DNA from: Thalassospira sp. MCCC 1A03138 | GTDB lineage: Bacteria > Pseudomonadota > Alphaproteobacteria > Rhodospirillales > Thalassospiraceae | Assembly: GCF_002115785.1 (NCBI RefSeq) | Contig: NZ_JFJY01000006.1 | Span: 248,001 to 312,000 of the forward strand | Length of the DNA: 64,000 nucleotides | Direction: 5' to 3' | Part shown: positions 1-64,000 of the stretch, piece by piece | Layout: the number at the start of each line of letters is the position of its first letter | How positions within the stretch are numbered: the first letter of the stretch is position 1 | Made by a program: the position numbers and the translations under genes | Notes under the pieces: generated by a model | What the model was told of the DNA's origin: nothing | Database searches by the model: none | What the model saw: only the letters and a program-made list of their open reading frames with translations

Positions 1-143
1 ACCAGCGACACCCGCGGGATCGCAAGCGGGTGCTTTGGCCCGTAACTCGACCCGCGATAAATCTCGGCCGCGATCATGCGCGGACGGATATCATGGCGGC
101 GATGATCGGGATAATTCAGAACAGGTTCATCAGATGGCATCAT
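1..143 (-). CDS. Histone deacetylase-like amidohydrolase, N-terminal fragment
   Basis: The minus strand opens with two adjacent ATG codons at 143 and 140 and stays open for 47 codons to the window edge. The translated part contains IYRGSSYG followed by KHPLAIPRVS, which I recognise as the N-terminal signature of the alphaproteobacterial class II histone deacetylase / acetoin-utilisation (AcuC-like) family. These are zinc-dependent hydrolases acting on acetylated lysine or acetylpolyamines. The zinc-binding core lies outside the window, so activity cannot be judged. No clear ribosome binding site is visible before either ATG. Confidence 0.72.
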   Translation of the reverse strand, partial: MMPSDEPVLNYPDHRRHDIRPRMIAAEIYRGSSYGPKHPLAIPRVSL

Positions 144-262
144 GACCGATCATGGTTCATTCGGGCTGGGCTCATTGGGGCATCGCAGGATTGACGCGCA
201 AACGCATCCGCGTAACTCTGCTCCCGGAACACTTTCTCCTTTCTTAAACGACGAGCCGCCCC

Positions 263-568
263 ATGCCGATCAAAAACTATGCCTTCCTGATCAAGGCCGA
301 CGGATATCCGGTGCGGGGGACGCAAACCACCCTGCCCGGCGATGGCTTCACCACCCATATCTTTGCCGCGTCAAATATCGCGGCCCTGATCGTCGCAGCG
401 CAGGGCTTTGCCAAGGACGGGATAGAGGTCATTGAAACCTGTGGCGGTTTTTCCGATACCGATTTTGATGCGGTCGAAAAGGCACTTGATGGCCGGGTCG
501 CCCTTGGCCGGGTAACGTTTGACGCCGCCAATCAGGCCCTTCTGACCCGTTTTATGACATCGTCCTGA
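263..568 (+). CDS. Small DUF6506-type protein
   Basis: A 101-residue soluble protein beginning MPIKNYAFLIKADGY, with no signal peptide or membrane segment. Length and the opening resemble the small DUF6506 family, whose function is unknown; the match is from memory and not certain. The remainder has an alternating helix/strand look and contains one cysteine (ETCGGFSDTDFD), typical of a compact single-domain protein. The ribosome binding site before ATG 263 is weak. It lies 54 bp before an alpha/beta hydrolase gene on the same strand, so the two may be co-transcribed. Confidence 0.7.
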   Translation: MPIKNYAFLIKADGYPVRGTQTTLPGDGFTTHIFAASNIAALIVAAQGFAKDGIEVIETCGGFSDTDFDAVEKALDGRVALGRVTFDAANQALLTRFMTSS

Positions 569-622
569 TCACTTTCAATCAGTCATCACCGCCACCGCCC
601 CAAAACAGTCGGAGCCCCACCC

Positions 623-1711
623 GTGCCCCAAAAAACCTCAAACCGCCGCCGCCTTTTCGCGGGGCTTGCGATCCTGATCATCGTTATTGTGATTGGCGCT
701 GGCTTTGCCCTTTCGGGGCTTGCCGATTTTGATCTTGAAGGTCGCAATACCCGCCTTGTCGAGTTTGACGATCACGGCAACCGGCTTTCGGGCACCCTGA
801 TCCTGCCCGATGGTGCGGCGGCCAATACCGCCCCCATTGTCCTTCTGATCCATGGCGATGGTCCGCAGGACCGCTTTTCAAATGACGGTTACCTGCCGCT
901 GATCAATACACTGCTGGATGGCGGGATCGGTGTGTATAGCTGGGACAAGGCAGGTGTGGCCGACAGCACGGGAAACTGGCTTGATCAATCCATGAATGAT
1001 CGCGCCAACGAGGCGATGGCGGCCTTCGCCGCCCTTCGCAATCTTGATGGCAATCAGAACCGCAAAATCGGTTTTCTCGGTTTCTCGCAGGCTGGCTGGG
1101 TCATCCCCGATATCGCCAATCGCCTGCCCGATGCCGCCTTTCACATCCTGGTCGGCGCGGCGGTCAATTGGCAGCGACAGGGAACCTATTACATGCGCAC
1201 GCGGCTCGCGGCCCTAGGCACCCGGCCCGATGAAATCGCCATGCGCATTGAAACCGCGCACAACATGGATGACCGGATTTTCGGCCCCGACAGCACCTAT
1301 CAGGATTATCTCGCCATCCCCCATGATCAGGAAGTCATGGCAGAGGACCGCTATGAATTCGTCAAACGCAATATCGGATCGGACGCCACCGGGCTGCTTG
1401 AAACAATCACATCCCCCCTGCTTGCCCTCTGGGGCGAGGATGATCTGAATGTTGATGCCGCTTATAATGCAACGATCTATCGCAAACTTGCCCTGCCCAA
1501 CAATCCGCTCAACAGGGTCATCACCCTTCCCGATGCAACACACGGGTTGCTGCGCGCAGGCCTGTTTAATTATCAGCTTGCCGATCAGATGCCCGACATC
1601 GTCAAACTGGCCTTTGTCGTGATGGGGCGGCATGCCTATGCCCCCGGCGCGATGGATCACATCATCACCTGGATCAGACAGGTCACGCAAACCCCATCCC
1701 CGGCACAATAA
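623..1711 (+). CDS. Membrane-anchored alpha/beta hydrolase
   Basis: A 362-residue protein with an N-terminal hydrophobic segment (about residues 10-31) after a basic RRR, so probably anchored in the inner membrane with the enzyme domain in the periplasm. The alpha/beta-hydrolase core is clear: oxyanion region LLIHGDG, nucleophile elbow GFSQAG with Ser155, acid WGEDD and catalytic histidine DATHG near the C-terminus. Substrate unknown; an esterase or peptidase-like role fits the family. The start is GTG 623, preceded by GGAG at eight bases. It converges on the acetyltransferase gene that ends at 1718. Confidence 0.85.
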   Translation: MPQKTSNRRRLFAGLAILIIVIVIGAGFALSGLADFDLEGRNTRLVEFDDHGNRLSGTLILPDGAAANTAPIVLLIHGDGPQDRFSNDGYLPLINTLLDGGIGVYSWDKAGVADSTGNWLDQSMNDRANEAMAAFAALRNLDGNQNRKIGFLGFSQAGWVIPDIANRLPDAAFHILVGAAVNWQRQGTYYMRTRLAALGTRPDEIAMRIETAHNMDDRIFGPDSTYQDYLAIPHDQEVMAEDRYEFVKRNIGSDATGLLETITSPLLALWGEDDLNVDAAYNATIYRKLALPNNPLNRVITLPDATHGLLRAGLFNYQLADQMPDIVKLAFVVMGRHAYAPGAMDHIITWIRQVTQTPSPAQ

Positions 1712-1717
1712 CCAGCA

Positions 1718-2314
1718 TCAAACCTGTAACATCATCGTTGTTGCCGTGCGAAACCCGAACAAATGACGAAGCGGGCCAAGTTCCTGCACATCGCCCGCCA
1801 CAAAGCCGCATCGTTCATAAAGTGCCCGGGCACGCGGATTGGTATCGATCACGTCAAGCCGCACCTGCCTCAGGTCACGCATCCGGGCTTCATGTGCAAT
1901 CGCATCCAGAAGTGCCGTCCCGACACCCCTGCCGCGCGCATCAGAATCAACAAAAATCCCGTCCATCAACAGAACCCCCTCGGACAGATCCCGTTCAAGC
2001 GTCTCGATCAAAATCCCGCGCCACAAGCCACCCCAAAGGCCATAAATCGCACAGACATCCGATAACGTCCCGCCAATAAACGCCCCCTGCGCCGTTTTGA
2101 AACCGGCAATGCCCAACAGATCGCCATCGGACGATACCGCACTGATCGCATGGGCCGGATCAACAACCCGCCTCAGGAATAATTGCGCCTTGTCTTCGGG
2201 CTTCATCACCGGGGCCAGTTTCTGACGAAACGCCTGCCAGAAAAGATCAAGCGCCTTGTCGATATGGCCATCCTCGATGCCATGATGAATGGAAAATGTT
2301 TGCCGGTCCTGCAT
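1718..2314 (-). CDS. GNAT family N-acetyltransferase
   Basis: 198 residues with the acetyl-CoA binding motif A as RGRGVGTALL and the later family signature NPRARALYERCGF. The protein would transfer an acetyl group from acetyl-CoA to an amine; the substrate cannot be read from sequence. ATG 2314 is preceded by GGAAGG at five bases on the minus strand, a strong start. Its stop lies 6 bp from that of the convergent alpha/beta hydrolase. It is the only gene of its transcript as far as can be seen. Confidence 0.9.
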   Translation of the reverse strand: MQDRQTFSIHHGIEDGHIDKALDLFWQAFRQKLAPVMKPEDKAQLFLRRVVDPAHAISAVSSDGDLLGIAGFKTAQGAFIGGTLSDVCAIYGLWGGLWRGILIETLERDLSEGVLLMDGIFVDSDARGRGVGTALLDAIAHEARMRDLRQVRLDVIDTNPRARALYERCGFVAGDVQELGPLRHLFGFRTATTMMLQV

Positions 2315-2480
2315 CTGTACCTTCCGCGATCCTGTCGATCAGAAAGATAGCCGGACGGCATGATTTCACAAGTTAAGGATGTGATACAGATCACGCGCCT
2401 GACCCGCGCTCGGGCTTGCCTGTCCTTAAATGGCGCGCTGCCCGCTGCTGGTCGAAATCATCCCTTTCTGACCTACCCTC

Positions 2481-2506
2481 TGGATTCCCGCGAACGCGGG
2501 AGTCCA
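2481..2506. repeat. REP-like palindromic hairpin
   Basis: TGGATTCCCGCG, two A residues, then CGCGGGAGTCCA: 12-base arms with one mismatch. It has the form of the short extragenic palindromes dispersed in many proteobacterial chromosomes. It sits in the 230-bp gap between the acetyltransferase start and the 3' end of the citrate-synthase-like gene. No U-tract follows on either strand, so it is a repeat or mRNA-stability element rather than a classical terminator. I saw no second full copy in the window. Confidence 0.6.
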
Positions 2507-2546
2507 TCTCACCGCACGCTCCATACCGGGGCAGAACTCCGGACCC

Positions 2547-3671
2547 TCACCCGGCCACAGCCGCCCGCGGCCGAATGATCTTGCCGCTTTGGCGCTGCTC
2601 GAACAGATGCGCGATCCAGCCTGCCATGCGCCCGACGGCAAAAATGCCAAGCCCCGCCCCTTTCGGCAGATCAAGCTCGCGTTCCAGCAACGCCAGCCCG
2701 AAATCAAGGCTGGGATATTGCCCGGTTTCATCCGTCACCCGGTCCGCAATCCGTGCCCAGAACGCATCGCCGACCTGCCCGCAGGATTGCATGATCGCAC
2801 GCGTACGCGGATCGCCATCGGGATAAAGCGGATGGCCGAAACCGGGCGGCACGCCATCCTGCACCGGATCAATCTTGCGCTTTTCCACCCGGTCCATCCA
2901 TGCCCGGCAGCGCGGCGTTAACCCGCCATGCCGGGTGCCCGATAATGTCGCCAACCCCGCCAGCAACGACGCCGGAACACTCGCGCCTGCCGATGCCGCC
3001 ACCCGCACCGCATAGGCCGACGCATTCAATTCATGATCGGCACACAGCACCAGCGCACGGCGCAGCAAATCCACCGCTTCCGGCTTTGCCGACCAGGCCC
3101 GCGCCAGCATCACATGGATCGGACTTTCACCGTCATCGCGCATACCGGCCGCCGCCAATGCCGCAAGCCGCATCAGCTTCGCCGCCGCCGGGCGGCCATC
3201 CCCGGCCGGGTGATTTGTCACCTCGCCCGCCATCATCGTAATCATCCGGTCAAACGGTGTGGCATGATTGGCCGGGATGAAATCGGGCGCGCAGCATCGA
3301 TCCTGATCGACCCGCAACCCCGCCAGAAGAAGCGCGGCATCTTCAAGCGTCATGGTATCAGACAGCACCACCGCATCCCTGCCGCGATAGAAAAACCGTC
3401 CATCGGCAATGCGGGTGATTTTCGACACCAGTATCGGTTCGCCCCAGTCAATCGTCGATGCCGCCACCGATTGCCGCGACCGGCCGCGTTTTTTACCCGC
3501 GATGATTTTGCGCACATCGCGATGGTCATAAAGGCTTTTGCGTGCGTCCCCCGGATGGGCAATGGCGCGCACGATCCCGCGGCTGACATAGGCATAAAGC
3601 GTATCGCGCGATATGCCGGTCGCCGCACAGACTTCCTGTGCCGACAGCGTGAAAAATGCGGTTTCATTCAT
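2547..3671 (-). CDS. Citrate synthase-like protein with N-terminal helix-turn-helix
   Basis: 374 residues. Residues about 5-55 form a MerR/excisionase-like winged helix (LSAQEVCAATGISRDTLYAY). The rest is a short citrate synthase fold with HGGLTPR, GFGHPLYPDGDPR and a late SLDFGLALLE that matches the catalytic-Asp region. Family members condense acetyl-CoA or propionyl-CoA with oxaloacetate, but this HTH-fused subgroup is poorly characterised and could be a regulator. I chose ATG 3671, preceded by GGAT at six bases, over upstream starts at 3692 and 3710 that lack ribosome binding sites. It is divergent from a CoA-transferase gene, with a 14-bp palindrome between them. Confidence 0.83.
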   Translation of the reverse strand: MNETAFFTLSAQEVCAATGISRDTLYAYVSRGIVRAIAHPGDARKSLYDHRDVRKIIAGKKRGRSRQSVAASTIDWGEPILVSKITRIADGRFFYRGRDAVVLSDTMTLEDAALLLAGLRVDQDRCCAPDFIPANHATPFDRMITMMAGEVTNHPAGDGRPAAAKLMRLAALAAAGMRDDGESPIHVMLARAWSAKPEAVDLLRRALVLCADHELNASAYAVRVAASAGASVPASLLAGLATLSGTRHGGLTPRCRAWMDRVEKRKIDPVQDGVPPGFGHPLYPDGDPRTRAIMQSCGQVGDAFWARIADRVTDETGQYPSLDFGLALLERELDLPKGAGLGIFAVGRMAGWIAHLFEQRQSGKIIRPRAAVAG

Positions 3672-3699
3672 CGGATCATCCAGATTTTTCATATTGATT

Positions 3700-3713
3700 A
3701 TCTTGATCAAGAT
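3700..3713. promoter_or_regulatory. Perfect 14-bp palindrome in divergent promoter region
   Basis: ATCTTGATCAAGAT is perfectly self-complementary. It lies between the starts of the HTH-citrate-synthase-like gene (3671, minus) and the CoA-transferase gene (3794, plus). A TTGACG that could serve as a -35 box overlaps its right edge at 3713. The position and symmetry suit an operator for the HTH domain encoded next door; this is inference. Confidence 0.4.
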
Positions 3714-3793
3714 TGACGATTTGTCCAGCCCCGCGTGATCCTTGGGTGATCAACCCCTCCCGCGCCACCGATGCGGAAAAAGGAGCCACCAGC

Positions 3794-5191
3794 ATGACCG
3801 CCATGACCAACAAGCCCAACCCGTTCATCGCCCCGATTACCGATGCCCTTAACGCCGCCCCTGATCTTCCGGGCGCAACAAACGCCCTGCCCGATATCAA
3901 AATCACCGGCACGGACGCCCTGCCATCCTTCTTTGCCGTCACTGATCTTGCTTCGGCCTCGATGGGCATCGCATCCGCCATGATTTCCCGCTATCGCGGT
4001 TTGGCGACTGGCGATCTGGCAGACGTCACCATTGATCAACGGCTGGCGTCAAAATGGTTTGATATGACGATCCGCCCGATGGGCTGGGAATTGCCGCCGG
4101 TGTGGGATGCGATTGCCGGTGACTATCAAACCGCTGATGGCTGGATACGGCTTCACACCAACGCCCCGCATCACCGCGCTGCCGCCCTGTCGGTTCTGGG
4201 CGATTACACCGACCGCGAAGCCCTCGCCCCGATTGTCGCCAGATGGAAGGCCGATGACCTCGAAACCGCAATCATTGCCGCGGGCGGCTGTGCGGCCACC
4301 ATGCGAAGCCTGGGTGACTGGCAATCCCACCAGCAAGGGGTTGCGATTTCGGCCGAACCGCTGATCGGCTGGCAGCATCACGGTATCACCCCAAAATCCC
4401 GCCACGTTATCCGGTCGGATCGCCCCTTGGCCGGGATCCGCGTGCTTGACCTGACCCGCGTTCTGGCCGGTCCGGTCGCAGGGCGATTTCTCGCCGCCTA
4501 TGGCGCGGATGTCCTGCGCATCGACCCGCCCCATTGGGACGAGGGCGCGGTAATCCCCGAAATCACCCTTGGCAAACGCTGTGCCGGGCTTGACCTCAAA
4601 CGTGCCGAGGATCGCCAAACATTTGAAAGCCTTCTGGCAGGTGCTGATATCCTGCTGCACGGCTATCGCCCCGATGCCCTGCCCGGTCTTGGCTATGACG
4701 CAGCCCGACTTCGCCGGATCAATCCCGGCCTGATTGATGTCACCCTCTGCGCCTATGGCTGGACCGGCCCGTGGGCCAAACGGCGCGGTTTTGACAGCCT
4801 CGTGCAAATGAGCTGCGGCATCGCCGATTTCGGCATGAAACAGGCCAACGCACCAAAACCAGTGCCCCTTCCCGTTCAGGCCCTTGACCACGCCACCGGC
4901 TATCTGATGGCGGCAAGCACCATCCACGCCCTTTTGCTCCGCAGCCAGACCGGCCAGATCACCACCGCCCGCCACTCGCTGGCCCGCACCGCCCATCTGC
5001 TTTGCCAGACCGCCCAATCCACCCGACCCCAAACCATCGCCCCCGAAACCGAAAACGATATCTCCCCGCATATCGAAACCACAAACTGGGGCAAGGCCCG
5101 GCGCGTTCGTTTCCCGGCCACCATCGACGGCGTCGCACATGGCTGGGATCACCCGGCGGGCAAACTCCGAACGGCCGATCCGGTGTGGTGA
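3794..5191 (+). CDS. Class III (CaiB/BaiF) CoA-transferase
   Basis: 465 residues. The family signature is clear in the middle: RVLDLTRVLAGPVAGRFLAAYGADVLRID. Downstream are LDLKRAEDR and the QMSCGIADFG region typical of this interlocked-dimer fold. These enzymes move CoA between carboxylic acids; substrates range from carnitine to oxalate and mesaconate. The first ~200 residues resemble a second, degenerate copy of the family N-domain (WELPPVWDAIAGDYQTADGWIRLH). ATG 3794 follows AGGAG at eight bases; an in-frame start at 3713 lacks one. The divergent citrate-synthase-like neighbour suggests a shared acyl-CoA pathway. Confidence 0.85.
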   Translation: MTAMTNKPNPFIAPITDALNAAPDLPGATNALPDIKITGTDALPSFFAVTDLASASMGIASAMISRYRGLATGDLADVTIDQRLASKWFDMTIRPMGWELPPVWDAIAGDYQTADGWIRLHTNAPHHRAAALSVLGDYTDREALAPIVARWKADDLETAIIAAGGCAATMRSLGDWQSHQQGVAISAEPLIGWQHHGITPKSRHVIRSDRPLAGIRVLDLTRVLAGPVAGRFLAAYGADVLRIDPPHWDEGAVIPEITLGKRCAGLDLKRAEDRQTFESLLAGADILLHGYRPDALPGLGYDAARLRRINPGLIDVTLCAYGWTGPWAKRRGFDSLVQMSCGIADFGMKQANAPKPVPLPVQALDHATGYLMAASTIHALLLRSQTGQITTARHSLARTAHLLCQTAQSTRPQTIAPETENDISPHIETTNWGKARRVRFPATIDGVAHGWDHPAGKLRTADPVW

Positions 5192-5273
5192 TGCCGCTCC
5201 AAACGAAATCCGGACGGATGCAACAGCAAAACACACAGCCGCAAACCGGACCTCCCGCAACCAGAAAGCCCGA

Positions 5274-6169
5274 ACAAATCCCGGGCTTTCGCAAGCCCCT
5301 CCAGCAGACAGCTTTCGGGTCACGGCCCTCACCTGTCCATCATCGACGGGGCATGGCCCGATGCTGGCACTGCTGTCTCTTCCGGTGCCTCTTCCGGCAA
5401 ATCCTCCACGGCGACTTCCAGTGATGCGGGACTTCTGGCAACGCTGGACAAACCTCGGGCTTCCACCAGCCACCAGACACCCCAAAGCCTCGCCGCCTAC
5501 TCCTGCCCCTTTCGGCACCCCCATGATCAAGAAGCCCGGACAAACCTAAAGCCCCCGCCATCCTCCCCAACAGACGATCCGCAAACGCCCTCAGCCTCGC
5601 TGCCCGCTCCAACTACCTCCGCCAATGGCATGACCACCGAAGCCCGGACAAATCTCGGGCCTCCAGCAACCTCGCCAACTCACACCCCACGGAACCCCCA
5701 ACGGCTCGTGACCCGCTCCGGCCACGGCGACAACCTGCTCCCCCGACATTCAGACACACCTCGGGCCGCCGCCAGCCCCGCCAACCGATGGTCCACAGAC
5801 GGTCCACAGACGGCCCAAAGGCTCGCTGCCCATTTCGGGCTCTTTCGACGATGCCATGACCACCGACCACCGATGCCGGAACAAAACTCGGGCCTCCAGC
5901 AACCGTCGCCGACGGACAATCATCGGGCTCTCTGCCGCCTAGACGCACCTCGGGCTTTCGCCAGCAGACGGTCCAGGGGCTCGCTGCCCACTTCGATCAT
6001 CTTCCGGCGACGGCGGCAACCTGCCACCCCGGCGTCCAGACCCACCTCGGGCTGCCGCCATTTTCACCAGCAGACGGATTTCGGGCGTACGGCCCCCAAC
6101 CTGTCCACCACCGACGAGCCATAATCCGATGCCGTCACTGCTGCCATTGCTGCCGCTTCCGGCAAATCC
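5274..6169. repeat. Degenerate ~100-bp tandem repeat block, no intact gene
   Basis: After the CoA-transferase stop, about 900 bp carry no credible gene but a recurring degenerate core of the form ACAAACCTCGGGCTTCCGCCAG. Copies start near 5274, 5448, 5540, 5648, 5754, 5881, 5943 and 6039, spaced about 60-175 bp with most near 100. The ends also match each other: 5301-5404 and 6067-6169 align over about 104 bases at roughly three quarters identity by eye, including the shared motif CTTCCGGCAAATCC. A second motif, GCTCGCTGCCC, recurs at about 5605, 5821 and 5980. Core copies fall in different reading frames, so this looks like a decayed non-coding repeat array. Confidence 0.7.
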
Positions 6170-6511
6170 GGGGTCCGTTCCCCGACAAGACGCACCTCTC
6201 CCGTCATGACAAACAAGCGTGTTAAAAGCGTATTAGAACTGGCGCGGAATACCGCCGTAATGGCTCCACCATCCGCCGCCCCATATCCTGCGGAGTACCC
6301 CGCCGCCCTGCCTCAATCCTTGCCGCAGCATCCTGCCCCCCCCTCTTTGATCCAGCCCCAAACGCAAAAACCCGCGAGGCACAAGGCCTTGCGGGTTTCT
6401 GTCCGGGTGCATTTCTCCCGTTGACTTTATCTTTATGCCACAAACAAAAGAACAAATCAAGAACTTTTTCCAATGCTTGACGTCCCGCCATGATCTGCGC
6501 ATAGTCCCGTC
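6170..6511. other. Gene-free stretch with one hairpin before the TPP riboswitch
   Basis: About 340 bp between the repeat block and the riboswitch. A 72-codon plus-strand frame from 6206 is proline-rich, has no ribosome binding site and runs through the hairpin at 6368-6398, so I do not call it. Beyond that hairpin and a presumed promoter for the thiamin-precursor operon somewhere in 6420-6510, I see nothing. Confidence 0.5.
6366..6398 (-). terminator. Hairpin with minus-strand U-tract, no obvious upstream gene
   Basis: AAACCCGCGAGG (6368-6379), loop CACAAGG, CCTTGCGGGTTT (6387-6398): a 12-bp stem with one G-U pair. On the minus strand it is followed by TTTTTGCG, as in an intrinsic terminator, but no minus-strand gene ends here. 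It may insulate the riboswitch operon from the repeat block or end an unannotated RNA. Confidence 0.5.
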
Positions 6512-6603
6512 ATCTCCAGGGGGGCCGATCGTAAATCGGCTGAGAGGTTCGGTGTTGCCGGACGACCCTTTGAACCTGAACCGGTTAAGACCGGCGTAGG
6601 AAG
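6512..6603 (+). promoter_or_regulatory. TPP (THI-box) riboswitch
   Basis: The conserved THI-box elements are present in order: GGGGGGCC near 6519, CTGAGAGG at 6540-6547, then ACCCTTTGAACCTGAACCGG, GTTAAGACCGGCGTAGGAA. These form the TPP-binding aptamer. The AGGAAGGA ribosome binding site of the next gene (ATG 6610) is the 3' edge of the element, so ligand binding most likely hides it and blocks translation. When thiamin pyrophosphate is abundant the downstream ABC importer should be switched off. Confidence 0.95.
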
Positions 6604-6609
6604 GATCGC

Positions 6610-7434
6610 ATGCGCAAGACTGAACCAGTGCCGAAACCGGCAACATCCCCAAATCACCCCGTCATGCCGGGCAACACAACGCCGTTTGATATTCATCTGC
6701 ACGGTGGTCGGGTGGCCTTTAACGGCGACGATATTTTCCATGATCTTGATCTGACCCTGCCCGCCAGCAGCATCACCTGTCTGCTGGGTCCATCTGGTGT
6801 CGGCAAAAGCACATTGCTGCGTTACCTCGCAGGCTTGGTCGATGGCGAGGCTGGCGGGGATATTGCCTGCTCGGATGGCAGGCCGCTTTTGGGCCGGGTT
6901 GCCTATATGGCGCAGCAGGATTTGCTTCTACCGTGGCGCAGTGTGCGGGAAAATGTCGTTCTGGGCGCGGTGCTTCGCAATGAGCGCCCCGATCTTGCAC
7001 GCGCCGATGCGCTGATTGCCAAGGTCGGGCTATCGGATGCCGCCCACCTGCGCCCGGCCGAACTTTCCGGCGGCATGAAGCAGCGTGCCGCCCTTGCCCG
7101 CACCCTGATGGAAGATCGCCCGGTTGTCCTGATGGACGAACCGTTTTCCGCCCTTGATTCGCTTAACCGCATGCGCCTTCAGGACCTCGCCGCACGGGTA
7201 TTGCGCGGCAAAACGGTTTTGCTGGTCACCCATGATCCGCTCGAAGCGCTTCGGATTGGCGACCGGGTTCATGTCCTGCGCGGCACCCCGGCGGTCCTGA
7301 GCGACGCCATGCTTCCGGCGGGTAGCATCCCGCGTGATATCACCGATCCGGAAATACTCCGCCATCAGGCCGAACTCCTCCGTCAGCTTGGCGCCACCGC
7401 CGAGGAACTCAACCGGGCGGAGGGAACGGCATGA
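6610..7434 (+). CDS. thiZ: ABC transporter ATPase for thiamin precursor uptake
   Basis: 274 residues with Walker A GPSGVGKST, signature LSGGMKQR, Walker B VVLMDEPFSALD and switch histidine VTHDPLEAL. It powers uptake through the permease encoded next, whose ATG overlaps this stop by 4 bp (ATGA). The TPP riboswitch immediately upstream identifies the cargo as thiamin or a pyrimidine (HMP-type) precursor, matching the ThiXYZ arrangement. The first ~25 residues before the FDIHLHGGRV strand are a non-conserved extension; ATG 6610 is fixed by the AGGAAGGA site five bases upstream. Confidence 0.92.
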   Translation: MRKTEPVPKPATSPNHPVMPGNTTPFDIHLHGGRVAFNGDDIFHDLDLTLPASSITCLLGPSGVGKSTLLRYLAGLVDGEAGGDIACSDGRPLLGRVAYMAQQDLLLPWRSVRENVVLGAVLRNERPDLARADALIAKVGLSDAAHLRPAELSGGMKQRAALARTLMEDRPVVLMDEPFSALDSLNRMRLQDLAARVLRGKTVLLVTHDPLEALRIGDRVHVLRGTPAVLSDAMLPAGSIPRDITDPEILRHQAELLRQLGATAEELNRAEGTA

Positions 7435-8228
7435 CGAAGACATCCCGCACCCCGTTTACCGAACGGCGTCTGCTGAAACTCGCCCGCCCGATCATCATCA
7501 TCGCCGCCCTGATCGCGACATGGCAGATTGTCGTGACCGTGACCGGCGCGCCGAAATATATGCTGCCCGCCCCCTATGAAGTCTGGCTGACCCTGATCAA
7601 GCGTCATGACGTGTTGCTTGACCATGCCAGATACACGATTGCCGAAACCGTGATCGGGCTTTTTGCCGGGGCGGCACTGGGCGCCTTGGCGGCCCTTCCG
7701 ATGGCGCTTTTTGCACCCGTGCGGTTCTGGCTGATGCCGATCCTGCTCGTGTCGCAGGCGATCCCGTTTTTTGCGCTGGCACCGCTTCTGGTATTATGGC
7801 TGGGCTTTGGTCTGGGCTCAAAAATCGCGATGGCGGCTTTGATCATTTTCTTCCCCGTCACGGTCGCGTTTTTTGACGGGTTATCGCGCACCGAACCGGG
7901 CTTTCTTGACCTTGCCCGCACCATGGGTGCCAGCCGCTGGCGGTTGCTGACCCATGTGCGCCTGCCCGCCGCACTGCCTTCATTTGCCTCGGGCTTTCGG
8001 GTCGCAACCGCGGTTGCCCCCATCGGGGCGGTGATCGGCGAATGGGTCGGGTCAAGTCACGGGCTTGGCTATCTGATGCTGCATGCCAATGCCCGGGTTC
8101 AGATCGATATGGTCTTTGCCTGCCTTCTGATCCTGTGCGCCTTTTCAATCACGCAATATTTCCTTGTCGACCGGGCGCTACGTGCGGCTTTGCCCTGGCA
8201 ACCCGACAGCCTGAAACCGGCAAAATAA
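7431..8228 (+). CDS. thiX: ABC transporter permease for thiamin precursor uptake
   Basis: 265 residues, with about six membrane segments in an ABC-2-loop permease fold. The coupling (EAA) loop reads LARTMGASRWRLLTHVRLPAALP. It belongs to the NitT/TauT-like permease family used for HMP precursors. The gene overlaps the ATPase gene by ATGA, implying coupled translation under the TPP riboswitch. The protein sits in the inner membrane and receives substrate from the periplasmic binding protein encoded after a 72-bp gap. Confidence 0.92.
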   Translation: MTKTSRTPFTERRLLKLARPIIIIAALIATWQIVVTVTGAPKYMLPAPYEVWLTLIKRHDVLLDHARYTIAETVIGLFAGAALGALAALPMALFAPVRFWLMPILLVSQAIPFFALAPLLVLWLGFGLGSKIAMAALIIFFPVTVAFFDGLSRTEPGFLDLARTMGASRWRLLTHVRLPAALPSFASGFRVATAVAPIGAVIGEWVGSSHGLGYLMLHANARVQIDMVFACLLILCAFSITQYFLVDRALRAALPWQPDSLKPAK

Positions 8229-8236
8229 ACCGAATT

Positions 8237-8256
8237 CCCCGCGAAAGATTGCGGGG
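8237..8256 (+). other. Intercistronic hairpin between permease and binding-protein genes
   Basis: CCCCGC (8237-8242), loop GAAAGATT, GCGGGG (8251-8256) lies in the 72-bp gap inside the thiamin-precursor operon. No U-tract follows, so it is not a terminator. A hairpin at this place commonly protects the mRNA segment of the binding protein, which is needed in excess over the membrane components; that role here is inferred. Confidence 0.5.
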
Positions 8257-8300
8257 CAGAACATCACAAATATATCCGATATCCGATAGGAGGTTCATCC

Positions 8301-9254
8301 ATGTCACGCCTGAAATCCATGATCACCGCAGCCACGATTGGCGCGGTTGCGATGGGAATGACCAGCCCGGCTTTTGCCGCAGACAAGCTCACCATTCTTC
8401 TCGACTGGTTTGTTAATCCCGATCACGCACCGCTGATCGTCGCCAAGGAAAAGGGCTTTTTTGCCAAGCATGATCTGGATGTCGAGCTGATCGAACCGGC
8501 CGATCCGTCCGCCCCGCCGCGTCTTGTTGCCGCCGGCCAGGGTGACGTTGCCGTGAATTATCAGCCGCAGCTTCACGTACAGGCCGCCGAAGGCCTGCCA
8601 CTGACCCGGATCGGCACGCTGGTCGCGACCCCGCTCAACAGCCTGATCGTTCTGAAAGACGGCCCGATCAAGGAAATCGCAGATCTGAAGGGCAAGAAAA
8701 TCGGCTATTCGCTTGCCGGTTTTGAAGATGCCCTGCTCGGCACGATGCTCGGCAAATACGGGGTTTCGATTGATGATGTCGAGCTGGTGAATGTCAATTT
8801 CTCGCTCTCGCCATCGCTGTATTCCGGACAGGTCGACGCGATCATTGGCGGCTATCGCAATTTCGAACTTAACCAGATGGAAATCGAAGGCAAGCCGGGC
8901 AAGGCTTTCTATGTCGAGGAAGAAGGCGTTCCGCCCTATGACGAGCTGATCCTGACGGTGCGTAACGACAAAACCGATGATCCGCGCTTTGCGCGCATGC
9001 TGGCCGCCCTTGAAGAAGGCGTGCAGTATCTGGTGAACCATCCCGATGACAGCTGGCAGGCCTTTATCGCAGCCTATCCAAACCTTGATGACGAACTTAA
9101 CATCAAGGCATGGGCCGATACCCTGCCGCGCTTTGCGCTCCGTCCTGCAGCCGTTGACCGCACCCGTTATGCCCGCTTTGCTGATTATCTCAAGGATCAG
9201 GGCATTATCGAAACCACTCCGGCACTTGATAGCTACGTGACCGTGATCGAATAG
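8301..9254 (+). CDS. thiY: Periplasmic THI5/NMT1-like binding protein
   Basis: 317 residues. A Sec signal peptide (MSRLKSMITAATIG onward) ends in AFA before ADKLT. The mature protein opens with LTILLDWFVNPDHAPLIVAKEKGFF, the hallmark of the NMT1/THI5-like family that binds hydroxymethylpyrimidine or its formylamino precursor. The AGGAGG at 8288-8293 gives a strong start at ATG 8301. It delivers ligand to the permease and ATPase encoded just upstream, all under one TPP riboswitch, and a strong terminator follows. Confidence 0.93.
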   Translation: MSRLKSMITAATIGAVAMGMTSPAFAADKLTILLDWFVNPDHAPLIVAKEKGFFAKHDLDVELIEPADPSAPPRLVAAGQGDVAVNYQPQLHVQAAEGLPLTRIGTLVATPLNSLIVLKDGPIKEIADLKGKKIGYSLAGFEDALLGTMLGKYGVSIDDVELVNVNFSLSPSLYSGQVDAIIGGYRNFELNQMEIEGKPGKAFYVEEEGVPPYDELILTVRNDKTDDPRFARMLAALEEGVQYLVNHPDDSWQAFIAAYPNLDDELNIKAWADTLPRFALRPAAVDRTRYARFADYLKDQGIIETTPALDSYVTVIE

Positions 9255-9267
9255 ACTGACCGGGACG

Positions 9268-9299
9268 AAGGCCGGAACCAAACGCGGTTCCGGCCTTTT
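9268..9299 (+). terminator. Intrinsic terminator of the thiamin-precursor operon
   Basis: AAGGCCGGAACC, loop AAACGC, GGTTCCGGCCTT: a perfect 12-bp stem running into TTTT, 13 bp after the binding-protein stop. Confidence 0.9.
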
Positions 9300-9390
9300 C
9301 CATTGCCCTGCCCGCACTTGCACAATTCCCGATCCGCGACACATTCATAAGATCGAAAACAACAATCAGCCGATCAGGGGATTTGACCGC

Positions 9391-10434
9391 GTGACTGACG
9401 AAAAACGCCCAACGCACCACACAGAATCCGGATTTGAAAATCGCTATCCCCTGCCGGAAACCGGCAAAAGATCATTCTGGCGCTTCCTAAAGCGGCGTTA
9501 TTTCGGCTCTGAAAACTGGCCAAAAGCCAAACACCAGCACGGCAAAATCCCGAGCGAGGCCCCGGATATGAACGCGATCCACAATCCCGATCCGGTACGC
9601 CTGCAAGTCACATGGATCGGCCATGCGACGGCTCTGGTGCAATATGGCGGGCTCAATATCCTGACCGATCCGGTCTTTGCCAAACGGGCATCGCCGTTCC
9701 GTTATGTCGGCCCCAAACGATACAGCCAACCGGGATTGCGGATCGATCAGTTGCCAGATCTTGATCTGGTACTGCTATCGCACAATCATTACGACCATTT
9801 CGATATCGAAAGCCTTGGAAAGATTGGCAATGGCCCGCGCTATATCCTGCCGCTGAAAAACGGAACTCTTCTGGAAAAGGCAGGAATCTCCCCCGACCAG
9901 TACGAAGAACTCGACTGGGATCAAAGCCTTTCGCACGGGGATTTGAAAATCACTCATGTGCCCAGCAATCACTGGTCAGCGCGAACCACCAAGGACCGCA
10001 AGGAAATGCTGTGGGGCGGGTATATCCTTGAATTCGCCGACGGCTATCGTTTCTATTTCGTCGGTGACACCGGCTGGAACGAACGGCTGTTTGCCGAAAT
10101 GGGCGAACGATATGGCGGGATAGATTTTGGCCTGATCCCGATCGGAGCTTACGAGCCCAGCGATTTCATGCGTCATGCCCACACCAACCCCGAAGAAGCC
10201 GTTCAGATCATGCAGGTGATGGGCGTCAAACAGGCGCTTGCCATTCATTGGGGCACGTTCGTCCTGACCGCGGAACCGGTTGACGAACCGCCATTGCGGC
10301 TGGCATCGGCGCGCAAGGATGCCAGCATTGCCGACGATGATTTCATTGCAGCCCCAGTTGGGGCAACACGCTTCTTTCCCGGCAAAATCAGCCATCCGAT
10401 AAACGCGGATAACGAAACGGAAGCAGCCCGGTAA
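9391..10434 (+). CDS. MBL-fold hydrolase (NAPE-PLD/UlaG-like)
   Basis: 347 residues. Metallo-beta-lactamase fold: WIGHATALVQ opening strand, metal motif SHNHYDHFD, later SNHWSAR, VGDTGWN and AIHWGTF. The order and the N-terminal basic region match the N-acyl-phosphatidylethanolamine phospholipase D-like branch, often membrane-associated and acting on phospholipids; the substrate here is unproven. The start is GTG 9391 with an AGGGGA about ten bases upstream. It is a single gene between two terminators. Confidence 0.87.
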   Translation: MTDEKRPTHHTESGFENRYPLPETGKRSFWRFLKRRYFGSENWPKAKHQHGKIPSEAPDMNAIHNPDPVRLQVTWIGHATALVQYGGLNILTDPVFAKRASPFRYVGPKRYSQPGLRIDQLPDLDLVLLSHNHYDHFDIESLGKIGNGPRYILPLKNGTLLEKAGISPDQYEELDWDQSLSHGDLKITHVPSNHWSARTTKDRKEMLWGGYILEFADGYRFYFVGDTGWNERLFAEMGERYGGIDFGLIPIGAYEPSDFMRHAHTNPEEAVQIMQVMGVKQALAIHWGTFVLTAEPVDEPPLRLASARKDASIADDDFIAAPVGATRFFPGKISHPINADNETEAAR

Positions 10435-10440
10435 AAAGGT

Positions 10441-10475
10441 GAAGACCGGCAACGTGCAGATCGTTGCCGGTCTTC
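10441..10475. terminator. Bidirectional hairpin between convergent genes
   Basis: GAAGACCGGCAACG (10441-10454), 7-base loop, CGTTGCCGGTCTTC (10462-10475): a perfect 14-bp stem. Read on the minus strand it is followed by ACCTTTTT, so it suits the DUF4198 gene best, but it lies only 6 bp past the plus-strand MBL gene and probably serves both. Confidence 0.75.
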
Positions 10476-10542
10476 GTTAGCCGCAAAGCGCGATCACAAT
10501 GTTTGGGAGAACTGCAAACGCGTTTTCGGCTATGGGAATTGA

Positions 10543-11271
10543 TTAGTGGCTGTGCTCGCCCCCTGCGGTGAATGACAGGGTTGCGAAATGCTGGATCAGG
10601 TCCGCATCCGCATTGTTTTCAAGCGACACAGAATGTTTGACCGCAATCACATTCAGCCCGTCATTTCGCACGGTGATATAGGCAACGCCATCCTGATCGG
10701 TTTCGCCAATCAGGGTTTCGGCCAGATTGACATAATCGGGAATGATCGCAACGCCCGGCAGGGGCTTGCCATCATAAAGGACCCGGACCTTGAAATCGTC
10801 ACCCGCTTCAAGTTCGGTCGGGTTGGATAGCGGCACGATCTGCAATGCCTGTGCTGGCAAGGCCGGGATATCGCCATGAATATGCAGCAGTGAAACCGAA
10901 TGCTTCAGATAACGGCCCGCCTGTTTTGCCCCCTCGACGGCTGATTTGGGCTGATTGACCCATTTGCCGTCCGGTCCCTCGGTGTAAAAACCGTTATCGA
11001 AATCGATCAGGACAATGGCCGCATCCTCATCCGGCACGATCATGGCGTGGGTATCGCGGGCCTCGACCTTGCCTTCGCTGGCCTTGCCATCCTCGGTCAG
11101 GACCGTGACCGATTTGATTTTGGCCGGATCATAGTCATTATCCTCGGCCCCATGGCCATAGATAATTCCATATTCATCCCAGCGCTGGGCAACCCAGACG
11201 CCATGCGCATTGGCGATTTGTGCCGCACCGAAAAGAGCCAGACCAACACCGACGACCGATGCAAATTTCAT
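10543..11271 (-). CDS. Exported DUF4198 protein, probably metal-related
   Basis: 242 residues starting MKFASVVGVG with a Sec signal peptide cleaved after ANA, giving a mature protein beginning HGVWVAQ. The N-terminal HGVW and the C-terminal GGEHSH are potential metal ligands. The DUF4198 domain is found in periplasmic proteins tied to nickel, cobalt or zinc uptake. GAGG lies six bases before ATG 11271, better spaced than for the adjacent ATG 11274. A Zur-like palindrome covers the promoter, so induction by zinc shortage is predicted. No transporter gene adjoins. Confidence 0.85.
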   Translation of the reverse strand: MKFASVVGVGLALFGAAQIANAHGVWVAQRWDEYGIIYGHGAEDNDYDPAKIKSVTVLTEDGKASEGKVEARDTHAMIVPDEDAAIVLIDFDNGFYTEGPDGKWVNQPKSAVEGAKQAGRYLKHSVSLLHIHGDIPALPAQALQIVPLSNPTELEAGDDFKVRVLYDGKPLPGVAIIPDYVNLAETLIGETDQDGVAYITVRNDGLNVIAVKHSVSLENNADADLIQHFATLSFTAGGEHSH

Positions 11272-11282
11272 CATGAACCTCA

Positions 11283-11316
11283 AATTAAATGTTACGTTAT
11301 AATATAACATTTAATT
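11283..11316 (-). promoter_or_regulatory. Zur-like operator upstream of the DUF4198 gene
   Basis: The 12-base arms AATTAAATGTTA (11283-11294) and TAACATTTAATT (11305-11316) are perfectly complementary around TTATAA. Inside is a second palindrome, GTTATAATATAAC (11296-11308). This matches the AT-rich palindromic boxes described for zinc-uptake repressors (Zur/Nur, Fur family) in alphaproteobacteria. It ends 12 bp before the start codon, so bound repressor would block transcription. Confidence 0.75.
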
Positions 11317-11389
11317 GCATGAGAGGTACCCTGCGTCAAGACCGTTTGAAAACGATCCCGACGCCAGATTATTCCTCATCCAGACAAAA

Positions 11390-12712
11390 TCAGACCCGCG
11401 TGCGCGGTTTGCGGATGGTGCCATCCTCAAACCGCGAAAGCTCCATCCCGGCAAGGGTGATGGACGGCTGCCCGGTTGTGATCCAGTCCGCCAGCACCTT
11501 GCCGACCACCGGCCCCATGGCAAATCCGTGGCCGGAAAAACCGGTGGCGACAAAGAAATGTTTTGGATTGTCGAACTGATCGATCACCGGCACCGCATCG
11601 GGGGTCACGTCGATATCGCCAGCCCACTTGTCGACAACACCCACCTGTTTGATTTGCGGAAAGACCTTTTGCAAATTGGCCATCGCGTTCTTCACCCGCA
11701 CTTCGTATGGCTGTGCCTGATTTTCCCGGCGACCGATCAAGGGCTGCTTTGATGCCGCCGAACCCGGCAGGCGATCGACCAGATCATCAACAAACCGCCT
11801 GTTCAGATGGAATTTGAAGGTCGCCCAGTTGGCAAACAGGCCCGGCGCAAAATCGCGGGCATATTTGAACCGGCCCAATGTCAAATCCAGATCGGTCATA
11901 AACTCGTCGGCTATATTCATCGAACCATCGGCGCGCTGACGAAACGCAAGGCCGGATGCCAGCGTTCCGGCGGCCGAAATATCCGGCACCGGAGTTGTAC
12001 GGATCACCGTACCACGCGTGGTTTGTTGCGGCAGACGGCGTCCGAATTTGGCAACGAATTTATGCGTCGCGGCACCAGCAGCACAGATAACATATTTGCA
12101 TTTGATCTCGCCACGTTCGGATATCACCGAACTGATTGCGCCGCCGCTCGTTTCAATGCCAATGGCACCGCAGCCCTCGGCGATGACCGCACCAAGTTCA
12201 CCGGCACGTTTTGCGATGGCAGGGGCGGCTTTCTTGGGCTCCGCCTGCCCGTCAGAGGGCGTATAAATCCCGCCGACACCGGGGCGCGTAATGCCCGGTG
12301 CGATCCGGGCCACCCCCTTGGGATCAAGGACCTGCGTTTCGATATCAAATCCTTTGGCGTCTTCGATCCATTGTTCAAATTCGGCCATTTCCGCATCATC
12401 GCGGGCAACAAACATCACCCCGCCCTGCCGCCATTCCAGATCAGCGTCCAGTTCCTTTTCAAGCCCCTGCCAGATGCGGTTGCATTCGATCATCAGGGGC
12501 AATTCAACCGGATCGCGGCCCTGCTGGCGCACAAAGCCCCAGGCACGACCGGACTGATGCGAGGCAATGGTATCCTTTTCCAGAAGGACAACCTTCATAC
12601 CCGCCTTGGCAAGGTAATAGGCACTGGAAGAACCGTGAATCCCGCCGCCGATGACGACGACATCGCATTGTTCGGGAAGGTCAATTTTGGGGGCGTTCAT
12701 TGTGTGGGGCAT
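11390..12712 (-). CDS. FAD-dependent DAO-family amine/amino-acid oxidoreductase
   Basis: About 440 residues. Rossmann motif DVVVIGGGIHGSSSAYYLAKAG near the start, ending the first strand-helix-strand with VVLLEKD, and the late GDIDVTPDAVPVID segment are typical of the D-amino-acid oxidase/sarcosine oxidase (DAO) family. It would oxidise a secondary or primary amine, transferring electrons to oxygen or a quinone. ATG 12712 and ATG 12700 are both possible starts, neither with a good ribosome binding site. It is divergent from a Cys/Met-metabolism PLP enzyme gene, which suggests they share an amino-acid substrate pathway. Confidence 0.85.
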   Translation of the reverse strand: MPHTMNAPKIDLPEQCDVVVIGGGIHGSSSAYYLAKAGMKVVLLEKDTIASHQSGRAWGFVRQQGRDPVELPLMIECNRIWQGLEKELDADLEWRQGGVMFVARDDAEMAEFEQWIEDAKGFDIETQVLDPKGVARIAPGITRPGVGGIYTPSDGQAEPKKAAPAIAKRAGELGAVIAEGCGAIGIETSGGAISSVISERGEIKCKYVICAAGAATHKFVAKFGRRLPQQTTRGTVIRTTPVPDISAAGTLASGLAFRQRADGSMNIADEFMTDLDLTLGRFKYARDFAPGLFANWATFKFHLNRRFVDDLVDRLPGSAASKQPLIGRRENQAQPYEVRVKNAMANLQKVFPQIKQVGVVDKWAGDIDVTPDAVPVIDQFDNPKHFFVATGFSGHGFAMGPVVGKVLADWITTGQPSITLAGMELSRFEDGTIRKPRTRV

Positions 12713-12757
12713 TTGAATGGGTCGTTCTTTTGTTTTCGTTTTGGGATGTCGCGCGTT

Positions 12758-12775
12758 CCACGTTATGTTGCGTGG
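12758..12775. promoter_or_regulatory. Inverted repeat in the divergent oxidoreductase/PLP-enzyme region
   Basis: CCACG-N8-CGTGG lies between the starts of the oxidoreductase (12712, minus) and the PLP enzyme (12806, plus), flanked by TT and a near-symmetric CAA. Its place makes it a candidate operator shared by both genes; the regulator is not encoded nearby. Confidence 0.35.
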
Positions 12776-12805
12776 CAATAAATGACAACAAAATCAGGTG
12801 CCACC

Positions 12806-13963
12806 ATGTCTGCCGATAACAAGAAACAGCAACCTGCAACCATCACGGCCCAGGCACTGGGCTGGGTCGAGGAAACCACCCGTTCGGTTACCCCGCCGAT
12901 CTATCCCTCGACCACGTTCGAACGCAATGCCGATCTTAGCTATCACGATGGCCGATGCTATACCCGGACCGACAACCCGACCTATGATCAGGCCTGTGCG
13001 GTTCTTGACGCGCTCGAAGGTGGCGCACAGACGCGGCTTTTCGCATCGGGTATGGCAGCAGCCGTTGCCTTGCTGCATGCGTTATCACCAGGCGATCATG
13101 TGGTCGCGCCAAAGGTGATGTACTGGGCGCTGCGCAGCTTCATGCTCGATAGCGGCGTACGTGCCGGACTGACATTTGACTTTGTTGATAATGGCGACAC
13201 GGCCCAATGGGTAAAACATATCCAGCCGGGCAAAACCAGAATGGTCTGGCTGGAAACACCCGCCAACCCGGACTGGCAGATCACCGATATCGCCGCCGTT
13301 GCCGATGCCGCGCACAAGGCCGGGGCGATTGTTGCAGTTGACAATACGGTTGCCACACCGCTTTTGACCCGCCCGATTGAACTGGGTGCAGATATCGTCA
13401 TGCATTCGGCAACCAAGTATCTTAACGGACATAGCGACGTTCTGGCCGGTACACTTACCACTGCAAACAAGGACAGCGAATTCTGGCAAAGGGTTTGCAA
13501 ACAGCATGCAGGCGGCGGCGGTGTTCTGGGCGTGTTCGAAGCATGGCTGCTTTTGCGTGGTATGCGTACCCTGTCAATCCGGGTCGAACGGGCCAGTGCC
13601 AATGCCATGGCAATCGCCCGCCATTTCGAAAACCACCCTGAAATCGCGCAGGTCCAGTATCCCGGCCTTGAAAGCCATATCGGCCATGACATTGCCAAGC
13701 GTCAGATGACCGGCGGATTTGGCGGCATGATGTCGATCCGGGTCAAGGGCGGCGGCAAACGGGCCGTGGATTTCCACAATCAGTGCAAACTGTTTAAACG
13801 CGCGACGTCACTTGGCGGGGTCGAAAGTCTGATTGAACACAGATCATCGGTCGAAGGCCCAACAAGCCCTGTGCCCGATGATCTGTTGCGTTTGTCCGTC
13901 GGTATCGAAGATGCCCACGATTTGATCCATGATATTGAAACCGCCCTGGATTTGAGTAAATAA
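12806..13963 (+). CDS. Trans-sulfuration-family PLP enzyme (cystathionine beta-lyase-like)
   Basis: 385 residues of the Cys/Met-metabolism PLP family. The Schiff-base lysine lies in HSATKYLNGHSD; YTRTDNPTYDQ and FASGMAAAVALLHAL are further family signatures, and LGGVESLIEHRSS is the typical C-terminal motif. Best fit is cystathionine beta-lyase (cystathionine to homocysteine, pyruvate and ammonia), but gamma-synthase or methionine gamma-lyase cannot be excluded. ATG 12806 follows AGGTG at five bases; an in-frame ATG at 12782 has none. Divergent from the FAD oxidoreductase. Confidence 0.87.
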   Translation: MSADNKKQQPATITAQALGWVEETTRSVTPPIYPSTTFERNADLSYHDGRCYTRTDNPTYDQACAVLDALEGGAQTRLFASGMAAAVALLHALSPGDHVVAPKVMYWALRSFMLDSGVRAGLTFDFVDNGDTAQWVKHIQPGKTRMVWLETPANPDWQITDIAAVADAAHKAGAIVAVDNTVATPLLTRPIELGADIVMHSATKYLNGHSDVLAGTLTTANKDSEFWQRVCKQHAGGGGVLGVFEAWLLLRGMRTLSIRVERASANAMAIARHFENHPEIAQVQYPGLESHIGHDIAKRQMTGGFGGMMSIRVKGGGKRAVDFHNQCKLFKRATSLGGVESLIEHRSSVEGPTSPVPDDLLRLSVGIEDAHDLIHDIETALDLSK

Positions 13964-14011
13964 AGGCGGAATGAAAATCGGCCAATCAACGGACTGGAAA
14001 TTCCACGCGTG

Positions 14012-15067
14012 ATGAAAACTGTGTTTCGTGCCCGCACACGATCTTGTTTCAAACAATCACTTTCGCTGTGTCTTGCTATTACAGCAATGATCGCGGCGAC
14101 GGAATTTCCGGTTCGTTCGGCGCAGGCGCAAGCCCGCACGTCAAGCCAACCGGCAGGCATTCGTGATATTCCCGATGCCAATTCCCTGCCCCCGGCACCG
14201 GGACTGATTTTCGATATGGCCGAGCAGCGCTATATCATGTTTGACGACTTGGTTTCGCATCTTGCCGGGACGCGTTTTATCCTGATCGGGGAAAAACACG
14301 ACAATCCGATCCATCATCATCATCAGGCACAACTGGTCCGCGCGCTAAGTAAACGTGAAGACACCAAGCGTGCGGTTGTCTGGGAAATGTTTGATCGCGA
14401 CCAGCAGGAAAGCCTTGATCAGGCGTGGCAGACTGTATCCCCCGATGAACTCGGCAGTGAAATGAATTGGGGTGAAAGCGGCTGGCCTTCCTGGCACGAC
14501 TATGCCCCGATTGCCGAGGCAGCCCGGGAAAACGGGCTGCAGATGGCAGCCGGCAACCTGCCCCGGGATGTCCTGCGGCCCATGATCAACGAAGGTATCA
14601 GCGCCCTGCCGACCGAGCTTGCGCAAAAGCTCTCCCTGCCGGCACTACCCGACGATATTGCGGCACGATTTGATCAGGAAATTGCAGACGGTCATTGCAA
14701 CATGTTGCCCAAATCGCAATTACCTGCCTTTTCGCTTGTGCAGTTTGCCCGCGATGCGTCACTTGCGCGCGCAATGATTGACGTCAACAAAACCATTAGC
14801 CCGGATGGCGCATTCCTGATTGCCGGTGCGATGCATGTGCGTGATGACATTGCGGTACCCTACCATCTGCGGCGTTATGCACCTGATATCGACGATAACG
14901 ACATTGCAGTTGTCATTCTGGTCGAGGCAGATGACCCGGGTGAAGACCTTCCTGGTGTGCGTGATTATGCGCTTCGGATGGGATCAGAAAGTGTGGCGGA
15001 TTTCATGTGGTTCACCAATGATCTGCCACGTGCCGATCCGTGCGAAGACATTCAGATCGGTCAATAG
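14012..15067 (+). CDS. ChaN-like exported protein
   Basis: About 351 residues. A signal peptide runs to SAQAQA near residue 42. The motif LIGEKHDNPIHHHHQ and the later VVWEMFDRDQQ mark the ChaN family, known from iron-regulated haem-binding lipoproteins. No lipobox cysteine is seen, so this copy is probably soluble in the periplasm. Helical middle and INEGISALPTELAQ segments fit the family fold. ATG 14012 is preferred over the adjacent GTG 14009. It lies 45 bp after the PLP enzyme gene and could be read through from it. Confidence 0.8.
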   Translation: MKTVFRARTRSCFKQSLSLCLAITAMIAATEFPVRSAQAQARTSSQPAGIRDIPDANSLPPAPGLIFDMAEQRYIMFDDLVSHLAGTRFILIGEKHDNPIHHHHQAQLVRALSKREDTKRAVVWEMFDRDQQESLDQAWQTVSPDELGSEMNWGESGWPSWHDYAPIAEAARENGLQMAAGNLPRDVLRPMINEGISALPTELAQKLSLPALPDDIAARFDQEIADGHCNMLPKSQLPAFSLVQFARDASLARAMIDVNKTISPDGAFLIAGAMHVRDDIAVPYHLRRYAPDIDDNDIAVVILVEADDPGEDLPGVRDYALRMGSESVADFMWFTNDLPRADPCEDIQIGQ

Positions 15068-15101
15068 CGCCACACAATTATCGCCAGACAATTATCGAAA
15101 A

Positions 15102-15701
15102 TTATTTGATTCGACGGGGCAACCAATCGGTGGTCGCAACCGGTTTGCCCTTATGCGAACGCATGACACGCGGGCGGACGACTTCCTTTGCCTCGGGCGT
15201 GGTGGCACTTTTGCGGACCGAGGCATAGAAATCCACCATCACCTGAAACGGGATCAATGTCCCCCTGCCCTGTTTGTATGCATCAAGATAAGGCGGATGA
15301 TTGCGCACGGTTTCGCTAAGATGTTCGACAGAGTGGTGACCAAACTGCGACCAGATACTTTCTATAAAATGCTGCGTTTTGGGATCAACCGATTTAAGTC
15401 GCACATCCGGACGACTTTCTTCCATGACGGCGTAGACGTTCGGTTCAATCGGACCAATATCATCTGCGATGAAAACAGCGGGCATCAACATGCGGCCGTG
15501 ATAATTGGCCCCGTAATAGGCCTGCGCCAGATACAGCAAACGATGAAGCTTTTGCGGTTGCAGATATTCATTGTCGTTTAACGCATGATCAATCAGGCGA
15601 AAAACGGCTTCGAATACGGAATTAAGGACCGGCTTGTTCTGCATATCTGACCCAGCAAACGAAACGCATGGCGGATCAGGATCATAATGCCGCTTGGGCA
15701 C
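15102..15701 (-). CDS. Panacea-domain (SocA/DUF4065-like) protein
   Basis: 199 residues. Residues about 47-95 read LQPQKLHRLLYLAQAYYGANY, then PAVFIADDIGPIEPNVYAVM: the Panacea (DUF4065) pattern shared by the SocA proteolytic adaptor and by antitoxins of PanAT systems. The C-terminus is basic (RVMRSHKGK). No small toxin-like gene touches it, so a toxin-antitoxin role is not supported here and an adaptor or housekeeping role is equally possible. The first start is GTG 15701; ATG 15644 (MQNKPVLNS) is an alternative that keeps the whole domain. Confidence 0.7.
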   Translation of the reverse strand: MPKRHYDPDPPCVSFAGSDMQNKPVLNSVFEAVFRLIDHALNDNEYLQPQKLHRLLYLAQAYYGANYHGRMLMPAVFIADDIGPIEPNVYAVMEESRPDVRLKSVDPKTQHFIESIWSQFGHHSVEHLSETVRNHPPYLDAYKQGRGTLIPFQVMVDFYASVRKSATTPEAKEVVRPRVMRSHKGKPVATTDWLPRRIK

Positions 15702-15756
15702 GACAACAAGGACCGGAACGGAATGTATTCACTTTTCAAGGAAATCCGGCAAGCTG

Positions 15757-16203
15757 TCAGATCAAAGCATCAACCCGTGTGCCACGAATACCCGCACCAT
15801 GCACAACAGCATTAACCACCGCATAGAATGATGTTCCGCTGTTCGCGCTTAGATCGAATGGAATTTCCGGATCAAGAAGGCTTGCGAAATCGATATCGCT
15901 TTCGGGTGAAATCGCACCTTCGCGGTCGCTTGCCCGACGAGCTGCCGACAGACGGCTTTGTTCGGCGCGCTGGTCTTTCTGATCACCTGCACTTCCCTGT
16001 CCGGATTGCTGTTTACCTTTGCCGTCGATATAGGCATTGAACAGGATACCGTCATTATCGGGGTCATAAGTGTAATGTTCGCTGGGGGCCTGAATCTGGC
16101 TATTGCGGTCAACCGTCGCCACACCGCGCGCACCAGCAGCCGCAAGTCGGCCATACTGGCTGACCTGGCTTATGGACTGGTTATTGACGGCAGGTGCGAC
16201 CAT
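15757..16203 (-). CDS. Conserved-looking protein of unknown function
   Basis: 148 residues, no signal peptide or membrane span. I do not recognise it. The N-terminus (MVAPAVNNQSISQVSQYGRL) and the Gln/Ser/Lys-rich middle (QQSGQGSAGDQKDQR) suggest disorder, followed by a hydrophobic C-terminus SFYAVVNAVVHGAGIRG. Codon use resembles its neighbours. It precedes the Panacea-domain gene on the same strand by 55 bp, so co-transcription is possible, but its composition does not look like a toxin. Confidence 0.6.
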   Translation of the reverse strand: MVAPAVNNQSISQVSQYGRLAAAGARGVATVDRNSQIQAPSEHYTYDPDNDGILFNAYIDGKGKQQSGQGSAGDQKDQRAEQSRLSAARRASDREGAISPESDIDFASLLDPEIPFDLSANSGTSFYAVVNAVVHGAGIRGTRVDALI

Positions 16204-16328
16204 TTTCCTCTCTCCAGCCGAAACCTGAACATATTACAGAAATATTCAACCGTAAGATTGTATCCCAATTACGGCTCAAAAGAGACAAGAATCGTCATTT
16301 TCAGTGGTTATCGAGCTGTTTTGAGGCA

Positions 16329-16856
16329 TTAGTCGCCGTCAAATTCGACCAGATGGAAGACATCGACACCGCGATCACGGATTTTTTGTGCCCCGCCAAT
16401 ATCAGGAAGATCGATAATAAAGGCACAACCGGCAACTTCGCCACCTGCCTTTTTGATCAGATCAATCGCGGCAAGAGCCGTGCCACCCGTCGCAATCAGG
16501 TCATCCATCACCAGAACACGCTGTCCGGGCTTGATTGCATCGGTGTGCATTTCGATCACGTCCGAGCCGTATTCAAGTTCATATTCGACTTCGATGGTTT
16601 CAGCAGGAAGTTTGCCGCGTTTGCGGATAGGAACAAAACCGACACCAAGGGCGACCGCCACGGCCGGACCAATGATAAAGCCGCGCGCCTCGATGCCGGC
16701 AATCACGTCGATCTTTTTATCCTGGAATTCGGCGGCAAAACCGTCGACCACATCACGCAAACCATCTGCCTCGGCAAACAGGGTCGTAATATCGCGAAAC
16801 ATGATCCCCTTTTTCGGGTAATCGGGAATGGTACGGATCAGCGACTTGATCGACAT
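16329..16856 (-). CDS. apt: Adenine phosphoribosyltransferase
   Basis: 175 residues. The PRPP-binding motif VLVMDDLIATGGTA and the N-terminal DYPKKGIMFRDITTL are diagnostic. The enzyme salvages adenine by making AMP from adenine and PRPP in the cytosol. ATG 16856 has GGAG seven bases upstream; an open extension further upstream crosses the terminator at 16891-16922 and is not coding. Single gene. Confidence 0.96.
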   Translation of the reverse strand: MSIKSLIRTIPDYPKKGIMFRDITTLFAEADGLRDVVDGFAAEFQDKKIDVIAGIEARGFIIGPAVAVALGVGFVPIRKRGKLPAETIEVEYELEYGSDVIEMHTDAIKPGQRVLVMDDLIATGGTALAAIDLIKKAGGEVAGCAFIIDLPDIGGAQKIRDRGVDVFHLVEFDGD

Positions 16857-16890
16857 GGGAGAACTCCGGCCGAGGTTAACCTGAAAAACA

Positions 16891-16922
16891 AAACCGCCAT
16901 CTTTAACACCAGATGGCGGTTT
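16891..16922 (-). terminator. Intrinsic terminator before apt
   Basis: AAACCGCCATCT and AGATGGCGGTTT, a perfect 12-bp stem with an 8-base loop. On the minus strand it is followed by TGTTTTTC, and it lies about 60 bp after the stop of the small gene ending at 16980. Confidence 0.87.
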
Positions 16923-16979
16923 AAAATCAAGCGTTCCCGAATACTGGCAGCAAATCGGGTTTGCGGCCCGCAATGGCAG

Positions 16980-17201
16980 CTAGGCCGCGTGCACCGTGTT
17001 TCGATGCATTACGGCGTTGTTTGCCGCGACAAAGTCATTTGCAAGTTTCTTGCTGATTTCAGCACGTGTGCCGCGCGGCAAACCGGTCCCGGCGGCCTGC
17101 CGGTTACCCCATACTGCGCGATAAAGGCGGTAATCATGGTCATTGATCTGACCAAATACTTTTTCGACTTCCATCAAGGTCTGGACATAACTTTTGTTCA
17201 T
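16980..17201 (-). CDS. Small protein of unknown function (73 aa)
   Basis: A 73-residue soluble, basic protein with a regular helical look (SYVQTLMEVEKVFGQINDHD). I do not recognise a family. Support for it being real: an AGGA eight bases before ATG 17201, and a strong terminator just after the stop. An in-frame ATG nine bases earlier (17210) overlaps that ribosome binding site and is less likely. Convergent or divergent partners give no clue to function. Confidence 0.55.
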   Translation of the reverse strand: MNKSYVQTLMEVEKVFGQINDHDYRLYRAVWGNRQAAGTGLPRGTRAEISKKLANDFVAANNAVMHRNTVHAA

Positions 17202-17406
17202 GTCAGCCATCCTGTTGCTCGTGATGTTCCGAATGACAATTCCCTTCGGAATAACGACGCCCGGCTTTGCCAGCGCATCGTCAAGCAGCGATATAATCCC
17301 CTAAAGGCCGCCTCTCAACGGCAGGACGGTGACAAGATCGGGAATATTTTGTGACACCTCGCCTTAATCGAAAAAAATGCAATCAGAACAAACTGCTATC
17401 AGACAG

Positions 17407-17456
17407 AAAAAAGACGCCAACCGGCGAATAGCCAGCTCGGTTCAGTGCGTCTTTTT
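17407..17456 (-). terminator. Terminator overlapping the 3' end of the 88-aa gene
   Basis: On the minus strand GACGC and AACCG pair with CGGTT and GCGTC, with one-base offsets, and a T6 run follows. The 5' arm contains the last codons and the TGA stop of the gene, so coding sequence and terminator share bases. Confidence 0.7.
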
Positions 17457-17708
17457 CTGGGCTTCGGCCTGACGCGCTTCTTCATCAAACTTCTTTTGCA
17501 GCGCATCGGCATATTCGCCGTAGATACGACCTTCGATCGACAGCTCCAGAAACCGGATATAGTCCTGCTGATTGTCGATTTTGGTGCGTGCAACCGGGAT
17601 CACATCAAACGGACTTTCAGCATCCAGACCATATTTTCGGATCAGCTCCAGCATTTCGGCTGTGATCTGTTCGAGCTTTTTCTGCGCGTCCGAGAATGAA
17701 ATGCTCAT
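17442..17708 (-). CDS. Small charged protein of unknown function (88 aa)
   Basis: 88 residues, strongly helical and charged: FSDAQKKLEQITAEMLELIR at the start and DALQKKFDEEARQAEAQKK at the end, both heptad-like, so a coiled-coil oligomer is plausible. No family recognised. AGGAAA sits six bases before ATG 17708, a strong start, and a terminator overlaps its stop. It is a single gene lying upstream of, and divergent from, the chemoreceptor gene. Confidence 0.7.
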   Translation of the reverse strand: MSISFSDAQKKLEQITAEMLELIRKYGLDAESPFDVIPVARTKIDNQQDYIRFLELSIEGRIYGEYADALQKKFDEEARQAEAQKKTH

Positions 17709-17969
17709 GATGTTTCCTGTTCTGATACGATAACCACGCGCCTTATGCCCTGCAAGTTACCAGATGACAAGTTTTCGCCCCCGCGAACTATACCGGCGCG
17801 CCCTTACCTATCCGAATGATCCGGGCATTTTGCCATCCGACTTGAGACAAATCAAAGACCTGTATCCCGCATGGTCCGATGCTGCATTCGGGACAGTTTG
17901 ATACGGACTATCAGTGGATCATTGATGGTCCGTTCACGTGCATTTGCATAATCCATTCGGGGATCAGTG

Positions 17970-19682
17970 ATGAAGTTGTTATCGGCTTTCAATGCCATGG
18001 GCATTCGCAAACGCTTTATGTGGGCGTCGGCCTTCGGCGTTACTTCCACCGTGATCATCGCACTTGCCATGATGATGTTTGCCGAAGAAAAGGCAATGGA
18101 TGCCAAGCTTAATCAGCTAAGCCAGAATGAACTGACATCGCTTCATGCGCTGATTGTAAATGTGATGGCCGCCCGTCCTGATGACTCTGATGACATCGGT
18201 ATTGATGTTTTCAACAACTGGTTTGAAAGCCGAAATCTGGATTATCCCGGCGAATTATGGTCGGCATGGGGCCCTACCACGCTGGCCTATATGAAGGAAT
18301 ATGGCGACAAGGACCTGAAAACGCCGCGCGATGCGATTGATCAGGAAGCCATTGAAACCGGTCAAACCATTGGACGTTATACCGACGAAGGTACCTATCG
18401 CCTGTCGATGCCAATTGTTCTTGGTGTGACCAAAGGTGCTGATCGCGAGGTTTGCTTTAGCTGCCATGGCGCAATGGAAGCCGAAAAGGGCGACGTGATT
18501 GCGGTTCTGTCATCAAGTCTTTCGGTTGCCCCCGAACAGGCAAAAACCAATCAGATCCTGATCGGTATTGTGATTGGCGGCATCGTCATTGCACTTGCAA
18601 CCATCTTTGGCATGCGGTTGCTGCTGTCGAAAATCGTTACCGAACCGCTTAGCAAGCTGGGTTCGGTGATGACCGAACTTGCCGATGGCAAAACTGACCT
18701 GACCATCCACGATCTTGAGCGCAAGGATGAAATCGGTCGTATGGCGCAGTCGGTTGATGTATTCCGCACCAATGCAATCGCCAAAAAACGCATGGAAGCC
18801 GAACAGGAAGCGGCATCGCGCAAACGCGAAGAACGCATGCAGATGCTTGAAAAACATATTGGCGGCTTCGAAGGGGTTATTGCCAATATCGTCGGTTCGG
18901 TTGCCACATCGGCCGACCGTATGCAAAGTACGGCCCGCGCACTGGTCAGTGCTGCCGATCTGGCAAGCAAAAGTGCCACAACCGTCGCTGCCGCCTCCGA
19001 AGAAGCCACCGTCAATGTCCGCACCGTGGCGGACGCCGCCGAAAACCTGTCGCATTCGATCACCCAGATTGGTGATCAGGCCCATCATTCAACTGAAATC
19101 ACCGCCGAAGCATCGCGCGAAGCCGAAGTTTCCAGCAAAACCGTCGCCGGCCTTTCAGAGGCCGCAGGCCGCATTGGCGAGATTGTCGAGCTGATCAGCG
19201 ACATTGCTGGCCAAACCAACCTTCTGGCGCTTAACGCGACTATCGAGGCCGCCCGCGCAGGCGAAGCAGGTAAAGGCTTTGCCGTTGTTGCCGCAGAGGT
19301 CAAAAACCTTGCCAATCAGACAGCACGCGCAACCAGCGAAATTTCCGAACAGATTTTGGCCATCCAGGAAGAAACCGGCAAAACGGTCCAGTCAATGGAC
19401 GACATTTCCAACGTTATTTCGCGGATTACCGACATCACAAACACAATTTCCGATGCAGTTCGTGAACAGGCCGATGCCACCGGGGAAATCGCACAGAATG
19501 TCGAACAGGCCGCGATTGGCACACAGGAAGTCAGCAGCAATATCGAACGCGTCAGCGATACGGTGGCCGAAACCGATCAGGCCGCCCACCAGGTCCTGAA
19601 TGTGGCTGAAGAACTGGGACAACTTTCAACAGAACTTCGCCGAGAGGTCGATAGTTTCCTGATCAGTATCCGGTCGGCTTGA
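17970..19682 (+). CDS. Methyl-accepting chemotaxis protein with periplasmic haem-c motif
   Basis: 570 residues. TM1 about residues 19-38, periplasmic domain to about 195, TM2 following ([16 protein letters not shown]), HAMP, then a full signalling domain with the hairpin tip [12 protein letters not shown] region and [21 protein letters not shown]. The periplasmic part is a DUF3365-like domain with CFSCH at about 162-166, a c-type haem attachment motif, so it should sense redox state or a haem ligand such as O2 or NO. ATG 17970 follows GGGGA at six bases. Stator genes motAB follow after a terminator. Confidence 0.92.
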
Positions 19683-19711
19683 TCCTAAAATTTTCCAGAA
19701 CTGCATTTTGT

Positions 19712-19749
19712 GCCCCGCAACATTATCTGGTGATGCGGGGCTTGTTTTT
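19712..19749 (+). terminator. Intrinsic terminator of the chemoreceptor gene
   Basis: GCCCCGCA (19712-19719) pairs with TGCGGGGC (19734-19741) across a 14-base loop and is followed by TTGTTTTTT. Confidence 0.85.
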
Positions 19750-19830
19750 TGGTGTATTGCAATTCCCCGGCAAAATCCAAAATTGAATTAATGTCACAAA
19801 TTTTCGAAAAATATGGGCCTGCCTAAAATC

Positions 19831-19859
19831 TTGACATCAAAATTAACCTGACGATAACC
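19831..19859 (+). promoter_or_regulatory. Putative motAB promoter with CtrA-like half sites
   Basis: TTGACA at 19831-19836 is a consensus -35; 17 bp later ATAACC is a poor -10. Overlapping the spacer, TTAA-N7-ATAA (19843-19857) differs by one base from the CtrA consensus TTAA-N7-TTAA. CtrA governs motility genes in many alphaproteobacteria, so it may supply the activation the weak -10 needs. This is a motif match only. Confidence 0.35.
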
Positions 19860-19958
19860 GGCAATTTGTCTATTCTGAAAAAAAAGGTGTTAAACCTTTA
19901 AAATTCTAATCGGGTTGGGGGTATTCGAGCGGCTCACGCTTGGAGAAAATAAAAGACA

Positions 19959-20753
19959 ATGTCTTTTACGACGATCTTGGGGATTCTGGTCGGTTTGGGG
20001 CTTTTTGTCGGCTCCATCTTCATTTCGACCGACAACTACTTTGTGTTTATCAGTCTGTCGAGTGCGTTGATGGTGATCGGCGGGACCTTGGCAGCGACTT
20101 TTATTGCCTATGAGGCACGCTATGTTCTGCTTGCGCTCAAGCTGATTTTCAAAATCTTTCGGGCACCACAGATGGGCCGGGGCCAATTGACCGGCGAAGT
20201 AGGCCGTGTTGTCAAATGGGGCTATCTGCTTCAGAAAAAGGGCATCAACGCGCTGGAACAGGAAGCACAGCGCGTCGGCAAGGACGAGCCATTTCTGGGC
20301 TGGGCAATGGAAGTCGTCATCACCGGTTATAACGGTGACGAAACCGCCGAAATGCTCCATAACGCGATTGAAAACGCGTTCAGCCGCAATCTGGTACCGG
20401 TATCCATCCTTAAAAACATGGCGGGTGCCGCACCGGCATTTGGCATGATCGGAACGTTGGTTGGTCTTGTCATCATGCTTGATAAAATGGCCGACGACCC
20501 GACACAGCTTGGTGCCGGTCTTGCGATTGCGCTGATCACGACCCTTTACGGGATTGTCGCCGCCCGGTTCTTTTTCATGCCGGCCGCCAGCAAAATCCAG
20601 CAGCGCGAGGAAATCATGCGGTTTCGCAATTATCTGATTGCCGAAGGCCTGATCATGCTGGCCGATCGCAAGGGACCGCGTGCCATACAGGATAAGATGA
20701 ACTCGTTCCTTGATCCGGCGATCCATTTCAATATCGACAAGTCCGCCAAATAG
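19959..20753 (+). CDS. motA: Flagellar stator subunit MotA/PomA
   Basis: 264 residues with four membrane segments. TM1-2 lie within residues 1-50 and TM3-4 around 150-200, where GAAPAFGMIGTLVGLVIML carries the conserved Pro-Gly face that lines the ion path. The cytoplasmic loop between them contacts the flagellar rotor (FliG). It forms a 5:2 complex with MotB, encoded 34 bp downstream, and turns ion flow into torque. The sequence is closer to the PomA branch than to E. coli MotA in length, but the ion cannot be fixed by eye. Confidence 0.93.
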   Translation: MSFTTILGILVGLGLFVGSIFISTDNYFVFISLSSALMVIGGTLAATFIAYEARYVLLALKLIFKIFRAPQMGRGQLTGEVGRVVKWGYLLQKKGINALEQEAQRVGKDEPFLGWAMEVVITGYNGDETAEMLHNAIENAFSRNLVPVSILKNMAGAAPAFGMIGTLVGLVIMLDKMADDPTQLGAGLAIALITTLYGIVAARFFFMPAASKIQQREEIMRFRNYLIAEGLIMLADRKGPRAIQDKMNSFLDPAIHFNIDKSAK

Positions 20754-20787
20754 CGACTAGCGATACGTTTGAAGACAGGAGGCCATA

Positions 20788-21480
20788 ATGGCCCGGCGTA
20801 AATCACCCATGGGACAACGCAAGGACGAACCGGTCGATGAGGACTGGATGGCCACCTATGCCGACGCGATCACGCTTCTGATGGCGTTCTTTGTGATGCT
20901 GGTCAGCTTTTCCAAGGTCGAAATCCCGCTTTTCCAAAAGGTACAATCAGGTATTGCCGAACAGATTGGCAAACGCGAGATCGTCCGCCCGACGCAGGTT
21001 CTCGAAACCGATCTGAAGGATGTTGTGTTCAACACATCAATGGATAATGCCGTCAATGTTTCGACCGACGACGAAGGTATTCTGATGGAACTTGGCGGCG
21101 GTGCGTTTTTCCATCCCGGATCGGCCAATTTAAAGCAGGATGCGGTCCTGTTCCTTAAAGATGTTGGGGACCTGTTAAAAGAACCCCGTTATCTTGGCTT
21201 TCAGGTCGAAGTGACCGGTCATACCGATGATAGCCCGATCAACACACCACGTTTCCCGTCGAACTGGGAACTGGCGGCCGGGCGATCCATTGCCGTTGTG
21301 CGCTTTTTAACTGCGGTCGGGGTTGATCCGGAAAGTGACCGCATGCGGGCAATTTCCTATGGCGATACCAAGCCGAAATTGCCAAACCGCGGCGATGATG
21401 GCAACCCGATCGAAGAAAACCGCGAAGCCAACCGTCGTATCGAAATTCGTATTTTCCCAAAATATTCACGCGTATTCTGA
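20788..21480 (+). CDS. motB: Flagellar stator subunit MotB/PomB
   Basis: 230 residues. One N-terminal membrane segment, WMATYADAITLLMAFFVML, carries Asp26, the ion-carrying aspartate. A plug-like linker leads to the C-terminal OmpA-like peptidoglycan-binding domain: VEVTGHTDDSPI, NWELAAGRSIAVVRFL and the ANRRIEIRI ending. It anchors the stator to the cell wall. Start ATG 20788 follows AGGAGG at five bases. Operon partner of motA; the upstream chemoreceptor is separately terminated. Confidence 0.94.
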   Translation: MARRKSPMGQRKDEPVDEDWMATYADAITLLMAFFVMLVSFSKVEIPLFQKVQSGIAEQIGKREIVRPTQVLETDLKDVVFNTSMDNAVNVSTDDEGILMELGGGAFFHPGSANLKQDAVLFLKDVGDLLKEPRYLGFQVEVTGHTDDSPINTPRFPSNWELAAGRSIAVVRFLTAVGVDPESDRMRAISYGDTKPKLPNRGDDGNPIEENREANRRIEIRIFPKYSRVF

Positions 21481-21509
21481 TGTTGGTGGTGCGCGTTCTG
21501 CCGGGTACC

Positions 21510-22334
21510 CTATTCGATAACGACGACCATTTCATCGCGCGCGGCAAAGACATTTGACCATTGGCTGCGCGCCTGCTGTTCGATCCCGGCCATTACCACA
21601 TCATTGTGATCGGGATCATGATGAAACAGGGCAAGCCGTTTGACGTTTGCCGCCTGACACAGCCGAACTCCTTCCTGCCAGGTCGAATGCCCCCAACCAA
21701 CTTTGGCCGGGAATTCATCGTCGGTGTAGGTGCTGTCATAAATCACAAGATCAGCATTCCGGATGAAATCAAGAATCACCTCGTCAGGTTGGCCCGGCAT
21801 ATGTTCGGTATCGGTGACATAACAGACAGACTTGCCGCCATGCTCCACACGATACGCCGTCGCTCCGTTGGGATGACGCAACGGCGCGGTCCGAACGGTA
21901 ATCCCATCGGCCGGGTATAAAACCGTCCCGACCGTGAAATCTTCGAATGTCAGTTTTGACTGCATGGCCGAAAGCGGTACCGGAAAGGTTGGATCGGCCA
22001 TCTGGGCCGAAAACACGCGCTCGACCCCGCCCTGTTCTTTCAAATGTCCGGCCAGCACGTGAAACCGCGCAGCAGGATTATAGGCCGGGACAAAAAACGG
22101 GAACCCGTTGATATGGTCCCAGTGGGTATGCGTCAGATAAATGCTGGCTTCGGTTACCTTGCGCCGGATCAGATCCTTGCCAAGATTGCGAATACCTGTT
22201 CCTGCGTCAAAGATCAGGGTATGATCACCGATCCGCATTTCGACACAACTGGTATTGCCGCCATAAACAACATGGTCGGGGGAAGGACAGGCAATGCTCC
22301 CACGGACTCCCCAGAACTTTACATCAATTGCCAT
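21510..22334 (-). CDS. MBL-fold hydrolase, GVRGSI type
   Basis: 274 residues. It opens with VKFWGVRGSIACPSPDHVVYGGNTSC, typical of a distinct MBL branch related to cyclic-nucleotide phosphodiesterase and RNase Z-like folds. Metal motif LTHTHWDHINGFPFF; later TDTEH, VIYDSTYTDDEF, WGHSTW and LFHHDPDH complete the ligands. These proteins are often found near flagellar or c-di-GMP genes; substrate unknown. It converges on motB, with 29 bp between stops. Confidence 0.87.
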   Translation of the reverse strand: MAIDVKFWGVRGSIACPSPDHVVYGGNTSCVEMRIGDHTLIFDAGTGIRNLGKDLIRRKVTEASIYLTHTHWDHINGFPFFVPAYNPAARFHVLAGHLKEQGGVERVFSAQMADPTFPVPLSAMQSKLTFEDFTVGTVLYPADGITVRTAPLRHPNGATAYRVEHGGKSVCYVTDTEHMPGQPDEVILDFIRNADLVIYDSTYTDDEFPAKVGWGHSTWQEGVRLCQAANVKRLALFHHDPDHNDVVMAGIEQQARSQWSNVFAARDEMVVVIE

Positions 22335-22432
22335 TCGCTGCCCTTCACATATGTCTGTGGCTGTCGTCGGCGACAGACGAATGCATCAATCCCTTTATAA
22401 CACTCATTTCGCAAAAGAAAATTACCCGCGTT

Positions 22433-23179
22433 CTAATTCTGCGGCTTGATAAACACCGCTGTACCGATCTCTGCCCCGAACGCCTGATCGGCACGTCCAC
22501 AGTTTACGGCAACCTCACAAAGTCCGATTGAATTTAGGTAATGAAAGCCCTGCCCCAGCGCGACATCGGAGAATGTCCGGGCAGGCGAAAGAGACTGTCC
22601 GTTGATCAAAAGCGTCAGATTGCGGTTCTGCCACCCCGGTGCGGCAAGAAGACCGGTCATCAGATTGCCATAGCTGTCGATATAAATGATTTCTGAAAGC
22701 TCATCCGGCCAGCTCTGGGGTGGGACATAACGCAACCCGACATCGATATCGCCAAGTGCCACTGGTTCACCCTTGGCAATCATGCAGGCCACCGGGGCGA
22801 AAATATCGCGCCCGTGAAAGCTTGCCGACGCATTTTCGGGATGCCAGTTGATCACTCTCACCCGGCATGTTTTCGACCGCCGAATCAGTATTTCAAACAA
22901 GCCGTTGTCGGGACCGACGTAAAAAACGCAGTCGCATTCAACAACAATGCCGCGACGCTGGCTGCCAACACCCGGATCAACGACGCAAAGCACGACATCG
23001 CCCGGTTGAAATTCGCGCGACAGTGCGGCCAGAAGATAGGCTGATGCACGTGGATTGCGATCCGGCGCATCGACCATAAGATCGCAAACCGTAATGTCGG
23101 GGGCATTACGATGAACAACCGCACGCATCGCCCCACTATAAGGGCCGATTACGCCAAAATCGCTGAAAATCAGGATCAT
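22433..23179 (-). CDS. S-adenosylmethionine hydroxide adenosyltransferase (DUF62)
   Basis: 248 residues. Family motifs are all visible: IFSDFGVIGPYSGAM, VVDPGVG, VGPDNGLFE, FHGRDIFAPVA and IYIDSYGNLMTG. The enzyme cleaves SAM with hydroxide to adenosine and methionine; related fluorinases and chlorinases use halide instead. No halogenase-type evidence is visible, so hydroxide is the default. ATG 23179 has GGA eight bases upstream; a TTG at 23203 would add eight residues. Physiological role in bacteria is poorly understood. Confidence 0.88.
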   Translation of the reverse strand: MILIFSDFGVIGPYSGAMRAVVHRNAPDITVCDLMVDAPDRNPRASAYLLAALSREFQPGDVVLCVVDPGVGSQRRGIVVECDCVFYVGPDNGLFEILIRRSKTCRVRVINWHPENASASFHGRDIFAPVACMIAKGEPVALGDIDVGLRYVPPQSWPDELSEIIYIDSYGNLMTGLLAAPGWQNRNLTLLINGQSLSPARTFSDVALGQGFHYLNSIGLCEVAVNCGRADQAFGAEIGTAVFIKPQN

Positions 23180-23241
23180 GTCGGATATCCGGATCGTCGG
23201 CAAACCTGCCTGATTTCAGTCAGGTTGCGCGCAAAGCGCCG

Positions 23242-24666
23242 TTACTTGACCTCGCAGAACTGACCGCGACGTTTAAGCTCAGCACAGATTGAACTGGCAG
23301 AACTGTCACTAAGCCCGGTCGCCATCAAACGGAAATAGGTCCCCTTGCCAGGAATGTTTGCCTGCGTGACACCGTGCTGAAGCGGTGCAAGCTGGGCATA
23401 ACGCTGCGTCAGGATTTGCCAACCGCGTTCGGCCTGTGCCTGATTGCGATAAGATGCCAGATGCAGGCTTTTGCCCCCGGCCGTTGCAGCAACCGGATTT
23501 GCCGTCCCCATGGTCGGGGCCGCTGCCATTTCGCCGCCCGACTGAACCGCACGGCTTTCGCCGGTGGCAACACGACGAACAGGCTCGCCCGCGCTTAAGG
23601 TCGTTACATTGGCCTTTGCCGGTTCGACAATGGCGGCTTCGATTGCATCACGCTCTCGTTTGAATTCGTCGGGCGTCACCAGTTTCATCTGCGAAAAATC
23701 TTCGATACGCGCAATCTGGCGTGCGGCATCCATCAAGCCTTGTGGCGCCGGCGGCGGGGTTGCGCGCTGGCGCGGTTGGGCCGGTAAAAGCGCATCCAGA
23801 ATAGCGGTACGTTCATTGACATGTTCCTGCACCGTGATAGCCCCGATCTGAAGGGCACGGTTCAACTGGTTCAGGCGCTGCTCGATTTGCGTGCTATCCG
23901 GTGGCGGATTATCAAGAAATGCCGCCGGTGCTGACTGGCTCATGGGCAGCAATGCCCCCAGATTGGCAGACCGGCGCGCTGAAAATTCCTCCGGTGTGAC
24001 AAGGCCAGCGGCCTGTAAATCACGCAGAATGGCAAACCGCTTTGCGATGGCTTCGTCACCGGTGCTCAATGCAGCACCGGCAGGCATATCGGCACTTCGC
24101 GTACGCGGTTGATTGCTGGCGACCATCGGGGGGGCGACCATGGCATTCGACGGTGCCATGACGGATTGATTTACCGTCCCCAACCCGGCCGGAGCCGTCG
24201 CAATCTGGTCATTGATGCTAAGAGATCCCGGAAGACCGCGCTGCAAACGCATCAGGTTGAATTCAGCCGCATCGCGCAACGGGCGCGGTTGCGTGCCGTT
24301 GGCCGTTGTCATCAGAACCGTTCCGGGCGGGTTCATGGCGATAAGGGTATCGTAACCATCCCGTGCGCGATCGGCACGGTTGGTGTTTTGATACATCACC
24401 GACCGCCACAAAAGAGCATGCCCGTCCTGGGGATTTTTGCGTAATGCTTCGTCAAAGAATTTTTCCGCAGAGGCATAATCACCGGTTGCAAGCTGCTGCA
24501 AACCATTGGCTGTATAATTTTCATCGGTAAATGAAGTCGCCTCGTCCCAGAAATCCTGATCAAGCAGTGGCGCACAACCAGACACCCATGAAACCATGCC
24601 GACAACGGCAAGGCTTCTGCCGCCGATCTTCAGCCAGTTCCCGGTCCGCATTGCGGATACCTTCAT
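23242..24666 (-). CDS. SPOR-domain lipoprotein with TPR and three SHOCT-like helices
   Basis: 474 residues. A signal peptide ends in a lipobox-like VSGC, giving an outer-membrane or periplasmic lipoprotein. A TPR-like pair follows (YASAEKFFDEALRKNPQDGHALL). Then three short helical units recur: AAGLVTPEEFSARRS, QIGAITVQEHVNERT and QMKLVTPDEFKRERD, which resemble SHOCT motifs. The C-terminal ~75 residues (LHLASYRNQAQAERGWQIL ... GQFCEV) are a SPOR domain that binds denuded septal peptidoglycan. It probably acts in envelope maintenance or division. ATG 24666 follows GGGGG at nine bases. Confidence 0.82.
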   Translation of the reverse strand: MKVSAMRTGNWLKIGGRSLAVVGMVSWVSGCAPLLDQDFWDEATSFTDENYTANGLQQLATGDYASAEKFFDEALRKNPQDGHALLWRSVMYQNTNRADRARDGYDTLIAMNPPGTVLMTTANGTQPRPLRDAAEFNLMRLQRGLPGSLSINDQIATAPAGLGTVNQSVMAPSNAMVAPPMVASNQPRTRSADMPAGAALSTGDEAIAKRFAILRDLQAAGLVTPEEFSARRSANLGALLPMSQSAPAAFLDNPPPDSTQIEQRLNQLNRALQIGAITVQEHVNERTAILDALLPAQPRQRATPPPAPQGLMDAARQIARIEDFSQMKLVTPDEFKRERDAIEAAIVEPAKANVTTLSAGEPVRRVATGESRAVQSGGEMAAAPTMGTANPVAATAGGKSLHLASYRNQAQAERGWQILTQRYAQLAPLQHGVTQANIPGKGTYFRLMATGLSDSSASSICAELKRRGQFCEVK

Positions 24667-24987
24667 GGTGTCAACCCCCTATTATTAAAAGACAATTCAG
24701 GGAGCATGTTTCCCAGGCTGTCGTCAAGTCCAACGCGCACCGCCCCATCATTTCCCTGATGGTGATCCAGTCTGCCCGATGGCTGCGAACAATTCGTTAA
24801 AAGCATTTTCCAATGTCAGAAACTATGCAATAGGGCATGTCCAAAATATAATTCGTAAAAGTAAACTATATAACTGTCGCACCTGTTAACGCGGCATTCA
24901 GGGACAATATGGTTTGATAGATCGTCCCATACCATTGTATGAATTCAAAATATCAGGAATTAATCCTGTCTCTTTCGGGGAAGTAGA
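24667..24987. other. 321-bp divergent regulatory gap
   Basis: This AT-rich gap separates the SPOR lipoprotein (minus) from the GGDEF/EAL-like gene (plus) and must hold both promoters. A TATAAT-like hexamer at about 24846 lacks a convincing -35. I see no repeat, RNA or coding frame with a ribosome binding site. Confidence 0.5.
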
Positions 24988-26238
24988 TTGATTGAGCCAA
25001 AACAATATGGCCAACAGGCCCTTCAGGAATACCTGATGCTTGATTATGTCCAGCGCTTGGAAACCCGCAAATTCGGGCACCGCGCTGTTCATATCCATTT
25101 GTCCCGGCTCAAGCCATTTCACCGGCGTGATTACCATATCCGGGTCGCGACCAATACCTTTGAAAGCTACGTAAAGCTTTATGTCGGCCGTATCTTTGTC
25201 CTAAGCAACGATGACCTTCTGTTCATCTGGAAAGACAAATCGATCGCCGACGTGGAACCGGCAGTTGACACGCTGCGCTACCTGTTCCGCGATGATCCGC
25301 TTTCGCAGGACGAAAGCGAGGAAACCGGATTCTGCACATGGTACAATCTGAATACGGAATTCCAGGAATTCCTGCTGCTGTGCCAGCATCTTGATGAACG
25401 CGCCAAAAAGCTGCAGCAAAGCAGCAATATGCGCCCGGCCCAGAAGCCAACCAATGTTCTGAGCCCGATCAATGCGGAAAATCTGGCCCAGTTGGAAGAC
25501 ACCATTCATTCGGCCGATCTTTCCGAACATATCCGCCAGCAACCTGTTTGCGTATTTGCCCGCGCGGGCTCCAAGGAACTGCATCCGGTTTTTGACGAAT
25601 TCTTTGTCTCGATCTCGGATTTGCGCAACGCGATCATGCCCAACATTGACCTTGCGTCCAACCGCTGGCTGTTTCAGCACATGACGGAAGTGCTTGATAA
25701 ACGCATGCTGAACTATCTGTGCAAGCGGACGTTCAAGACACATGCCAGCTCGTTCTCAATCAACCTCAATCTGGAAACACTGACATCCAAGGATTTCGAG
25801 CGGTTCGATGAAGTTGTCCGTAAAAAATGGCCGGGCAATGTAATCATCGAGCTCAATCAGGTCGATCTGTTCTCAAACCTCGAAACCTATCTGCGGCTGC
25901 GTGACGAATTCCATGAACGCGGCTATCGCGTTTTGATCGATAACCTGACCGTCGAAGCCCTTTCGTTTGTGGATCGCAAAAGCCTTAAGGCCGATTTCAT
26001 CAAGGTCGCCTGGCGTGAGGAAATGACAGACAACGTCATTCGCAAGAAATACTCCGAAATGGACAATCTTGTGAAAAACTCTGGCCGGGAACGTGTAATC
26101 CTGTGCCGTTGTGACAGCCCGACCGCCATTAAATTCGGCCAGTCATTGGGCATCACCCTGTTCCAGGGGCGCTATATCGATAACATGATCGCCCGCCAGC
26201 GCCGCGCGAAACGTGCGGCCGCCGCACAGAAACGCTAA
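24988..26238 (+). CDS. Degenerate GGDEF/EAL-like protein
   Basis: 416 residues, cytosolic. The C-terminal half keeps the EAL fold outline: FSINLNLETL, VIIELNQVDLF, RGYRVLIDNLTVEALSFVD and DFIKVAWREEM. The EAL signature and most metal ligands are missing, so it is probably not a c-di-GMP phosphodiesterase. Around residues 50-100 VGRIFVLSNDDLLFIWK looks like a ruined GGDEF segment. It may bind c-di-GMP or act as a scaffold. The start is TTG 24988: GGGGAAG lies six bases before it and no in-frame ATG has a ribosome binding site. Confidence 0.72.
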   Translation: MIEPKQYGQQALQEYLMLDYVQRLETRKFGHRAVHIHLSRLKPFHRRDYHIRVATNTFESYVKLYVGRIFVLSNDDLLFIWKDKSIADVEPAVDTLRYLFRDDPLSQDESEETGFCTWYNLNTEFQEFLLLCQHLDERAKKLQQSSNMRPAQKPTNVLSPINAENLAQLEDTIHSADLSEHIRQQPVCVFARAGSKELHPVFDEFFVSISDLRNAIMPNIDLASNRWLFQHMTEVLDKRMLNYLCKRTFKTHASSFSINLNLETLTSKDFERFDEVVRKKWPGNVIIELNQVDLFSNLETYLRLRDEFHERGYRVLIDNLTVEALSFVDRKSLKADFIKVAWREEMTDNVIRKKYSEMDNLVKNSGRERVILCRCDSPTAIKFGQSLGITLFQGRYIDNMIARQRRAKRAAAAQKR

Positions 26239-26320
26239 CCTCGCCCCAATCCGATTATTGCTCCTGACAAATCCTGTCACCTGACAGGGATTTGCCGCGT
26301 TTCTTTGCTTGGCACAAATG

Positions 26321-26335
26321 GAACAAAAGCGGTAC
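26321..26335 (+). promoter_or_regulatory. LexA-like SOS box before dinB
   Basis: GAAC-N7-GTAC lies nine bases before the dinB start. The alphaproteobacterial LexA box is GTTC-N7-GTTC, read on the other strand as GAAC-N7-GAAC, so this is a one-mismatch match. It would put the polymerase under DNA-damage control. Confidence 0.5.
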
Positions 26336-26343
26336 AAATAAGC

Positions 26344-27714
26344 ATGATCTATGCGCTTTGTCCCGATTGCCATCACAAATGGCGTTTCCATGCAGACCGG
26401 CCGCTCGCCAAAAGCGGCGAAGGGGCCTACGTGCCCTGCCCGGTATGTGGCGGAAAACGCGGGATCGCGCATGCCGAACTGCCCGAACTTTTCATCGGGC
26501 ACCTGGATTGCGATGCGTTTTATGCATCAATCGAAAAGCGTGACCGACCGGAACTGATTGATCAGCCCGTCATCATTGGCGGCGGGCATCGCGGGGTGGT
26601 TTCCACCTGCTGTTATGTCGCGCGCAAATTCGGTGTGCGATCCGCCATGCCAGCCTTCAAGGCGCGCGAACTTTGCCCCGACGGCGTTTTCCTGAAACCC
26701 GATATGGCAAAGTATCAGCACGAAGGATACCGGGTACGTGACATGATGCGTGCCATCACCCCGGATATTGAACCGCTTTCAATTGACGAGGCGTTCCTTG
26801 ACCTGACCAACGCGCAAAGCGCGCATGGTAAAACAGCCGCCGAATGCCTGATCGAACTTCAGGCGGAAATCAGGCGCGAAGTCGGCATCACGGTTTCCAT
26901 CGGGCTTTCCTACAACAAGTTTCTGGCCAAGATCGCATCCGACCTCAATAAACCGTTCGGTTTTTCAATGATTGGCACGGCAGAAGCCGTATCCTTCCTT
27001 GCCGATAAGCCGGTACGCATGATGTGGGGCGTTGGACCGTCGATGGAGCGCAAGCTGCGTGACGATGGCGTCACAACCATCGGACAGATGCAACAGCTTG
27101 ATATACATGCCCTGCAGGGCCGTTACGGCAGCATTGGCAAACGGTTCTTCCATTTTTCGCGTGGGCAGGACAATCGCCGGGTCGAACAAAGCAGCGAACG
27201 TAAAAGCCTGTCATCGGAGACAACCTTTAACGAAGACATTTCCGACCTCGATGAACTGATCGATATCGCCAAACGCCTGACCGCGCGCGTTGCGAGTGAT
27301 CTGGCACGCAAGGAAATCGCGGGCCATACCGTTGTCCTGAAACTGAAATCAGCGGATTTCAAAACGCGGACGCGCAACATGCGCCTGACCTACCCGACAT
27401 TACGCGAGGATTTGATCCTTGAAACCGCGCTGACACTTTTGAAAAAGGAAGTCGATGGCACGCGTTATCGTCTGCTGGGTGTTGGCGTTGCCGATCTTTT
27501 CCCGGCCGAAACAGCCGACCCTGCCGACCTGTTTGGCGAAGCCGAGGAAACAGCCCCCGTCGAATTGATCGAGGATAATGGCGAAAGCACCCTGCCCCCG
27601 GCCCGCCTGATCCCGCAAATCCCACGCCCGACGGCAGAACAATTGCGCGAAAGCCTTACACGGCGGTATCGCCTGCACAAAAAAACATCGCGCCAGCACC
27701 GGTTCAGGTTTTAG
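26344..27714 (+). CDS. dinB: DNA polymerase IV (DinB) with N-terminal zinc ribbon
   Basis: 456 residues. An unusual N-terminus carries CPDC and CPVC pairs about 30 residues apart, a zinc-ribbon-like module absent from E. coli DinB. The Y-family core follows: GHLDCDAFYASIE with the first metal aspartate, YVARKFGVRSAMP, and PLSIDEAFLD with the second. It performs error-prone translesion synthesis. Near the C-terminus DPADLFGE could bind the beta clamp. ATG 26344 sits at the start of the ribbon; a TTG at 26305 would run through the LexA-like box and has no ribosome binding site. Confidence 0.93.
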   Translation: MIYALCPDCHHKWRFHADRPLAKSGEGAYVPCPVCGGKRGIAHAELPELFIGHLDCDAFYASIEKRDRPELIDQPVIIGGGHRGVVSTCCYVARKFGVRSAMPAFKARELCPDGVFLKPDMAKYQHEGYRVRDMMRAITPDIEPLSIDEAFLDLTNAQSAHGKTAAECLIELQAEIRREVGITVSIGLSYNKFLAKIASDLNKPFGFSMIGTAEAVSFLADKPVRMMWGVGPSMERKLRDDGVTTIGQMQQLDIHALQGRYGSIGKRFFHFSRGQDNRRVEQSSERKSLSSETTFNEDISDLDELIDIAKRLTARVASDLARKEIAGHTVVLKLKSADFKTRTRNMRLTYPTLREDLILETALTLLKKEVDGTRYRLLGVGVADLFPAETADPADLFGEAEETAPVELIEDNGESTLPPARLIPQIPRPTAEQLRESLTRRYRLHKKTSRQHRFRF

Positions 27715-27804
27715 CGTTTCAGTTGCTTGATTGGCTGAAAACGAAAAATGCCCGTCATGAACCGAACGAGCATTGCAATCAGTATAATCTTTTTTGGAAG
27801 AAGA

Positions 27805-27880
27805 TGGCGTCCCCTAGGGGATTCGAACCCCTGTTGCCGCCGTGAAAGGGCAGTGTCCTAGGCCTCTAGACGAAGGGGAC
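27805..27880 (-). tRNA. tRNA-Glu (UUC), copy 3
   Basis: 76 nt on the minus strand: acceptor GTCCCCT/AGGGGAC, anticodon stem-loop CTGCC-CTTTCAC-GGCGG with anticodon TTC, T-loop GTTCGAATC, discriminator G and an encoded CCA. Identical to the two upstream copies; last of the array in transcription order. Confidence 0.97.
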
Positions 27881-27918
27881 GCAAATCGCGGTGCGATCTT
27901 ATGTATGGTCTGCTCTGG

Positions 27919-27994
27919 TGGCGTCCCCTAGGGGATTCGAACCCCTGTTGCCGCCGTGAAAGGGCAGTGTCCTAGGCCTCTAGACGAAGGGGAC
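27919..27994 (-). tRNA. tRNA-Glu (UUC), copy 2
   Basis: Second of three identical 76-nt minus-strand genes, anticodon TTC, encoded CCA. Spacers of 38 and 32 bp separate it from its neighbours and differ in sequence, so only the mature tRNA is conserved. Confidence 0.97.
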
Positions 27995-28026
27995 ACAGTC
28001 ACCAAAATGCAGTCCGTGTTAACGAG

Positions 28027-28102
28027 TGGCGTCCCCTAGGGGATTCGAACCCCTGTTGCCGCCGTGAAAGGGCAGTGTCCTAGGCCTCTAGACGAAGGGG
28101 AC
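28027..28102 (-). tRNA. tRNA-Glu (UUC), copy 1
   Basis: First gene of the minus-strand array, 76 nt, anticodon TTC, encoded CCA. It lies about 22 bp after the predicted -10 box at 28124-28129. Confidence 0.97.
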
Positions 28103-28123
28103 GCAGCGCGTTAACGAGGCCGG

Positions 28124-28152
28124 TTTTTAGCGATTGGGTCGGGTAAGGTCAA
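28124..28152 (-). promoter_or_regulatory. Promoter of the tRNA-Glu array
   Basis: Minus-strand TTGACC (-35, 28147-28152), a 17-bp spacer, and TAAAAA (-10, 28124-28129), followed by a GC-rich discriminator CCGGCC as usual for stringently controlled stable-RNA promoters. Confidence 0.65.
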
Positions 28153-28352
28153 GCGCGTTTTTCGCCGCTGTGACGTTTTTTTTAATCCCCCACCTTAAAT
28201 AGGGCGATAACACGCCAAAAGCCGGGAAATCCAAGCATCCTGTTTAACCGCAAGGATCATAGCCCGATCCTTCAATATCCCTGTTCAACATATATGCTAA
28301 TGCATACCCGCCACGACAACCGCAAAGGCATCCGGCACAAAAACGTTTGAAA

Positions 28353-29606
28353 TCAATTCGCCCGCTTGCGCGTGCCCATCCAGAAGGCCGCCCCGGCAAT
28401 CGCAAGACAGATACCAAGGAAGGCAAACATGACACGATAACCTTCCGTTGCGCCCGGCTCAAACCGGCCGATGATCACTCCGGCAATCCCCTGAAGGACA
28501 AACAGCCCGCCAAAGGTCGCCAGATTGACCGTGGTCAGGGCACGGCCAATCAGATGTTCGGGCACAGCCGCGCGCGATGCGGCATAGTTCAGCGTTGCAC
28601 AGCTCCCCAGAAGCCCGTGCGCGACCATCAGGACCGCGGCGAGCCAAAGGGCGGTCGTCCCCAGCAGTGCCTGCAACAGGCACAGCACAGCCGCAATCAG
28701 AACGGCAAAGACGATCAGGGGATGTGCCGCACCGCCCATCAGGCGCGAAAGCTGCCCATAGGCGGGCGGTCCGATGATCATGCCGATTGTCATCACCAAA
28801 AGAACGTTACCGACATCCACCGCCCCGAGCTGGAAAACATCATGCAGGTACGGCCCGCCCCAAAGCCCGCGCACCGTCAGGATTGCCGGATAGCTGAAGA
28901 AGGCGACACCAACCAGAAACCAGACCTGCCGGTTTTTCCAGACGGAGATCATGCCGCGCAATGCCTCACCCACGGTTTCGCCCTTTCGGGAATGGAAACT
29001 GTGGTTTGGCGGCGCGTCGCGCACCATGGTGAATGTCAGAATAACCGAAAGCGCGCTGAGCACGGCAAGCCCGTAATAAACGTCGCGCCAGCCGCGCAGC
29101 TCGATCAGGGCCGCCAAGGGTGTTGCCGATGCCAGAACACCCAGCAGGCTGAAGGCCACGATCAGCCCGGAGGTCGCAGCAAACTTTTCCGGAGCCACCC
29201 ACCGCGATGCCAGTACCAATGCCGCCATGAAGGCCGCTGAACAGCCAAGGCCAATCACCGCCTGCCCGATCATCAACCCGGCCACACTATGCGCATTGGC
29301 AAAAATCAGCACACCGGCAACGGTGATGATCATCATCACCCCATTGGTCAAACGCGGACCGTACCGGTCCAGCATCACACCGACGGGAATTTGCATCAGG
29401 GCGAAAGCAAAATGAAAACTGCCCGATATAAGGCCTAGCTCCTCGGGCGACGTCGAAAGCTCCGCCCGAAGGGATTCGGCTAGCAAGGCCTGTGCTGAAC
29501 GGAAAAACTGGCTAAGCGAAAAGGCAAGCACCACGGGTGCCAGGATCCATAAAAAGGCCCCTACTCCATGCGTCACTTGCTTTGGTGTTTTTGTACGATC
29601 ATTCAT
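28353..29606 (-). CDS. MFS transporter
   Basis: About 417 residues with twelve predicted membrane segments in two bundles. The loop 2-3 motif appears as GVMLDRYGPRLTNG. Segments such as QAVIGLGCSAAFMAALVLASRW and VNLATFGGLFVLQGIAGVIIG fit the major facilitator superfamily; the cargo is unknown. ATG 29606 (MNDRTKTPKQ) is chosen as the shortest complete form; in-frame starts at 29621 and 29645 lie upstream and none has a clear ribosome binding site. Confidence 0.88.
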   Translation of the reverse strand: MNDRTKTPKQVTHGVGAFLWILAPVVLAFSLSQFFRSAQALLAESLRAELSTSPEELGLISGSFHFAFALMQIPVGVMLDRYGPRLTNGVMMIITVAGVLIFANAHSVAGLMIGQAVIGLGCSAAFMAALVLASRWVAPEKFAATSGLIVAFSLLGVLASATPLAALIELRGWRDVYYGLAVLSALSVILTFTMVRDAPPNHSFHSRKGETVGEALRGMISVWKNRQVWFLVGVAFFSYPAILTVRGLWGGPYLHDVFQLGAVDVGNVLLVMTIGMIIGPPAYGQLSRLMGGAAHPLIVFAVLIAAVLCLLQALLGTTALWLAAVLMVAHGLLGSCATLNYAASRAAVPEHLIGRALTTVNLATFGGLFVLQGIAGVIIGRFEPGATEGYRVMFAFLGICLAIAGAAFWMGTRKRAN

Positions 29607-29729
29607 GATGCCAAATGGCATAATCCGATCACGGGATACCCGCAAGCCCCCGTAAGATATATCCTGATGTATTGCCGTGATACGTTTGGCGCAATGACAC
29701 AGGCGGGTTCAGATCACCCTCTGTCGCAA

Positions 29730-30608
29730 TCAACGCGTCATCAGATTGAATTCTTCACCTGACGGAACTTCGGCCCCCTCATACAGCATCGAAACACCGT
29801 ATTTTCGGCCGATTTCGGCAAATGTCCCGTCACTGCGCAGATCGTCAAGAACCATCTGCCATTGATCCACGATGAAGTCCGGCGTTTGCGGTGAGAATGC
29901 CAGATAAAGCTCGTAAATTCCCAAGCCGATAACCGGTTCAACTTCGGACCGGTCAATTCCGAACTTGCGACGCTGATGTTCCAGGACCAGATCGGATGCT
30001 TCCCACAGGTCGATCCGATTGCTCGCCAGAAGCTGCAATGCATTCCCCGGCGTGTATAGAGCCGCAAGATTTTTAAAACCCTGTTCGCGCAACACTCGTT
30101 CCGCCGCCCCACCTGCTTGCACACCAATCGCAGCGACCTTGCGCGCGTCACTCAAATCGCGGATTTCAAGATTGCTGTCGGCCATCTTATAAAGCCAGCC
30201 GCGGGTAACAATAATCGGGCCAACCCATTTGTATTCATCTTCGCGTTCAGACGTACGCACCATTGAAAAAACAGCTGTGCCGGGTTCATTGTCGACAATT
30301 TGCAGGGCACGCTTCCAAGGCAGCACTTCAAACTTTCCGTCATGTCCAAGGCGCGTCGCCATTTCGCGAACCACATCCGTCCCCGCACCGGTCAGGCCCG
30401 CATCCGTCATGTAGTTAAAGGGTGCAAAGTCCTCGGTATATATTTTTACCGACCGGGCCGCGGCAAGCGTATCCCCCGTTTGGGCAGCCGCTAACATGCC
30501 GTGCGACCAAAGCACGACAACAGCAAAGGCACCAATTACGATCACGCGCCGCAAAATCGTAATCCCCCGCCGCTCCCTTGGTTGAAAGAATATACCCGTC
30601 CGTCGCAT
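29730..30608 (-). CDS. Solitary periplasmic solute-binding protein (SBP_bac_3-like)
   Basis: 292 residues. After a basic start and hydrophobic signal segment (VIVIGAFAVVVLW) the mature protein opens VKIYTEDFAPFNYMTDAGLTGAGTDVV, the pattern of family 3 amino-acid-type binding proteins. PWKRALQIV and FSMVRTSERE are further landmarks. No ABC permease or ATPase gene is adjacent, so it may serve a distant transporter or act as a sensor. ATG 30608 has AGGGA five bases upstream; a start at 30683 would add a non-conserved hydrophobic stretch. Confidence 0.83.
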   Translation of the reverse strand: MRRTGIFFQPRERRGITILRRVIVIGAFAVVVLWSHGMLAAAQTGDTLAAARSVKIYTEDFAPFNYMTDAGLTGAGTDVVREMATRLGHDGKFEVLPWKRALQIVDNEPGTAVFSMVRTSEREDEYKWVGPIIVTRGWLYKMADSNLEIRDLSDARKVAAIGVQAGGAAERVLREQGFKNLAALYTPGNALQLLASNRIDLWEASDLVLEHQRRKFGIDRSEVEPVIGLGIYELYLAFSPQTPDFIVDQWQMVLDDLRSDGTFAEIGRKYGVSMLYEGAEVPSGEEFNLMTR

Positions 30609-31081
30609 ATGTTTCCCTGTCAGCCATAAAATGAAAAAAGCCGCAAAGAAGAAACTTGCAGAACCGAAAGAACGAACTGTCACATAACCTGTTTATTCAA
30701 CATGGTAGCCCGACATGTTGATTGCCAGTAACGTCGTACATATCTAGATTCAAAGGGAACCATCCATTTGGACAGGAATGCGCCGTCACGTGACGCCATT
30801 AATCCGCGCGCAAGATGGATTCTGCCCAATAGGGTAGCGATCTAATTTTAGAACATGTTGATGTAGTATGCTGTTTTCGATTCTTTCGGCGCCCACTCTT
30901 CGCCGATCCCCAAGTCAGAACAACAAAACCAAGCTCTTTGGTTAAAAAAGCCAGTTAAAGTTGAACATGAGCAAGATTTACAACGAAAAAATTCGACATT
31001 CAACTAAAAAATTTCGCTATTCCGGTATTTGCCGGAAAACGGGTAATGATGCTTTAAAGCCCGCAATATACTGCGTACATC
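30609..31081. other. AT-rich 470-bp gap with a small palindrome
   Basis: GC falls clearly below the surrounding genes here, with A-rich tracts at 30960-31015. The palindrome TTCCGG-tatttg-CCGGAA (31020-31037) lies 44 bp before the HTH regulator gene and could be its operator. No open frame has a ribosome binding site and I see no RNA gene. Confidence 0.5.
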
Positions 31082-31618
31082 ATGGATAGGCGCGACACAG
31101 ACGCCCCTTTGCCCGTACTAGACAGCGCGCTCGGGGATCGCATTCGCCATGTCGTCGATATGTTTGATCGAAAAAAGGATGCCGCCCGGATCGCCGGCAT
31201 CATCCCTGAACAATTGAACAGATGGTGTCAGGCACGATCGGAACCTCGCTTTGTAGGCGTTGCCCGCCTTGCCATTTCAAAAGGCATCTCTTTGCAGTGG
31301 ATCGCAACCGGTGAGCCCCCAAGAGGAACCGCGAAGAAACAGAATATAGTGAACGAACCTGAAACAACCCGGTCACCAAATCCATATTGTACCGGGCCAG
31401 CAGAACGCGAGGTTCTTATCGCCATCATAAGCGGATTTCTCGCAGCCGAAGGCATCACGAACAGCCCTCAAATTGCCAATGACATTATTGGTGCCTATGA
31501 CCAGATCGTCGAGAACCTCGAAAATAATCGAGATAGCAGCGAGATGGCCACCATATTGTCGCAGGCGATCACCATTATTCTTGATCGGCAGCAAGAACGC
31601 CGCGCGGACAAAAACTGA
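31082..31618 (+). CDS. Small HTH regulator (phage-repressor-like N-domain)
   Basis: 178 residues. Residues about 18-72 (IRHVVDMFDRKKDAARIAGIIPEQLNRWCQARSEPRF) look like the helix-turn-helix of lambda-type or Bacteriophage-CI-like repressors, with ISLQWIATGE ending the domain. The C-terminal half is helical (AEREVLIAIISGFLAAEGI, then EMATILSQAITIIL), without the peptidase signature of LexA/CI proteins, so it should not self-cleave. No phage genes are near. ATG 31082 lacks a visible ribosome binding site. Its AT-rich upstream gap hints at acquired DNA. Confidence 0.78.
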   Translation: MDRRDTDAPLPVLDSALGDRIRHVVDMFDRKKDAARIAGIIPEQLNRWCQARSEPRFVGVARLAISKGISLQWIATGEPPRGTAKKQNIVNEPETTRSPNPYCTGPAEREVLIAIISGFLAAEGITNSPQIANDIIGAYDQIVENLENNRDSSEMATILSQAITIILDRQQERRADKN

Positions 31619-31660
31619 AAGAATGGCCAAGGCAGTTTCCGCATTTATTTCCGCGCATTA

Positions 31661-31682
31661 CCGGGCCGCTTGGACGGCCCGG
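31661..31682. terminator. GC-rich hairpin between convergent HTH gene and recJ
   Basis: CCGGGCCG, loop CTTGGA, CGGCCCGG: a perfect 8-bp stem in the 86-bp gap between the two stops. It has no U-tract on either strand, so it is at best a weak or factor-assisted terminator. Confidence 0.45.
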
Positions 31683-31704
31683 TACAAAGGCCTGAAAATG
31701 GACC

Positions 31705-33507
31705 TTACCCCAGAACTGGCATGGCAACATCGTCAATCATCAATTGCACGCCCTCACGTCCCTGCCAGCTGTCACGCCGCAAATGACCAAGGACATGCAA
31801 GGGACGGCCGCCATGCTTCAGAAGGGTCTGGCCCATATCATTATCAAGGCAGCGGAATGCGATGGCCTTAAGGCGTCCCTTGCCATTGCTGCCCGATAAT
31901 ATGCAACGCACGTGATCAGCGCCCACTACGTCAGCCTTGACTACCCGGCATTCCGGGAAAACAAAGCGCGGCTCGGCATTGCCGGCACCAAACGGGCCGA
32001 GCTTTTCGAGGGCTTCGATCAGATCAAGCGTCGCCCCCATTGCATGCAGGCCACCATCAACCGTCATGGTCGGGCGAATATCATTTTCAGCGATGATTTT
32101 GGCAAACCGGGTTTCAAGAAATTCTTCGAATGCCGGGCGTTTTTCCGGATCAAGGGTGAAACCAGCCGCCATCCCATGCCCGCCGCCATTGATCAAAAGC
32201 CCTGCCTGCCGTGCAGCAATGATCGCAGCCCCAAGATCAATCCCGCGTACCGAACGCGCAGATCCCTTGAACACGCCATCAACCATGCCCATCACAAGGG
32301 CGGGAACATGATAACGATCCTTCAAACGGCTGGCGACAATACCGATCACGCCAGGGTGCCAGTCTTCGCCGCCGACCAGCACCATTGCACCGACCTTTGA
32401 TTGGCTTTCAACGGCGCTGATCGCCTGATCAAGCACGATATCCTCGATCGCCTTGCGTTCACGGTTATATTCATCAAGCTTGCGCGCGATATCCAGCGCC
32501 TGGGCGGGATCATCGCCCGAAAGCAACGTCGTCCCAAGGAACGATTCCCCGACACGCCCACCGGCATTCACACGCGGCCCCAGCATGAATCCAAGATGAT
32601 AGGCACTGGGCGTTTCATTTACCCCGGCAATATCGGCCAGCGCCGCCATGCCAACATTGTGGCGATGGCGCATGATCTTGATGCCTTGCGTCACGAATGC
32701 GCGATTAAGCCCGCGCAGCGGCACCACATCGCAGACCGTACCAAGGGCCACCAGATCCAGCCAGTTGCGCAAATCGGGCGCACGAATGCCTGCCTGTTCC
32801 AGCCAGCCGCGCGAACGCAATTCGCGCAGGATCGCAACAGCCAGCAAAAAGGCGACACCCGCCGCACACAAATGCCCAAGGCCGCTTTCATCATCAAGAC
32901 GGTTCGGGTTGACCACCGCAACGGCGGGCGGCAATTCTGGCTCGGCGGCGTGGTGATCGACGACAATGATCTCAATCCCCGCTTCCCTGGCATCGGTCAG
33001 CGGCGCATAGGCCGTCACCCCGCAATCGACCGTCAGGATCAGATTGGCCCCCCGGCGCTGCAAATCGAGCAAGGCCGGACTATTTGGGCCATATCCTTCT
33101 TTCTGGCGATCAGGGATATGCACGACAACATCGCGCCCAAGTGCCGCAAACAGGCGCTTTAACAGCGCGGTACTGGTGGCACCATCGACGTCATAATCAC
33201 CAAAAACGGCGATATTCTCGCCCTTGATCACCGCATCGGCAATGCGCGATGCCGCCTTGTCCATATCCTTTAAGGTCGATGGATCGGGCATCAGATCGCG
33301 CAAGGTCGGGTTCAGGAAACTTTCGGCATCATCCAGCCCGATATCGCGGGCGGCCATCACCCGCCCGACAACTTCGGGAACGCCAAAACGCTGGGCAATG
33401 GTGGTTGCCAGCCGGTCATCCAGATTGCGTTCGCGCCACCACTTTCCGGTAACGGATCGCTCTATTCCCAAAAATGTCTTTTCTTGCGCATGGTCTGTCA
33501 TGCTCAT
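31705..33507 (-). CDS. recJ: Single-stranded-DNA exonuclease RecJ
   Basis: 600 residues, usual family length. DHH-family motifs: AVFGDYDVDGATSTALLKR, LTVDCGVTAY, IIVVDHHAAEPELP, then the DHHA1 motif region with INGGGHGMAAGFTL and a C-terminal OB-fold part. It degrades single-stranded DNA 5' to 3' in recombination (RecF pathway), mismatch and base-excision repair. ATG 33507 is chosen. Upstream on the same strand lies the peroxiredoxin gene, 47 bp away, so both may share a transcript. Confidence 0.96.
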   Translation of the reverse strand: MSMTDHAQEKTFLGIERSVTGKWWRERNLDDRLATTIAQRFGVPEVVGRVMAARDIGLDDAESFLNPTLRDLMPDPSTLKDMDKAASRIADAVIKGENIAVFGDYDVDGATSTALLKRLFAALGRDVVVHIPDRQKEGYGPNSPALLDLQRRGANLILTVDCGVTAYAPLTDAREAGIEIIVVDHHAAEPELPPAVAVVNPNRLDDESGLGHLCAAGVAFLLAVAILRELRSRGWLEQAGIRAPDLRNWLDLVALGTVCDVVPLRGLNRAFVTQGIKIMRHRHNVGMAALADIAGVNETPSAYHLGFMLGPRVNAGGRVGESFLGTTLLSGDDPAQALDIARKLDEYNRERKAIEDIVLDQAISAVESQSKVGAMVLVGGEDWHPGVIGIVASRLKDRYHVPALVMGMVDGVFKGSARSVRGIDLGAAIIAARQAGLLINGGGHGMAAGFTLDPEKRPAFEEFLETRFAKIIAENDIRPTMTVDGGLHAMGATLDLIEALEKLGPFGAGNAEPRFVFPECRVVKADVVGADHVRCILSGSNGKGRLKAIAFRCLDNDMGQTLLKHGGRPLHVLGHLRRDSWQGREGVQLMIDDVAMPVLG

Positions 33508-33554
33508 TGAAATAGCCTAATCCGGGGCGCGCTTAAACCGGATATTTCAATCCA

Positions 33555-34091
33555 TCAGCCCTTCGGATTATCGCGGCACCAGCGCAAGACATTTTCGGCA
33601 TCCTCGGCCGGAGCATCAACCGGATAGAAAACCTTGGCAATCCTGCCATCATCAATGATCATGGTCAGACGCTTGAACAGCCGCATGTCATCAACGATGA
33701 AGTCCGGCATCGCCATGGATTCCTTGAACCGGTGATCGGCATCGGACAAAAGCGCAAATGGCAGATGCAGCCGTTCGGCGGCTTCCTTCTGATATTCCGC
33801 GGTCTGGCTGGAAAGCCCGAAAAGATGATCGACACCGACAGCCGACAGCTCCTTGGCGTGATCGCGGAAGGAACAGGATTGCGGCGTGCAACCTTTGGCA
33901 CCGGGGATTTCATCCCACCCATCGGGGGCTGGCTTGTCTGGTTCGGCTGTGCGCGGATACGCATAGACAACCGTGCGCCCGGTCAGGGTCGCAAGATCAA
34001 CCGCCTGGCCATCGGTTGCCGCCAACGCAAGGGACGGCAGCATCTGGCCCGTCAACCGTGCAATAACGTGTGCATCACTTTCACTACTCAT
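33555..34091 (-). CDS. Peroxiredoxin (AhpC/TSA, BCP-like)
   Basis: 178 residues with the peroxidatic site in GCTPQSCSFRDHAKEL; the second cysteine five residues later is the likely resolving cysteine, as in atypical 2-Cys BCP enzymes. PSLALAATDGQAVDLATL starts the thioredoxin fold. It reduces peroxides with thiol donors in the cytosol. ATG 34091 has GGAGG seven bases upstream, a textbook start; a TTG three bases earlier is less likely. Confidence 0.9.
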   Translation of the reverse strand: MSSESDAHVIARLTGQMLPSLALAATDGQAVDLATLTGRTVVYAYPRTAEPDKPAPDGWDEIPGAKGCTPQSCSFRDHAKELSAVGVDHLFGLSSQTAEYQKEAAERLHLPFALLSDADHRFKESMAMPDFIVDDMRLFKRLTMIIDDGRIAKVFYPVDAPAEDAENVLRWCRDNPKG

Positions 34092-34286
34092 CAATCATCC
34101 TCCCTGAAAAAGCTCATCGGGGCTTATACAGCCACGAATGCCCGCCCCTTGATAATCTGAAGATAAGTGTGATCGATCTTTCACAAAAAGAAGTGACGAT
34201 TTCGCATCGTGAAAAACGTGAGCCTGCCTGCAACCTCTTGCAAACGCCAAAGCTGAGGGATACGCGCAAATCGCGGTGCAGATTGA

Positions 34287-34607
34287 TCAGGGCTCAAGCG
34301 CACGCAACATCGCCTGCCAGTTTTGCCGACTGCCGAGAATGCGCACAATAACAATATGATCTTGCCTGATTACGTAAACGATCAAATGATTTTGATACAC
34401 GTGAATATGCACAGGCGGATCAAATTCCATCCTTTCACGTGCGATATCGGGCATGGCAACTATGCCATCAAAGACTTTCGTCAGCCTGTCGACATAGGTG
34501 TCCGCCTGATCAAGCGACCAGGTTTCTGCGGTATAGCGCCAGATATCGTCAAGATCGTCAAACGCACGCGGAGAAAGCCTGTAATGCGTCAGCTTATCGA
34601 ACGACAT
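34287..34607 (-). CDS. parE: ParE-type toxin
   Basis: 106 residues with the RelE/ParE fold pattern: HYRLSPRAFDDLDDIWRYTAETW, then ADTYVDRLTKVFDGIVAMP and the strand-rich end HIHVYQNHLIVYVI and IVIVRILGSRQNW. ParE toxins poison DNA gyrase. The start overlaps the 3' end of the antitoxin gene by 14 bp, so translation is coupled to antitoxin synthesis. All fold elements are present, so it looks intact. Confidence 0.92.
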   Translation of the reverse strand: MSFDKLTHYRLSPRAFDDLDDIWRYTAETWSLDQADTYVDRLTKVFDGIVAMPDIARERMEFDPPVHIHVYQNHLIVYVIRQDHIVIVRILGSRQNWQAMLRALEP

Positions 34608-34839
34608 GGCGTTCGCGCATACGCAATTTGAAGGAGTCAGCATCAAACTCTTGCGGCTCGCCACTGTTGATGCCGTCCGTGATCGCGGCCTGCAAGGTGG
34701 CAATCGCAGACTGCCTTTCCTGATCCTTCCGGATCAGGTCTCGTACATAATCACTGGCATTGCTGTATCTACCATCTTTGCTTTGGCGCTCAACCCATTC
34801 TCGCATGGGATCAGGCAGGGATACATTCATGGTTGCCAT
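34594..34839 (-). CDS. parD: ParD-type antitoxin
   Basis: 81 residues. MATMNVSLPDPMREWVERQ with RYSNASDYVRDLIRKD is the classical ParD ribbon-helix-helix domain; the acidic C-terminus (EPQEFDADSF) would wrap the toxin. It neutralises ParE and represses the operon. ATG 34839 has GAGG five bases upstream; ATG 34842 is too close. Toxin gene follows with overlap, antitoxin first, as usual. Confidence 0.93.
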   Translation of the reverse strand: MATMNVSLPDPMREWVERQSKDGRYSNASDYVRDLIRKDQERQSAIATLQAAITDGINSGEPQEFDADSFKLRMRERHVVR

Positions 34840-34863
34840 CATGACCTCTTCATTGCTCCAAGC

Positions 34864-34893
34864 AGAATACGGCAAAATGACAAAAAATGTCAA
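34864..34893 (-). promoter_or_regulatory. parDE promoter with embedded operator
   Basis: Minus-strand TTGACA (34888-34893), an 18-bp spacer and TATTCT (34864-34869). An inverted repeat TGACA-N5-TGTCA (34878-34892) overlaps the -35, and another TGACA lies just outside at about 34900. Bound ParD would cover the -35, giving autorepression. Confidence 0.7.
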
Positions 34894-34993
34894 ACCCAAT
34901 GACAAAGATTGCCATCCGTAAAACCCTTGTTCTACTTGAACACAGCTTTAGGCTGTGCATACCTTGCGCGATAAACAAAAACGGATCCGCGCA

Positions 34994-35311
34994 ATGAACC
35001 ATAGAAAAGGTCTTCGGATCGGGCTGACCGTCCTTTCCATTATGGGTGCACTGATGGCCGCCCCACTGGTGATGTTTTCACCGATGATATTCGGTGCACC
35101 GAGGTCGGACGAAAACAACCTGACCTGGTTTCTGTTTTTTGCCGTTCTGGCGTTTCCGGTGCTGTGCCTGATGGGCGGCATCCTGCCGTGGATTTTAAAG
35201 AACCACCCGAAATCGCTTTGGCTTTACGGGCTTGGCGTGATCGGGTTTGTCCTGATAACGGTGGCCGTGATCCTGCTTGAAACCCAATGCCAGGGCAGTT
35301 TTAGTTGCTAA
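34994..35311 (+). CDS. Small inner-membrane protein of unknown function
   Basis: 105 residues with three hydrophobic segments: ~8-30 (GLTVLSIMGALMAAPLVMF), ~47-66 (WFLFFAVLAFPVLCLMGGIL) and ~77-95 (YGLGVIGFVLITVAVILL). It resembles a general membrane-protein family without known role. ATG 34994 has GGAT seven bases upstream. Its TAA overlaps, tail to tail, the stop of the Hsp70-like gene. Confidence 0.72.
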   Translation: MNHRKGLRIGLTVLSIMGALMAAPLVMFSPMIFGAPRSDENNLTWFLFFAVLAFPVLCLMGGILPWILKNHPKSLWLYGLGVIGFVLITVAVILLETQCQGSFSC

Positions 35312-36600
35312 ACGATCCCCTCATCCGCTGCAATTAGCGCAAGACCATGCGCAACCGACAGGAATGGTTGGCCAATTTCGACCCGTTCCTGGCCAAAGTC
35401 GTCTTCAAAAATTTTGCGCACCGCCGGGACATAGGACGTCCCACCCGTCATGAAAACGCGCGAAACTTCGTGGGCCTGTATACCCGCCTGCTCGAGACAC
35501 AGCTTGGCGGCCTTTTCGATCTCGGCAATATCAGGTGCAATCGCGGCTTCGAAATCGGCACGTGTCAGGCGCTCCTCGATCTCGACCCCGGCATGATTGA
35601 ATTGCAGGATCGTGCTTTCCTCGCTTGAAAGCTCCGCCTTGGCTTTTGACACCGCCTGATACAGGTGGAAGCCAAGTTCTTCTTCGATGATTGTTACCAG
35701 ATCTTCGATATCGTCGGGTTGTTCCGCGGTACGGATCAGGCTTCGGATTTCGTTGATCACCTTGGGCTGGCGCATCATCGAAAGATAATGCCAGCGCGAA
35801 AACGCGGTGTAATACTGGCGCGGCACCGGCAATGCCGCCCCCATGGTGCGATATTCGCTGCCAAAGCCAAGACGCGGCCAGATGGCTTTCTGGATGATGC
35901 GGTAATCAAAACTGTCGCCCGCAATGCCAAGACCGGTATGCGACAGCGCCTTGACCCCGCGAATGCCCATACCCGGTGTAAAGCGGATAACCGAAAAGTC
36001 ACTGGTACCACCGCCAAAGTCGGCGACCAGAACGGTTTCGGGCTTATCAAGCTGCCGACCGTAATAATAGCTTGCCGCCAAGGGTTCGAACACCATTGCC
36101 TCGACCTCGAACCCGGCCTGCTCATAGGCCGCACGCAGGCGCATTTCGGCATAATCGTTATCGGGATTTGTTCCGGCAAACGCGACCGGACGCCCGGAAA
36201 TAACACGATAGCCAAGGCCACCAAGGCTGTATTGCGCGTGATGATGTATCTGGGTCAGGAACGTCGCGATCAGATCTTCGATCGTATAGACATTACCAAA
36301 AATCTCGGTGCCCTCGAAATCCTTGGACGCCAGATAGGATTTGATCGACTGGATCAGTCGGCAATCCTGACTTTCCTTCAGATATTCGGCCATGGCAAAC
36401 GGCCCGGAACAGCTTTGCAAACTGATCGGCGCACCTGGTGTGGTCAGCTTCTGTTCTTCCCAGAAATACAGGATGGTTCGATAGGTATCAAAACTGTTCT
36501 GCCCGACCTCGAACGTTGCCGATTGCACATTGCCGTTGCTGTCGGCCACGGCAAGCACCGAATTGGTCGTACCAAAATCAAGGGCGATAATCTCGGACAT
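35308..36600 (-). CDS. Hsp70-family protein (YegD-like)
   Basis: 430 residues: the actin-like ATPase domain of Hsp70 without the peptide-binding domain. Signatures: IIALDFGTTNSVLAVAD (phosphate 1), VLVADFGGGTSDFSVI (phosphate 2) and RVFMTGGTSYVPAVRKIF (adenosine). This matches the YegD class, whose clients and partners are poorly known. ATG 36600 has GGAG seven bases upstream. It is upstream of, and on the same strand as, nothing closely linked; glpX ends 135 bp before its start behind a terminator. Confidence 0.9.
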   Translation of the reverse strand: MSEIIALDFGTTNSVLAVADSNGNVQSATFEVGQNSFDTYRTILYFWEEQKLTTPGAPISLQSCSGPFAMAEYLKESQDCRLIQSIKSYLASKDFEGTEIFGNVYTIEDLIATFLTQIHHHAQYSLGGLGYRVISGRPVAFAGTNPDNDYAEMRLRAAYEQAGFEVEAMVFEPLAASYYYGRQLDKPETVLVADFGGGTSDFSVIRFTPGMGIRGVKALSHTGLGIAGDSFDYRIIQKAIWPRLGFGSEYRTMGAALPVPRQYYTAFSRWHYLSMMRQPKVINEIRSLIRTAEQPDDIEDLVTIIEEELGFHLYQAVSKAKAELSSEESTILQFNHAGVEIEERLTRADFEAAIAPDIAEIEKAAKLCLEQAGIQAHEVSRVFMTGGTSYVPAVRKIFEDDFGQERVEIGQPFLSVAHGLALIAADEGIV

Positions 36601-36686
36601 ATGGTGGCTCCGGCAAAGGCGTTTCATTTTCAAGGGGGCGGAGGATGTAACCCGGACAGCCTACCCCCGCAAGCGATAAACGAAAA

Positions 36687-36710
36687 AAGGGAGCGCAAAG
36701 GCACTCCCTT
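36687..36710 (-). terminator. Intrinsic terminator after glpX
   Basis: AAGGGAG and CTCCCTT arms with an internal GC pair in the loop, followed on the minus strand by a T6 run, 25 bp after the glpX stop. Confidence 0.87.
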
Positions 36711-36734
36711 GTTTTCGCGATCCGCTTTGGCGAA

Positions 36735-37694
36735 TTACTTGTACCAGATTTTCCGGCTGAAATCGTGAACCGCGCGCACATAGCGCACCGTGCCCGACTG
36801 CGACCGCATCACGATGCTTTCGGTTTCCGCACCATTGGCGAAACGGCGTACACCGCGCAACATCGCCCCATCGGTCACACCGGTTGCCGCAAACATGACA
36901 TTGCCTTTTGCAAGTTCGGTCAGCTTGTATTTGCGGGTCAGGTCTTCGATACCCCATTTTTTGGCGCGCGCGATTTCGTCATCATTACGGAAAACAAGAC
37001 GCCCCTGAAACTGACCACCAATGCAACGAAGGGCGGCAGCCGCAAGAACACCTTCGGGCGCACCACCGGTCCCCATGTAAAGATCGATGCCCGACGTTTT
37101 CTGCGAGGTCGCGATAACACCGGCAACGTCACCATCACCGATCAGCATGATACGCGCACCGGCTTCGCGGGTTTTGGCGATGATTTCCTGATGGCGCGGG
37201 CGATCAAGGATGCAAACCACCAGATCGGAAACGTCGCAGCCCTTTGCCAAGGCAAGGCTTTTCAGGTTTTCGGCCGGGCTGGCATCAAGGTCGACAACAT
37301 CATCAGGCAAACCACCACCAACGGCGATTTTGTCCATATAGGTATCCGGTGCGTTCAGGAACCCGCCCTTTTCCGCCATGGCAACAACGGCCAGCGAGTT
37401 CGGGCCACCGGTCGCACAGATGGTCGTGCCTTCAAGCGGATCAAGCGCGATATCGATTTCCGGGCCTTCGCCCGAACCAACTTCTTCGCCAATAAACAGC
37501 ATCGGTGCTTCGTCGCGTTCACCTTCGCCGATCACCACGGTACCGCGAATATCCATGCTGTTGAGGGCATTGCGCATTGCGTCCACGGCGGCCTGATCAG
37601 CGGCCTTTTCATCACCGCGCCCCATAAGCCCGGAACAGGCAAGTGCTGCGGCTTCGGTAACACGAACGGTTTCAAGCGCGAGATTTCGATCCAT
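36735..37694 (-). CDS. glpX: Class II fructose-1,6-bisphosphatase
   Basis: 319 residues. Metal and phosphate motifs: VVIGEGERDEAPMLFIGEEVG, DIALDPLEGTTICATG and GTGGAPEGVLAAAALRC. It dephosphorylates fructose-1,6-bisphosphate in gluconeogenesis in the cytosol. Gene order hom then glpX is common in alphaproteobacteria, and both lie on the minus strand with a hairpin between them. Ends in a clear terminator. Confidence 0.96.
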   Translation of the reverse strand: MDRNLALETVRVTEAAALACSGLMGRGDEKAADQAAVDAMRNALNSMDIRGTVVIGEGERDEAPMLFIGEEVGSGEGPEIDIALDPLEGTTICATGGPNSLAVVAMAEKGGFLNAPDTYMDKIAVGGGLPDDVVDLDASPAENLKSLALAKGCDVSDLVVCILDRPRHQEIIAKTREAGARIMLIGDGDVAGVIATSQKTSGIDLYMGTGGAPEGVLAAAALRCIGGQFQGRLVFRNDDEIARAKKWGIEDLTRKYKLTELAKGNVMFAATGVTDGAMLRGVRRFANGAETESIVMRSQSGTVRYVRAVHDFSRKIWYK

Positions 37695-37781
37695 AACTTC
37701 ATCCTCGTCATTAACGCGGGGTCTGGGGGCCCCGTCTTTCTGTTTCCCGGCGTGTCCCGTTTGGCTCGGGACTTATAATTA

Positions 37782-37809
37782 CGCCTCGCGGTATTATACC
37801 TGCGAGGCG
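37782..37809. other. Strong hairpin between hom and glpX
   Basis: CGCCTCGC (37782-37789) pairs with GCGAGGCG (37802-37809), and the loop GGTAT-T-ATACC pairs further. On the minus strand (hom to glpX) no U-tract follows, while on the plus strand a T-run comes seven bases later. The loop contains TATAAT on the minus strand, so the element could attenuate hom read-through and also carry a -10 box for glpX. Confidence 0.5.
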
Positions 37810-37831
37810 CATATGTCTTTTTTTTGTTTTG

Positions 37832-39136
37832 TTACGAAGTAAATCCTTCGATCCGCATCAGGACCGGCGGCTGCGAATTGCTTTCAAACGCCGAAATGTC
37901 GGAAAGCGCCCCGGACATCGCCGCTTCGCTGGTTTCGTGGGTCACGAACACCACCGGAACAACCCCACCCTCGGTCTCGGCCCGCCCATGCTGGATCATG
38001 GAAGCCATCGACACACCATGCTTGGCAAGGGTCGCGGTGACCTCGGCCATGACACCCGGGCGATCCCATACCATCAGACGCAGGTAATAAGGCCCGACAT
38101 GTTTTTCGAGCGAGGCGCGCACATTCTTTTTCAAACGATCCGCCGGAACACCAAAGACCGGCGCATTGCGCCCGGCCGCAATATCAACAAGGTCGGCCAC
38201 CACAGCCGATGCGGTCGGACGTTCGCCCGCCCCACGCCCCTGCAGGACGACCGGCCCGACATAATCGCCTTCAAGCACGACCGCGTTAAACACACCTTCA
38301 ACTTTTGAAATCTGGGTGCTGCGGTCAACAAGAACCGGTGAAACACGCTGCTCGATGCCCTCAGACGTCTGTTTGGCAATCGCCAGCAACTTGATGCGAT
38401 AACCAAGCTCTTCAGCCAGTTGGATATCAAGGGCGGAAACGCTACGAATGCCTTCAACTGCAATCGCGTCAAAGTCGACCTCGACGCCAAAGGCAAGGCT
38501 GGTCAGGATTGCAAGCTTGTGCGCGGCATCAATGCCATCAACGTCAAAGGTCGGGTCGGCTTCGGCATAGCCAAGTTTTTGCGCCTCGGCCAGAACATCG
38601 GCAAAGTCACGCCCCTGTTCGCGCATGGTGGTCAGGATATAGTTGCACGTCCCGTTCAGAATCCCGGTCACGCGCGAAATGACATTACCCGCCAATCCTT
38701 CGCGCAGCGCCTTGATCACCGGAATACCGCCTGCAACCGCGGCCTCATAGGCGATGGTCACGTTATTTGCATCGGCAATGCGCGCCAGTTCCACCCCATG
38801 CAATGCAATTAGCGCCTTGTTGGCCGTCACGACATGCTTGCCGTTTTCAAGGGCGGCCTTGCAGACGTCATAGGCAATGCCGTCCGAACCGCCAATAGTT
38901 TCAACAACCACATCGACATTCTTGTCAGTTGCAAGGTCACGGGCATCTTCGTACCAGGTAATGCCTTCGGTCGAAAATCCACGGTCCCGAGTTCGATCGC
39001 GCGCCGATACTGCTGTGACAATCATCGGGGAACCGGAACGGTCCGTCAGATTATCCCTGTGTTCGCTCAGCAGTTTAACGGTTCCGGCACCGACCGTACC
39101 AAGGCCTGCCACACCGATGTTTACGACGTTTTGCAC
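37832..39136 (-). CDS. hom: Homoserine dehydrogenase
   Basis: 434 residues. Rossmann motif GVAGLGTVGAGTVKLL; catalytic-domain segments GILNGTCNYILTTM and GYAEADPTFDVDGIDAAHKL; C-terminal ACT domain beginning YLRLMVWDRPGVMAEVTATL. It reduces aspartate semialdehyde to homoserine for threonine and methionine synthesis, with the ACT domain giving threonine feedback. The upstream gene on the strand is an aminotransferase often paired with hom. Confidence 0.97.
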   Translation of the reverse strand: MQNVVNIGVAGLGTVGAGTVKLLSEHRDNLTDRSGSPMIVTAVSARDRTRDRGFSTEGITWYEDARDLATDKNVDVVVETIGGSDGIAYDVCKAALENGKHVVTANKALIALHGVELARIADANNVTIAYEAAVAGGIPVIKALREGLAGNVISRVTGILNGTCNYILTTMREQGRDFADVLAEAQKLGYAEADPTFDVDGIDAAHKLAILTSLAFGVEVDFDAIAVEGIRSVSALDIQLAEELGYRIKLLAIAKQTSEGIEQRVSPVLVDRSTQISKVEGVFNAVVLEGDYVGPVVLQGRGAGERPTASAVVADLVDIAAGRNAPVFGVPADRLKKNVRASLEKHVGPYYLRLMVWDRPGVMAEVTATLAKHGVSMASMIQHGRAETEGGVVPVVFVTHETSEAAMSGALSDISAFESNSQPPVLMRIEGFTS

Positions 39137-39212
39137 GATAACTCCTCATGCCGTGATTGGATTTGCGCATGCGCGACGGAGTCTTTTACAACATCTGATA
39201 CGCACACAAAAC

Positions 39213-39238
39213 TTCGCCCGGGAAATGTCCCGGGCGAA
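39213..39238 (-). terminator. Terminator between aminotransferase and hom
   Basis: TTCGCCCGGGA, loop AATG, TCCCGGGCGAA: a perfect 11-bp stem followed on the minus strand by GTTTTG. It partly separates hom from the upstream aminotransferase. Confidence 0.82.
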
Positions 39239-39260
39239 ACATAGAATGCTTTATCGAATA

Positions 39261-40502
39261 TCAGACGGATTTCTTCAACAGTTCACGTGCAGATTCTGCA
39301 TCGGGATATTTCTGGAAGAATGCCTTGATATTACGATTGGCCTGCCGGATGCGATGTTTGTTTTCAACAAGCGCGATACGCACATGGCGATCACCATATT
39401 CGCCAAAGCCAAGTCCCGGTGCCACCGCAACGCCCGCTTCCTGCAAAAGAAGCTTCGAGAAATCAAGCGATCCGAGTTCTTCAAACGCCTTGGGAATCGG
39501 GGCCCAGGCAAACATGGTCGCCGCCGGGACCGGAATATGCCATCCGGCACTTTGCATACCTTCGATAAAGATATCGCGACGGTCACGATACAGGTTACGG
39601 AATTCTTCGACACAATCCTGCGGGCCGTTCAATGCCGCCGTTGCCGCCACCTGAATCGGGGTAAATGCACCGTAATCAAGATATGATTTGATCCGCGTCA
39701 GTGCATTGATCAGCTTTTTGTTGCCGGTGGCAAAACCGATGCGCCATCCCGCCATCGAATAGGTTTTCGACAGGGAATAGAATTCAACGGCAATGTCTTT
39801 CGCCCCTTCGACCTGAAGGATCGAGGGCGGCGGATTGCCATCAAAATAGATTTCCGAATAGGCGATATCCGACAGGATATAGATTTCCTGCGCCCGGCAG
39901 AAATCGACAACTTCCTTATAGAAATCAAGATCAACCACCAGCGATGTCGGGTTGGCCGGGAAGTTCAGGACCACCGCACTCGGTTTCGGGACCGAATGTT
40001 TCACAGCCCGATGCAGTTGCTCCATAAAGCTTTCGGCGTTGAATTCGCCCTGTTCGTCATGACCAATCGGAATGTGGCGTAATGCCGCACCGGCAATGAT
40101 GAAACCGAACGCATGGATCGGATAGGACGGATTGGGCACCAGAATGATGTCACCAGGGCTGGTGATGGCTGCGGCAAGGTTCGCAAGCCCTTCTTTGGAG
40201 CCCAGCGTCACAACGGTTTCGGTTTCAGGATCAATATCCACCCCGAACCGGCGCCCGTAATAAGCCGCCAACGCCTTGCGCAGACCGGGGATACCGCGCG
40301 ACATGGAATAACCATGCGTGCGCGGGTTCTTGATCGTTTCAACCAGCTTGTCGACAATATGTTGCGGGGTGGCCGGGTCCGGGTTGCCCATGCCAAAGTC
40401 GATAATGTCCTCTCCCGCTCGCCGCGCCGCCGCTTTCATCGCATTTACTTCAGCAAATACGTATGGCGGGAGGCGTTTTATGCGATGGAATTCCTGGGAC
40501 AT
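39261..40502 (-). CDS. AlaC/DapL-like class I aminotransferase
   Basis: 413 residues. PLP lysine in FYSLSKTYSMAGWRIGF; substrate and cofactor segments IIDFGMGNPDPATPQHIVDKL and VVLNFPANPTSLVVDLDFY. It is the alanine-synthesising (AlaC) or LL-diaminopimelate aminotransferase-like branch; the two cannot be told apart by eye. Its position before hom (aspartate-family synthesis) is common in alphaproteobacteria and fits either role. Confidence 0.9.
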   Translation of the reverse strand: MSQEFHRIKRLPPYVFAEVNAMKAAARRAGEDIIDFGMGNPDPATPQHIVDKLVETIKNPRTHGYSMSRGIPGLRKALAAYYGRRFGVDIDPETETVVTLGSKEGLANLAAAITSPGDIILVPNPSYPIHAFGFIIAGAALRHIPIGHDEQGEFNAESFMEQLHRAVKHSVPKPSAVVLNFPANPTSLVVDLDFYKEVVDFCRAQEIYILSDIAYSEIYFDGNPPPSILQVEGAKDIAVEFYSLSKTYSMAGWRIGFATGNKKLINALTRIKSYLDYGAFTPIQVAATAALNGPQDCVEEFRNLYRDRRDIFIEGMQSAGWHIPVPAATMFAWAPIPKAFEELGSLDFSKLLLQEAGVAVAPGLGFGEYGDRHVRIALVENKHRIRQANRNIKAFFQKYPDAESARELLKKSV

Positions 40503-40575
40503 TATCCTACATCCTCGTCATTTCGCCGATTTTCGAATTTCCTGCGAAAACCGGGTCGTCGAATTGAAAAAAATT

Positions 40576-40607
40576 GCGCGCCACACGACAAAATGCGGGT
40601 GGCGCGC
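40576..40607 (-). terminator. Terminator after the OmpA-type lipoprotein gene
   Basis: GCGCGCCAC and GTGGCGCGC form a perfect 9-bp stem with a 14-base loop; on the minus strand AATTTTTTTC follows. Confidence 0.87.
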
Positions 40608-40639
40608 CGTACAATTCGAAGGATGTACCTTTTTTAGGA

Positions 40640-41968
40640 TCAATAATCCATAAAGATTTCAACACGGCGGTTTCCGGCTTCACCGGCAGGAACGCCTTCA
40701 TAATAGCGCGGGTCAGCCGATCCGTCGGCCCCGACAAAGATCGCGTCAGGGTTAACACCGAGAGACACAAGCTGCGACACCACCGCCGAAGCGCGCTGTT
40801 CCGAAACCTGACGGTTGATCGCCAGATGTTCTTCAAGGCTCATATTCGCGGTACGCATCGACGCATGGCCGATAATACGAAGGATACCGCCGGTCTGACG
40901 CCACGCCTGGGCAACCTGGCTCAGGACATTGTTATCCGTTCCCGACAGATTCGACGAACCATGGCCAAACTGGATTTGTGCGACCTGCACACCATTCACA
41001 CTTGGTCCCAGCGTATCAACGGAACGCACACCAAGACGCGATGCCAGAACCTCGTTCGCGGTTTCGGCATAGGGCATGGCAGAATCGGACAGATAGGCAT
41101 TGCCATCGCTACCAAGCTGGCTTTCATCGACAATCACCGCCCCATTATCGGAATAGGCAGAATAATCAAATGATTGTGCCGGCGGTTCATTGGCAAACAC
41201 GCCCTGACCTTCTGCAAGACGCCGATTGTACTGATTCATCACCGGGTCACCGGTTGATGATCCTGACGATCCGGGCGCGACTTGTGAAGACTCGGCTCTT
41301 TCCTGTTCAGATTTCAGAACATCGGGCTTCTCGGGCGCAGGTTGCGGTGTTGGAACGGGTCCAGACGCCGGTGCCTTGGCACTCCATTCATCGGCAATCC
41401 TAGAACCGGACTGCGCCGAAGTCACAGCACTGCCCGTTGCGGCGCTAGCAGTTGCGGCTGCTTTGGTTTCAGCTGCTTTTTGCGGCTCCGCCATGGCGCT
41501 ACTGCTAACAGATGTGGTTGGTGCCGGCGCAATCGTCGGCATATCAACACTTTCGGCACTTTGCTGCGGCTGCGGCTGAAGCGCGTTGACCGGCGGCGTG
41601 CTTTGACGACGGCCCGACTGGGAATATTGCGCATTGGCGCGGTCTGCAGCCAAACCTGCGACAAGCGCATCACGTTCCGCATCACCGGTCACAACCGGCT
41701 TGGCCGGCGTATCGGCCAGACGCGGATAATCTTCGTCTTCACCCGGAATCGGCTGATCCGACTTGGCAGCAGCTTCCTCGTCGCCGTCAAAAGCATCACC
41801 AATCGATTTTCCCCATTCGACCGGATTGATTGCATCGGGGACCGAAGAACAGGCGCCCAGCATCAGCACAACAGCAAGCGCCGATCCGGCATGCAGCAAG
41901 GGCCGCAATTTAACTTTCGCGGACCCGTGCCCCGACCACCGCCATGTCGTCGATTTCAGAACGCCCAT
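40640..41968 (-). CDS. OmpA-domain lipoprotein with long disordered linker
   Basis: About 442 residues. The N-terminus ends in a lipobox-like LMLGACSS. A ~250-residue linker rich in Ala, Ser, Pro and Gln leads to the C-terminal OmpA-like domain: VAQIQFGHGSSNLSGTDNNVL, GGILRIIGHASMRTAN and the RRVEIFMDY end, which grips peptidoglycan. A wall-to-outer-membrane tether of the Pal type is likely. ATG 41968 is preferred over 41986. Same strand as, but separated by a terminator from, the aminotransferase gene. Confidence 0.85.
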   Translation of the reverse strand: MGVLKSTTWRWSGHGSAKVKLRPLLHAGSALAVVLMLGACSSVPDAINPVEWGKSIGDAFDGDEEAAAKSDQPIPGEDEDYPRLADTPAKPVVTGDAERDALVAGLAADRANAQYSQSGRRQSTPPVNALQPQPQQSAESVDMPTIAPAPTTSVSSSAMAEPQKAAETKAAATASAATGSAVTSAQSGSRIADEWSAKAPASGPVPTPQPAPEKPDVLKSEQERAESSQVAPGSSGSSTGDPVMNQYNRRLAEGQGVFANEPPAQSFDYSAYSDNGAVIVDESQLGSDGNAYLSDSAMPYAETANEVLASRLGVRSVDTLGPSVNGVQVAQIQFGHGSSNLSGTDNNVLSQVAQAWRQTGGILRIIGHASMRTANMSLEEHLAINRQVSEQRASAVVSQLVSLGVNPDAIFVGADGSADPRYYEGVPAGEAGNRRVEIFMDY

Positions 41969-42140
41969 TTGATTTCGCTGCTCCAAACTATGTTATGTGT
42001 GACGTTGCCGTTGAAGATTGCGACAAATCCGTCACCTTATAATTCTTGTATTACCCCTCATCAGCGAGCTAGGCTAAGGCCATGATAAGCTTGGGATCAA
42101 GCAGAGTTTCAACCCAGCACGCAGTTTGAGAGCATTGGAT

Positions 42141-42194
42141 CATAAAACGGGAAAATGATTGCGATATCGCAAAGATCGGATTTCCCGTTTTATG
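42141..42194 (+). promoter_or_regulatory. Nested palindromes upstream of phaC
   Basis: Outer arms CATAAAACGGGAAA (42141-42154) and TTTCCCGTTTTATG (42181-42194) are perfectly complementary over 14 bp. Their 26-base interval holds a separate perfect 14-bp palindrome, TTGCGATATCGCAA (42159-42172). It ends 39 bp before the phaC start. TTGC...GCAA resembles targets of the PHA regulator PhaR; the outer pair could form a hairpin in the leader. No U-tract follows. Confidence 0.6.
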
Positions 42195-42233
42195 TTCCGA
42201 TGCACCGGCGGCCGTATCATAAGGGAATGCGCC

Positions 42234-44036
42234 ATGAACGATCAACAGGCCAAAGAAACCGAAATTCATCTTCCTGATCCCGAAGAGCTGTCATCAGCGA
42301 TGGCAGAAATAGCAGAGAGAAGTCAAAGACTTGTGTCCGACTTCCTTGCAAAACAGGCAGAAGACCCGGAAATTTCCGACCCGGACCCGCTTAATATCGG
42401 ATCGGCATTTGTCGAACTGACCACCCATATGATGCAAAATCCGACCAAGCTGGTCGAAGCACAAATGGATCTCTGGCAGCAATATTATATGCTCTGGCAC
42501 AATACAACGATGCGTATGCTGGGGCAGGAATCGGAACCTGTGGCTTCCCCGCAAAAGGGCGATCGCCGATTCCGCGACGAGGCGTGGGAAAACAACGAAC
42601 TTTTTGATTTCATCAAGCAGTCCTATCTGCTGTCCTCGCAATGGATGCAGAATGTTGTGCATGATGTTGACGGGCTGGATGAAAAAACCGCCCAGAAGGT
42701 CGAGTTTTACACCCGCCAGTTTGCCGATGCGATATCACCGACCAATTTCATGATGACCAACCCGGAAGTCCTGCGCGCCACCATCGAAAGTGGCGGTGAA
42801 AACCTTCTTAAGGGGCTCAGCAACCTTCTGGACGATCTCGAACGTGGCAAGGGCAAGCTTCAGATCAAAATGACAGATCTGGATGCTTTCAAAATCGGTG
42901 AAAATGTCGCAACCACCGAAGGATCGGTGATCGGCAGAACACCTCTGATGGAACTGCTGCAATACAAACCGGCAACCGACAAGGTCGCGAAACGGCCGCT
43001 TATGATCGTGCCGCCATGGATCAACAAATATTACATCCTTGATCTGCGCCCGGAAAATTCATTCATCAAATGGGCTGTTGATCAGGGCCACACGGTTTTT
43101 GTCCTGTCGTGGGTCAACCCGGACAGCAAACTTGCCGAAGAAAGCTTTGAAGATTACGGGCGTGACGGCGTGCTTGCGGCACTCGACATGATCGAAAAGG
43201 CAACCGGCGAAAAGGAAGTCAACGCTATCGGCTACTGCCTTGGTGGAACGCTTCTGGCGGCCATGCTGGCCTACATGGCCAAGGTTGGCGATGAACGCAT
43301 CAAATCGGCGACGTTCTTTACCACCCTGACCGACTTTGAAAAACCCGGCGAGCTTTCGGTCTTTGTCGATGACGAACAGATCGAAAGCCTTGAAAACCGC
43401 ATGTCGAAGGAAGGCTATCTTGACGGCCGCGATATGGCGATGTCGTTCAACATGCTGCGTGCCAATGACCTGATCTGGTCATTTGTGGTCAACAACTACA
43501 TGCTGGGCAAGGATCCCTTCCCGTTCGATCTTTTGTACTGGAATTCCGATTCGACCCGGATGCCCAAGGCAATGCATAGCTTCTATCTGCGCAACATGTA
43601 TAACAAGAACCTGCTGCGTGAACCGGGTGGCATTACGATTCTTGGCGAAAAGATCGACCTTCGCGACATCAAAATCCCGGTCTATTTTCTCTCCACCCGC
43701 GAAGACCATATTGCGCCATGGAAAGCAACTTATGCCGGCACGCAATTGATGTCAGGCCAGGTGAAATTCGTGCTATCAGCATCTGGCCATATTGCCGGTG
43801 TGGTAAATCCACCTGCCGCCAACAAATATTGCCACTGGACCTATAACCGCAACCCCGCCGAACCCGAGGACTGGCTCGCCAAGGCGGTCCAGCATGAAGG
43901 ATCATGGTGGACCGATTGGCAAAACTGGATCAGCCGCCGTTCCGGCGGGAAGGTTGACGCCCGCGAACCGGGTGATGGCAAGCTTAAGGTGCTTGGCCCC
44001 GCCCCCGGAGAATATGTAAAAGTGCAACTTTCCTGA
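42234..44036 (+). CDS. phaC: Class I poly(3-hydroxyalkanoate) synthase
   Basis: 600 residues, full family length. The lipase-like box GYCLGG carries the catalytic Cys335; the acid lies in STREDHIAPW and the histidine in SASGHIAGVVNPP. PPWINKYYILDLRPENSFIKW is a further family signature. It polymerises hydroxyacyl-CoA into storage granules at whose surface it works. ATG 42234 has AAGGGA about eight bases upstream. No phaA, phaB or phasin gene is adjacent, so they lie elsewhere. Confidence 0.96.
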   Translation: MNDQQAKETEIHLPDPEELSSAMAEIAERSQRLVSDFLAKQAEDPEISDPDPLNIGSAFVELTTHMMQNPTKLVEAQMDLWQQYYMLWHNTTMRMLGQESEPVASPQKGDRRFRDEAWENNELFDFIKQSYLLSSQWMQNVVHDVDGLDEKTAQKVEFYTRQFADAISPTNFMMTNPEVLRATIESGGENLLKGLSNLLDDLERGKGKLQIKMTDLDAFKIGENVATTEGSVIGRTPLMELLQYKPATDKVAKRPLMIVPPWINKYYILDLRPENSFIKWAVDQGHTVFVLSWVNPDSKLAEESFEDYGRDGVLAALDMIEKATGEKEVNAIGYCLGGTLLAAMLAYMAKVGDERIKSATFFTTLTDFEKPGELSVFVDDEQIESLENRMSKEGYLDGRDMAMSFNMLRANDLIWSFVVNNYMLGKDPFPFDLLYWNSDSTRMPKAMHSFYLRNMYNKNLLREPGGITILGEKIDLRDIKIPVYFLSTREDHIAPWKATYAGTQLMSGQVKFVLSASGHIAGVVNPPAANKYCHWTYNRNPAEPEDWLAKAVQHEGSWWTDWQNWISRRSGGKVDAREPGDGKLKVLGPAPGEYVKVQLS

Positions 44037-44069
44037 TATTGCAAAGCGCCGCGCGCCCGCAAACAGCGC

Positions 44070-44858
44070 TTACGGCACGGTATAGGACGAACAATCAGGA
44101 AGCTTTTTATCTGGCCGATATCGTTCGGCAGCCGCGTCAAAAACAAAGACGCGGCTGTAGCTGCAAGTCTCGTCACGCACCCAGACAAGGTCTTCCTCAC
44201 CAAGGGTGGGCTTTTCGGTTGAATCTTCAAACAGCGATACCCTGCCCGGATATGTCGATGCCTCAGTACGATAGGAAATATCGGGCAGCAATCCACTTTC
44301 TTTGCCGTTCAAAGAAACACTTCCACTAAATGCATATTCATCGTGGCAGGCTTCGCGGCGCTTCACCAAATCATCTTCGTCAAAGCAGGCCCGGATCATC
44401 TTTGATCCTTCAACCGGCACCGATAGCACAAACCCGCTTGCATCCGGGTTTCCCCGATCAATATGAAACAGCCGCAGCGCGGTCGCGGATGCGCCACCGC
44501 CGGAATATCCGGTTTGAAGACTGCTTTGCACCCCCAAAAGGACATTCCCATCCTGTCCGCGGATAATATTTGGCCAGATTGCAAAATCCGTCCCACCAAC
44601 AGGATCGTGATCGCCCTGAATATTCAAAATGCCATGTTGTGCGATGATCTTGCCATCGTTTTGAACCGTCAGAACCGGGTCGTTCAAACCATCATTTCCG
44701 ATGCCAGCACACCATTGCAGATCATTGGTACAAAACTTTTCCCCGTCTGCCGCCTTGCCCAGAACTTCCGTCCGATACCGGGCTTCACCCGGCCCGGAAC
44801 CCGCAGTGGTGCAACCGGCCAGAATCAGGGTTGAGAAAAGACACAGGGCTTTATTCAC
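44070..44858 (-). CDS. Lipoprotein of unknown function
   Basis: About 263 residues. NKALCLFSTLILAGCTT is a short signal peptide with a clear lipobox (LAGC). The mature part is beta-rich with many cysteines (FCTNDLQWCAG, RACFDEDD, EACHDEYAF, ETCSYS, LPDCSS) that could form disulfides. No family recognised. GTG 44858 has AAGGA seven bases upstream; ATG 44864 has it only one base away, so the GTG is the likelier start. Tail to tail with phaC. Confidence 0.68.
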   Translation of the reverse strand: MNKALCLFSTLILAGCTTAGSGPGEARYRTEVLGKAADGEKFCTNDLQWCAGIGNDGLNDPVLTVQNDGKIIAQHGILNIQGDHDPVGGTDFAIWPNIIRGQDGNVLLGVQSSLQTGYSGGGASATALRLFHIDRGNPDASGFVLSVPVEGSKMIRACFDEDDLVKRREACHDEYAFSGSVSLNGKESGLLPDISYRTEASTYPGRVSLFEDSTEKPTLGEEDLVWVRDETCSYSRVFVFDAAAERYRPDKKLPDCSSYTVP

Positions 44859-45003
44859 ATCCATTTCCTTACGATTTTTTTGTCCCCCACAAAACTGGCA
44901 ACACTTTATGGCAGCTTTGTTTTTAAAATTGGTGCTAAGTTTTAAACATCTCATCACCCGGGTTTGGACTACCACACAACAGACGAAAAATGGATATGGG
45001 TTA

Positions 45004-45879
45004 ATGGCATTGAAAATCGGTTTTCTCGGCGCTGGTCGCATGGCATCGGCAATGATTTCCCGCCTGCTTGAACAGGGGTATCAGGTCAAGGTCTGGAACC
45101 GTAGTGCCGCCAAGATCACCCCGCTTGTCGCCAAGGGCGCAATCGCCTGTACCTCACCGGGCGAAGCGGCAAATGATGTTGATGCTGTCATTTCGTTCAT
45201 GGCCGATGACATCGCTGCCGAAACCGTCTGGCTGGGCGACAATGGTGCACTTGGTGCGATGACACCCGGCGCGCTTGCCATTGAATGCTCGACCCTTTCG
45301 CACGGATTTGTTGTGGAACTATCCACCAAGATCATGACGGCAGGCTGCCTTTACATTGATGCGCCGGTCACTGCCGTTCCGGCACAGGTTGCAGTGGGTG
45401 AAACGATGTTTTTGGTCGGTGCGGATGATACCGTGCTGAAACAGGCGCGCCCAATCATGGAATCGGTTGCCAACCGTATCGTACATTTCGGCCCCATCGG
45501 ATCGGGGACAATCTACAAGCTGATGAACAACCTTTTGGGTGCCGTTCATATTGCGGCGGCTGCCGAACTGGTTGCGGTTGCGCAAAAGGCCGGTCTGGAT
45601 GGAAATCTGGTTGCCGAAACATTTGCCAATGGTGCCGTCGCCAGCCGGGCCGGTGTCATGACAATCCCAGGCATGATCAGCGGCAACCATAACGAAGGCA
45701 TTCATTTTACAACTGCGTTACGCGCCAAAGATGCCGGTTATGCCATGTGGCTTGCCAATGAACTTGGCGTTGACCTGCCGGTTGGCAGATCAGCGACCGA
45801 AATGTTTGACCGCGCCATCGAAGCCGGGTTTGGCGACCTTGCACAAAGTGCCGTGCTGGAAACCATTCGCGGCCGGTAA
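45004..45879 (+). CDS. Beta-hydroxyacid dehydrogenase family oxidoreductase
   Basis: 291 residues. NAD(P) motif GFLGAGRMASAMI at the start, substrate-binding DAPVTAVPAQVAVGETMFLVG, and the catalytic-lysine helix GTIYKLMNNLLGAVHIA. The family includes 3-hydroxyisobutyrate and tartronate-semialdehyde dehydrogenases. Ser in CSTLS and the AVP variant of the usual GG(x) substrate motif suggest a divergent substrate. ATG 45004 starts exactly before the Rossmann strand. Its stop is 2 bp from that of the convergent peroxidase gene. Confidence 0.9.
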   Translation: MALKIGFLGAGRMASAMISRLLEQGYQVKVWNRSAAKITPLVAKGAIACTSPGEAANDVDAVISFMADDIAAETVWLGDNGALGAMTPGALAIECSTLSHGFVVELSTKIMTAGCLYIDAPVTAVPAQVAVGETMFLVGADDTVLKQARPIMESVANRIVHFGPIGSGTIYKLMNNLLGAVHIAAAAELVAVAQKAGLDGNLVAETFANGAVASRAGVMTIPGMISGNHNEGIHFTTALRAKDAGYAMWLANELGVDLPVGRSATEMFDRAIEAGFGDLAQSAVLETIRGR

Positions 45880-45881
45880 TC

Positions 45882-47180
45882 CTATTTCTTCTTGGCTTTG
45901 GCTGCGACTTCTTCCTGCTCGGCCAGAAGCGGCTCGTAACGGGCATCGGTCAAGGTTTTAAGAAACGCGACCAGCGCATCTATACGTTTGGTATCAAGGG
46001 CGTCCCCCTGCTCCAGCTCTTTAAGGGAAATGGTCTCGGGGATTTCGGCCTCGCCCCACGGCTGTTTGGTTTCCGGGTTCAACTGGGCCGATTTCGCGCG
46101 ACTGTTATATTTGTTGTAAAACTTGATCACCGTGCGCAAATCGGAAAACACACCGTTATGCATATACGGTCCGGTGACGGCGACATTGCGCAACGACGGC
46201 GTTTTGTACTTGCCCTTATGGGCCGGATCATCAATTGCCGGATTATCAAGCAATCCATTGTCGGTAAAGTCCGGATCCTTGGCATTTTCCAGCCGCACGG
46301 CAACGTTTCTGGGGACGCCGATGTTATGATATTCGTAGTTTGTGAATGTCTCACCCTCTGCCGTCGGCGATGATTTAAGCTGATGGCAGACATTGCAGTT
46401 GGTGAATTGCTGCGAGAAGAAAAGCACCCTTCCCAGTTCTTCCTGCGGCGTCATTTTGTATTCCCCGCGCAGGAAACGATCATATTTTGAATCAAAGGGT
46501 GCGAACTGATCGGTGCGTTCGAACGCGGCAATCGCATCGGTCATTGCCCCGTAGGCACGATCCGTATCGCTCCAGACATCGTCACCAAACAACACCTTGA
46601 AACTTTCGACGTAATCCTCATCTTCCTGAAGGCGCGCAACAACGGTTGCCTTGTCAGGCATGCCCATTTCAACCGGGTTCAGCGGCGGCCCTCCGGCCTG
46701 CTCGGCCAAATCCTTCGCACGTCCATCCCAGAACTGCCCACCAACCGGCGTGCCGTCTTCTTTGAAATGGAAATCGGGTGCGAACTTCGCATATGCCGCC
46801 ATCGGCGCATTGCGGTCGCCAAGCGATGCACCATCATCGCCAAGCGAATAGGCCCCATGGGCGATTTCGGAACGCGGATCGCGGAACCCAGTTGTCGGTT
46901 CATGACAACTCGCACAGGCCTGCGTCCGGTTTTTTGACAGGTTGGTATCGAAATAAAGTGCCTCGCCCAGTGCCGCTTTATCTGCAAACGAAGACGTATT
47001 GCTTGCCAGTTCCGTCAGCAAGGCTGCGGACGAATTCGGCGCGCCATGGCCATTTTGCGCCTTTGCACTGGTAATCCCGACACCACCGGCACCAATCATC
47101 AGCATCGTAGTTGCAAAAGCACAACCAAGGTGAAGAAACCCGCGAAGGGGCATGCTGGAAACGCGCGACAAGACAGGCAT
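45882..47180 (-). CDS. Di-haem cytochrome c peroxidase (CcpA/MauG family)
   Basis: 432 residues. A signal peptide precedes the mature protein (cut near AKAQ). Two haem-c motifs, CASCH and CNVCH, lie in the two halves, and FWDGRAKDLAEQA plus LRNVAVTGPYMHNG are classic bacterial di-haem peroxidase segments. It reduces hydrogen peroxide in the periplasm using cytochrome c electrons. ATG 47180 has GGA nine bases upstream; the longer frame to 47231 is not conserved-looking. Confidence 0.92.
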   Translation of the reverse strand: MPVLSRVSSMPLRGFLHLGCAFATTMLMIGAGGVGITSAKAQNGHGAPNSSAALLTELASNTSSFADKAALGEALYFDTNLSKNRTQACASCHEPTTGFRDPRSEIAHGAYSLGDDGASLGDRNAPMAAYAKFAPDFHFKEDGTPVGGQFWDGRAKDLAEQAGGPPLNPVEMGMPDKATVVARLQEDEDYVESFKVLFGDDVWSDTDRAYGAMTDAIAAFERTDQFAPFDSKYDRFLRGEYKMTPQEELGRVLFFSQQFTNCNVCHQLKSSPTAEGETFTNYEYHNIGVPRNVAVRLENAKDPDFTDNGLLDNPAIDDPAHKGKYKTPSLRNVAVTGPYMHNGVFSDLRTVIKFYNKYNSRAKSAQLNPETKQPWGEAEIPETISLKELEQGDALDTKRIDALVAFLKTLTDARYEPLLAEQEEVAAKAKKK

Positions 47181-47316
47181 ATTCGATATCCGGTATTCAC
47201 TGGTGGCCGCATGATCGCGACCAATAATCACTTACAATACCCTAATTGCACCCTGCCTTGATAAAGGTCAATGGTTACCGTCCTTTAATTCAGGGCGATG
47301 AAACCTCGGATATTGA

Positions 47317-48216
47317 TCAAATGGCAACTTTGGGCCGACGCCCCATCATCGGCAGCAACTGCACTCCGATAATCGCGGCAAGGATAACACCGCATCCGGC
47401 ATATTCGGCGGGTGCCAACCGCTCGCCCAGGAAAAACGCCCCGGCAATTGCGGCAAATACCGCCTCGGCACTCATGATGATCGCGGCATCTGCTGCTTCG
47501 GTATAATTCTGCGCTACCGCCTGCAGGGTAAAGGCGATCCCGGCCGACATGATCCCGGCATAAAGGATTTCAAATCCGGCATTGTGGATATCGGCAAAGC
47601 TGAAAGTCTCGAACATGCCGCCCATCGCCATGCCAAGCAGACCGGTAATGAAGAATTGAACGGTCGCGACCAGTGCTGGGGCATTGGTGCGTGTTACCAT
47701 CACACCGATCATCACCACCTGAACAGCCCAGAACAGCGCACTTCCCATCACCCAGAAGTCACCCTCACCAAGTGCCGAGAGGTTCCCGCCACTCAGAAGA
47801 TATGTACCAAAAACGCACATTATTCCGCCCGGCCAAACCGACCAATGCGGCTTTGCCCGGAAAACCAGAAATGCCAGAACCGGCACCAACGGCACATAAA
47901 ACGCCGTCAGAAACGCCGCATTGGTTACGGTGGTATCCATGATGCCGATCTGCTGCAGGATGCTGGCCAGATACATCGAAATGCCGGTAAAAATCAGGCC
48001 AAGCTTGTTGGTCCCTGAAAGCGGTCGTCCTTCGCGCTTTATTCTCCGCCATTCACGAAGGGCAAACGGCAGCACCACAAACGTCCCCAGAAGGAACCGC
48101 ACGCCGGTAAAATATTGCGGGCCGATATTGTCCATGCTGGTTTGCTGGACGACAAAAGTCGTGCCCCAAATAAGGGCAACAAAAACGATTACGGCATTCG
48201 CCTGCCAACGCGTCAT
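47317..48216 (-). CDS. EamA-family (DMT) transporter
   Basis: 299 residues with ten predicted membrane segments in two EamA repeats. FVALIWGTTFVVQQTSMDNIGPQYFTGVRFLLGTFVVL is the typical N-terminal half; SAEAVFAAIAGAFFLGERLAPAEYAGCGVILAAII ends the second repeat. Metabolite efflux is the usual family role; the cargo is unknown. It lies between a convergent peroxidase gene and a carbonic anhydrase on the same strand. Confidence 0.92.
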   Translation of the reverse strand: MTRWQANAVIVFVALIWGTTFVVQQTSMDNIGPQYFTGVRFLLGTFVVLPFALREWRRIKREGRPLSGTNKLGLIFTGISMYLASILQQIGIMDTTVTNAAFLTAFYVPLVPVLAFLVFRAKPHWSVWPGGIMCVFGTYLLSGGNLSALGEGDFWVMGSALFWAVQVVMIGVMVTRTNAPALVATVQFFITGLLGMAMGGMFETFSFADIHNAGFEILYAGIMSAGIAFTLQAVAQNYTEAADAAIIMSAEAVFAAIAGAFFLGERLAPAEYAGCGVILAAIIGVQLLPMMGRRPKVAI

Positions 48217-48352
48217 TTCCCGGTTCCGTTTCCTGGTCGCCGGGCGTGGTGGCGCGCGGCAGGTTATATGTTTTTATGTATATCTGAATTGCTTGCTAAC
48301 GCAGGGTCCTGACACAGGCAAGAAGATCCTTTGCGTTCAACAATCTCAGTTG

Positions 48353-48886
48353 TCATTCAGATTTCAGGTCATCTGGAATTGTCACGCGATATTCCTGTCC
48401 AAGATCGGCATAACGATCCGCGGAAACTTTGAAAAATTCGATTTCTTCCTGTGTCAGGTCACGCACCTTGCGCGCAGGAACACCGGCCCAAAGTTCCCCC
48501 GCCGGAATGCGTTTTCCGGGTGCCAAAAGCGCCCCCGCCCCAAGCATCGCCCCCTGCTCGATCACGCAACCATCCATGACGGTGGCACTCATGCCGACGA
48601 AACTTCTGTCTTCCAGCGTGCAGGCATGGATAACCGCGGAATGGCCGATCGTGACGTCATCCCCGATATAGGTGCCAAACTTCCCCTTGGCGACATGCAC
48701 CATGGCCAGATCCTGAATGTTGGTCCGCGACCCGATGCGAATTTCATGCACGTCACCACGAATGACACATCCAAACCAGATCCCGGTTTCGGCCCCAATT
48801 TCAACATCACCAATGATGGTTGCATTCGGCGCGATAAAGGCCGTCTCGTCAATAGTCGGGCGTACCCCGCGATAGGACAGGATCAT
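48353..48886 (-). CDS. Gamma-class carbonic anhydrase family protein
   Basis: 177 residues of left-handed beta-helix, seen as repeating hexapeptides (IGDVEIGAETGIWFGCVIRGDVHEIRIG). Zinc ligands are the His of VHVAKG and of TIGHSAVIHAC. The C-terminal helix EEIEFFKVSADRYADLGQEY is typical of YrdA/PaaY-like members. It may hydrate CO2 or act as an acyl-related hydrolase; trimers expected. Single gene. Confidence 0.92.
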   Translation of the reverse strand: MILSYRGVRPTIDETAFIAPNATIIGDVEIGAETGIWFGCVIRGDVHEIRIGSRTNIQDLAMVHVAKGKFGTYIGDDVTIGHSAVIHACTLEDRSFVGMSATVMDGCVIEQGAMLGAGALLAPGKRIPAGELWAGVPARKVRDLTQEEIEFFKVSADRYADLGQEYRVTIPDDLKSE

Positions 48887-49028
48887 GGTCTAACGACCTT
48901 TCACTTCTGGGATCGGTTTTCACTGGCACTGCACTTGCCCGTTACCGGGAAAATAGCGGCATCTTGATTTGACAGTTTAAATTCTAACATGTGCATATGG
49001 AAACCCTGTTCTCATTCAAATCGTGAAG

Positions 49029-49883
49029 ATGCACGCAATTCGGTATTTAACCCTCTTCGCAGGCGTACGACGGGTTGGCATCATTTTGATGATGGTGACG
49101 GTGGTGGTGTGCGGCACGATCCAAATGAATGGCAAGGCGTCCGCGCAATCTTCCCCCTCAGACCCGGGCGAATTGCGCGTCGCCTTTTCGATCTGGGAAC
49201 CATTCGTGATCGAGGATGAAACAGGGCGACACGGGATCGATCTGGCGATCCTGACGGAACTCGCCAGCCGCATGGGCAAGGTTCTGTCGCTTAACCCCTG
49301 CCCTTGGCGGCGATGCCTTAAAATGCTTGAAGATGGCGATATCGACATTCTTTCAAGCTTTGCCTATACGCCCGAGCGCGAAAAATTCGCGTTTTACGTC
49401 AAACCACCCTACAGCCGCGTCAGCCCGGTTTTCTATGTCCGGCAAGGCAAAAATACGCACGTCGCGCAATATGCCGATCTTAAAACGCTTGCAGTCGGCT
49501 CCGTAGTTGATTCGCGCTATTTCGAGCCATTCGACAGCGACACATCACTGAACAAATTCGAAGCCAGTAGCGAAATGCTGCTTCTGCGCATGCTCGAGGC
49601 AAGCCGTGTCGATGTCATTGTCGGGTCCGACGCCAATGTCGATTTTGAAATCCGGCGCAACAACCTTGGAGATATCATCCGCAAGGCCGATTTCAGACCC
49701 GATCATCACAATGACATTCATATCGCAATATCGCACAATTCCCCGCTGATGAGCCAGACAGACCAGATATCGAAGATCATCACCGACCTACGCGAAGAAG
49801 GCTTTATTGCTAGGGTGCATGCCCGGTACTGGCCCGCCAGTGACGATGCGAAATATCCGGACAGCCCCAAACCGACGGAATAG
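49029..49883 (+). CDS. Second solitary SBP_bac_3-like binding protein
   Basis: About 284 residues. A basic, hydrophobic signal region (IILMMVTVVVCGTIQM) precedes ELRVAFSIWEPFVIEDETGRHGIDLAIL, the start of a family 3 solute-binding domain; NPCPWRRCLKMLEDGDIDI parallels the PWKRALQIV segment of the protein at 29730-30608. Again no transporter genes adjoin. ATG 49029 and GTG 49023 are both possible; neither has a good ribosome binding site. Confidence 0.78.
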   Translation: MHAIRYLTLFAGVRRVGIILMMVTVVVCGTIQMNGKASAQSSPSDPGELRVAFSIWEPFVIEDETGRHGIDLAILTELASRMGKVLSLNPCPWRRCLKMLEDGDIDILSSFAYTPEREKFAFYVKPPYSRVSPVFYVRQGKNTHVAQYADLKTLAVGSVVDSRYFEPFDSDTSLNKFEASSEMLLLRMLEASRVDVIVGSDANVDFEIRRNNLGDIIRKADFRPDHHNDIHIAISHNSPLMSQTDQISKIITDLREEGFIARVHARYWPASDDAKYPDSPKPTE

Positions 49884-49898
49884 CTGGATTTTTAAAAT

Positions 49899-50771
49899 CT
49901 ATCGGGCAAATCGCTTGGCTCCGGCGACACAGGCAACCACGCCGACTGTTACCACGATCATCAGACCACCCACCGGCTCGGCCAAGAGCAACCCTGCCAG
50001 CAGCAGACCAAAGAATGGTTGCAGCAATTGCAACTGTCCGACCGCCGCAATGCCGCCCAGCGCCAATCCGCGATACCAGAAGAAAAACCCGATCAGCATG
50101 CTGAAAAGCGAGACATAACCAAGACCAAACCAAGCGGGAACGCCAATGCCCGCAAAGCTATCCGGCAGGGTCGCAATACAAAGCACCAGCATCGGCACCA
50201 GCGAAATCACCAGCGCCCAGCAGATCACCTGCCATCCGCCAAGACCTCGGGACAGTTTTGCACCCTCGGCATAACCGAGCCCACAAACGATAACCGCCCC
50301 CAACATACAAAGATCACCGCGCAATGACCCGACATTGCTTTCCATGGCAGCAAAACCAGCGACAAGCGCACTGCCAAGAACCGAAAAAAGCCAGAACACG
50401 GCCTTTGGCCGCTCACCACCGCGCAGCACACCGAAAATCGCCGTCGCCAGCGGCAGCAAACCGATGAACACAATCGATCTGGCCGAGGTGATATGTTCAA
50501 GCGCAAGAGCTGTCAGCAACGGAAAACCGACAACAACCCCGCCCGCCACCACCAGCAACGACATCCAATCCGATGCCTGCGGCCGGGCGGTTCGCGATGC
50601 CAGCAACAATATCGCCGCCAGCAGACCTGCAATTGCCGCGCGCGCAACGGTCAGAAACAGGGGATCGAAATCCATGACAGCAATCCGGGTCGCAGGCAGC
50701 GATCCACTGAAAATCAGGATACCGATCAACCCGCTGATCCAGCCACCACTTGATCTTTGAACTGCAATTGC
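49899..50771 (-). CDS. EamA-family (DMT) transporter, divergent from a MocR regulator
   Basis: 290 residues, ten membrane segments, two EamA repeats (FSGSLPATRIAVMDFDPLFLTVARAAIAGLLAAILLL in the first; AAVGQLQLLQPFFGLLLAGLLLAEPVG in the second). ATG 50771 has GGAGG five bases upstream; a start at 50789 would place that ribosome binding site inside the gene. Divergent from a MocR-type regulator across a 112-bp gap, so it is the likely target of that regulator and may export an amine or amino acid. Confidence 0.91.
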   Translation of the reverse strand, partial: AIAVQRSSGGWISGLIGILIFSGSLPATRIAVMDFDPLFLTVARAAIAGLLAAILLLASRTARPQASDWMSLLVVAGGVVVGFPLLTALALEHITSARSIVFIGLLPLATAIFGVLRGGERPKAVFWLFSVLGSALVAGFAAMESNVGSLRGDLCMLGAVIVCGLGYAEGAKLSRGLGGWQVICWALVISLVPMLVLCIATLPDSFAGIGVPAWFGLGYVSLFSMLIGFFFWYRGLALGGIAAVGQLQLLQPFFGLLLAGLLLAEPVGGLMIVVTVGVVACVAGAKRFAR

Positions 50772-50843
50772 CATCAAAACCTCCGTCATGTGCGAAGGTT
50801 TATCTATGGCTTGCCAGCATCGAATCGAACAGACACAATAAAA

Positions 50844-50863
50844 TACAATTTGAACAAACTGTA
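50844..50863. promoter_or_regulatory. Imperfect 20-bp palindrome between transporter and MocR genes
   Basis: TACAATTTGAACAAACTGTA has one mismatched pair. It lies in the 112-bp divergent gap, 21 bp before the regulator's GTG. Its placement fits an operator through which the MocR protein controls itself and the EamA transporter. Confidence 0.5.
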
Positions 50864-50883
50864 CTGATTACAGGAGCAATACA

Positions 50884-52290
50884 GTGGCGCCTAACGGGGC
50901 ATCAAAACAACCCGATGACGGAACACTTGTCACCCGCGTCATGAATGTCATTCGCGACCGGATTGGCACACGCAACCTGCTTGCGGGGGATCGCCTGCCA
51001 TCCATCCGTGGCTTTGCCCGTCAAATGAAGGTGTCGAATTCGACGGTTGTTGAAGCCTATGATCGCCTGGTGGCTGAAGGCGTTATTCAGTCCAGACGAG
51101 GATCGGGGTTTTATGTCGCCCCTCATACCGTCCCGCTTTCAATCGCCCGGATTGGACCGAAACTGGACCGGGCGATTGATCCGTTCTGGGTCTCACGCCA
51201 GTCGCTTGATGCACGCCCCGATATGCTAAAACCCGGTTGCGGCTGGCTTCCGGCGGACTGGATGCCCGAAGCCGCAATCAGGCGCGCCTTGCGCAGCCTG
51301 TCGCGCGCGGAGGACGCTACACTGGTCGATTACGGAACTCCGCTTGGTCTGGCATCCTTGCGTCATTTCCTGTCCCGTCGCATGGCAGGTTACGGCATTG
51401 ATGCCCATCCCGACCATCTGCTTCTGACAGAGTCAGGAACCCAGGCAATCGACATGCTGTGCCGTTTTTTGATTGCACCGGGCGATACGGTTTTGGTTGA
51501 TGATCCGTGTTACTTCAATTTTCAGGCACTCTTGCGCGCCCATCGCGCCAATATCGTCGGCGTCCCCTTTAACGAACATGGCCCGGATGTCGATGCCTTC
51601 GCACGGGTTGCTGGCGCACACAAGCCGCGCCTTTACATCACCAATTCCGGCCTGCACAACCCGACCGGCGCGTCACTTTCGCCAATGGTTGCGCATCGGG
51701 TTTTGAACATCGCCGAAGAACACGACCTGATCATCATCGAAGATGATATCTTTGCCGATTTCGAAAACACCCCTGCCCCGCGGCTGGCCGCACTGGGCGG
51801 GCTAGAGCGCGTAATCCATATCGGCAGCTTTTCCAAAACACTCTCGGCGTCGGTTCGTTGCGGCTATATCGCGGCTTCTGCAGACTGGATCGAAGGCCTG
51901 ACCGATCTTAAAATTGCAACCGGCTTTTCCAGTCCGAATTTCTCCGCCGAACTGATTTTTACCGTTCTGAAAGACGGTACCTATCGCAAATATATGGAAA
52001 CCCTGCGCGATAGACTGACACGCACCATGACAATCACAGAAACCCGGCTTCGCAACCTTGGTATCACACCGGCAATCAATCCCGATGCTGGTCTGTTTTT
52101 ATGGTGCCGCTTGCCCGATCACATGGATGCGGCAACCCTGGCCCGAAACGCGCTTTCCGATGGTGTGGTTCTTGCCCCAGGAAATGTTTTCAGCATCTCG
52201 CAAACAGCTGGAAACCTGATGCGCTTTAACGTCGCCCAATGTCAGGACGAACGCATCTTCAAGGTGCTTGAACGTGCGCTTGAAAAATAA
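50884..52290 (+). CDS. MocR-type regulator (GntR HTH plus aminotransferase domain)
   Basis: 468 residues. Winged helix at the N-terminus (VMNVIRDRIGTRNLLAGDRLPSIRGFARQMKVSNSTVVEAYDRL), then a fold-type I aminotransferase domain with PLP lysine in IGSFSKTLSASVRCGYI and ITNSGLHNPTGASLS. MocR proteins sense PLP or amino-acid adducts and control transporter or catabolic genes. GTG 50884 follows AGGAG at seven bases. The divergent EamA transporter is the likely target. Confidence 0.94.
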   Translation: MAPNGASKQPDDGTLVTRVMNVIRDRIGTRNLLAGDRLPSIRGFARQMKVSNSTVVEAYDRLVAEGVIQSRRGSGFYVAPHTVPLSIARIGPKLDRAIDPFWVSRQSLDARPDMLKPGCGWLPADWMPEAAIRRALRSLSRAEDATLVDYGTPLGLASLRHFLSRRMAGYGIDAHPDHLLLTESGTQAIDMLCRFLIAPGDTVLVDDPCYFNFQALLRAHRANIVGVPFNEHGPDVDAFARVAGAHKPRLYITNSGLHNPTGASLSPMVAHRVLNIAEEHDLIIIEDDIFADFENTPAPRLAALGGLERVIHIGSFSKTLSASVRCGYIAASADWIEGLTDLKIATGFSSPNFSAELIFTVLKDGTYRKYMETLRDRLTRTMTITETRLRNLGITPAINPDAGLFLWCRLPDHMDAATLARNALSDGVVLAPGNVFSISQTAGNLMRFNVAQCQDERIFKVLERALEK

Positions 52291-52329
52291 AAAAGGGCGC
52301 AATCCTTTTGGACAGCGCCCCTTTTTTTC
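52291..52329. terminator. Bidirectional intrinsic terminator
   Basis: A-run, GGGCGC (52295-52300), 14-base loop, GCGCCC (52315-52320), T-run. It works in both directions, for the MocR gene (plus) and argC (minus). Confidence 0.93.
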
Positions 52330-52352
52330 TGTTTTGACGATCCGATACCGGA

Positions 52353-53399
52353 TTACGGGAACAGCGGCTCGATCTCAAGCCCCATGGTTTCCGGCAGGCC
52401 CAGCATGACATTCATGTTCTGAACAGCCTGGCCCGAAGCCCCTTTAACAAGGTTGTCTTCGACCGCCACAATGATCACCCGGCCCGGCACGCGATCCTTG
52501 ACCACCCCGATCAGAACATAGTTCGATCCACGTACGTGACGTGTCTGCGGGGTTACGCCAAACGGCAGGACCCGAACGAACGGCTCATCGGCATAACGTT
52601 TTTCAAGGGCGGCCTGAATGTCATCGGCCGTGGTACCATCGGTCATTTTGACATAGATGCTTTCAAGGATGCCGCGGCTCATCGGCATCAGGTGCGGTGA
52701 AAAGTTCACCACAACATCCTGCCCTGCGGCCCAGGCAAGGCCTTGCTCGATTTCTGGCGCATGGCGGTGCCCGCCGGTGCCATAGGCATGAATACCCTCG
52801 GTGACTTCGGCATACAGAATGCCTTCCTTGGGCGAACGGCCCGCACCGGTCACACCGGATTTGGCATCAATGATGATGTCGTCCGCATATACCAGCTTCT
52901 GCTCCAGAAGCGGCGTCAGCGAAAGCTGCACCGGAGTTGGATAACACCCAGGATTGGCCACCACGCGTGCCTTTTTGATCTTTTCACGATGCAGCTCGGT
53001 CAGGCCATAAACGACCTCTTTCTGCAAATCCTGCGCAGCATGCTCGGCGCCGTACCACTCCTTGTAGGTCGCGGCATCGAACAACCGGAAATCCGCCGAC
53101 AGATCGACAACTTTGACATGATCAGGCAAACCGGCAATCACTTCCTGTGTCGTGCCATGCGGCAACGCGCAGAAAATCACATCAACCATCGACCAATCGG
53201 CATCCTCGATCCGGATCATGGTCGGCAATTTCAGATGGGCAAGATGCGGGAAAACCTCCCCGAACGGACGTCCGGCGCGTCGGTCTGCGGTCAGCAGGGT
53301 GATTTCGGCAGCGGCATGGTGCGCAAGAATACGAACCAGTTCCGCCCCGGTATATCCACTGGCACCGAGAATTCCGACTTTGACCTTAACGTCGCTCAT
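52353..53399 (-). CDS. argC: N-acetyl-gamma-glutamyl-phosphate reductase
   Basis: 348 residues. NADP motif VGILGASGYTGAELVRIL; catalytic cysteine in VVANPGCYPTPVQLSL; ALPHGTTQEVIAGLPDH and GGHRHAPEIEQGLA are family signatures. It reduces N-acetylglutamyl phosphate to the semialdehyde in arginine synthesis. ATG 53399 has AGGAG about ten bases upstream; a longer frame to 53492 is not conserved-looking. No other arg gene is adjacent. Confidence 0.97.
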   Translation of the reverse strand: MSDVKVKVGILGASGYTGAELVRILAHHAAAEITLLTADRRAGRPFGEVFPHLAHLKLPTMIRIEDADWSMVDVIFCALPHGTTQEVIAGLPDHVKVVDLSADFRLFDAATYKEWYGAEHAAQDLQKEVVYGLTELHREKIKKARVVANPGCYPTPVQLSLTPLLEQKLVYADDIIIDAKSGVTGAGRSPKEGILYAEVTEGIHAYGTGGHRHAPEIEQGLAWAAGQDVVVNFSPHLMPMSRGILESIYVKMTDGTTADDIQAALEKRYADEPFVRVLPFGVTPQTRHVRGSNYVLIGVVKDRVPGRVIIVAVEDNLVKGASGQAVQNMNVMLGLPETMGLEIEPLFP

Positions 53400-53572
53400 T
53401 TCAAATCTTGCTCCTATAGGCTCGCCCTGACCTTTATGGTCACCGGGCGCGATTAACGGGCGGATGTTGGCAAACAAGCCCCGCAGATGCAAGCCCTTAG
53501 GCGGTATTTGCCGTGCATTGCGCGATCATGCCCCATGCAGGGATGACATGCATCACAGGGAAAAGTTGCCTT

Positions 53573-54919
53573 TTACGGACGTCGGGATTTGCGCACATTG
53601 GCCGGACAGGCCCGCTTATCCTCGGGCAGAACGGTATAAAACCGTTCGATTTTTTCAAACCCCGTCGGTGCTGCCACCGGATAATCCGAAACATATCGAT
53701 GATCCGAAAGACCAAAATCGCTGGCTTTCAAGCCCGATCGCTGTTGCCAGATACGGCGATGGGTATCGGACAATGTGATTTCCGGATCATCAATCAGGAA
53801 AATCGCATCACGTGCGATCCGGTCGTTATATTTGTGCTGTGATGGCAACCACGCGGCAAGCTGGCGGCGCAATTCTCCCGGGCTTGGCACCTTGCGCGTC
53901 CGGCTGGCAAACTTGACCATCTTTGCCGACAGATCGGAGACATTGCCGGGCGGAGCCATGCCATGGGTCGCCATGTCGATAAAATAGGCCAGATCAATCT
54001 CTGTCGGATCACGACCGATAACAGGCTTTAGCGCAGCATAAATTTTAAAAAACCGGGCGATTTTTCCGCCATCGGCATTGGCCGCATCATAAACGCGGCG
54101 ATAGGCGCGCTGCACTTCGGGCAATGCGCCGTACCGTGCAAACCGGGCGGTGAAATCGGCCCGGCGATCCGGATCGATCCAGATCGCACACAGGATATCA
54201 AACGCGCTTTGATTATTGCCCAGCGCCAACCGGTGCATCGCATCCGTATGCGGGCCAAAGACGGCATTAAGCAATCCGGGATTGGCACGTTCGGCGGCAA
54301 AGACAATCTGCTGGATTTCCGCCCCCGCCCCGGCGGTTGCCCCACGCGGCCCCCAAGTCAGATAGGCATTGGGATCATTGGTGTAACACCACGGATCGCC
54401 TTCCAGATACCGCTTGCCGCTCCGCGGGTTGCGCGACTGGCAGAAATTGAACTGGATGGCATCATAATCCGTGCCTTCCAGCGCAAAGGTCAGATGATTG
54501 GCCCGCGTGATCGCGTCGGGAAAGGGCTGCTCTGCTGGCATCAACAGTTTCCACAAACCGACCGTGATCGCGCCGGGGTTCCCGACCCCGATGGCCGCTT
54601 TAACGCTTGGATCAAGGCAGGGCTGCAAATCCATGATTGCGTTGCGCGTCTTGGCGCCAACAATACCATCCGTCGCTCCATAGGCAGACGTACTGCCACG
54701 CTTGCAACTTGCCGCGGCAACAAACAACCGGCTCTGAAAATCGGCAATCGCACCGTATTTCCCCAAAACCAGCGGCCGGTCTTCGAAACGGTATAAAACC
54801 TGGGATAAATTCTGTGCGACTGCATCAATGGGCATTGCACCGGCAAATATCCATGCTGCCAGCCCAAGGACCGGCAGCAGGATTTGTTTAAAGCGCAGCA
54901 ATCTCTCAGGCCCCGTCAC
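53573..54919 (-). CDS. Exported protein of unknown function, possible wall hydrolase
   Basis: 448 residues. An N-terminal hydrophobic segment (ILLPVLGLAAWIFAGAMPIDAVAQ) is a signal peptide. Residues about 55-105 (YGAIADFQSRLFVAAASC ... DGIVGAKTRNAIMDLQ) have the outline of a peptidoglycan-binding fold, where DGIVGAKTRNAI matches the usual DG-x-x-G-x-x-T-x-x-A pattern. The rest contains ALEGTDYDAIQFNFCQS and LTWGPRGATAGAGAEIQ, where Glu and Asp could be lysozyme-like catalytic residues; that is only a guess. Head to tail with the acetyltransferase gene, 9 bp apart. Confidence 0.75.
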   Translation of the reverse strand: MTGPERLLRFKQILLPVLGLAAWIFAGAMPIDAVAQNLSQVLYRFEDRPLVLGKYGAIADFQSRLFVAAASCKRGSTSAYGATDGIVGAKTRNAIMDLQPCLDPSVKAAIGVGNPGAITVGLWKLLMPAEQPFPDAITRANHLTFALEGTDYDAIQFNFCQSRNPRSGKRYLEGDPWCYTNDPNAYLTWGPRGATAGAGAEIQQIVFAAERANPGLLNAVFGPHTDAMHRLALGNNQSAFDILCAIWIDPDRRADFTARFARYGALPEVQRAYRRVYDAANADGGKIARFFKIYAALKPVIGRDPTEIDLAYFIDMATHGMAPPGNVSDLSAKMVKFASRTRKVPSPGELRRQLAAWLPSQHKYNDRIARDAIFLIDDPEITLSDTHRRIWQQRSGLKASDFGLSDHRYVSDYPVAAPTGFEKIERFYTVLPEDKRACPANVRKSRRP

Positions 54920-54928
54920 CGGCGCACC

Positions 54929-55822
54929 TCATTGACATGAAAGCTCTTCGATCAGCTTAACCGGGCTCGCCAGCAACGCCAAGCGATACGCCCCATCCCT
55001 CTCAAATCCAATTGCCTCATAGGCCTTCGCCGCCGCCGGGCTATCTGTTGACAGCACCGCATGGGTCACGCCGCGCGCCCGTGCCGCCAGAAGTGTTTTC
55101 GCGACCAGGATACGGGCATAGCCATTGCCGCGCTGCTCGGGCGGCGTCCAGACCGGACCGATCTGGACCATGTCGGGCAGTTCGGCGTTGAACCCCGAAA
55201 GACTGACCGGAACACCATCAACGACAAGCGCCCACATGTTGCGATCATTAAGCGCATGAACAAGCCTTCCGGCGATCCGGCTATCAAGGGCCGGTGTATC
55301 CTGCCCGCCCAGTGCCTCGATCTCGTAGGCGCGCAGCCAGCGCAGCAGCGTATTGCGATCAATCCGTTCGGCATCAACCATCTGGAAACTGTCCGACCGC
55401 ATATTTTGCGGCAGGATCAGGTTGGCAAGATCAAGCCGATAAAAGGCATCGCATGCATTGATTGCAAATTCCGCATCGCCAAGCCCAAGCATCTCGATCA
55501 CGCTTTTCGCCTGATCCGCCGGACCATAGAAACCTGCCACTGCCTGCGTATTCTCTGCACGAAACTGGTCAATCAAATCGCTCGGCACCGGTTTACCGCC
55601 GGTTTGCACAAAGACATTACCGTTGCCAAATATCGTCAAAACCGCCGTCACCGTGCCATCGCTGGAAACTTCACCGTAATAGCAGCCTGAAAGCGGATGA
55701 TGACGTCGGTTCATGCCGGTTTTTCGCAAATTGCTGTGCAGAACCATGCTGGTTTCGGCATGGGTCGCGAGAAATGCGTCAAGGGCATGAAGATCATCAT
55801 CTTGCAGCTTTCTGTACTGCAT
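54929..55822 (-). CDS. GNAT-type N-acetyltransferase, two-domain
   Basis: 297 residues. The C-terminal half carries the acetyl-CoA motif EQRGNGYARILVAKTLLAARARGV and the closing STDSPAAAKAYEAIGFERDGAYRL. The N-terminal half (LQDDDLHALDAFLATHAETSMVLHSNLR) looks like a second, degenerate GNAT lobe, as in FR47-like or mycothiol-synthase-like proteins. Substrate unknown. The exported-protein gene follows 9 bp downstream, so they probably share a transcript. Confidence 0.88.
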   Translation of the reverse strand: MQYRKLQDDDLHALDAFLATHAETSMVLHSNLRKTGMNRRHHPLSGCYYGEVSSDGTVTAVLTIFGNGNVFVQTGGKPVPSDLIDQFRAENTQAVAGFYGPADQAKSVIEMLGLGDAEFAINACDAFYRLDLANLILPQNMRSDSFQMVDAERIDRNTLLRWLRAYEIEALGGQDTPALDSRIAGRLVHALNDRNMWALVVDGVPVSLSGFNAELPDMVQIGPVWTPPEQRGNGYARILVAKTLLAARARGVTHAVLSTDSPAAAKAYEAIGFERDGAYRLALLASPVKLIEELSCQ

Positions 55823-55880
55823 ATCGGGGGTCCCTTTCTTTGGGCTTCAGGTAATTGCCAACCTTCCGAATTGGCATAAA

Positions 55881-55901
55881 AAAAGACCGCTCCATTAGCG
55901 G
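55881..55901 (-). terminator. Orphan minus-strand terminator-like hairpin
   Basis: CCGCT-ccatt-AGCGG is followed on the minus strand by TCTTTTTTT, as in an intrinsic terminator. No minus-strand gene ends upstream of it, so it may end a small RNA or an antisense transcript from the AT-rich gap. Confidence 0.45.
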
Positions 55902-56166
55902 CCCTTCACATATCGCAAGGTAATCCAACAGAGGTTCAAACACTTATGTCTTGAAAGCTCGTCGCATTGTTCCAACCATTGGATGTCACCTTAAATTCAA
56001 AAAATGTCTCTTCGATGGATTGTTATTATCACAACCTACCGAATTTTCGATCCTTCTTTTTAAAATTCTTTTCCGACCACAACATCACCCTGATTCCGGA
56101 ATACGGAAACAATTTGGGCCCTACAAGAAGCTGATTTTCAATTCGGTTTGCGATAACCTCCGAAAC

Positions 56167-56177
56167 TGGTATTACCA
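56167..56177 (+). promoter_or_regulatory. GntR/FadR-type operator at lldD
   Basis: TGGTATTACCA fits the TGGT-N3-ACCA pattern used by FadR-subfamily GntR regulators such as LldR and PdhR. It ends 32 bp before the lldD start, a position where binding would block transcription. No such regulator gene is in the window. Confidence 0.6.
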
Positions 56178-56209
56178 TTACCGAGCGCATTTTATTCGGA
56201 GTTGACCTC

Positions 56210-57373
56210 ATGCCAGTGATTACCTGCGTCGAAGACCTGAAACGTATCTATAAACGTCGCGCACCGCGCATGTTTTACGATTACGCAGAATCCGGAAGCT
56301 GGACCGAGCAGACATTCCGCGAAAACACCGCCGACTTTCAGGATATTCATCTCCGTCAGCGGGTCGCGATCGACATGGCCGGACGCTCAACCAAAAGCCA
56401 GATGATCGGTCAGGATGTCGCCATGCCTGTCGCCCTTGCCCCGGTCGGACTGACCGGCATGCAATGTGCCGACGGCGAAATAAAGGCTGCCCGCGCGGCG
56501 GAGAAGTTCGGTGTCCCGTACACATTGTCGACCATGTCGATCTGTTCGATCGAAGATGTTGCCGAGAACACCTCCAAGCCCTTCTGGTTGCAGGTTTATA
56601 CGCTCAAGGACGATGACTTCATGAAGCGTCTGTTTGACCGGGCCAAAGCAGCCAAATGCTCGGCCGCGGTCATCACGGTGGACCTTCAGATGCTCGGCCA
56701 ACGTCACAAGGATCTGAAGAACGGTCTTTCGGCCCCGCCCAAGTTGACCGTCAAATCGGTCGCCAACATGATGACAAAGGTACAGTGGGGGCTGGGCATG
56801 CTTGGCACCAAGCGCCGCTTCTTTGGGAACATCGTCGGCCATGCCAAGGGGGTTGGCGACCCCTCATCACTGAGCACCTGGACCGCCGAAGCGTTCGATG
56901 AATCACTTGATTGGGACCGTATTCGCGAGTTCCGCAAAATGTGGGATGGGCCCTTGATCATCAAGGGGATCATTGATCCGCGTGATGCCCTGGAAGCACT
57001 TAACGTTGGCGCAGATGCCATCATTGTTTCCAACCATGGCGGACGCCAGCTTGATGGTGCCCTGTCCTCAATCCGTGCATTGCCAGCCATCATGGATGCC
57101 GTCGGTGACAAGATCGAGGTCCATCTTGATAGCGGGATCCGTTCCGGCCAGGATGTGCTGAAGGCACTGGCACTGGGCGCCAAGGGCACCTATATCGGGC
57201 GCGCTTATGTTTATGGACTGGGCGCAATGGGCGAAGCCGGTGTGACCAAGGCGCTTGAGATCATTCACAAGGAACTTGAAGTTTCCATGGCGCTTTGCGG
57301 TCATACTGACGTGACCAAGGTGGATCGCGATATTCTGATGATCCCGCGCGATTTCTCGGATCGCTGGCAATAA
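56210..57373 (+). CDS. lldD: L-lactate dehydrogenase (FMN, LldD type)
   Basis: 387 residues of the alpha-hydroxyacid oxidase family. FMN and substrate signatures: APVGLTGMQCADGE, STMSICSIEDVAE, VITVDLQMLGQRHKD, LIIKGIID and the catalytic IIVSNHGGRQLDGALSS. It oxidises L-lactate to pyruvate at the membrane, passing electrons to quinone. ATG 56210 has GGAG seven bases upstream. An LldR-like operator precedes it and a terminator follows; no lactate permease gene is adjacent. Other 2-hydroxyacids are possible substrates. Confidence 0.93.
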   Translation: MPVITCVEDLKRIYKRRAPRMFYDYAESGSWTEQTFRENTADFQDIHLRQRVAIDMAGRSTKSQMIGQDVAMPVALAPVGLTGMQCADGEIKAARAAEKFGVPYTLSTMSICSIEDVAENTSKPFWLQVYTLKDDDFMKRLFDRAKAAKCSAAVITVDLQMLGQRHKDLKNGLSAPPKLTVKSVANMMTKVQWGLGMLGTKRRFFGNIVGHAKGVGDPSSLSTWTAEAFDESLDWDRIREFRKMWDGPLIIKGIIDPRDALEALNVGADAIIVSNHGGRQLDGALSSIRALPAIMDAVGDKIEVHLDSGIRSGQDVLKALALGAKGTYIGRAYVYGLGAMGEAGVTKALEIIHKELEVSMALCGHTDVTKVDRDILMIPRDFSDRWQ

Positions 57374-57414
57374 CGCGACAGAGACACTTACGTCTTTCAA
57401 GATCAAATAAAAAG

Positions 57415-57446
57415 CGGCGTCTTCAGCACTAGAAGACACCGTTTTT
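57415..57446 (+). terminator. Terminator of lldD
   Basis: CGGCGTCTTC (57415-57424), loop AGCACTA, GAAGACACCG (57432-57441), one mismatch in ten pairs, then TTTTT. Confidence 0.87.
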
Positions 57447-57499
57447 ATCTGGTTCTGTTGGGAAGCAAGCCCCTACCGAACGCAAACCCGCAAAAAGAA

Positions 57500-57525
57500 A
57501 AAGCGCCACCAGAAGGTGACGCTTT
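57500..57525 (-). terminator. Terminator of the rplM-rpsI operon
   Basis: On the minus strand AAAGCGTCACC and GGTGGCGCTTT pair around TTCT with one mismatch and run into TTTTTC, 37 bp after the rpsI stop. Confidence 0.85.
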
Positions 57526-57561
57526 CCCGATAAAATCGCGAGCCTGATGCCCGAAAACGAA

Positions 57562-58047
57562 TTAACGTTTCGAGAACTGGAAGCTACGACGTGCTTTGGC
57601 GCGACCGTATTTTTTACGTTCAACAGCACGGGAGTCACGGGTCAGGAAGCCGCCTGCCTTGAGCGACGGACGCAGTGCCGGCTCGAACAGGGTCAGCGCG
57701 CGCGAGATACCGTGACGAACGGCACCGGCCTGACCGGAAAGACCACCACCGGTAACGGTGCAAACGACGTCGAACTGATCTTTACGATTGGCAACGCCGA
57801 ACGGCTGGTTGATCACCATGCGCAGAACCGGACGTGCGAAGTAATCTTCGAATTCGCGGCCATTGACGGTGACTTTACCCGAGCCCGGTTTGATCCAGAC
57901 GCGTGCAATTGCGTTCTTACGACGGCCGGTTGCATAGGAACGGCCCTGTGCGTCGATCTTCGGCTCCGGCAGGGTGCCTTCTGCAGCAGCAGCTTCACCG
58001 CCCTGTGCGAGATCCTTGAGATCTTCAAGAGTTTTGGTGTCGGCCAT
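57562..58047 (-). CDS. rpsI: 30S ribosomal protein S9
   Basis: 161 residues. [31 protein letters not shown] and the C-terminal [23 protein letters not shown], whose tail reaches the ribosomal P-site, are diagnostic. A ~30-residue acidic N-terminal extension ([17 protein letters not shown]) is typical of alphaproteobacteria. The ATG overlaps the rplM stop as TAATG, so translation is coupled. Confidence 0.98.
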
Positions 58048-58514
58048 TACTTAGCACTCCGCTTATTCTTGTCGTTCATTGCGGCAAGATCGAGAACTTC
58101 CGGCTTCTGTGCATCATGCGGATGCTCGGTACCGGCATAGACGTGCAGCTTGGAAAGAACCTGGCTGCGCAGCGGACCACGGGACATCATACGCTCGACA
58201 GCTTTGATGATCACACGTTCCGGATGCTCGCCATTCAGCAGCTTGTCCATGGTGCGTTCTTTGATGCCGCCCGGATAACCGGTGTGCCAGTAAAACTTCT
58301 TGTTCTGAAGTTTACGGCCGGTCAGTTTGACTTTTTCGGCATTGACGATGACGATGTGATCGCCACAATCCATGTGCGGGGTAAACATCGCTTTGTGTTT
58401 ACCACGAAGACGGTTGGCAACAACGGCTGCAAGACGGCCGAGTACGACGTCTTCTGCGTCGACTACAAACCATTTGCGCTCGATGTCACTCGGTGTCGCA
58501 GTGAAGGTTTTCAT
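58047..58514 (-). CDS. rplM: 50S ribosomal protein L13
   Basis: 155 residues. [28 protein letters not shown] and [26 protein letters not shown] are the L13 signatures. It nucleates early 50S assembly. The 160-bp leader upstream (58515-58674) carries the operon promoter; I could not fix a specific site. rpsI follows with a one-base overlap. Confidence 0.98.
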
Positions 58515-58674
58515 AATTTAATACTCGAAAACTGGGTTCCACGGAGGGAATCGCCCCTCGTTGAAAGTCGGCGCAGTATGCCAGCATTAAACAGGAAAGC
58601 AACAGGAATATTTCGTTGTATTTCAAATACTTAAATCAATAGGTATTATTTTACCACACTAGTTTTCATCATTT

Positions 58675-59133
58675 TCATACCGGTTTCGGCTCTGCTCCCT
58701 TTTCGGGCGGCATCGCATAGGTCCCGATGACATGCGCGCAAAGTGCGCCATCAACAGCTGACCGGATATGACATTCCGCAATCAAAAGGCGCTTCCCGGC
58801 TTTGAGGATTTTCGCCTCCGCCAGCAAATCACCTGGCTTTGCCCCGGAAAGGAAGTGCACCGTCGCCTCGGTCGTCACCGCCAGATCGGCCTTGGGTACC
58901 ACAAGCCACGCCACCGCATAAAGCGCGATATCCGCCAACCCAAAGATTGCCGGGCCACAAATCACATTGCCCGGCCGGATATGCCGTTCATTGAACGGCA
59001 GGCGCAACAGGGCACGGTCCCCCGAAAGTTCTTCGGTTCGTACGTTCATGTCCCCAACGAACGGAACTTTCTCACGCATGATCACATCAAAATCAGCAGG
59101 CATTATGCCCGTGCGGGGTGGCATGGCTGTCAT
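58675..59133 (-). CDS. PaaI-type hotdog thioesterase
   Basis: 152 residues. A hotdog fold is visible: LRLPFNERHIRPGNVICGPAIFGLADIALYAVAWLVV holds the long helix, followed by TVHFLSGAKPGDLLAEAKILKAGKRL. The usual HGG of the family reads GPA here. It should hydrolyse a small or aromatic acyl-CoA. ATG 59133 has GGAGG eight bases upstream. A LiuR-like operator lies 72 bp upstream, linking it to branched-chain or fatty acid breakdown. Confidence 0.86.
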   Translation of the reverse strand: MTAMPPRTGIMPADFDVIMREKVPFVGDMNVRTEELSGDRALLRLPFNERHIRPGNVICGPAIFGLADIALYAVAWLVVPKADLAVTTEATVHFLSGAKPGDLLAEAKILKAGKRLLIAECHIRSAVDGALCAHVIGTYAMPPEKGAEPKPV

Positions 59134-59204
59134 TGCGGGTTCCTCCCTGTCGCCACCCTTGCCTTTGGTGGCGCTGTTCCCTTTGAGCACAGCCTGACAT
59201 AACG

Positions 59205-59220
59205 TTTACGTTAACGTCAA
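59205..59220 (-). promoter_or_regulatory. LiuR-like operator before the thioesterase gene
   Basis: TTTACGTTAACGTCAA, centred on the perfect palindrome ACGTTAACGT (59208-59217). It agrees with the motif known for MerR-family LiuR regulators of branched-chain amino acid and acyl-CoA degradation. TTGACG on the minus strand can also act as a -35 box. A near copy precedes the enoyl-CoA hydratase at 61410. Confidence 0.65.
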
Positions 59221-59293
59221 TATTTTCAAACCAGCCCCCCTTGATGTTCACAACCGGTGCCGCATAGAAACGACCTCGGCCCCCCCCCTTCTT

Positions 59294-59860
59294 CTACCCG
59301 CCAAGAATTGACGAAAGCTCGATCACCGTTATCCAGATCACGGCCAAAATCACAATGACCGTAATCAGGAAGGATCCGATATTGGGCAACCACTTTTCCA
59401 CTCCGCTCCGCTTCACGCCCCCCTCAGACAATGCAGTCGGCCTGACATCATTTGCATGGACAGGAATTTCTTGTGGATGCCCCGGCAAGGCTTCGGAAAA
59501 CACACCGGGCCGGGTTTGTGGGGGCTTGGAATGCATCGTGTCGTCACCATCTTGGGCAACGGAGCGGTCCCCAAAGGGCGTCAGGATCGAAATGAAATCT
59601 GCAAACGGTTTACCGTCTTCGGATATCGTTTCGGTCGCTGCGATACTGGGATTTGTTTTTTTGGGCTGCCCCCCGCTTTCGCGTGGATCACTGTCGCGGG
59701 CATCCTGATCCGGGTTCGGATCAATCGGGTCCTGCACCCCCGATATATTACCATCTGGCTGGGGATTATCCATGCCCTGCATCTGCGCCCGACGGCGGAT
59801 ACCGGCCGACACCAGACGCACTGGCGCCGCGCGATCAGCCCCTGATATGCGTGCCATCAT
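59294..59860 (-). CDS. C-tail-anchored membrane protein, cassette member 3
   Basis: 188 residues: a polar, Pro/Asp/Ser-rich, probably disordered N-terminal region of about 155 residues (NPDQDARDSDPRESGGQPKK), then one C-terminal membrane segment and the end WLPNIGSFLITVIVILAVIW followed by ITVIELSSILGG. The tail resembles those of the two upstream genes. It would sit in the inner membrane with the bulk in the cytoplasm. Start ATG 59860 overlaps the upstream stop (ATGA). No family recognised. Confidence 0.7.
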   Translation of the reverse strand: MMARISGADRAAPVRLVSAGIRRRAQMQGMDNPQPDGNISGVQDPIDPNPDQDARDSDPRESGGQPKKTNPSIAATETISEDGKPFADFISILTPFGDRSVAQDGDDTMHSKPPQTRPGVFSEALPGHPQEIPVHANDVRPTALSEGGVKRSGVEKWLPNIGSFLITVIVILAVIWITVIELSSILGG

Positions 59861-60141
59861 CGCGATAACAGAACAGCAAGTTCTGAATAGGTCGCGAGGA
59901 TCACACTCGCAATTACGATACTGACAATCAGGGATGCACTGGCGCGCGGTAATTTTTTCCGCAACCAGTCATTCAGATCGAAATTGGAACTGATATCGGA
60001 TGCGGGCCGTCTAAATCTTGGCCTGACCGGACCACGCAGGATAACTGTGGGCTTGTCCACTTCATCGTTGGACGCCCAGCGATACCGGTTTTCCGGAAGG
60101 TAAACCGGGTGGCGGTCTTCCTGACCTTTTACGTCACTTTT
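59857..60141 (-). CDS. C-tail-anchored membrane protein, cassette member 2
   Basis: 94 residues: a charged N-terminal region (MKSDVKGQEDRHPVYLPENRYRW), then KKLPRASASLIVSIVIASVI ending LATYSELAVLLSR. Again one C-terminal membrane segment. ATG 60141 is chosen, though GGAGG is 16 bases away inside a small hairpin (CGGCGG-aggta-CCGCCG); longer starts up to 60279 cannot be excluded. A plausible promoter (GTGACA, 17 bp, TAATTA) lies near 60280-60310. Overlaps the next gene by 4 bp. Confidence 0.62.
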   Translation of the reverse strand, partial: KSDVKGQEDRHPVYLPENRYRWASNDEVDKPTVILRGPVRPRFRRPASDISSNFDLNDWLRKKLPRASASLIVSIVIASVILATYSELAVLLSR

Positions 60142-60403
60142 CATGGCGACTACGGCGGTACCTCCGCCGTCTCCTGCAACAAGGGTTAATGTCACATTCC
60201 AGCAACCCTGCCTTACCCGACATACCTTGCCAGCCAATACAGGATTCCCCCCTCGTCTTGCACCCTCCCCATTAAGCATAATTACAAATCATAAAATCCC
60301 CTGTCACACGCTTCAGCGTGCAACACGGTATAATAGTCCCCACATTTAGGCAGGTTTGAGGCAAAGTTCAGGAATTGATATTCTATTCTGGATTGCTTTT
60401 ACG

Positions 60404-61306
60404 CTATCCGCTGATCAATTTGCCAAGCTCGGTATAAACCAGCACCAGAACATAACCGACAGCAATGGCTGCAACCATATATGCACCCAGCTTTGGCAGG
60501 ACTTTATCAAGCGCCAAAGCATTTCTGCGTTCCGTTGCTTTTTTGTTGACCCGGCGCTGCTTGGCAGCTTTCCGGCCGCCCACGCGTGCCGAATGTGCCG
60601 GCGATACGATGCCGGCATTAAGTCGTCGGGCTTCTTCCTGACTAAGCCAGTTTGCACTGTTATCAGGCAGATCGATATTGCCAGATCCATTGCGCGATGT
60701 GGATTTCAGATCATCTACACGACCGGCAATATCGTTATGCATATCCAGACCGGTTTGCGCCCCATCGCCCAGACTTTCCAGATATTCCTTATACGCACTT
60801 CCTGTCCCGTCATTCCCGCCCCGCAGGTCTTCCTGCGCGGCATTTGCCCGCGCCCTATTGGGTTGGGCCTGATACAGGGCGGCATTTCCGGCAAGGACGT
60901 GACGATTGGGTTTCGGCCTGTCGCCCGGTTTACCGGTACTGCTCAGATCATTTGCGGTAACCGGCTTTATCTTTTTCGGCGCGGCGGGTTTCGGTCCCGC
61001 CATTGCCGTCCCGGAAATATCACGCGCCATATCGGGATCAGGGGCGCTGACATCCGGGTTATCCGGATCTTTTTCCGGTCGGCGGGGCTGAAGGATTTCG
61101 GGAACGTCAAACCCGCGGCTTAACAACCGGGCGCGTGCCTCGGCGCGCTGACGTTCCATCTCCCAGTCTATGGCCTCCTTACGGTCATAGCGTTTCATTT
61201 TCGTCTTGGCGACCGGCGAAACCGGCTGGCGCTTTTTAACGATTTCCTTGGTCGTGACAAAACGACCAGGAGCCCGTTGTGGTTTACGTTTTTCGTCGTC
61301 GGTCAT
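60404..61306 (-). CDS. C-tail-anchored membrane protein, cassette member 1
   Basis: 300 residues. Charged, Lys/Arg/Pro-rich cytoplasmic part with a helical RKEAIDWEMERQRAEARARL segment and a long low-complexity middle (RARANAAQEDLRGGNDG), then basic KKATERRNALALDKVLPKLG before the membrane segment AYMVAAIAVGYVLVLVYTEL and the end GKLISG. I do not recognise a family. The tail matches those of the two downstream genes. ATG 61306 follows TGGGAA closely. It is separated from gene 2 by 262 bp and may be transcribed alone. Confidence 0.68.
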   Translation of the reverse strand: MTDDEKRKPQRAPGRFVTTKEIVKKRQPVSPVAKTKMKRYDRKEAIDWEMERQRAEARARLLSRGFDVPEILQPRRPEKDPDNPDVSAPDPDMARDISGTAMAGPKPAAPKKIKPVTANDLSSTGKPGDRPKPNRHVLAGNAALYQAQPNRARANAAQEDLRGGNDGTGSAYKEYLESLGDGAQTGLDMHNDIAGRVDDLKSTSRNGSGNIDLPDNSANWLSQEEARRLNAGIVSPAHSARVGGRKAAKQRRVNKKATERRNALALDKVLPKLGAYMVAAIAVGYVLVLVYTELGKLISG

Positions 61307-61409
61307 TTCCCACTGCCCATAAACGGGACCGCCCACCGGTCTAGATCATTATTGCGGTATTTTTAGTTTCCAACAAAACCGGGACGTGAAATTCTACAAC
61401 GACAATATA

Positions 61410-61425
61410 TTGACGTAAAAGTAAA
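61410..61425 (+). promoter_or_regulatory. LiuR-like operator before the enoyl-CoA hydratase gene
   Basis: TTGACGTAAAAGTAAA differs in two of 16 bases from the minus-strand reading of the site at 59205-59220. It ends 36 bp before the hydratase start and overlaps a TTGACG -35-like box. Confidence 0.6.
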
Positions 61426-61460
61426 AAACATACAGTGCGCGCCATCACAGGGAGGCATAA

Positions 61461-62270
61461 ATGACCAGTAACTCGCCCAACAGCCACACAGATGAAACCA
61501 GCCTTGTCCTGCGCAAAGACGAGGGCCCGGTCGCAACCCTGACCCTGAATGCCGCCAAAAGCCGCAATGCCCTTTCCGGGGCGATGATGGCGGCTCTGCA
61601 CACGGCATTGGATCAGATCGCAGGCGATCCTGCCATTCGCTGTGTGATCCTTGCGGCAAACGGTGCGGCTTTTTGTGCCGGTCATGACCTTAAGGAAATG
61701 AACGGCATTTCCACCTGCGACGGCCATGCAGCTCTGTTTTCCCAATGCAGCGCGCTGATGATGCGGATTGTCACCCTGCCCCAACCGGTGATCGCACGCG
61801 TTCATGCCGTGGCGACCGCGGCCGGTTGCCAACTGGTGGCAAGCTGCGATCTTGCCGTTGCCGGAACACTTGCAAAATTTGCCACACCCGGCGTCAATAT
61901 CGGGCTGTTCTGTTCGACCCCGATGGTCGCACTCAGCCGCAATGTATCGCGCAAACATGCCATGCGCATGCTGTTGACCGGTGACCCGATAGACGCCCGG
62001 ACAGCGTGGCAGATGGGGCTGGTTTCCGATGTCGTCGAAGATGACGACCTGATCACCGCGACTGACGACCTTGCCAAACGCATCGCATCACGTTCGGGGA
62101 TGACGGTAAAACTGGGCAAGGAAGCATTTTACCGCCAGCTCGAAATGCCGTTATCCTACGCCTATGATTACGCATCCGGGATTATGACCGACAACATGCA
62201 AAAACACGATGCCCGCGAAGGGATCGGCGCATTCGTTGAAAAACGCCATCCTGAATGGCAGCACGAATAA
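61461..62270 (+). CDS. Enoyl-CoA hydratase/isomerase family protein
   Basis: 269 residues of the crotonase fold. AFCAGHDLKEMNGIS and AVATAAGCQLVASCDLAVAG form the oxyanion hole and acyl-CoA site; the Glu pair of true hydratases is not clearly kept in the second motif, where Cys and Ala appear. ECHDC3-like, so the reaction may be other than hydration. ATG 61461 has GGGAGG six bases upstream. A LiuR-like operator suggests control together with the thioesterase at 58675. Confidence 0.88.
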   Translation: MTSNSPNSHTDETSLVLRKDEGPVATLTLNAAKSRNALSGAMMAALHTALDQIAGDPAIRCVILAANGAAFCAGHDLKEMNGISTCDGHAALFSQCSALMMRIVTLPQPVIARVHAVATAAGCQLVASCDLAVAGTLAKFATPGVNIGLFCSTPMVALSRNVSRKHAMRMLLTGDPIDARTAWQMGLVSDVVEDDDLITATDDLAKRIASRSGMTVKLGKEAFYRQLEMPLSYAYDYASGIMTDNMQKHDAREGIGAFVEKRHPEWQHE

Positions 62271-62357
62271 TTGCGATATCGCGCGTTATTTTGGCCTCGA
62301 CTTCCCCATTTGGCTCAGGCTTGATCATTACGGAACATCACCCGAAGGAGGGTAATC

Positions 62358-62993
62358 ATGAGTTTGGAAATCTGGCTGGCCTTCGTTCTGGCCTGCACAA
62401 TTGTTCTGGCCATCCCCGGCCCGACCATCATGCTTGTCGTCAGCTACGCTCTTGGCAAGGGTCGCCAGACCGCATGGGCGACGGTTCCCGGTGTTGCACT
62501 GGGCGACTTGACCGCGATGACGATTTCGCTGGCTGGTGCCGGTGCATTGCTGGCGACATCGGCAAATGCCTTTACCGTGCTGAAATTATGCGGGGCGGGA
62601 TATCTGATTTATCTTGGCATCAAAATGTGGCGCGAAAAGCCGGGCGCACTGGAAGATAACCCGGATGCCAAACGCAACCGACCGTCACGCATGTTCCTGC
62701 AGGCCTATATCGTGACGGCCTTAAACCCAAAGGGCATCGTATTCTTCATTGCCTTTGTGCCGCAGTTCGTTAACGCCTCGATGCCCATTCTGCCGCAGTT
62801 CGTGATCATGACCGCGACCTTCGTCTCGCTGGCGGCGGTCAATGTCGCAATCTGGGCCACCATGGCGGGCGCCTTGCGCGAAAAATTCCGCAAACCGGCC
62901 GCCATGCTTCGCCTCACGCGTGCCGGTGGTGCCGTCATGATCGGTGCGGGTCTTCTGACTGCCTTTACCCGCCGCGCGAGCGCTGCGGTCTGA
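62358..62993 (+). CDS. LysE/RhtB-family exporter
   Basis: 211 residues with six membrane segments; LACTIVLAIPGPTIMLVVSYALGKGRQTAWATVPGVALGD is the family signature. It exports amino acids or related metabolites from the cytoplasm. ATG 62358 has GGAGG eight bases upstream. Its 3' end overlaps the convergent msrQ gene by 29 bp. An 87-bp gap separates it from the hydratase, so one transcript is possible. Confidence 0.92.
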   Translation: MSLEIWLAFVLACTIVLAIPGPTIMLVVSYALGKGRQTAWATVPGVALGDLTAMTISLAGAGALLATSANAFTVLKLCGAGYLIYLGIKMWREKPGALEDNPDAKRNRPSRMFLQAYIVTALNPKGIVFFIAFVPQFVNASMPILPQFVIMTATFVSLAAVNVAIWATMAGALREKFRKPAAMLRLTRAGGAVMIGAGLLTAFTRRASAAV

Positions 62994-63846
62994 CAAACAG
63001 GGTGGATGCGATTTGACCCAGCCATTCACGGCCGATCGCATCCTGCCCGAACAGGCTGATCACCGCGACAAACAATCCGCTTAGAAAAACATTCCATGCC
63101 GGTCGCAACGGCCACATGAAATCCAGATTGGCGGCCAGAACTGCCGATGGCGGCACCCCCGTCGCAAGGCCATACCACGCATATTCAATCCCCGCAGTCA
63201 CCAGCCCGGCCAGAACCGCGACTGAAACCAGGACAAACGGTGATCGCAACGACCAGTCCCGGGCATGCGCGACGCGATACAGCATAAGGGCAACAAAGAA
63301 GCCCGCCATCAGGGTCGCTTCGCTGACATCGATTTTCGACTGCATGAAGAAATGAAGCGCTGCAAGAACACCGATGCCATAACTGATCTTGTGCAATCGG
63401 GTCCAGTTCTTACCCAGCCTGCGCATCGCGGATTTGGTTGACGTCACCCCAAGGATGACAAGCCCTGTTAGCGCCACAAAGCCGATGGTCAGATAAATCC
63501 GCACCAGAATTTCATTGGCAACGCGCAAGACATCCCACGACTGGCTCAGCATATATAACAACAGATGGATCACGGCATATCCCAACGCCGCCAAACCAAC
63601 CTGACGGCGAATTTGGACAAGCTTGCTGGCACGTGTAATCCGGCGAAGCGGCGTGATCAGAAGCGAGATCAGCAACATCCTGATCGCCCAATCGCCACTT
63701 TCAAGGATCGCTTCCTTGACCGGAATGGTCGCCCCGCCTTCGGCAATCACCGGCCAGAGAATGAAACAGCCCGGCACAAGCAGCAGCACAAACACGGTCA
63801 GCTTAAAAACCGAAAATCTACCGGACGGATCAAGCCATGGAAACAT
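62965..63846 (-). CDS. msrQ: Haem-binding membrane subunit MsrQ (YedZ)
   Basis: 293 residues with about seven membrane segments of the ferric-reductase-like fold: ALGYAVIHLLLYMLSQSWDVL, RLHKISYGIGVLAALHFFMQSK hold likely haem-ligand histidines. It passes electrons from quinone or flavin to MsrP, which repairs oxidised methionine in periplasmic proteins. The C-terminal ~100 residues (three extra segments) exceed the E. coli length. No msrP is visible in the remaining 154 bp upstream. ATG 63846 has AAGG about seven bases upstream. Confidence 0.85.
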   Translation of the reverse strand: MFPWLDPSGRFSVFKLTVFVLLLVPGCFILWPVIAEGGATIPVKEAILESGDWAIRMLLISLLITPLRRITRASKLVQIRRQVGLAALGYAVIHLLLYMLSQSWDVLRVANEILVRIYLTIGFVALTGLVILGVTSTKSAMRRLGKNWTRLHKISYGIGVLAALHFFMQSKIDVSEATLMAGFFVALMLYRVAHARDWSLRSPFVLVSVAVLAGLVTAGIEYAWYGLATGVPPSAVLAANLDFMWPLRPAWNVFLSGLFVAVISLFGQDAIGREWLGQIASTLFVRPQRSRGG

Positions 63847-64000
63847 GCGGGATACCTTTTGTGTTTTGGGTAATGGGCAATATATCCCCTACTCAACCCT
63901 GTTTCGTTCAATCCGTCAGTTAAATTTGCCATCAACTTTCTGCGAGCGTCGCGGCATCACATAATCCCGACGCCAGAAGATTGCGGCAGCAAATCAAAAC
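63847..64000. other. Terminal 154 bp with no recognisable gene
   Basis: Upstream region of msrQ on the minus strand. Translation in all frames gives no MsrP-like C-terminus and no credible start of another gene. Confidence 0.5.

Follow-up and report, generated by a model that had tools for sequence, protein, structure and literature searches.

Three neighbouring genes in a stretch of 64,000 nucleotides from Thalassospira sp. MCCC 1A03138 (the window) encode proteins that end in a similar membrane segment. This raises the question of whether the segments have a common origin, how far the gene set extends among bacteria and what such proteins may do.

Organization and conservation of the locus

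The three genes, G1, G2 and G3, are located side by side on the minus strand, and both their adjacency and their coordinates, as claimed in an earlier note on this DNA, were confirmed. G1 (60404-61306, minus strand) encodes a tail-anchored protein of 300 aa which consists, in this order, of an N-terminal module, a body of low predicted confidence that is probably disordered, an LPDN..W motif and the membrane tail. G2 (59857-60144, minus strand) encodes a tail-anchored protein of 95 aa that corresponds to a free-standing C-terminal region of G1. G3 (59294-59860, minus strand) encodes a tail-anchored protein of 188 aa with a fast-changing body, for which searches found no relative. The block is situated between a divergently oriented crotonase gene (61461-62270) and a run of genes for a hotdog thioesterase, rplM and rpsI; these names reflect our reading of the sequences. 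The gene order crotonase-G1-(G2)-(G3)-hotdog was present in all 23 Thalassospira loci examined. Adjacency and conservation in relatives, whose absence would have spoken against the earlier note, were borne out, though G2 and G3 are each missing from part of the genus. The proposed translational coupling does not stand out as a clearly conserved trait: the ATGA overlap of G2 and G3 occurs in two of the five aligned G3 loci (the window and L032), about 60 bases separate the two genes in L035, and in L033 and L034 the overlap hinges on the start codon chosen.

The membrane tails are homologous

A hydropathy scan detected in each of the three proteins a single hydrophobic segment, confined to about the last 45 residues, and none earlier, which is the architecture of tail-anchored membrane proteins. 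The tails comprise residues 262-300 of G1 (60407-60523, minus strand), 61-95 of G2 (59860-59964, minus strand) and 151-188 of G3 (59297-59410, minus strand), and a K/R-rich flank precedes the tail. The genome of the window contains a fourth copy at a separate locus, G4 (117 aa; contig C1, L031:4539-4892), with a similar LP..W.SND motif and tail. Copies of G4 away from the G1 locus were found in seven of the 29 genomes of the taxonomic family (this one and six more), in at least five of them near a gene that we read as pyrD. The tails of all four proteins of this genome have the same length from LP to E-L and align without gaps.

The tails were compared with each other and with a background of 256 non-redundant membrane segments of other proteins, from which family members were excluded. 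The pairs G1-G2, G1-G3 and G2-G3 scored 61, 56 and 51, and the best background segments reached 43 (G1), 38 (G2) and 41 (G3). The tails therefore align better than random membrane helices, and the three proteins do carry the same type of tail, as the earlier note had proposed. In a direct comparison, the tails of G3 and G4 scored 30, which does not exceed the background, as 22 and 4 of the 256 segments did as well. Plain pairwise searches within the window were weak (G1 to its own G2, E 0.052; G3 to its own G1 and G2, E 0.77 and 1.1), so that the homology rests on relatives and on profiles. With G1 as query, phmmer found the G2 proteins of relatives at E 5e-5 at best. Profile comparisons gave E 5e-9 for G1-G2, 1.2e-8 for G1-G3 and 2e-7 for G2-G3. 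A profile built without any G3 row (A4) identified the G3 tail of the window genome with 23.8 bits (E 1.8e-4); no other place in that genome outside the family scored more than 13.2 bits. In the four G3 carriers searched, the same profile gave the G3 tail an E of 1.8e-5 to 1.8e-4. These tails ranked above every non-family place scored in 383 genomes outside the genus (up to 13 candidate places per genome), the best of which reached 19.5 bits and has internal stops. Tail scores and profile comparisons together support a duplication of the anchors.

The end pattern EL-x2-[LI]-[LI]-[SG] described for the tails holds in the window and its close relatives but not in the genus as a whole: other G1 tails end in NEFSAILGR, NQFSVILGK or IELYSLF, and other G2 tails in TDVAGILTR. 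Between G1 of the window and the deep-branching G1 of genome G020 (L049), 14 of 17 tail residues are kept while the whole proteins are 27% identical, a degree of conservation beyond what mere hydrophobic anchoring would be expected to require. In G3, mean identity is 0.80 in the tail versus 0.36 in the body (five sequences). The tails of G1, G2 and G3 showed no conserved helix face (p 0.38, 0.12 and 0.49, respectively), and packing of the tails against each other therefore receives no support from periodicity.

G2 is related to the C-terminal region of G1

G2 aligns to the last approximately 90 residues of G1, including the LP[DE]N..W motif (79 columns, profile comparison E 5e-9). The match begins at about residue 210 of G1, so that G2 resembles G1 without its N-terminal two thirds. 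The view that the three bodies are unrelated has to be given up for G1 and G2, which are related beyond the tail; only for the body of G3 did the searches yield no relative. The motif of G2, GQEDRxPVYLPENRxxWASNDEV.KP...RGPVR (60013-60126, minus strand), is conserved with low dN/dS, and residues 1-44 of the protein have a mean identity of 0.79 and a dN/dS of 0.10 among 16 sequences. The G1 copy of the motif (IDLPDNSANWLSQEEARRLNAG; 60611-60676, minus strand) was recognized by profile comparison. Among five close relatives including the window, the first 44 codons of G2 (60013-60144, minus strand) are poor in synonymous changes (pS 0.14 versus 0.41 in the tail); GGTCAGGAAGACC, within the frame, can form a small second hairpin.

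The leader of G2 (60145-60186, minus strand) consists of ACCCTTGTTGCAGGAG, a hairpin and then 7 nt to the ATG. In all 16 aligned species, GGAG is followed by a hairpin whose stem pairs completely over 5-7 positions (G-U counted as a pair) and, at a distance of 7-10 nt, by the ATG, and the hairpin shows changes that preserve pairing (CAGCG/CGCTG, CGGCG/CGCCG, CAGCA/TGCTG). By folding, the hairpin may bring the ribosome site closer to the start of G2, the spacer between them being looped out. The leader had no match in Rfam, and the folding energy of four stretches of 76-80 nt was not clearly below that of shuffled sequences (z -1.95 to -0.32). Searching the window genome with up to three mismatches yielded no leader site besides that of G2 itself; the reversed pattern, used as a control, likewise had one match in this genome, and chance matches occurred in other genera. 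A literature search on looped-out ribosome-site spacers found none. Several species have a small upstream frame in the leader (ATG or GTG ACG CTG TGA). This reading of the leader was not retained, since the frame is lacking in the window and in its close relatives, while the hairpin is present in all 16.

Conserved parts of G1 and selection on the three genes

The N-terminal module of G1 (residues 1-82; 61061-61306, minus strand) includes a predicted helix at residues 42-64 and contains 25 of the 48 invariant columns in an alignment of 16 sequences. Its pattern is A-P-x-R-F, the helix and then GFD[IV]P..L. In five aligned deep-branching G1 proteins and in that of genome G021 the module is discernible with its D[IV]P core gone. 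The AlphaFold2 model of G1 is poor overall (pTM 0.19). The only ten-residue blocks averaging a pLDDT above 70 are those at 41-70 and 271-300, with 78-80 at residues 41-60 and low confidence between 41-70 and the tail, and a helix is predicted for residues 244-299.

Ratios of dN/dS, obtained from simple counts with synonymous sites saturated in the wider sets, indicate purifying selection in all three genes. In a first set of close G1 relatives the ratio was 0.25 overall, 0.13 in the N-terminal module, 0.13 in the tail, 0.33 in the body and 0.53 in the linker that precedes the tail. The corresponding values in a second set of close relatives were 0.16, 0.13, 0.12, 0.17 and 0.12. For G2, all species taken together gave 0.10 for the motif and 0.23 for the tail, and for G3 the tail had 0.18 and the body 0.55 (five sequences). 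As far as these counts go, the tail is under sequence-specific constraint, which in the second G1 set is not much stronger than in the rest of the protein.

Distribution and nested appearance

G1 is present in all 29 genomes of the taxonomic family, which holds one genus, and is therefore probably useful throughout the genus. It was found in none of 383 sampled genomes outside the genus; in a class sample of 385, with at most six candidate places scored per genome, the two matching genomes were both Thalassospira. G2 was found in 23 of the 29 genomes, and a phylum sample of 398 gave four matching genomes, all from the genus. The named loci with a G2 relative belong to Thalassospira in 19 of 20 cases and to a Rhodospirillales MAG in one. 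The tail pattern of G3 in short loci was detected in six of the 29 genomes, and the identical six gave G3-tail matches. A tree was built from four proteins encoded beside the block, with 21 Thalassospira loci and five outgroups; four G1-only genomes were included and two left out. The G3 carriers form a clade with support 99, nested in a clade of the G2 carriers with support 97, and the G1-only genomes lie outside both; which of the two G1-only branches split off first is weakly supported (64).

The organization of the locus outside the genus was analyzed in an order sample, in which 28 of 60 genomes matched the hotdog protein. Of these 28 genomes, 25 are from outside the genus; 20 loci were taken from them, and 15 hold both crotonase and hotdog. 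In 14 of the 15 the two ORFs lie back to back, their starts either overlapping or separated by no more than about 200 bp, compared to 2,271 bp in the window. One outgroup locus (L163:5200-6160) has a gap of 960 bp between the two starts. A palindromic operator-like site (TTTACGTTAACGTCAA; 59205-59220) is located beside the downstream thioesterase gene; it accompanies the hotdog gene in all 21 Thalassospira loci with 0-1 mismatches, and in 11 of the 15 outgroup loci a site with at most two mismatches lies near the crotonase or hotdog start. A weaker second copy (61410-61425), on the side of crotonase and G1, occurs in the window and in L032-L035 only, with 1-3 mismatches. Within the 64-kb window, sites with up to two mismatches occur only at both edges of the block. 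These sites may resemble those of LiuR/FadR-type regulators of acyl breakdown. We take their presence in the outgroups and at the block edges as a sign that the block occupies a promoter region once shared by the two flanking genes. A promoter-like site for G1 overlaps the second copy (61410-61425), such sites being no more frequent than in shuffled sequences.

The best reading of these sequences is a family seen only in Thalassospira, in which G1 appeared first, then G2, then G3, with G4 as an additional dispersed copy. The nested order of appearance follows from the tree; the duplications presumably ran in the same direction.

A possible membrane platform and independent anchors

For the function of the family we favour, with evenly balanced confidence, the following account. 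G1 would have arisen between the divergent crotonase and hotdog genes, G2 as a version of the C-terminal region of G1, and G3 by placing the same tail under another body. Each protein is putatively N-in/C-out in the inner membrane, for which the K/R-rich flank is the basis in the sequence, and would be held there by a membrane helix under strong sequence constraint, with a disordered stalk that reaches into the cytoplasm and displays a short, conserved peptide module. The related tails would pack together into a mixed membrane platform, to which the N-terminal module of G1 and the LPENxxWASNDE motif of G2 would recruit soluble partners. The strongly conserved tail and the shared locus suggest such a dedicated membrane assembly, as the earlier note had also proposed. 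Since G2 is missing from six of 29 genomes and G3 from 23, any platform must work with G1 alone. A further argument against a platform is that in the second close set of G1 proteins constraint on the body comes close to that on the tail (dN/dS 0.17 versus 0.12).

Not far behind this reading is the possibility, itself tentative, that the duplicated tail came as a prefabricated address for the membrane and that each protein serves a cytoplasmic client of its own without a shared complex. The occurrence of G1 without G2 and G3 in six of 29 genomes, the restriction of G3 to six, the different body of G3, the lack of helix-face periodicity and the fourth copy at another locus all point this way. 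The conservation of the tail residue by residue, beyond hydrophobicity, argues against independent anchors.

An FtsZ-tail-like hexapeptide in G1

Residues 67-72 of G1 (61091-61108, minus strand) read DVPEIL, and several relatives have DIPAFL at this position. This resembles the C-terminal end of FtsZ of the same genome (DDLLEIPAFLRRQAN / LLEIPAFLRRQAN). The C-terminus of FtsZ is listed as a ClpX degron (PMC8138137). The core [DE][IV]Px[FYI]L, in the variants DIPAFL, DIPPFL, DIPPYL, DVPAYL or DVPEIL, is present in G1 of 23 of 29 genomes including the window and missing in six. The 23 are identical to the carriers of G2; they form one clade, and the agreement may therefore reflect a single event. 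The loci then scanned yielded 910 ORFs with a length of 150 aa or more (238,947 residues), a redundant set in which not all ORFs are real genes; the pattern D[IV]Px[FYI]L occurred there in 17 G1 proteins and once elsewhere.

The hexapeptide could mimic the FtsZ tail. G1 would then bind proteins that recognize the FtsZ C-terminal peptide, such as FtsA, ClpX or others, either keep them at the division site or withhold them from it, and thereby act as a membrane-tethered division regulator. We regard this as improbable. In its favour are the resemblance to the FtsZ of the same genome in most members and the rarity of the pattern outside G1. The conserved C-terminal peptide of FtsZ shares the D-[IV]-P-x-[FYI]-L core (PMC4117426), and changes in E. 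coli FtsZ including D373E, I374V and A376P are described there as likely to weaken MinC binding while keeping the interaction with ZipA and FtsA, since these proteins can replace the wild type; I/V and A/P at like places are variants also present in G1. Against mimicry, the hexapeptide comprises six residues noticed post hoc, is absent from six of 29 genomes and, unlike the FtsZ peptide, is located near the N-terminus of a membrane protein; it is embedded there in a longer conserved module, which may have another role. The basic residues that directly follow L378 of FtsZ (RRQ in the FtsZ of this genome) are not kept, MPK, MPKR or QPR following instead, and MinC, one known binder of the FtsZ tail, was not found in the genome of the window.

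Relation to described families

The proposal that the proteins belong to no described family was borne out in Pfam, NCBIfam and PHROGs. The window proteins (P0001-P0003) matched no Pfam family up to E 1. A Pfam scan of 23 G1 and 25 mixed family members gave scattered matches in one or two members each (best E 0.0081), and the one match in PHROGs was that of G3 (E 0.29). The best match in the Protein Data Bank, ribosomal protein L9 at E 0.024, was taken as chance. Plasmids, searched for G2, and viral contigs, searched with the G2 profile, yielded no credible relative. A protein of about 505-528 aa matched a mixed profile weakly over the motif in seven relatives (E 0.08-0.2) and was dropped as chance; the sequences from two of the relatives read to us as a GntR/aminotransferase-like regulator. 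No paper pairing Thalassospira with tail-anchored proteins was found, none pairing it with FtsZ had more than three mentions of Thalassospira, and nothing on the family appeared among the papers listed for FtsZ-tail binders or mimics, bacterial tail-anchored proteins and orphan genes.

ElaB and YqjD of E. coli have paralogues in one genome, as does the Thalassospira family. Like these DUF883 proteins, as described in PMC5525287, the members are small and tail-anchored, and by analogy they might tether ribosomes to the membrane or act in stress. The same gross architecture, a tail anchor with a polar N-terminal part, and the position upstream of rplM-rpsI on the same strand fit this idea. We consider it very unlikely, given that no DUF883 was among the matches up to E 0.1 of the 23 G1 and 25 mixed members, and that the hotdog-rplM neighbourhood is also present in outgroups without G1-G3. 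The motifs also differ, and the Thalassospira family was found in one genus only. Bacterial tail-anchored membrane proteins in general (PMC6794478) are described as sharing a single C-terminal membrane segment with a short tail beyond; here, in contrast, the tails are conserved in sequence under different bodies. That the similarity reflects mere hydrophobic helices, or that the ORFs are not genes, deserves almost no credence: short tails and low-complexity bodies can mislead and pairwise searches within the window are weak, but the tail scores exceed all 256 background segments, dN/dS is below 1 in G1, G2 and G3, and the gene order is conserved in the genus.

The family is thus real and conserved in one genus, with a clear nested history and no description found in the libraries and literature searched. 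It is well bounded and has grown in nested steps at a place where outgroups have a short shared promoter region. The FtsZ-tail-like peptide offers one directly testable idea for why G1 was kept; should mimicry hold after all, which we doubt, a single lineage would have added its own component to the widespread machinery of FtsZ-based division. With its membrane tail reused under changing bodies, the family allows a membrane-anchor module to be recognized as a unit in the birth of genes.
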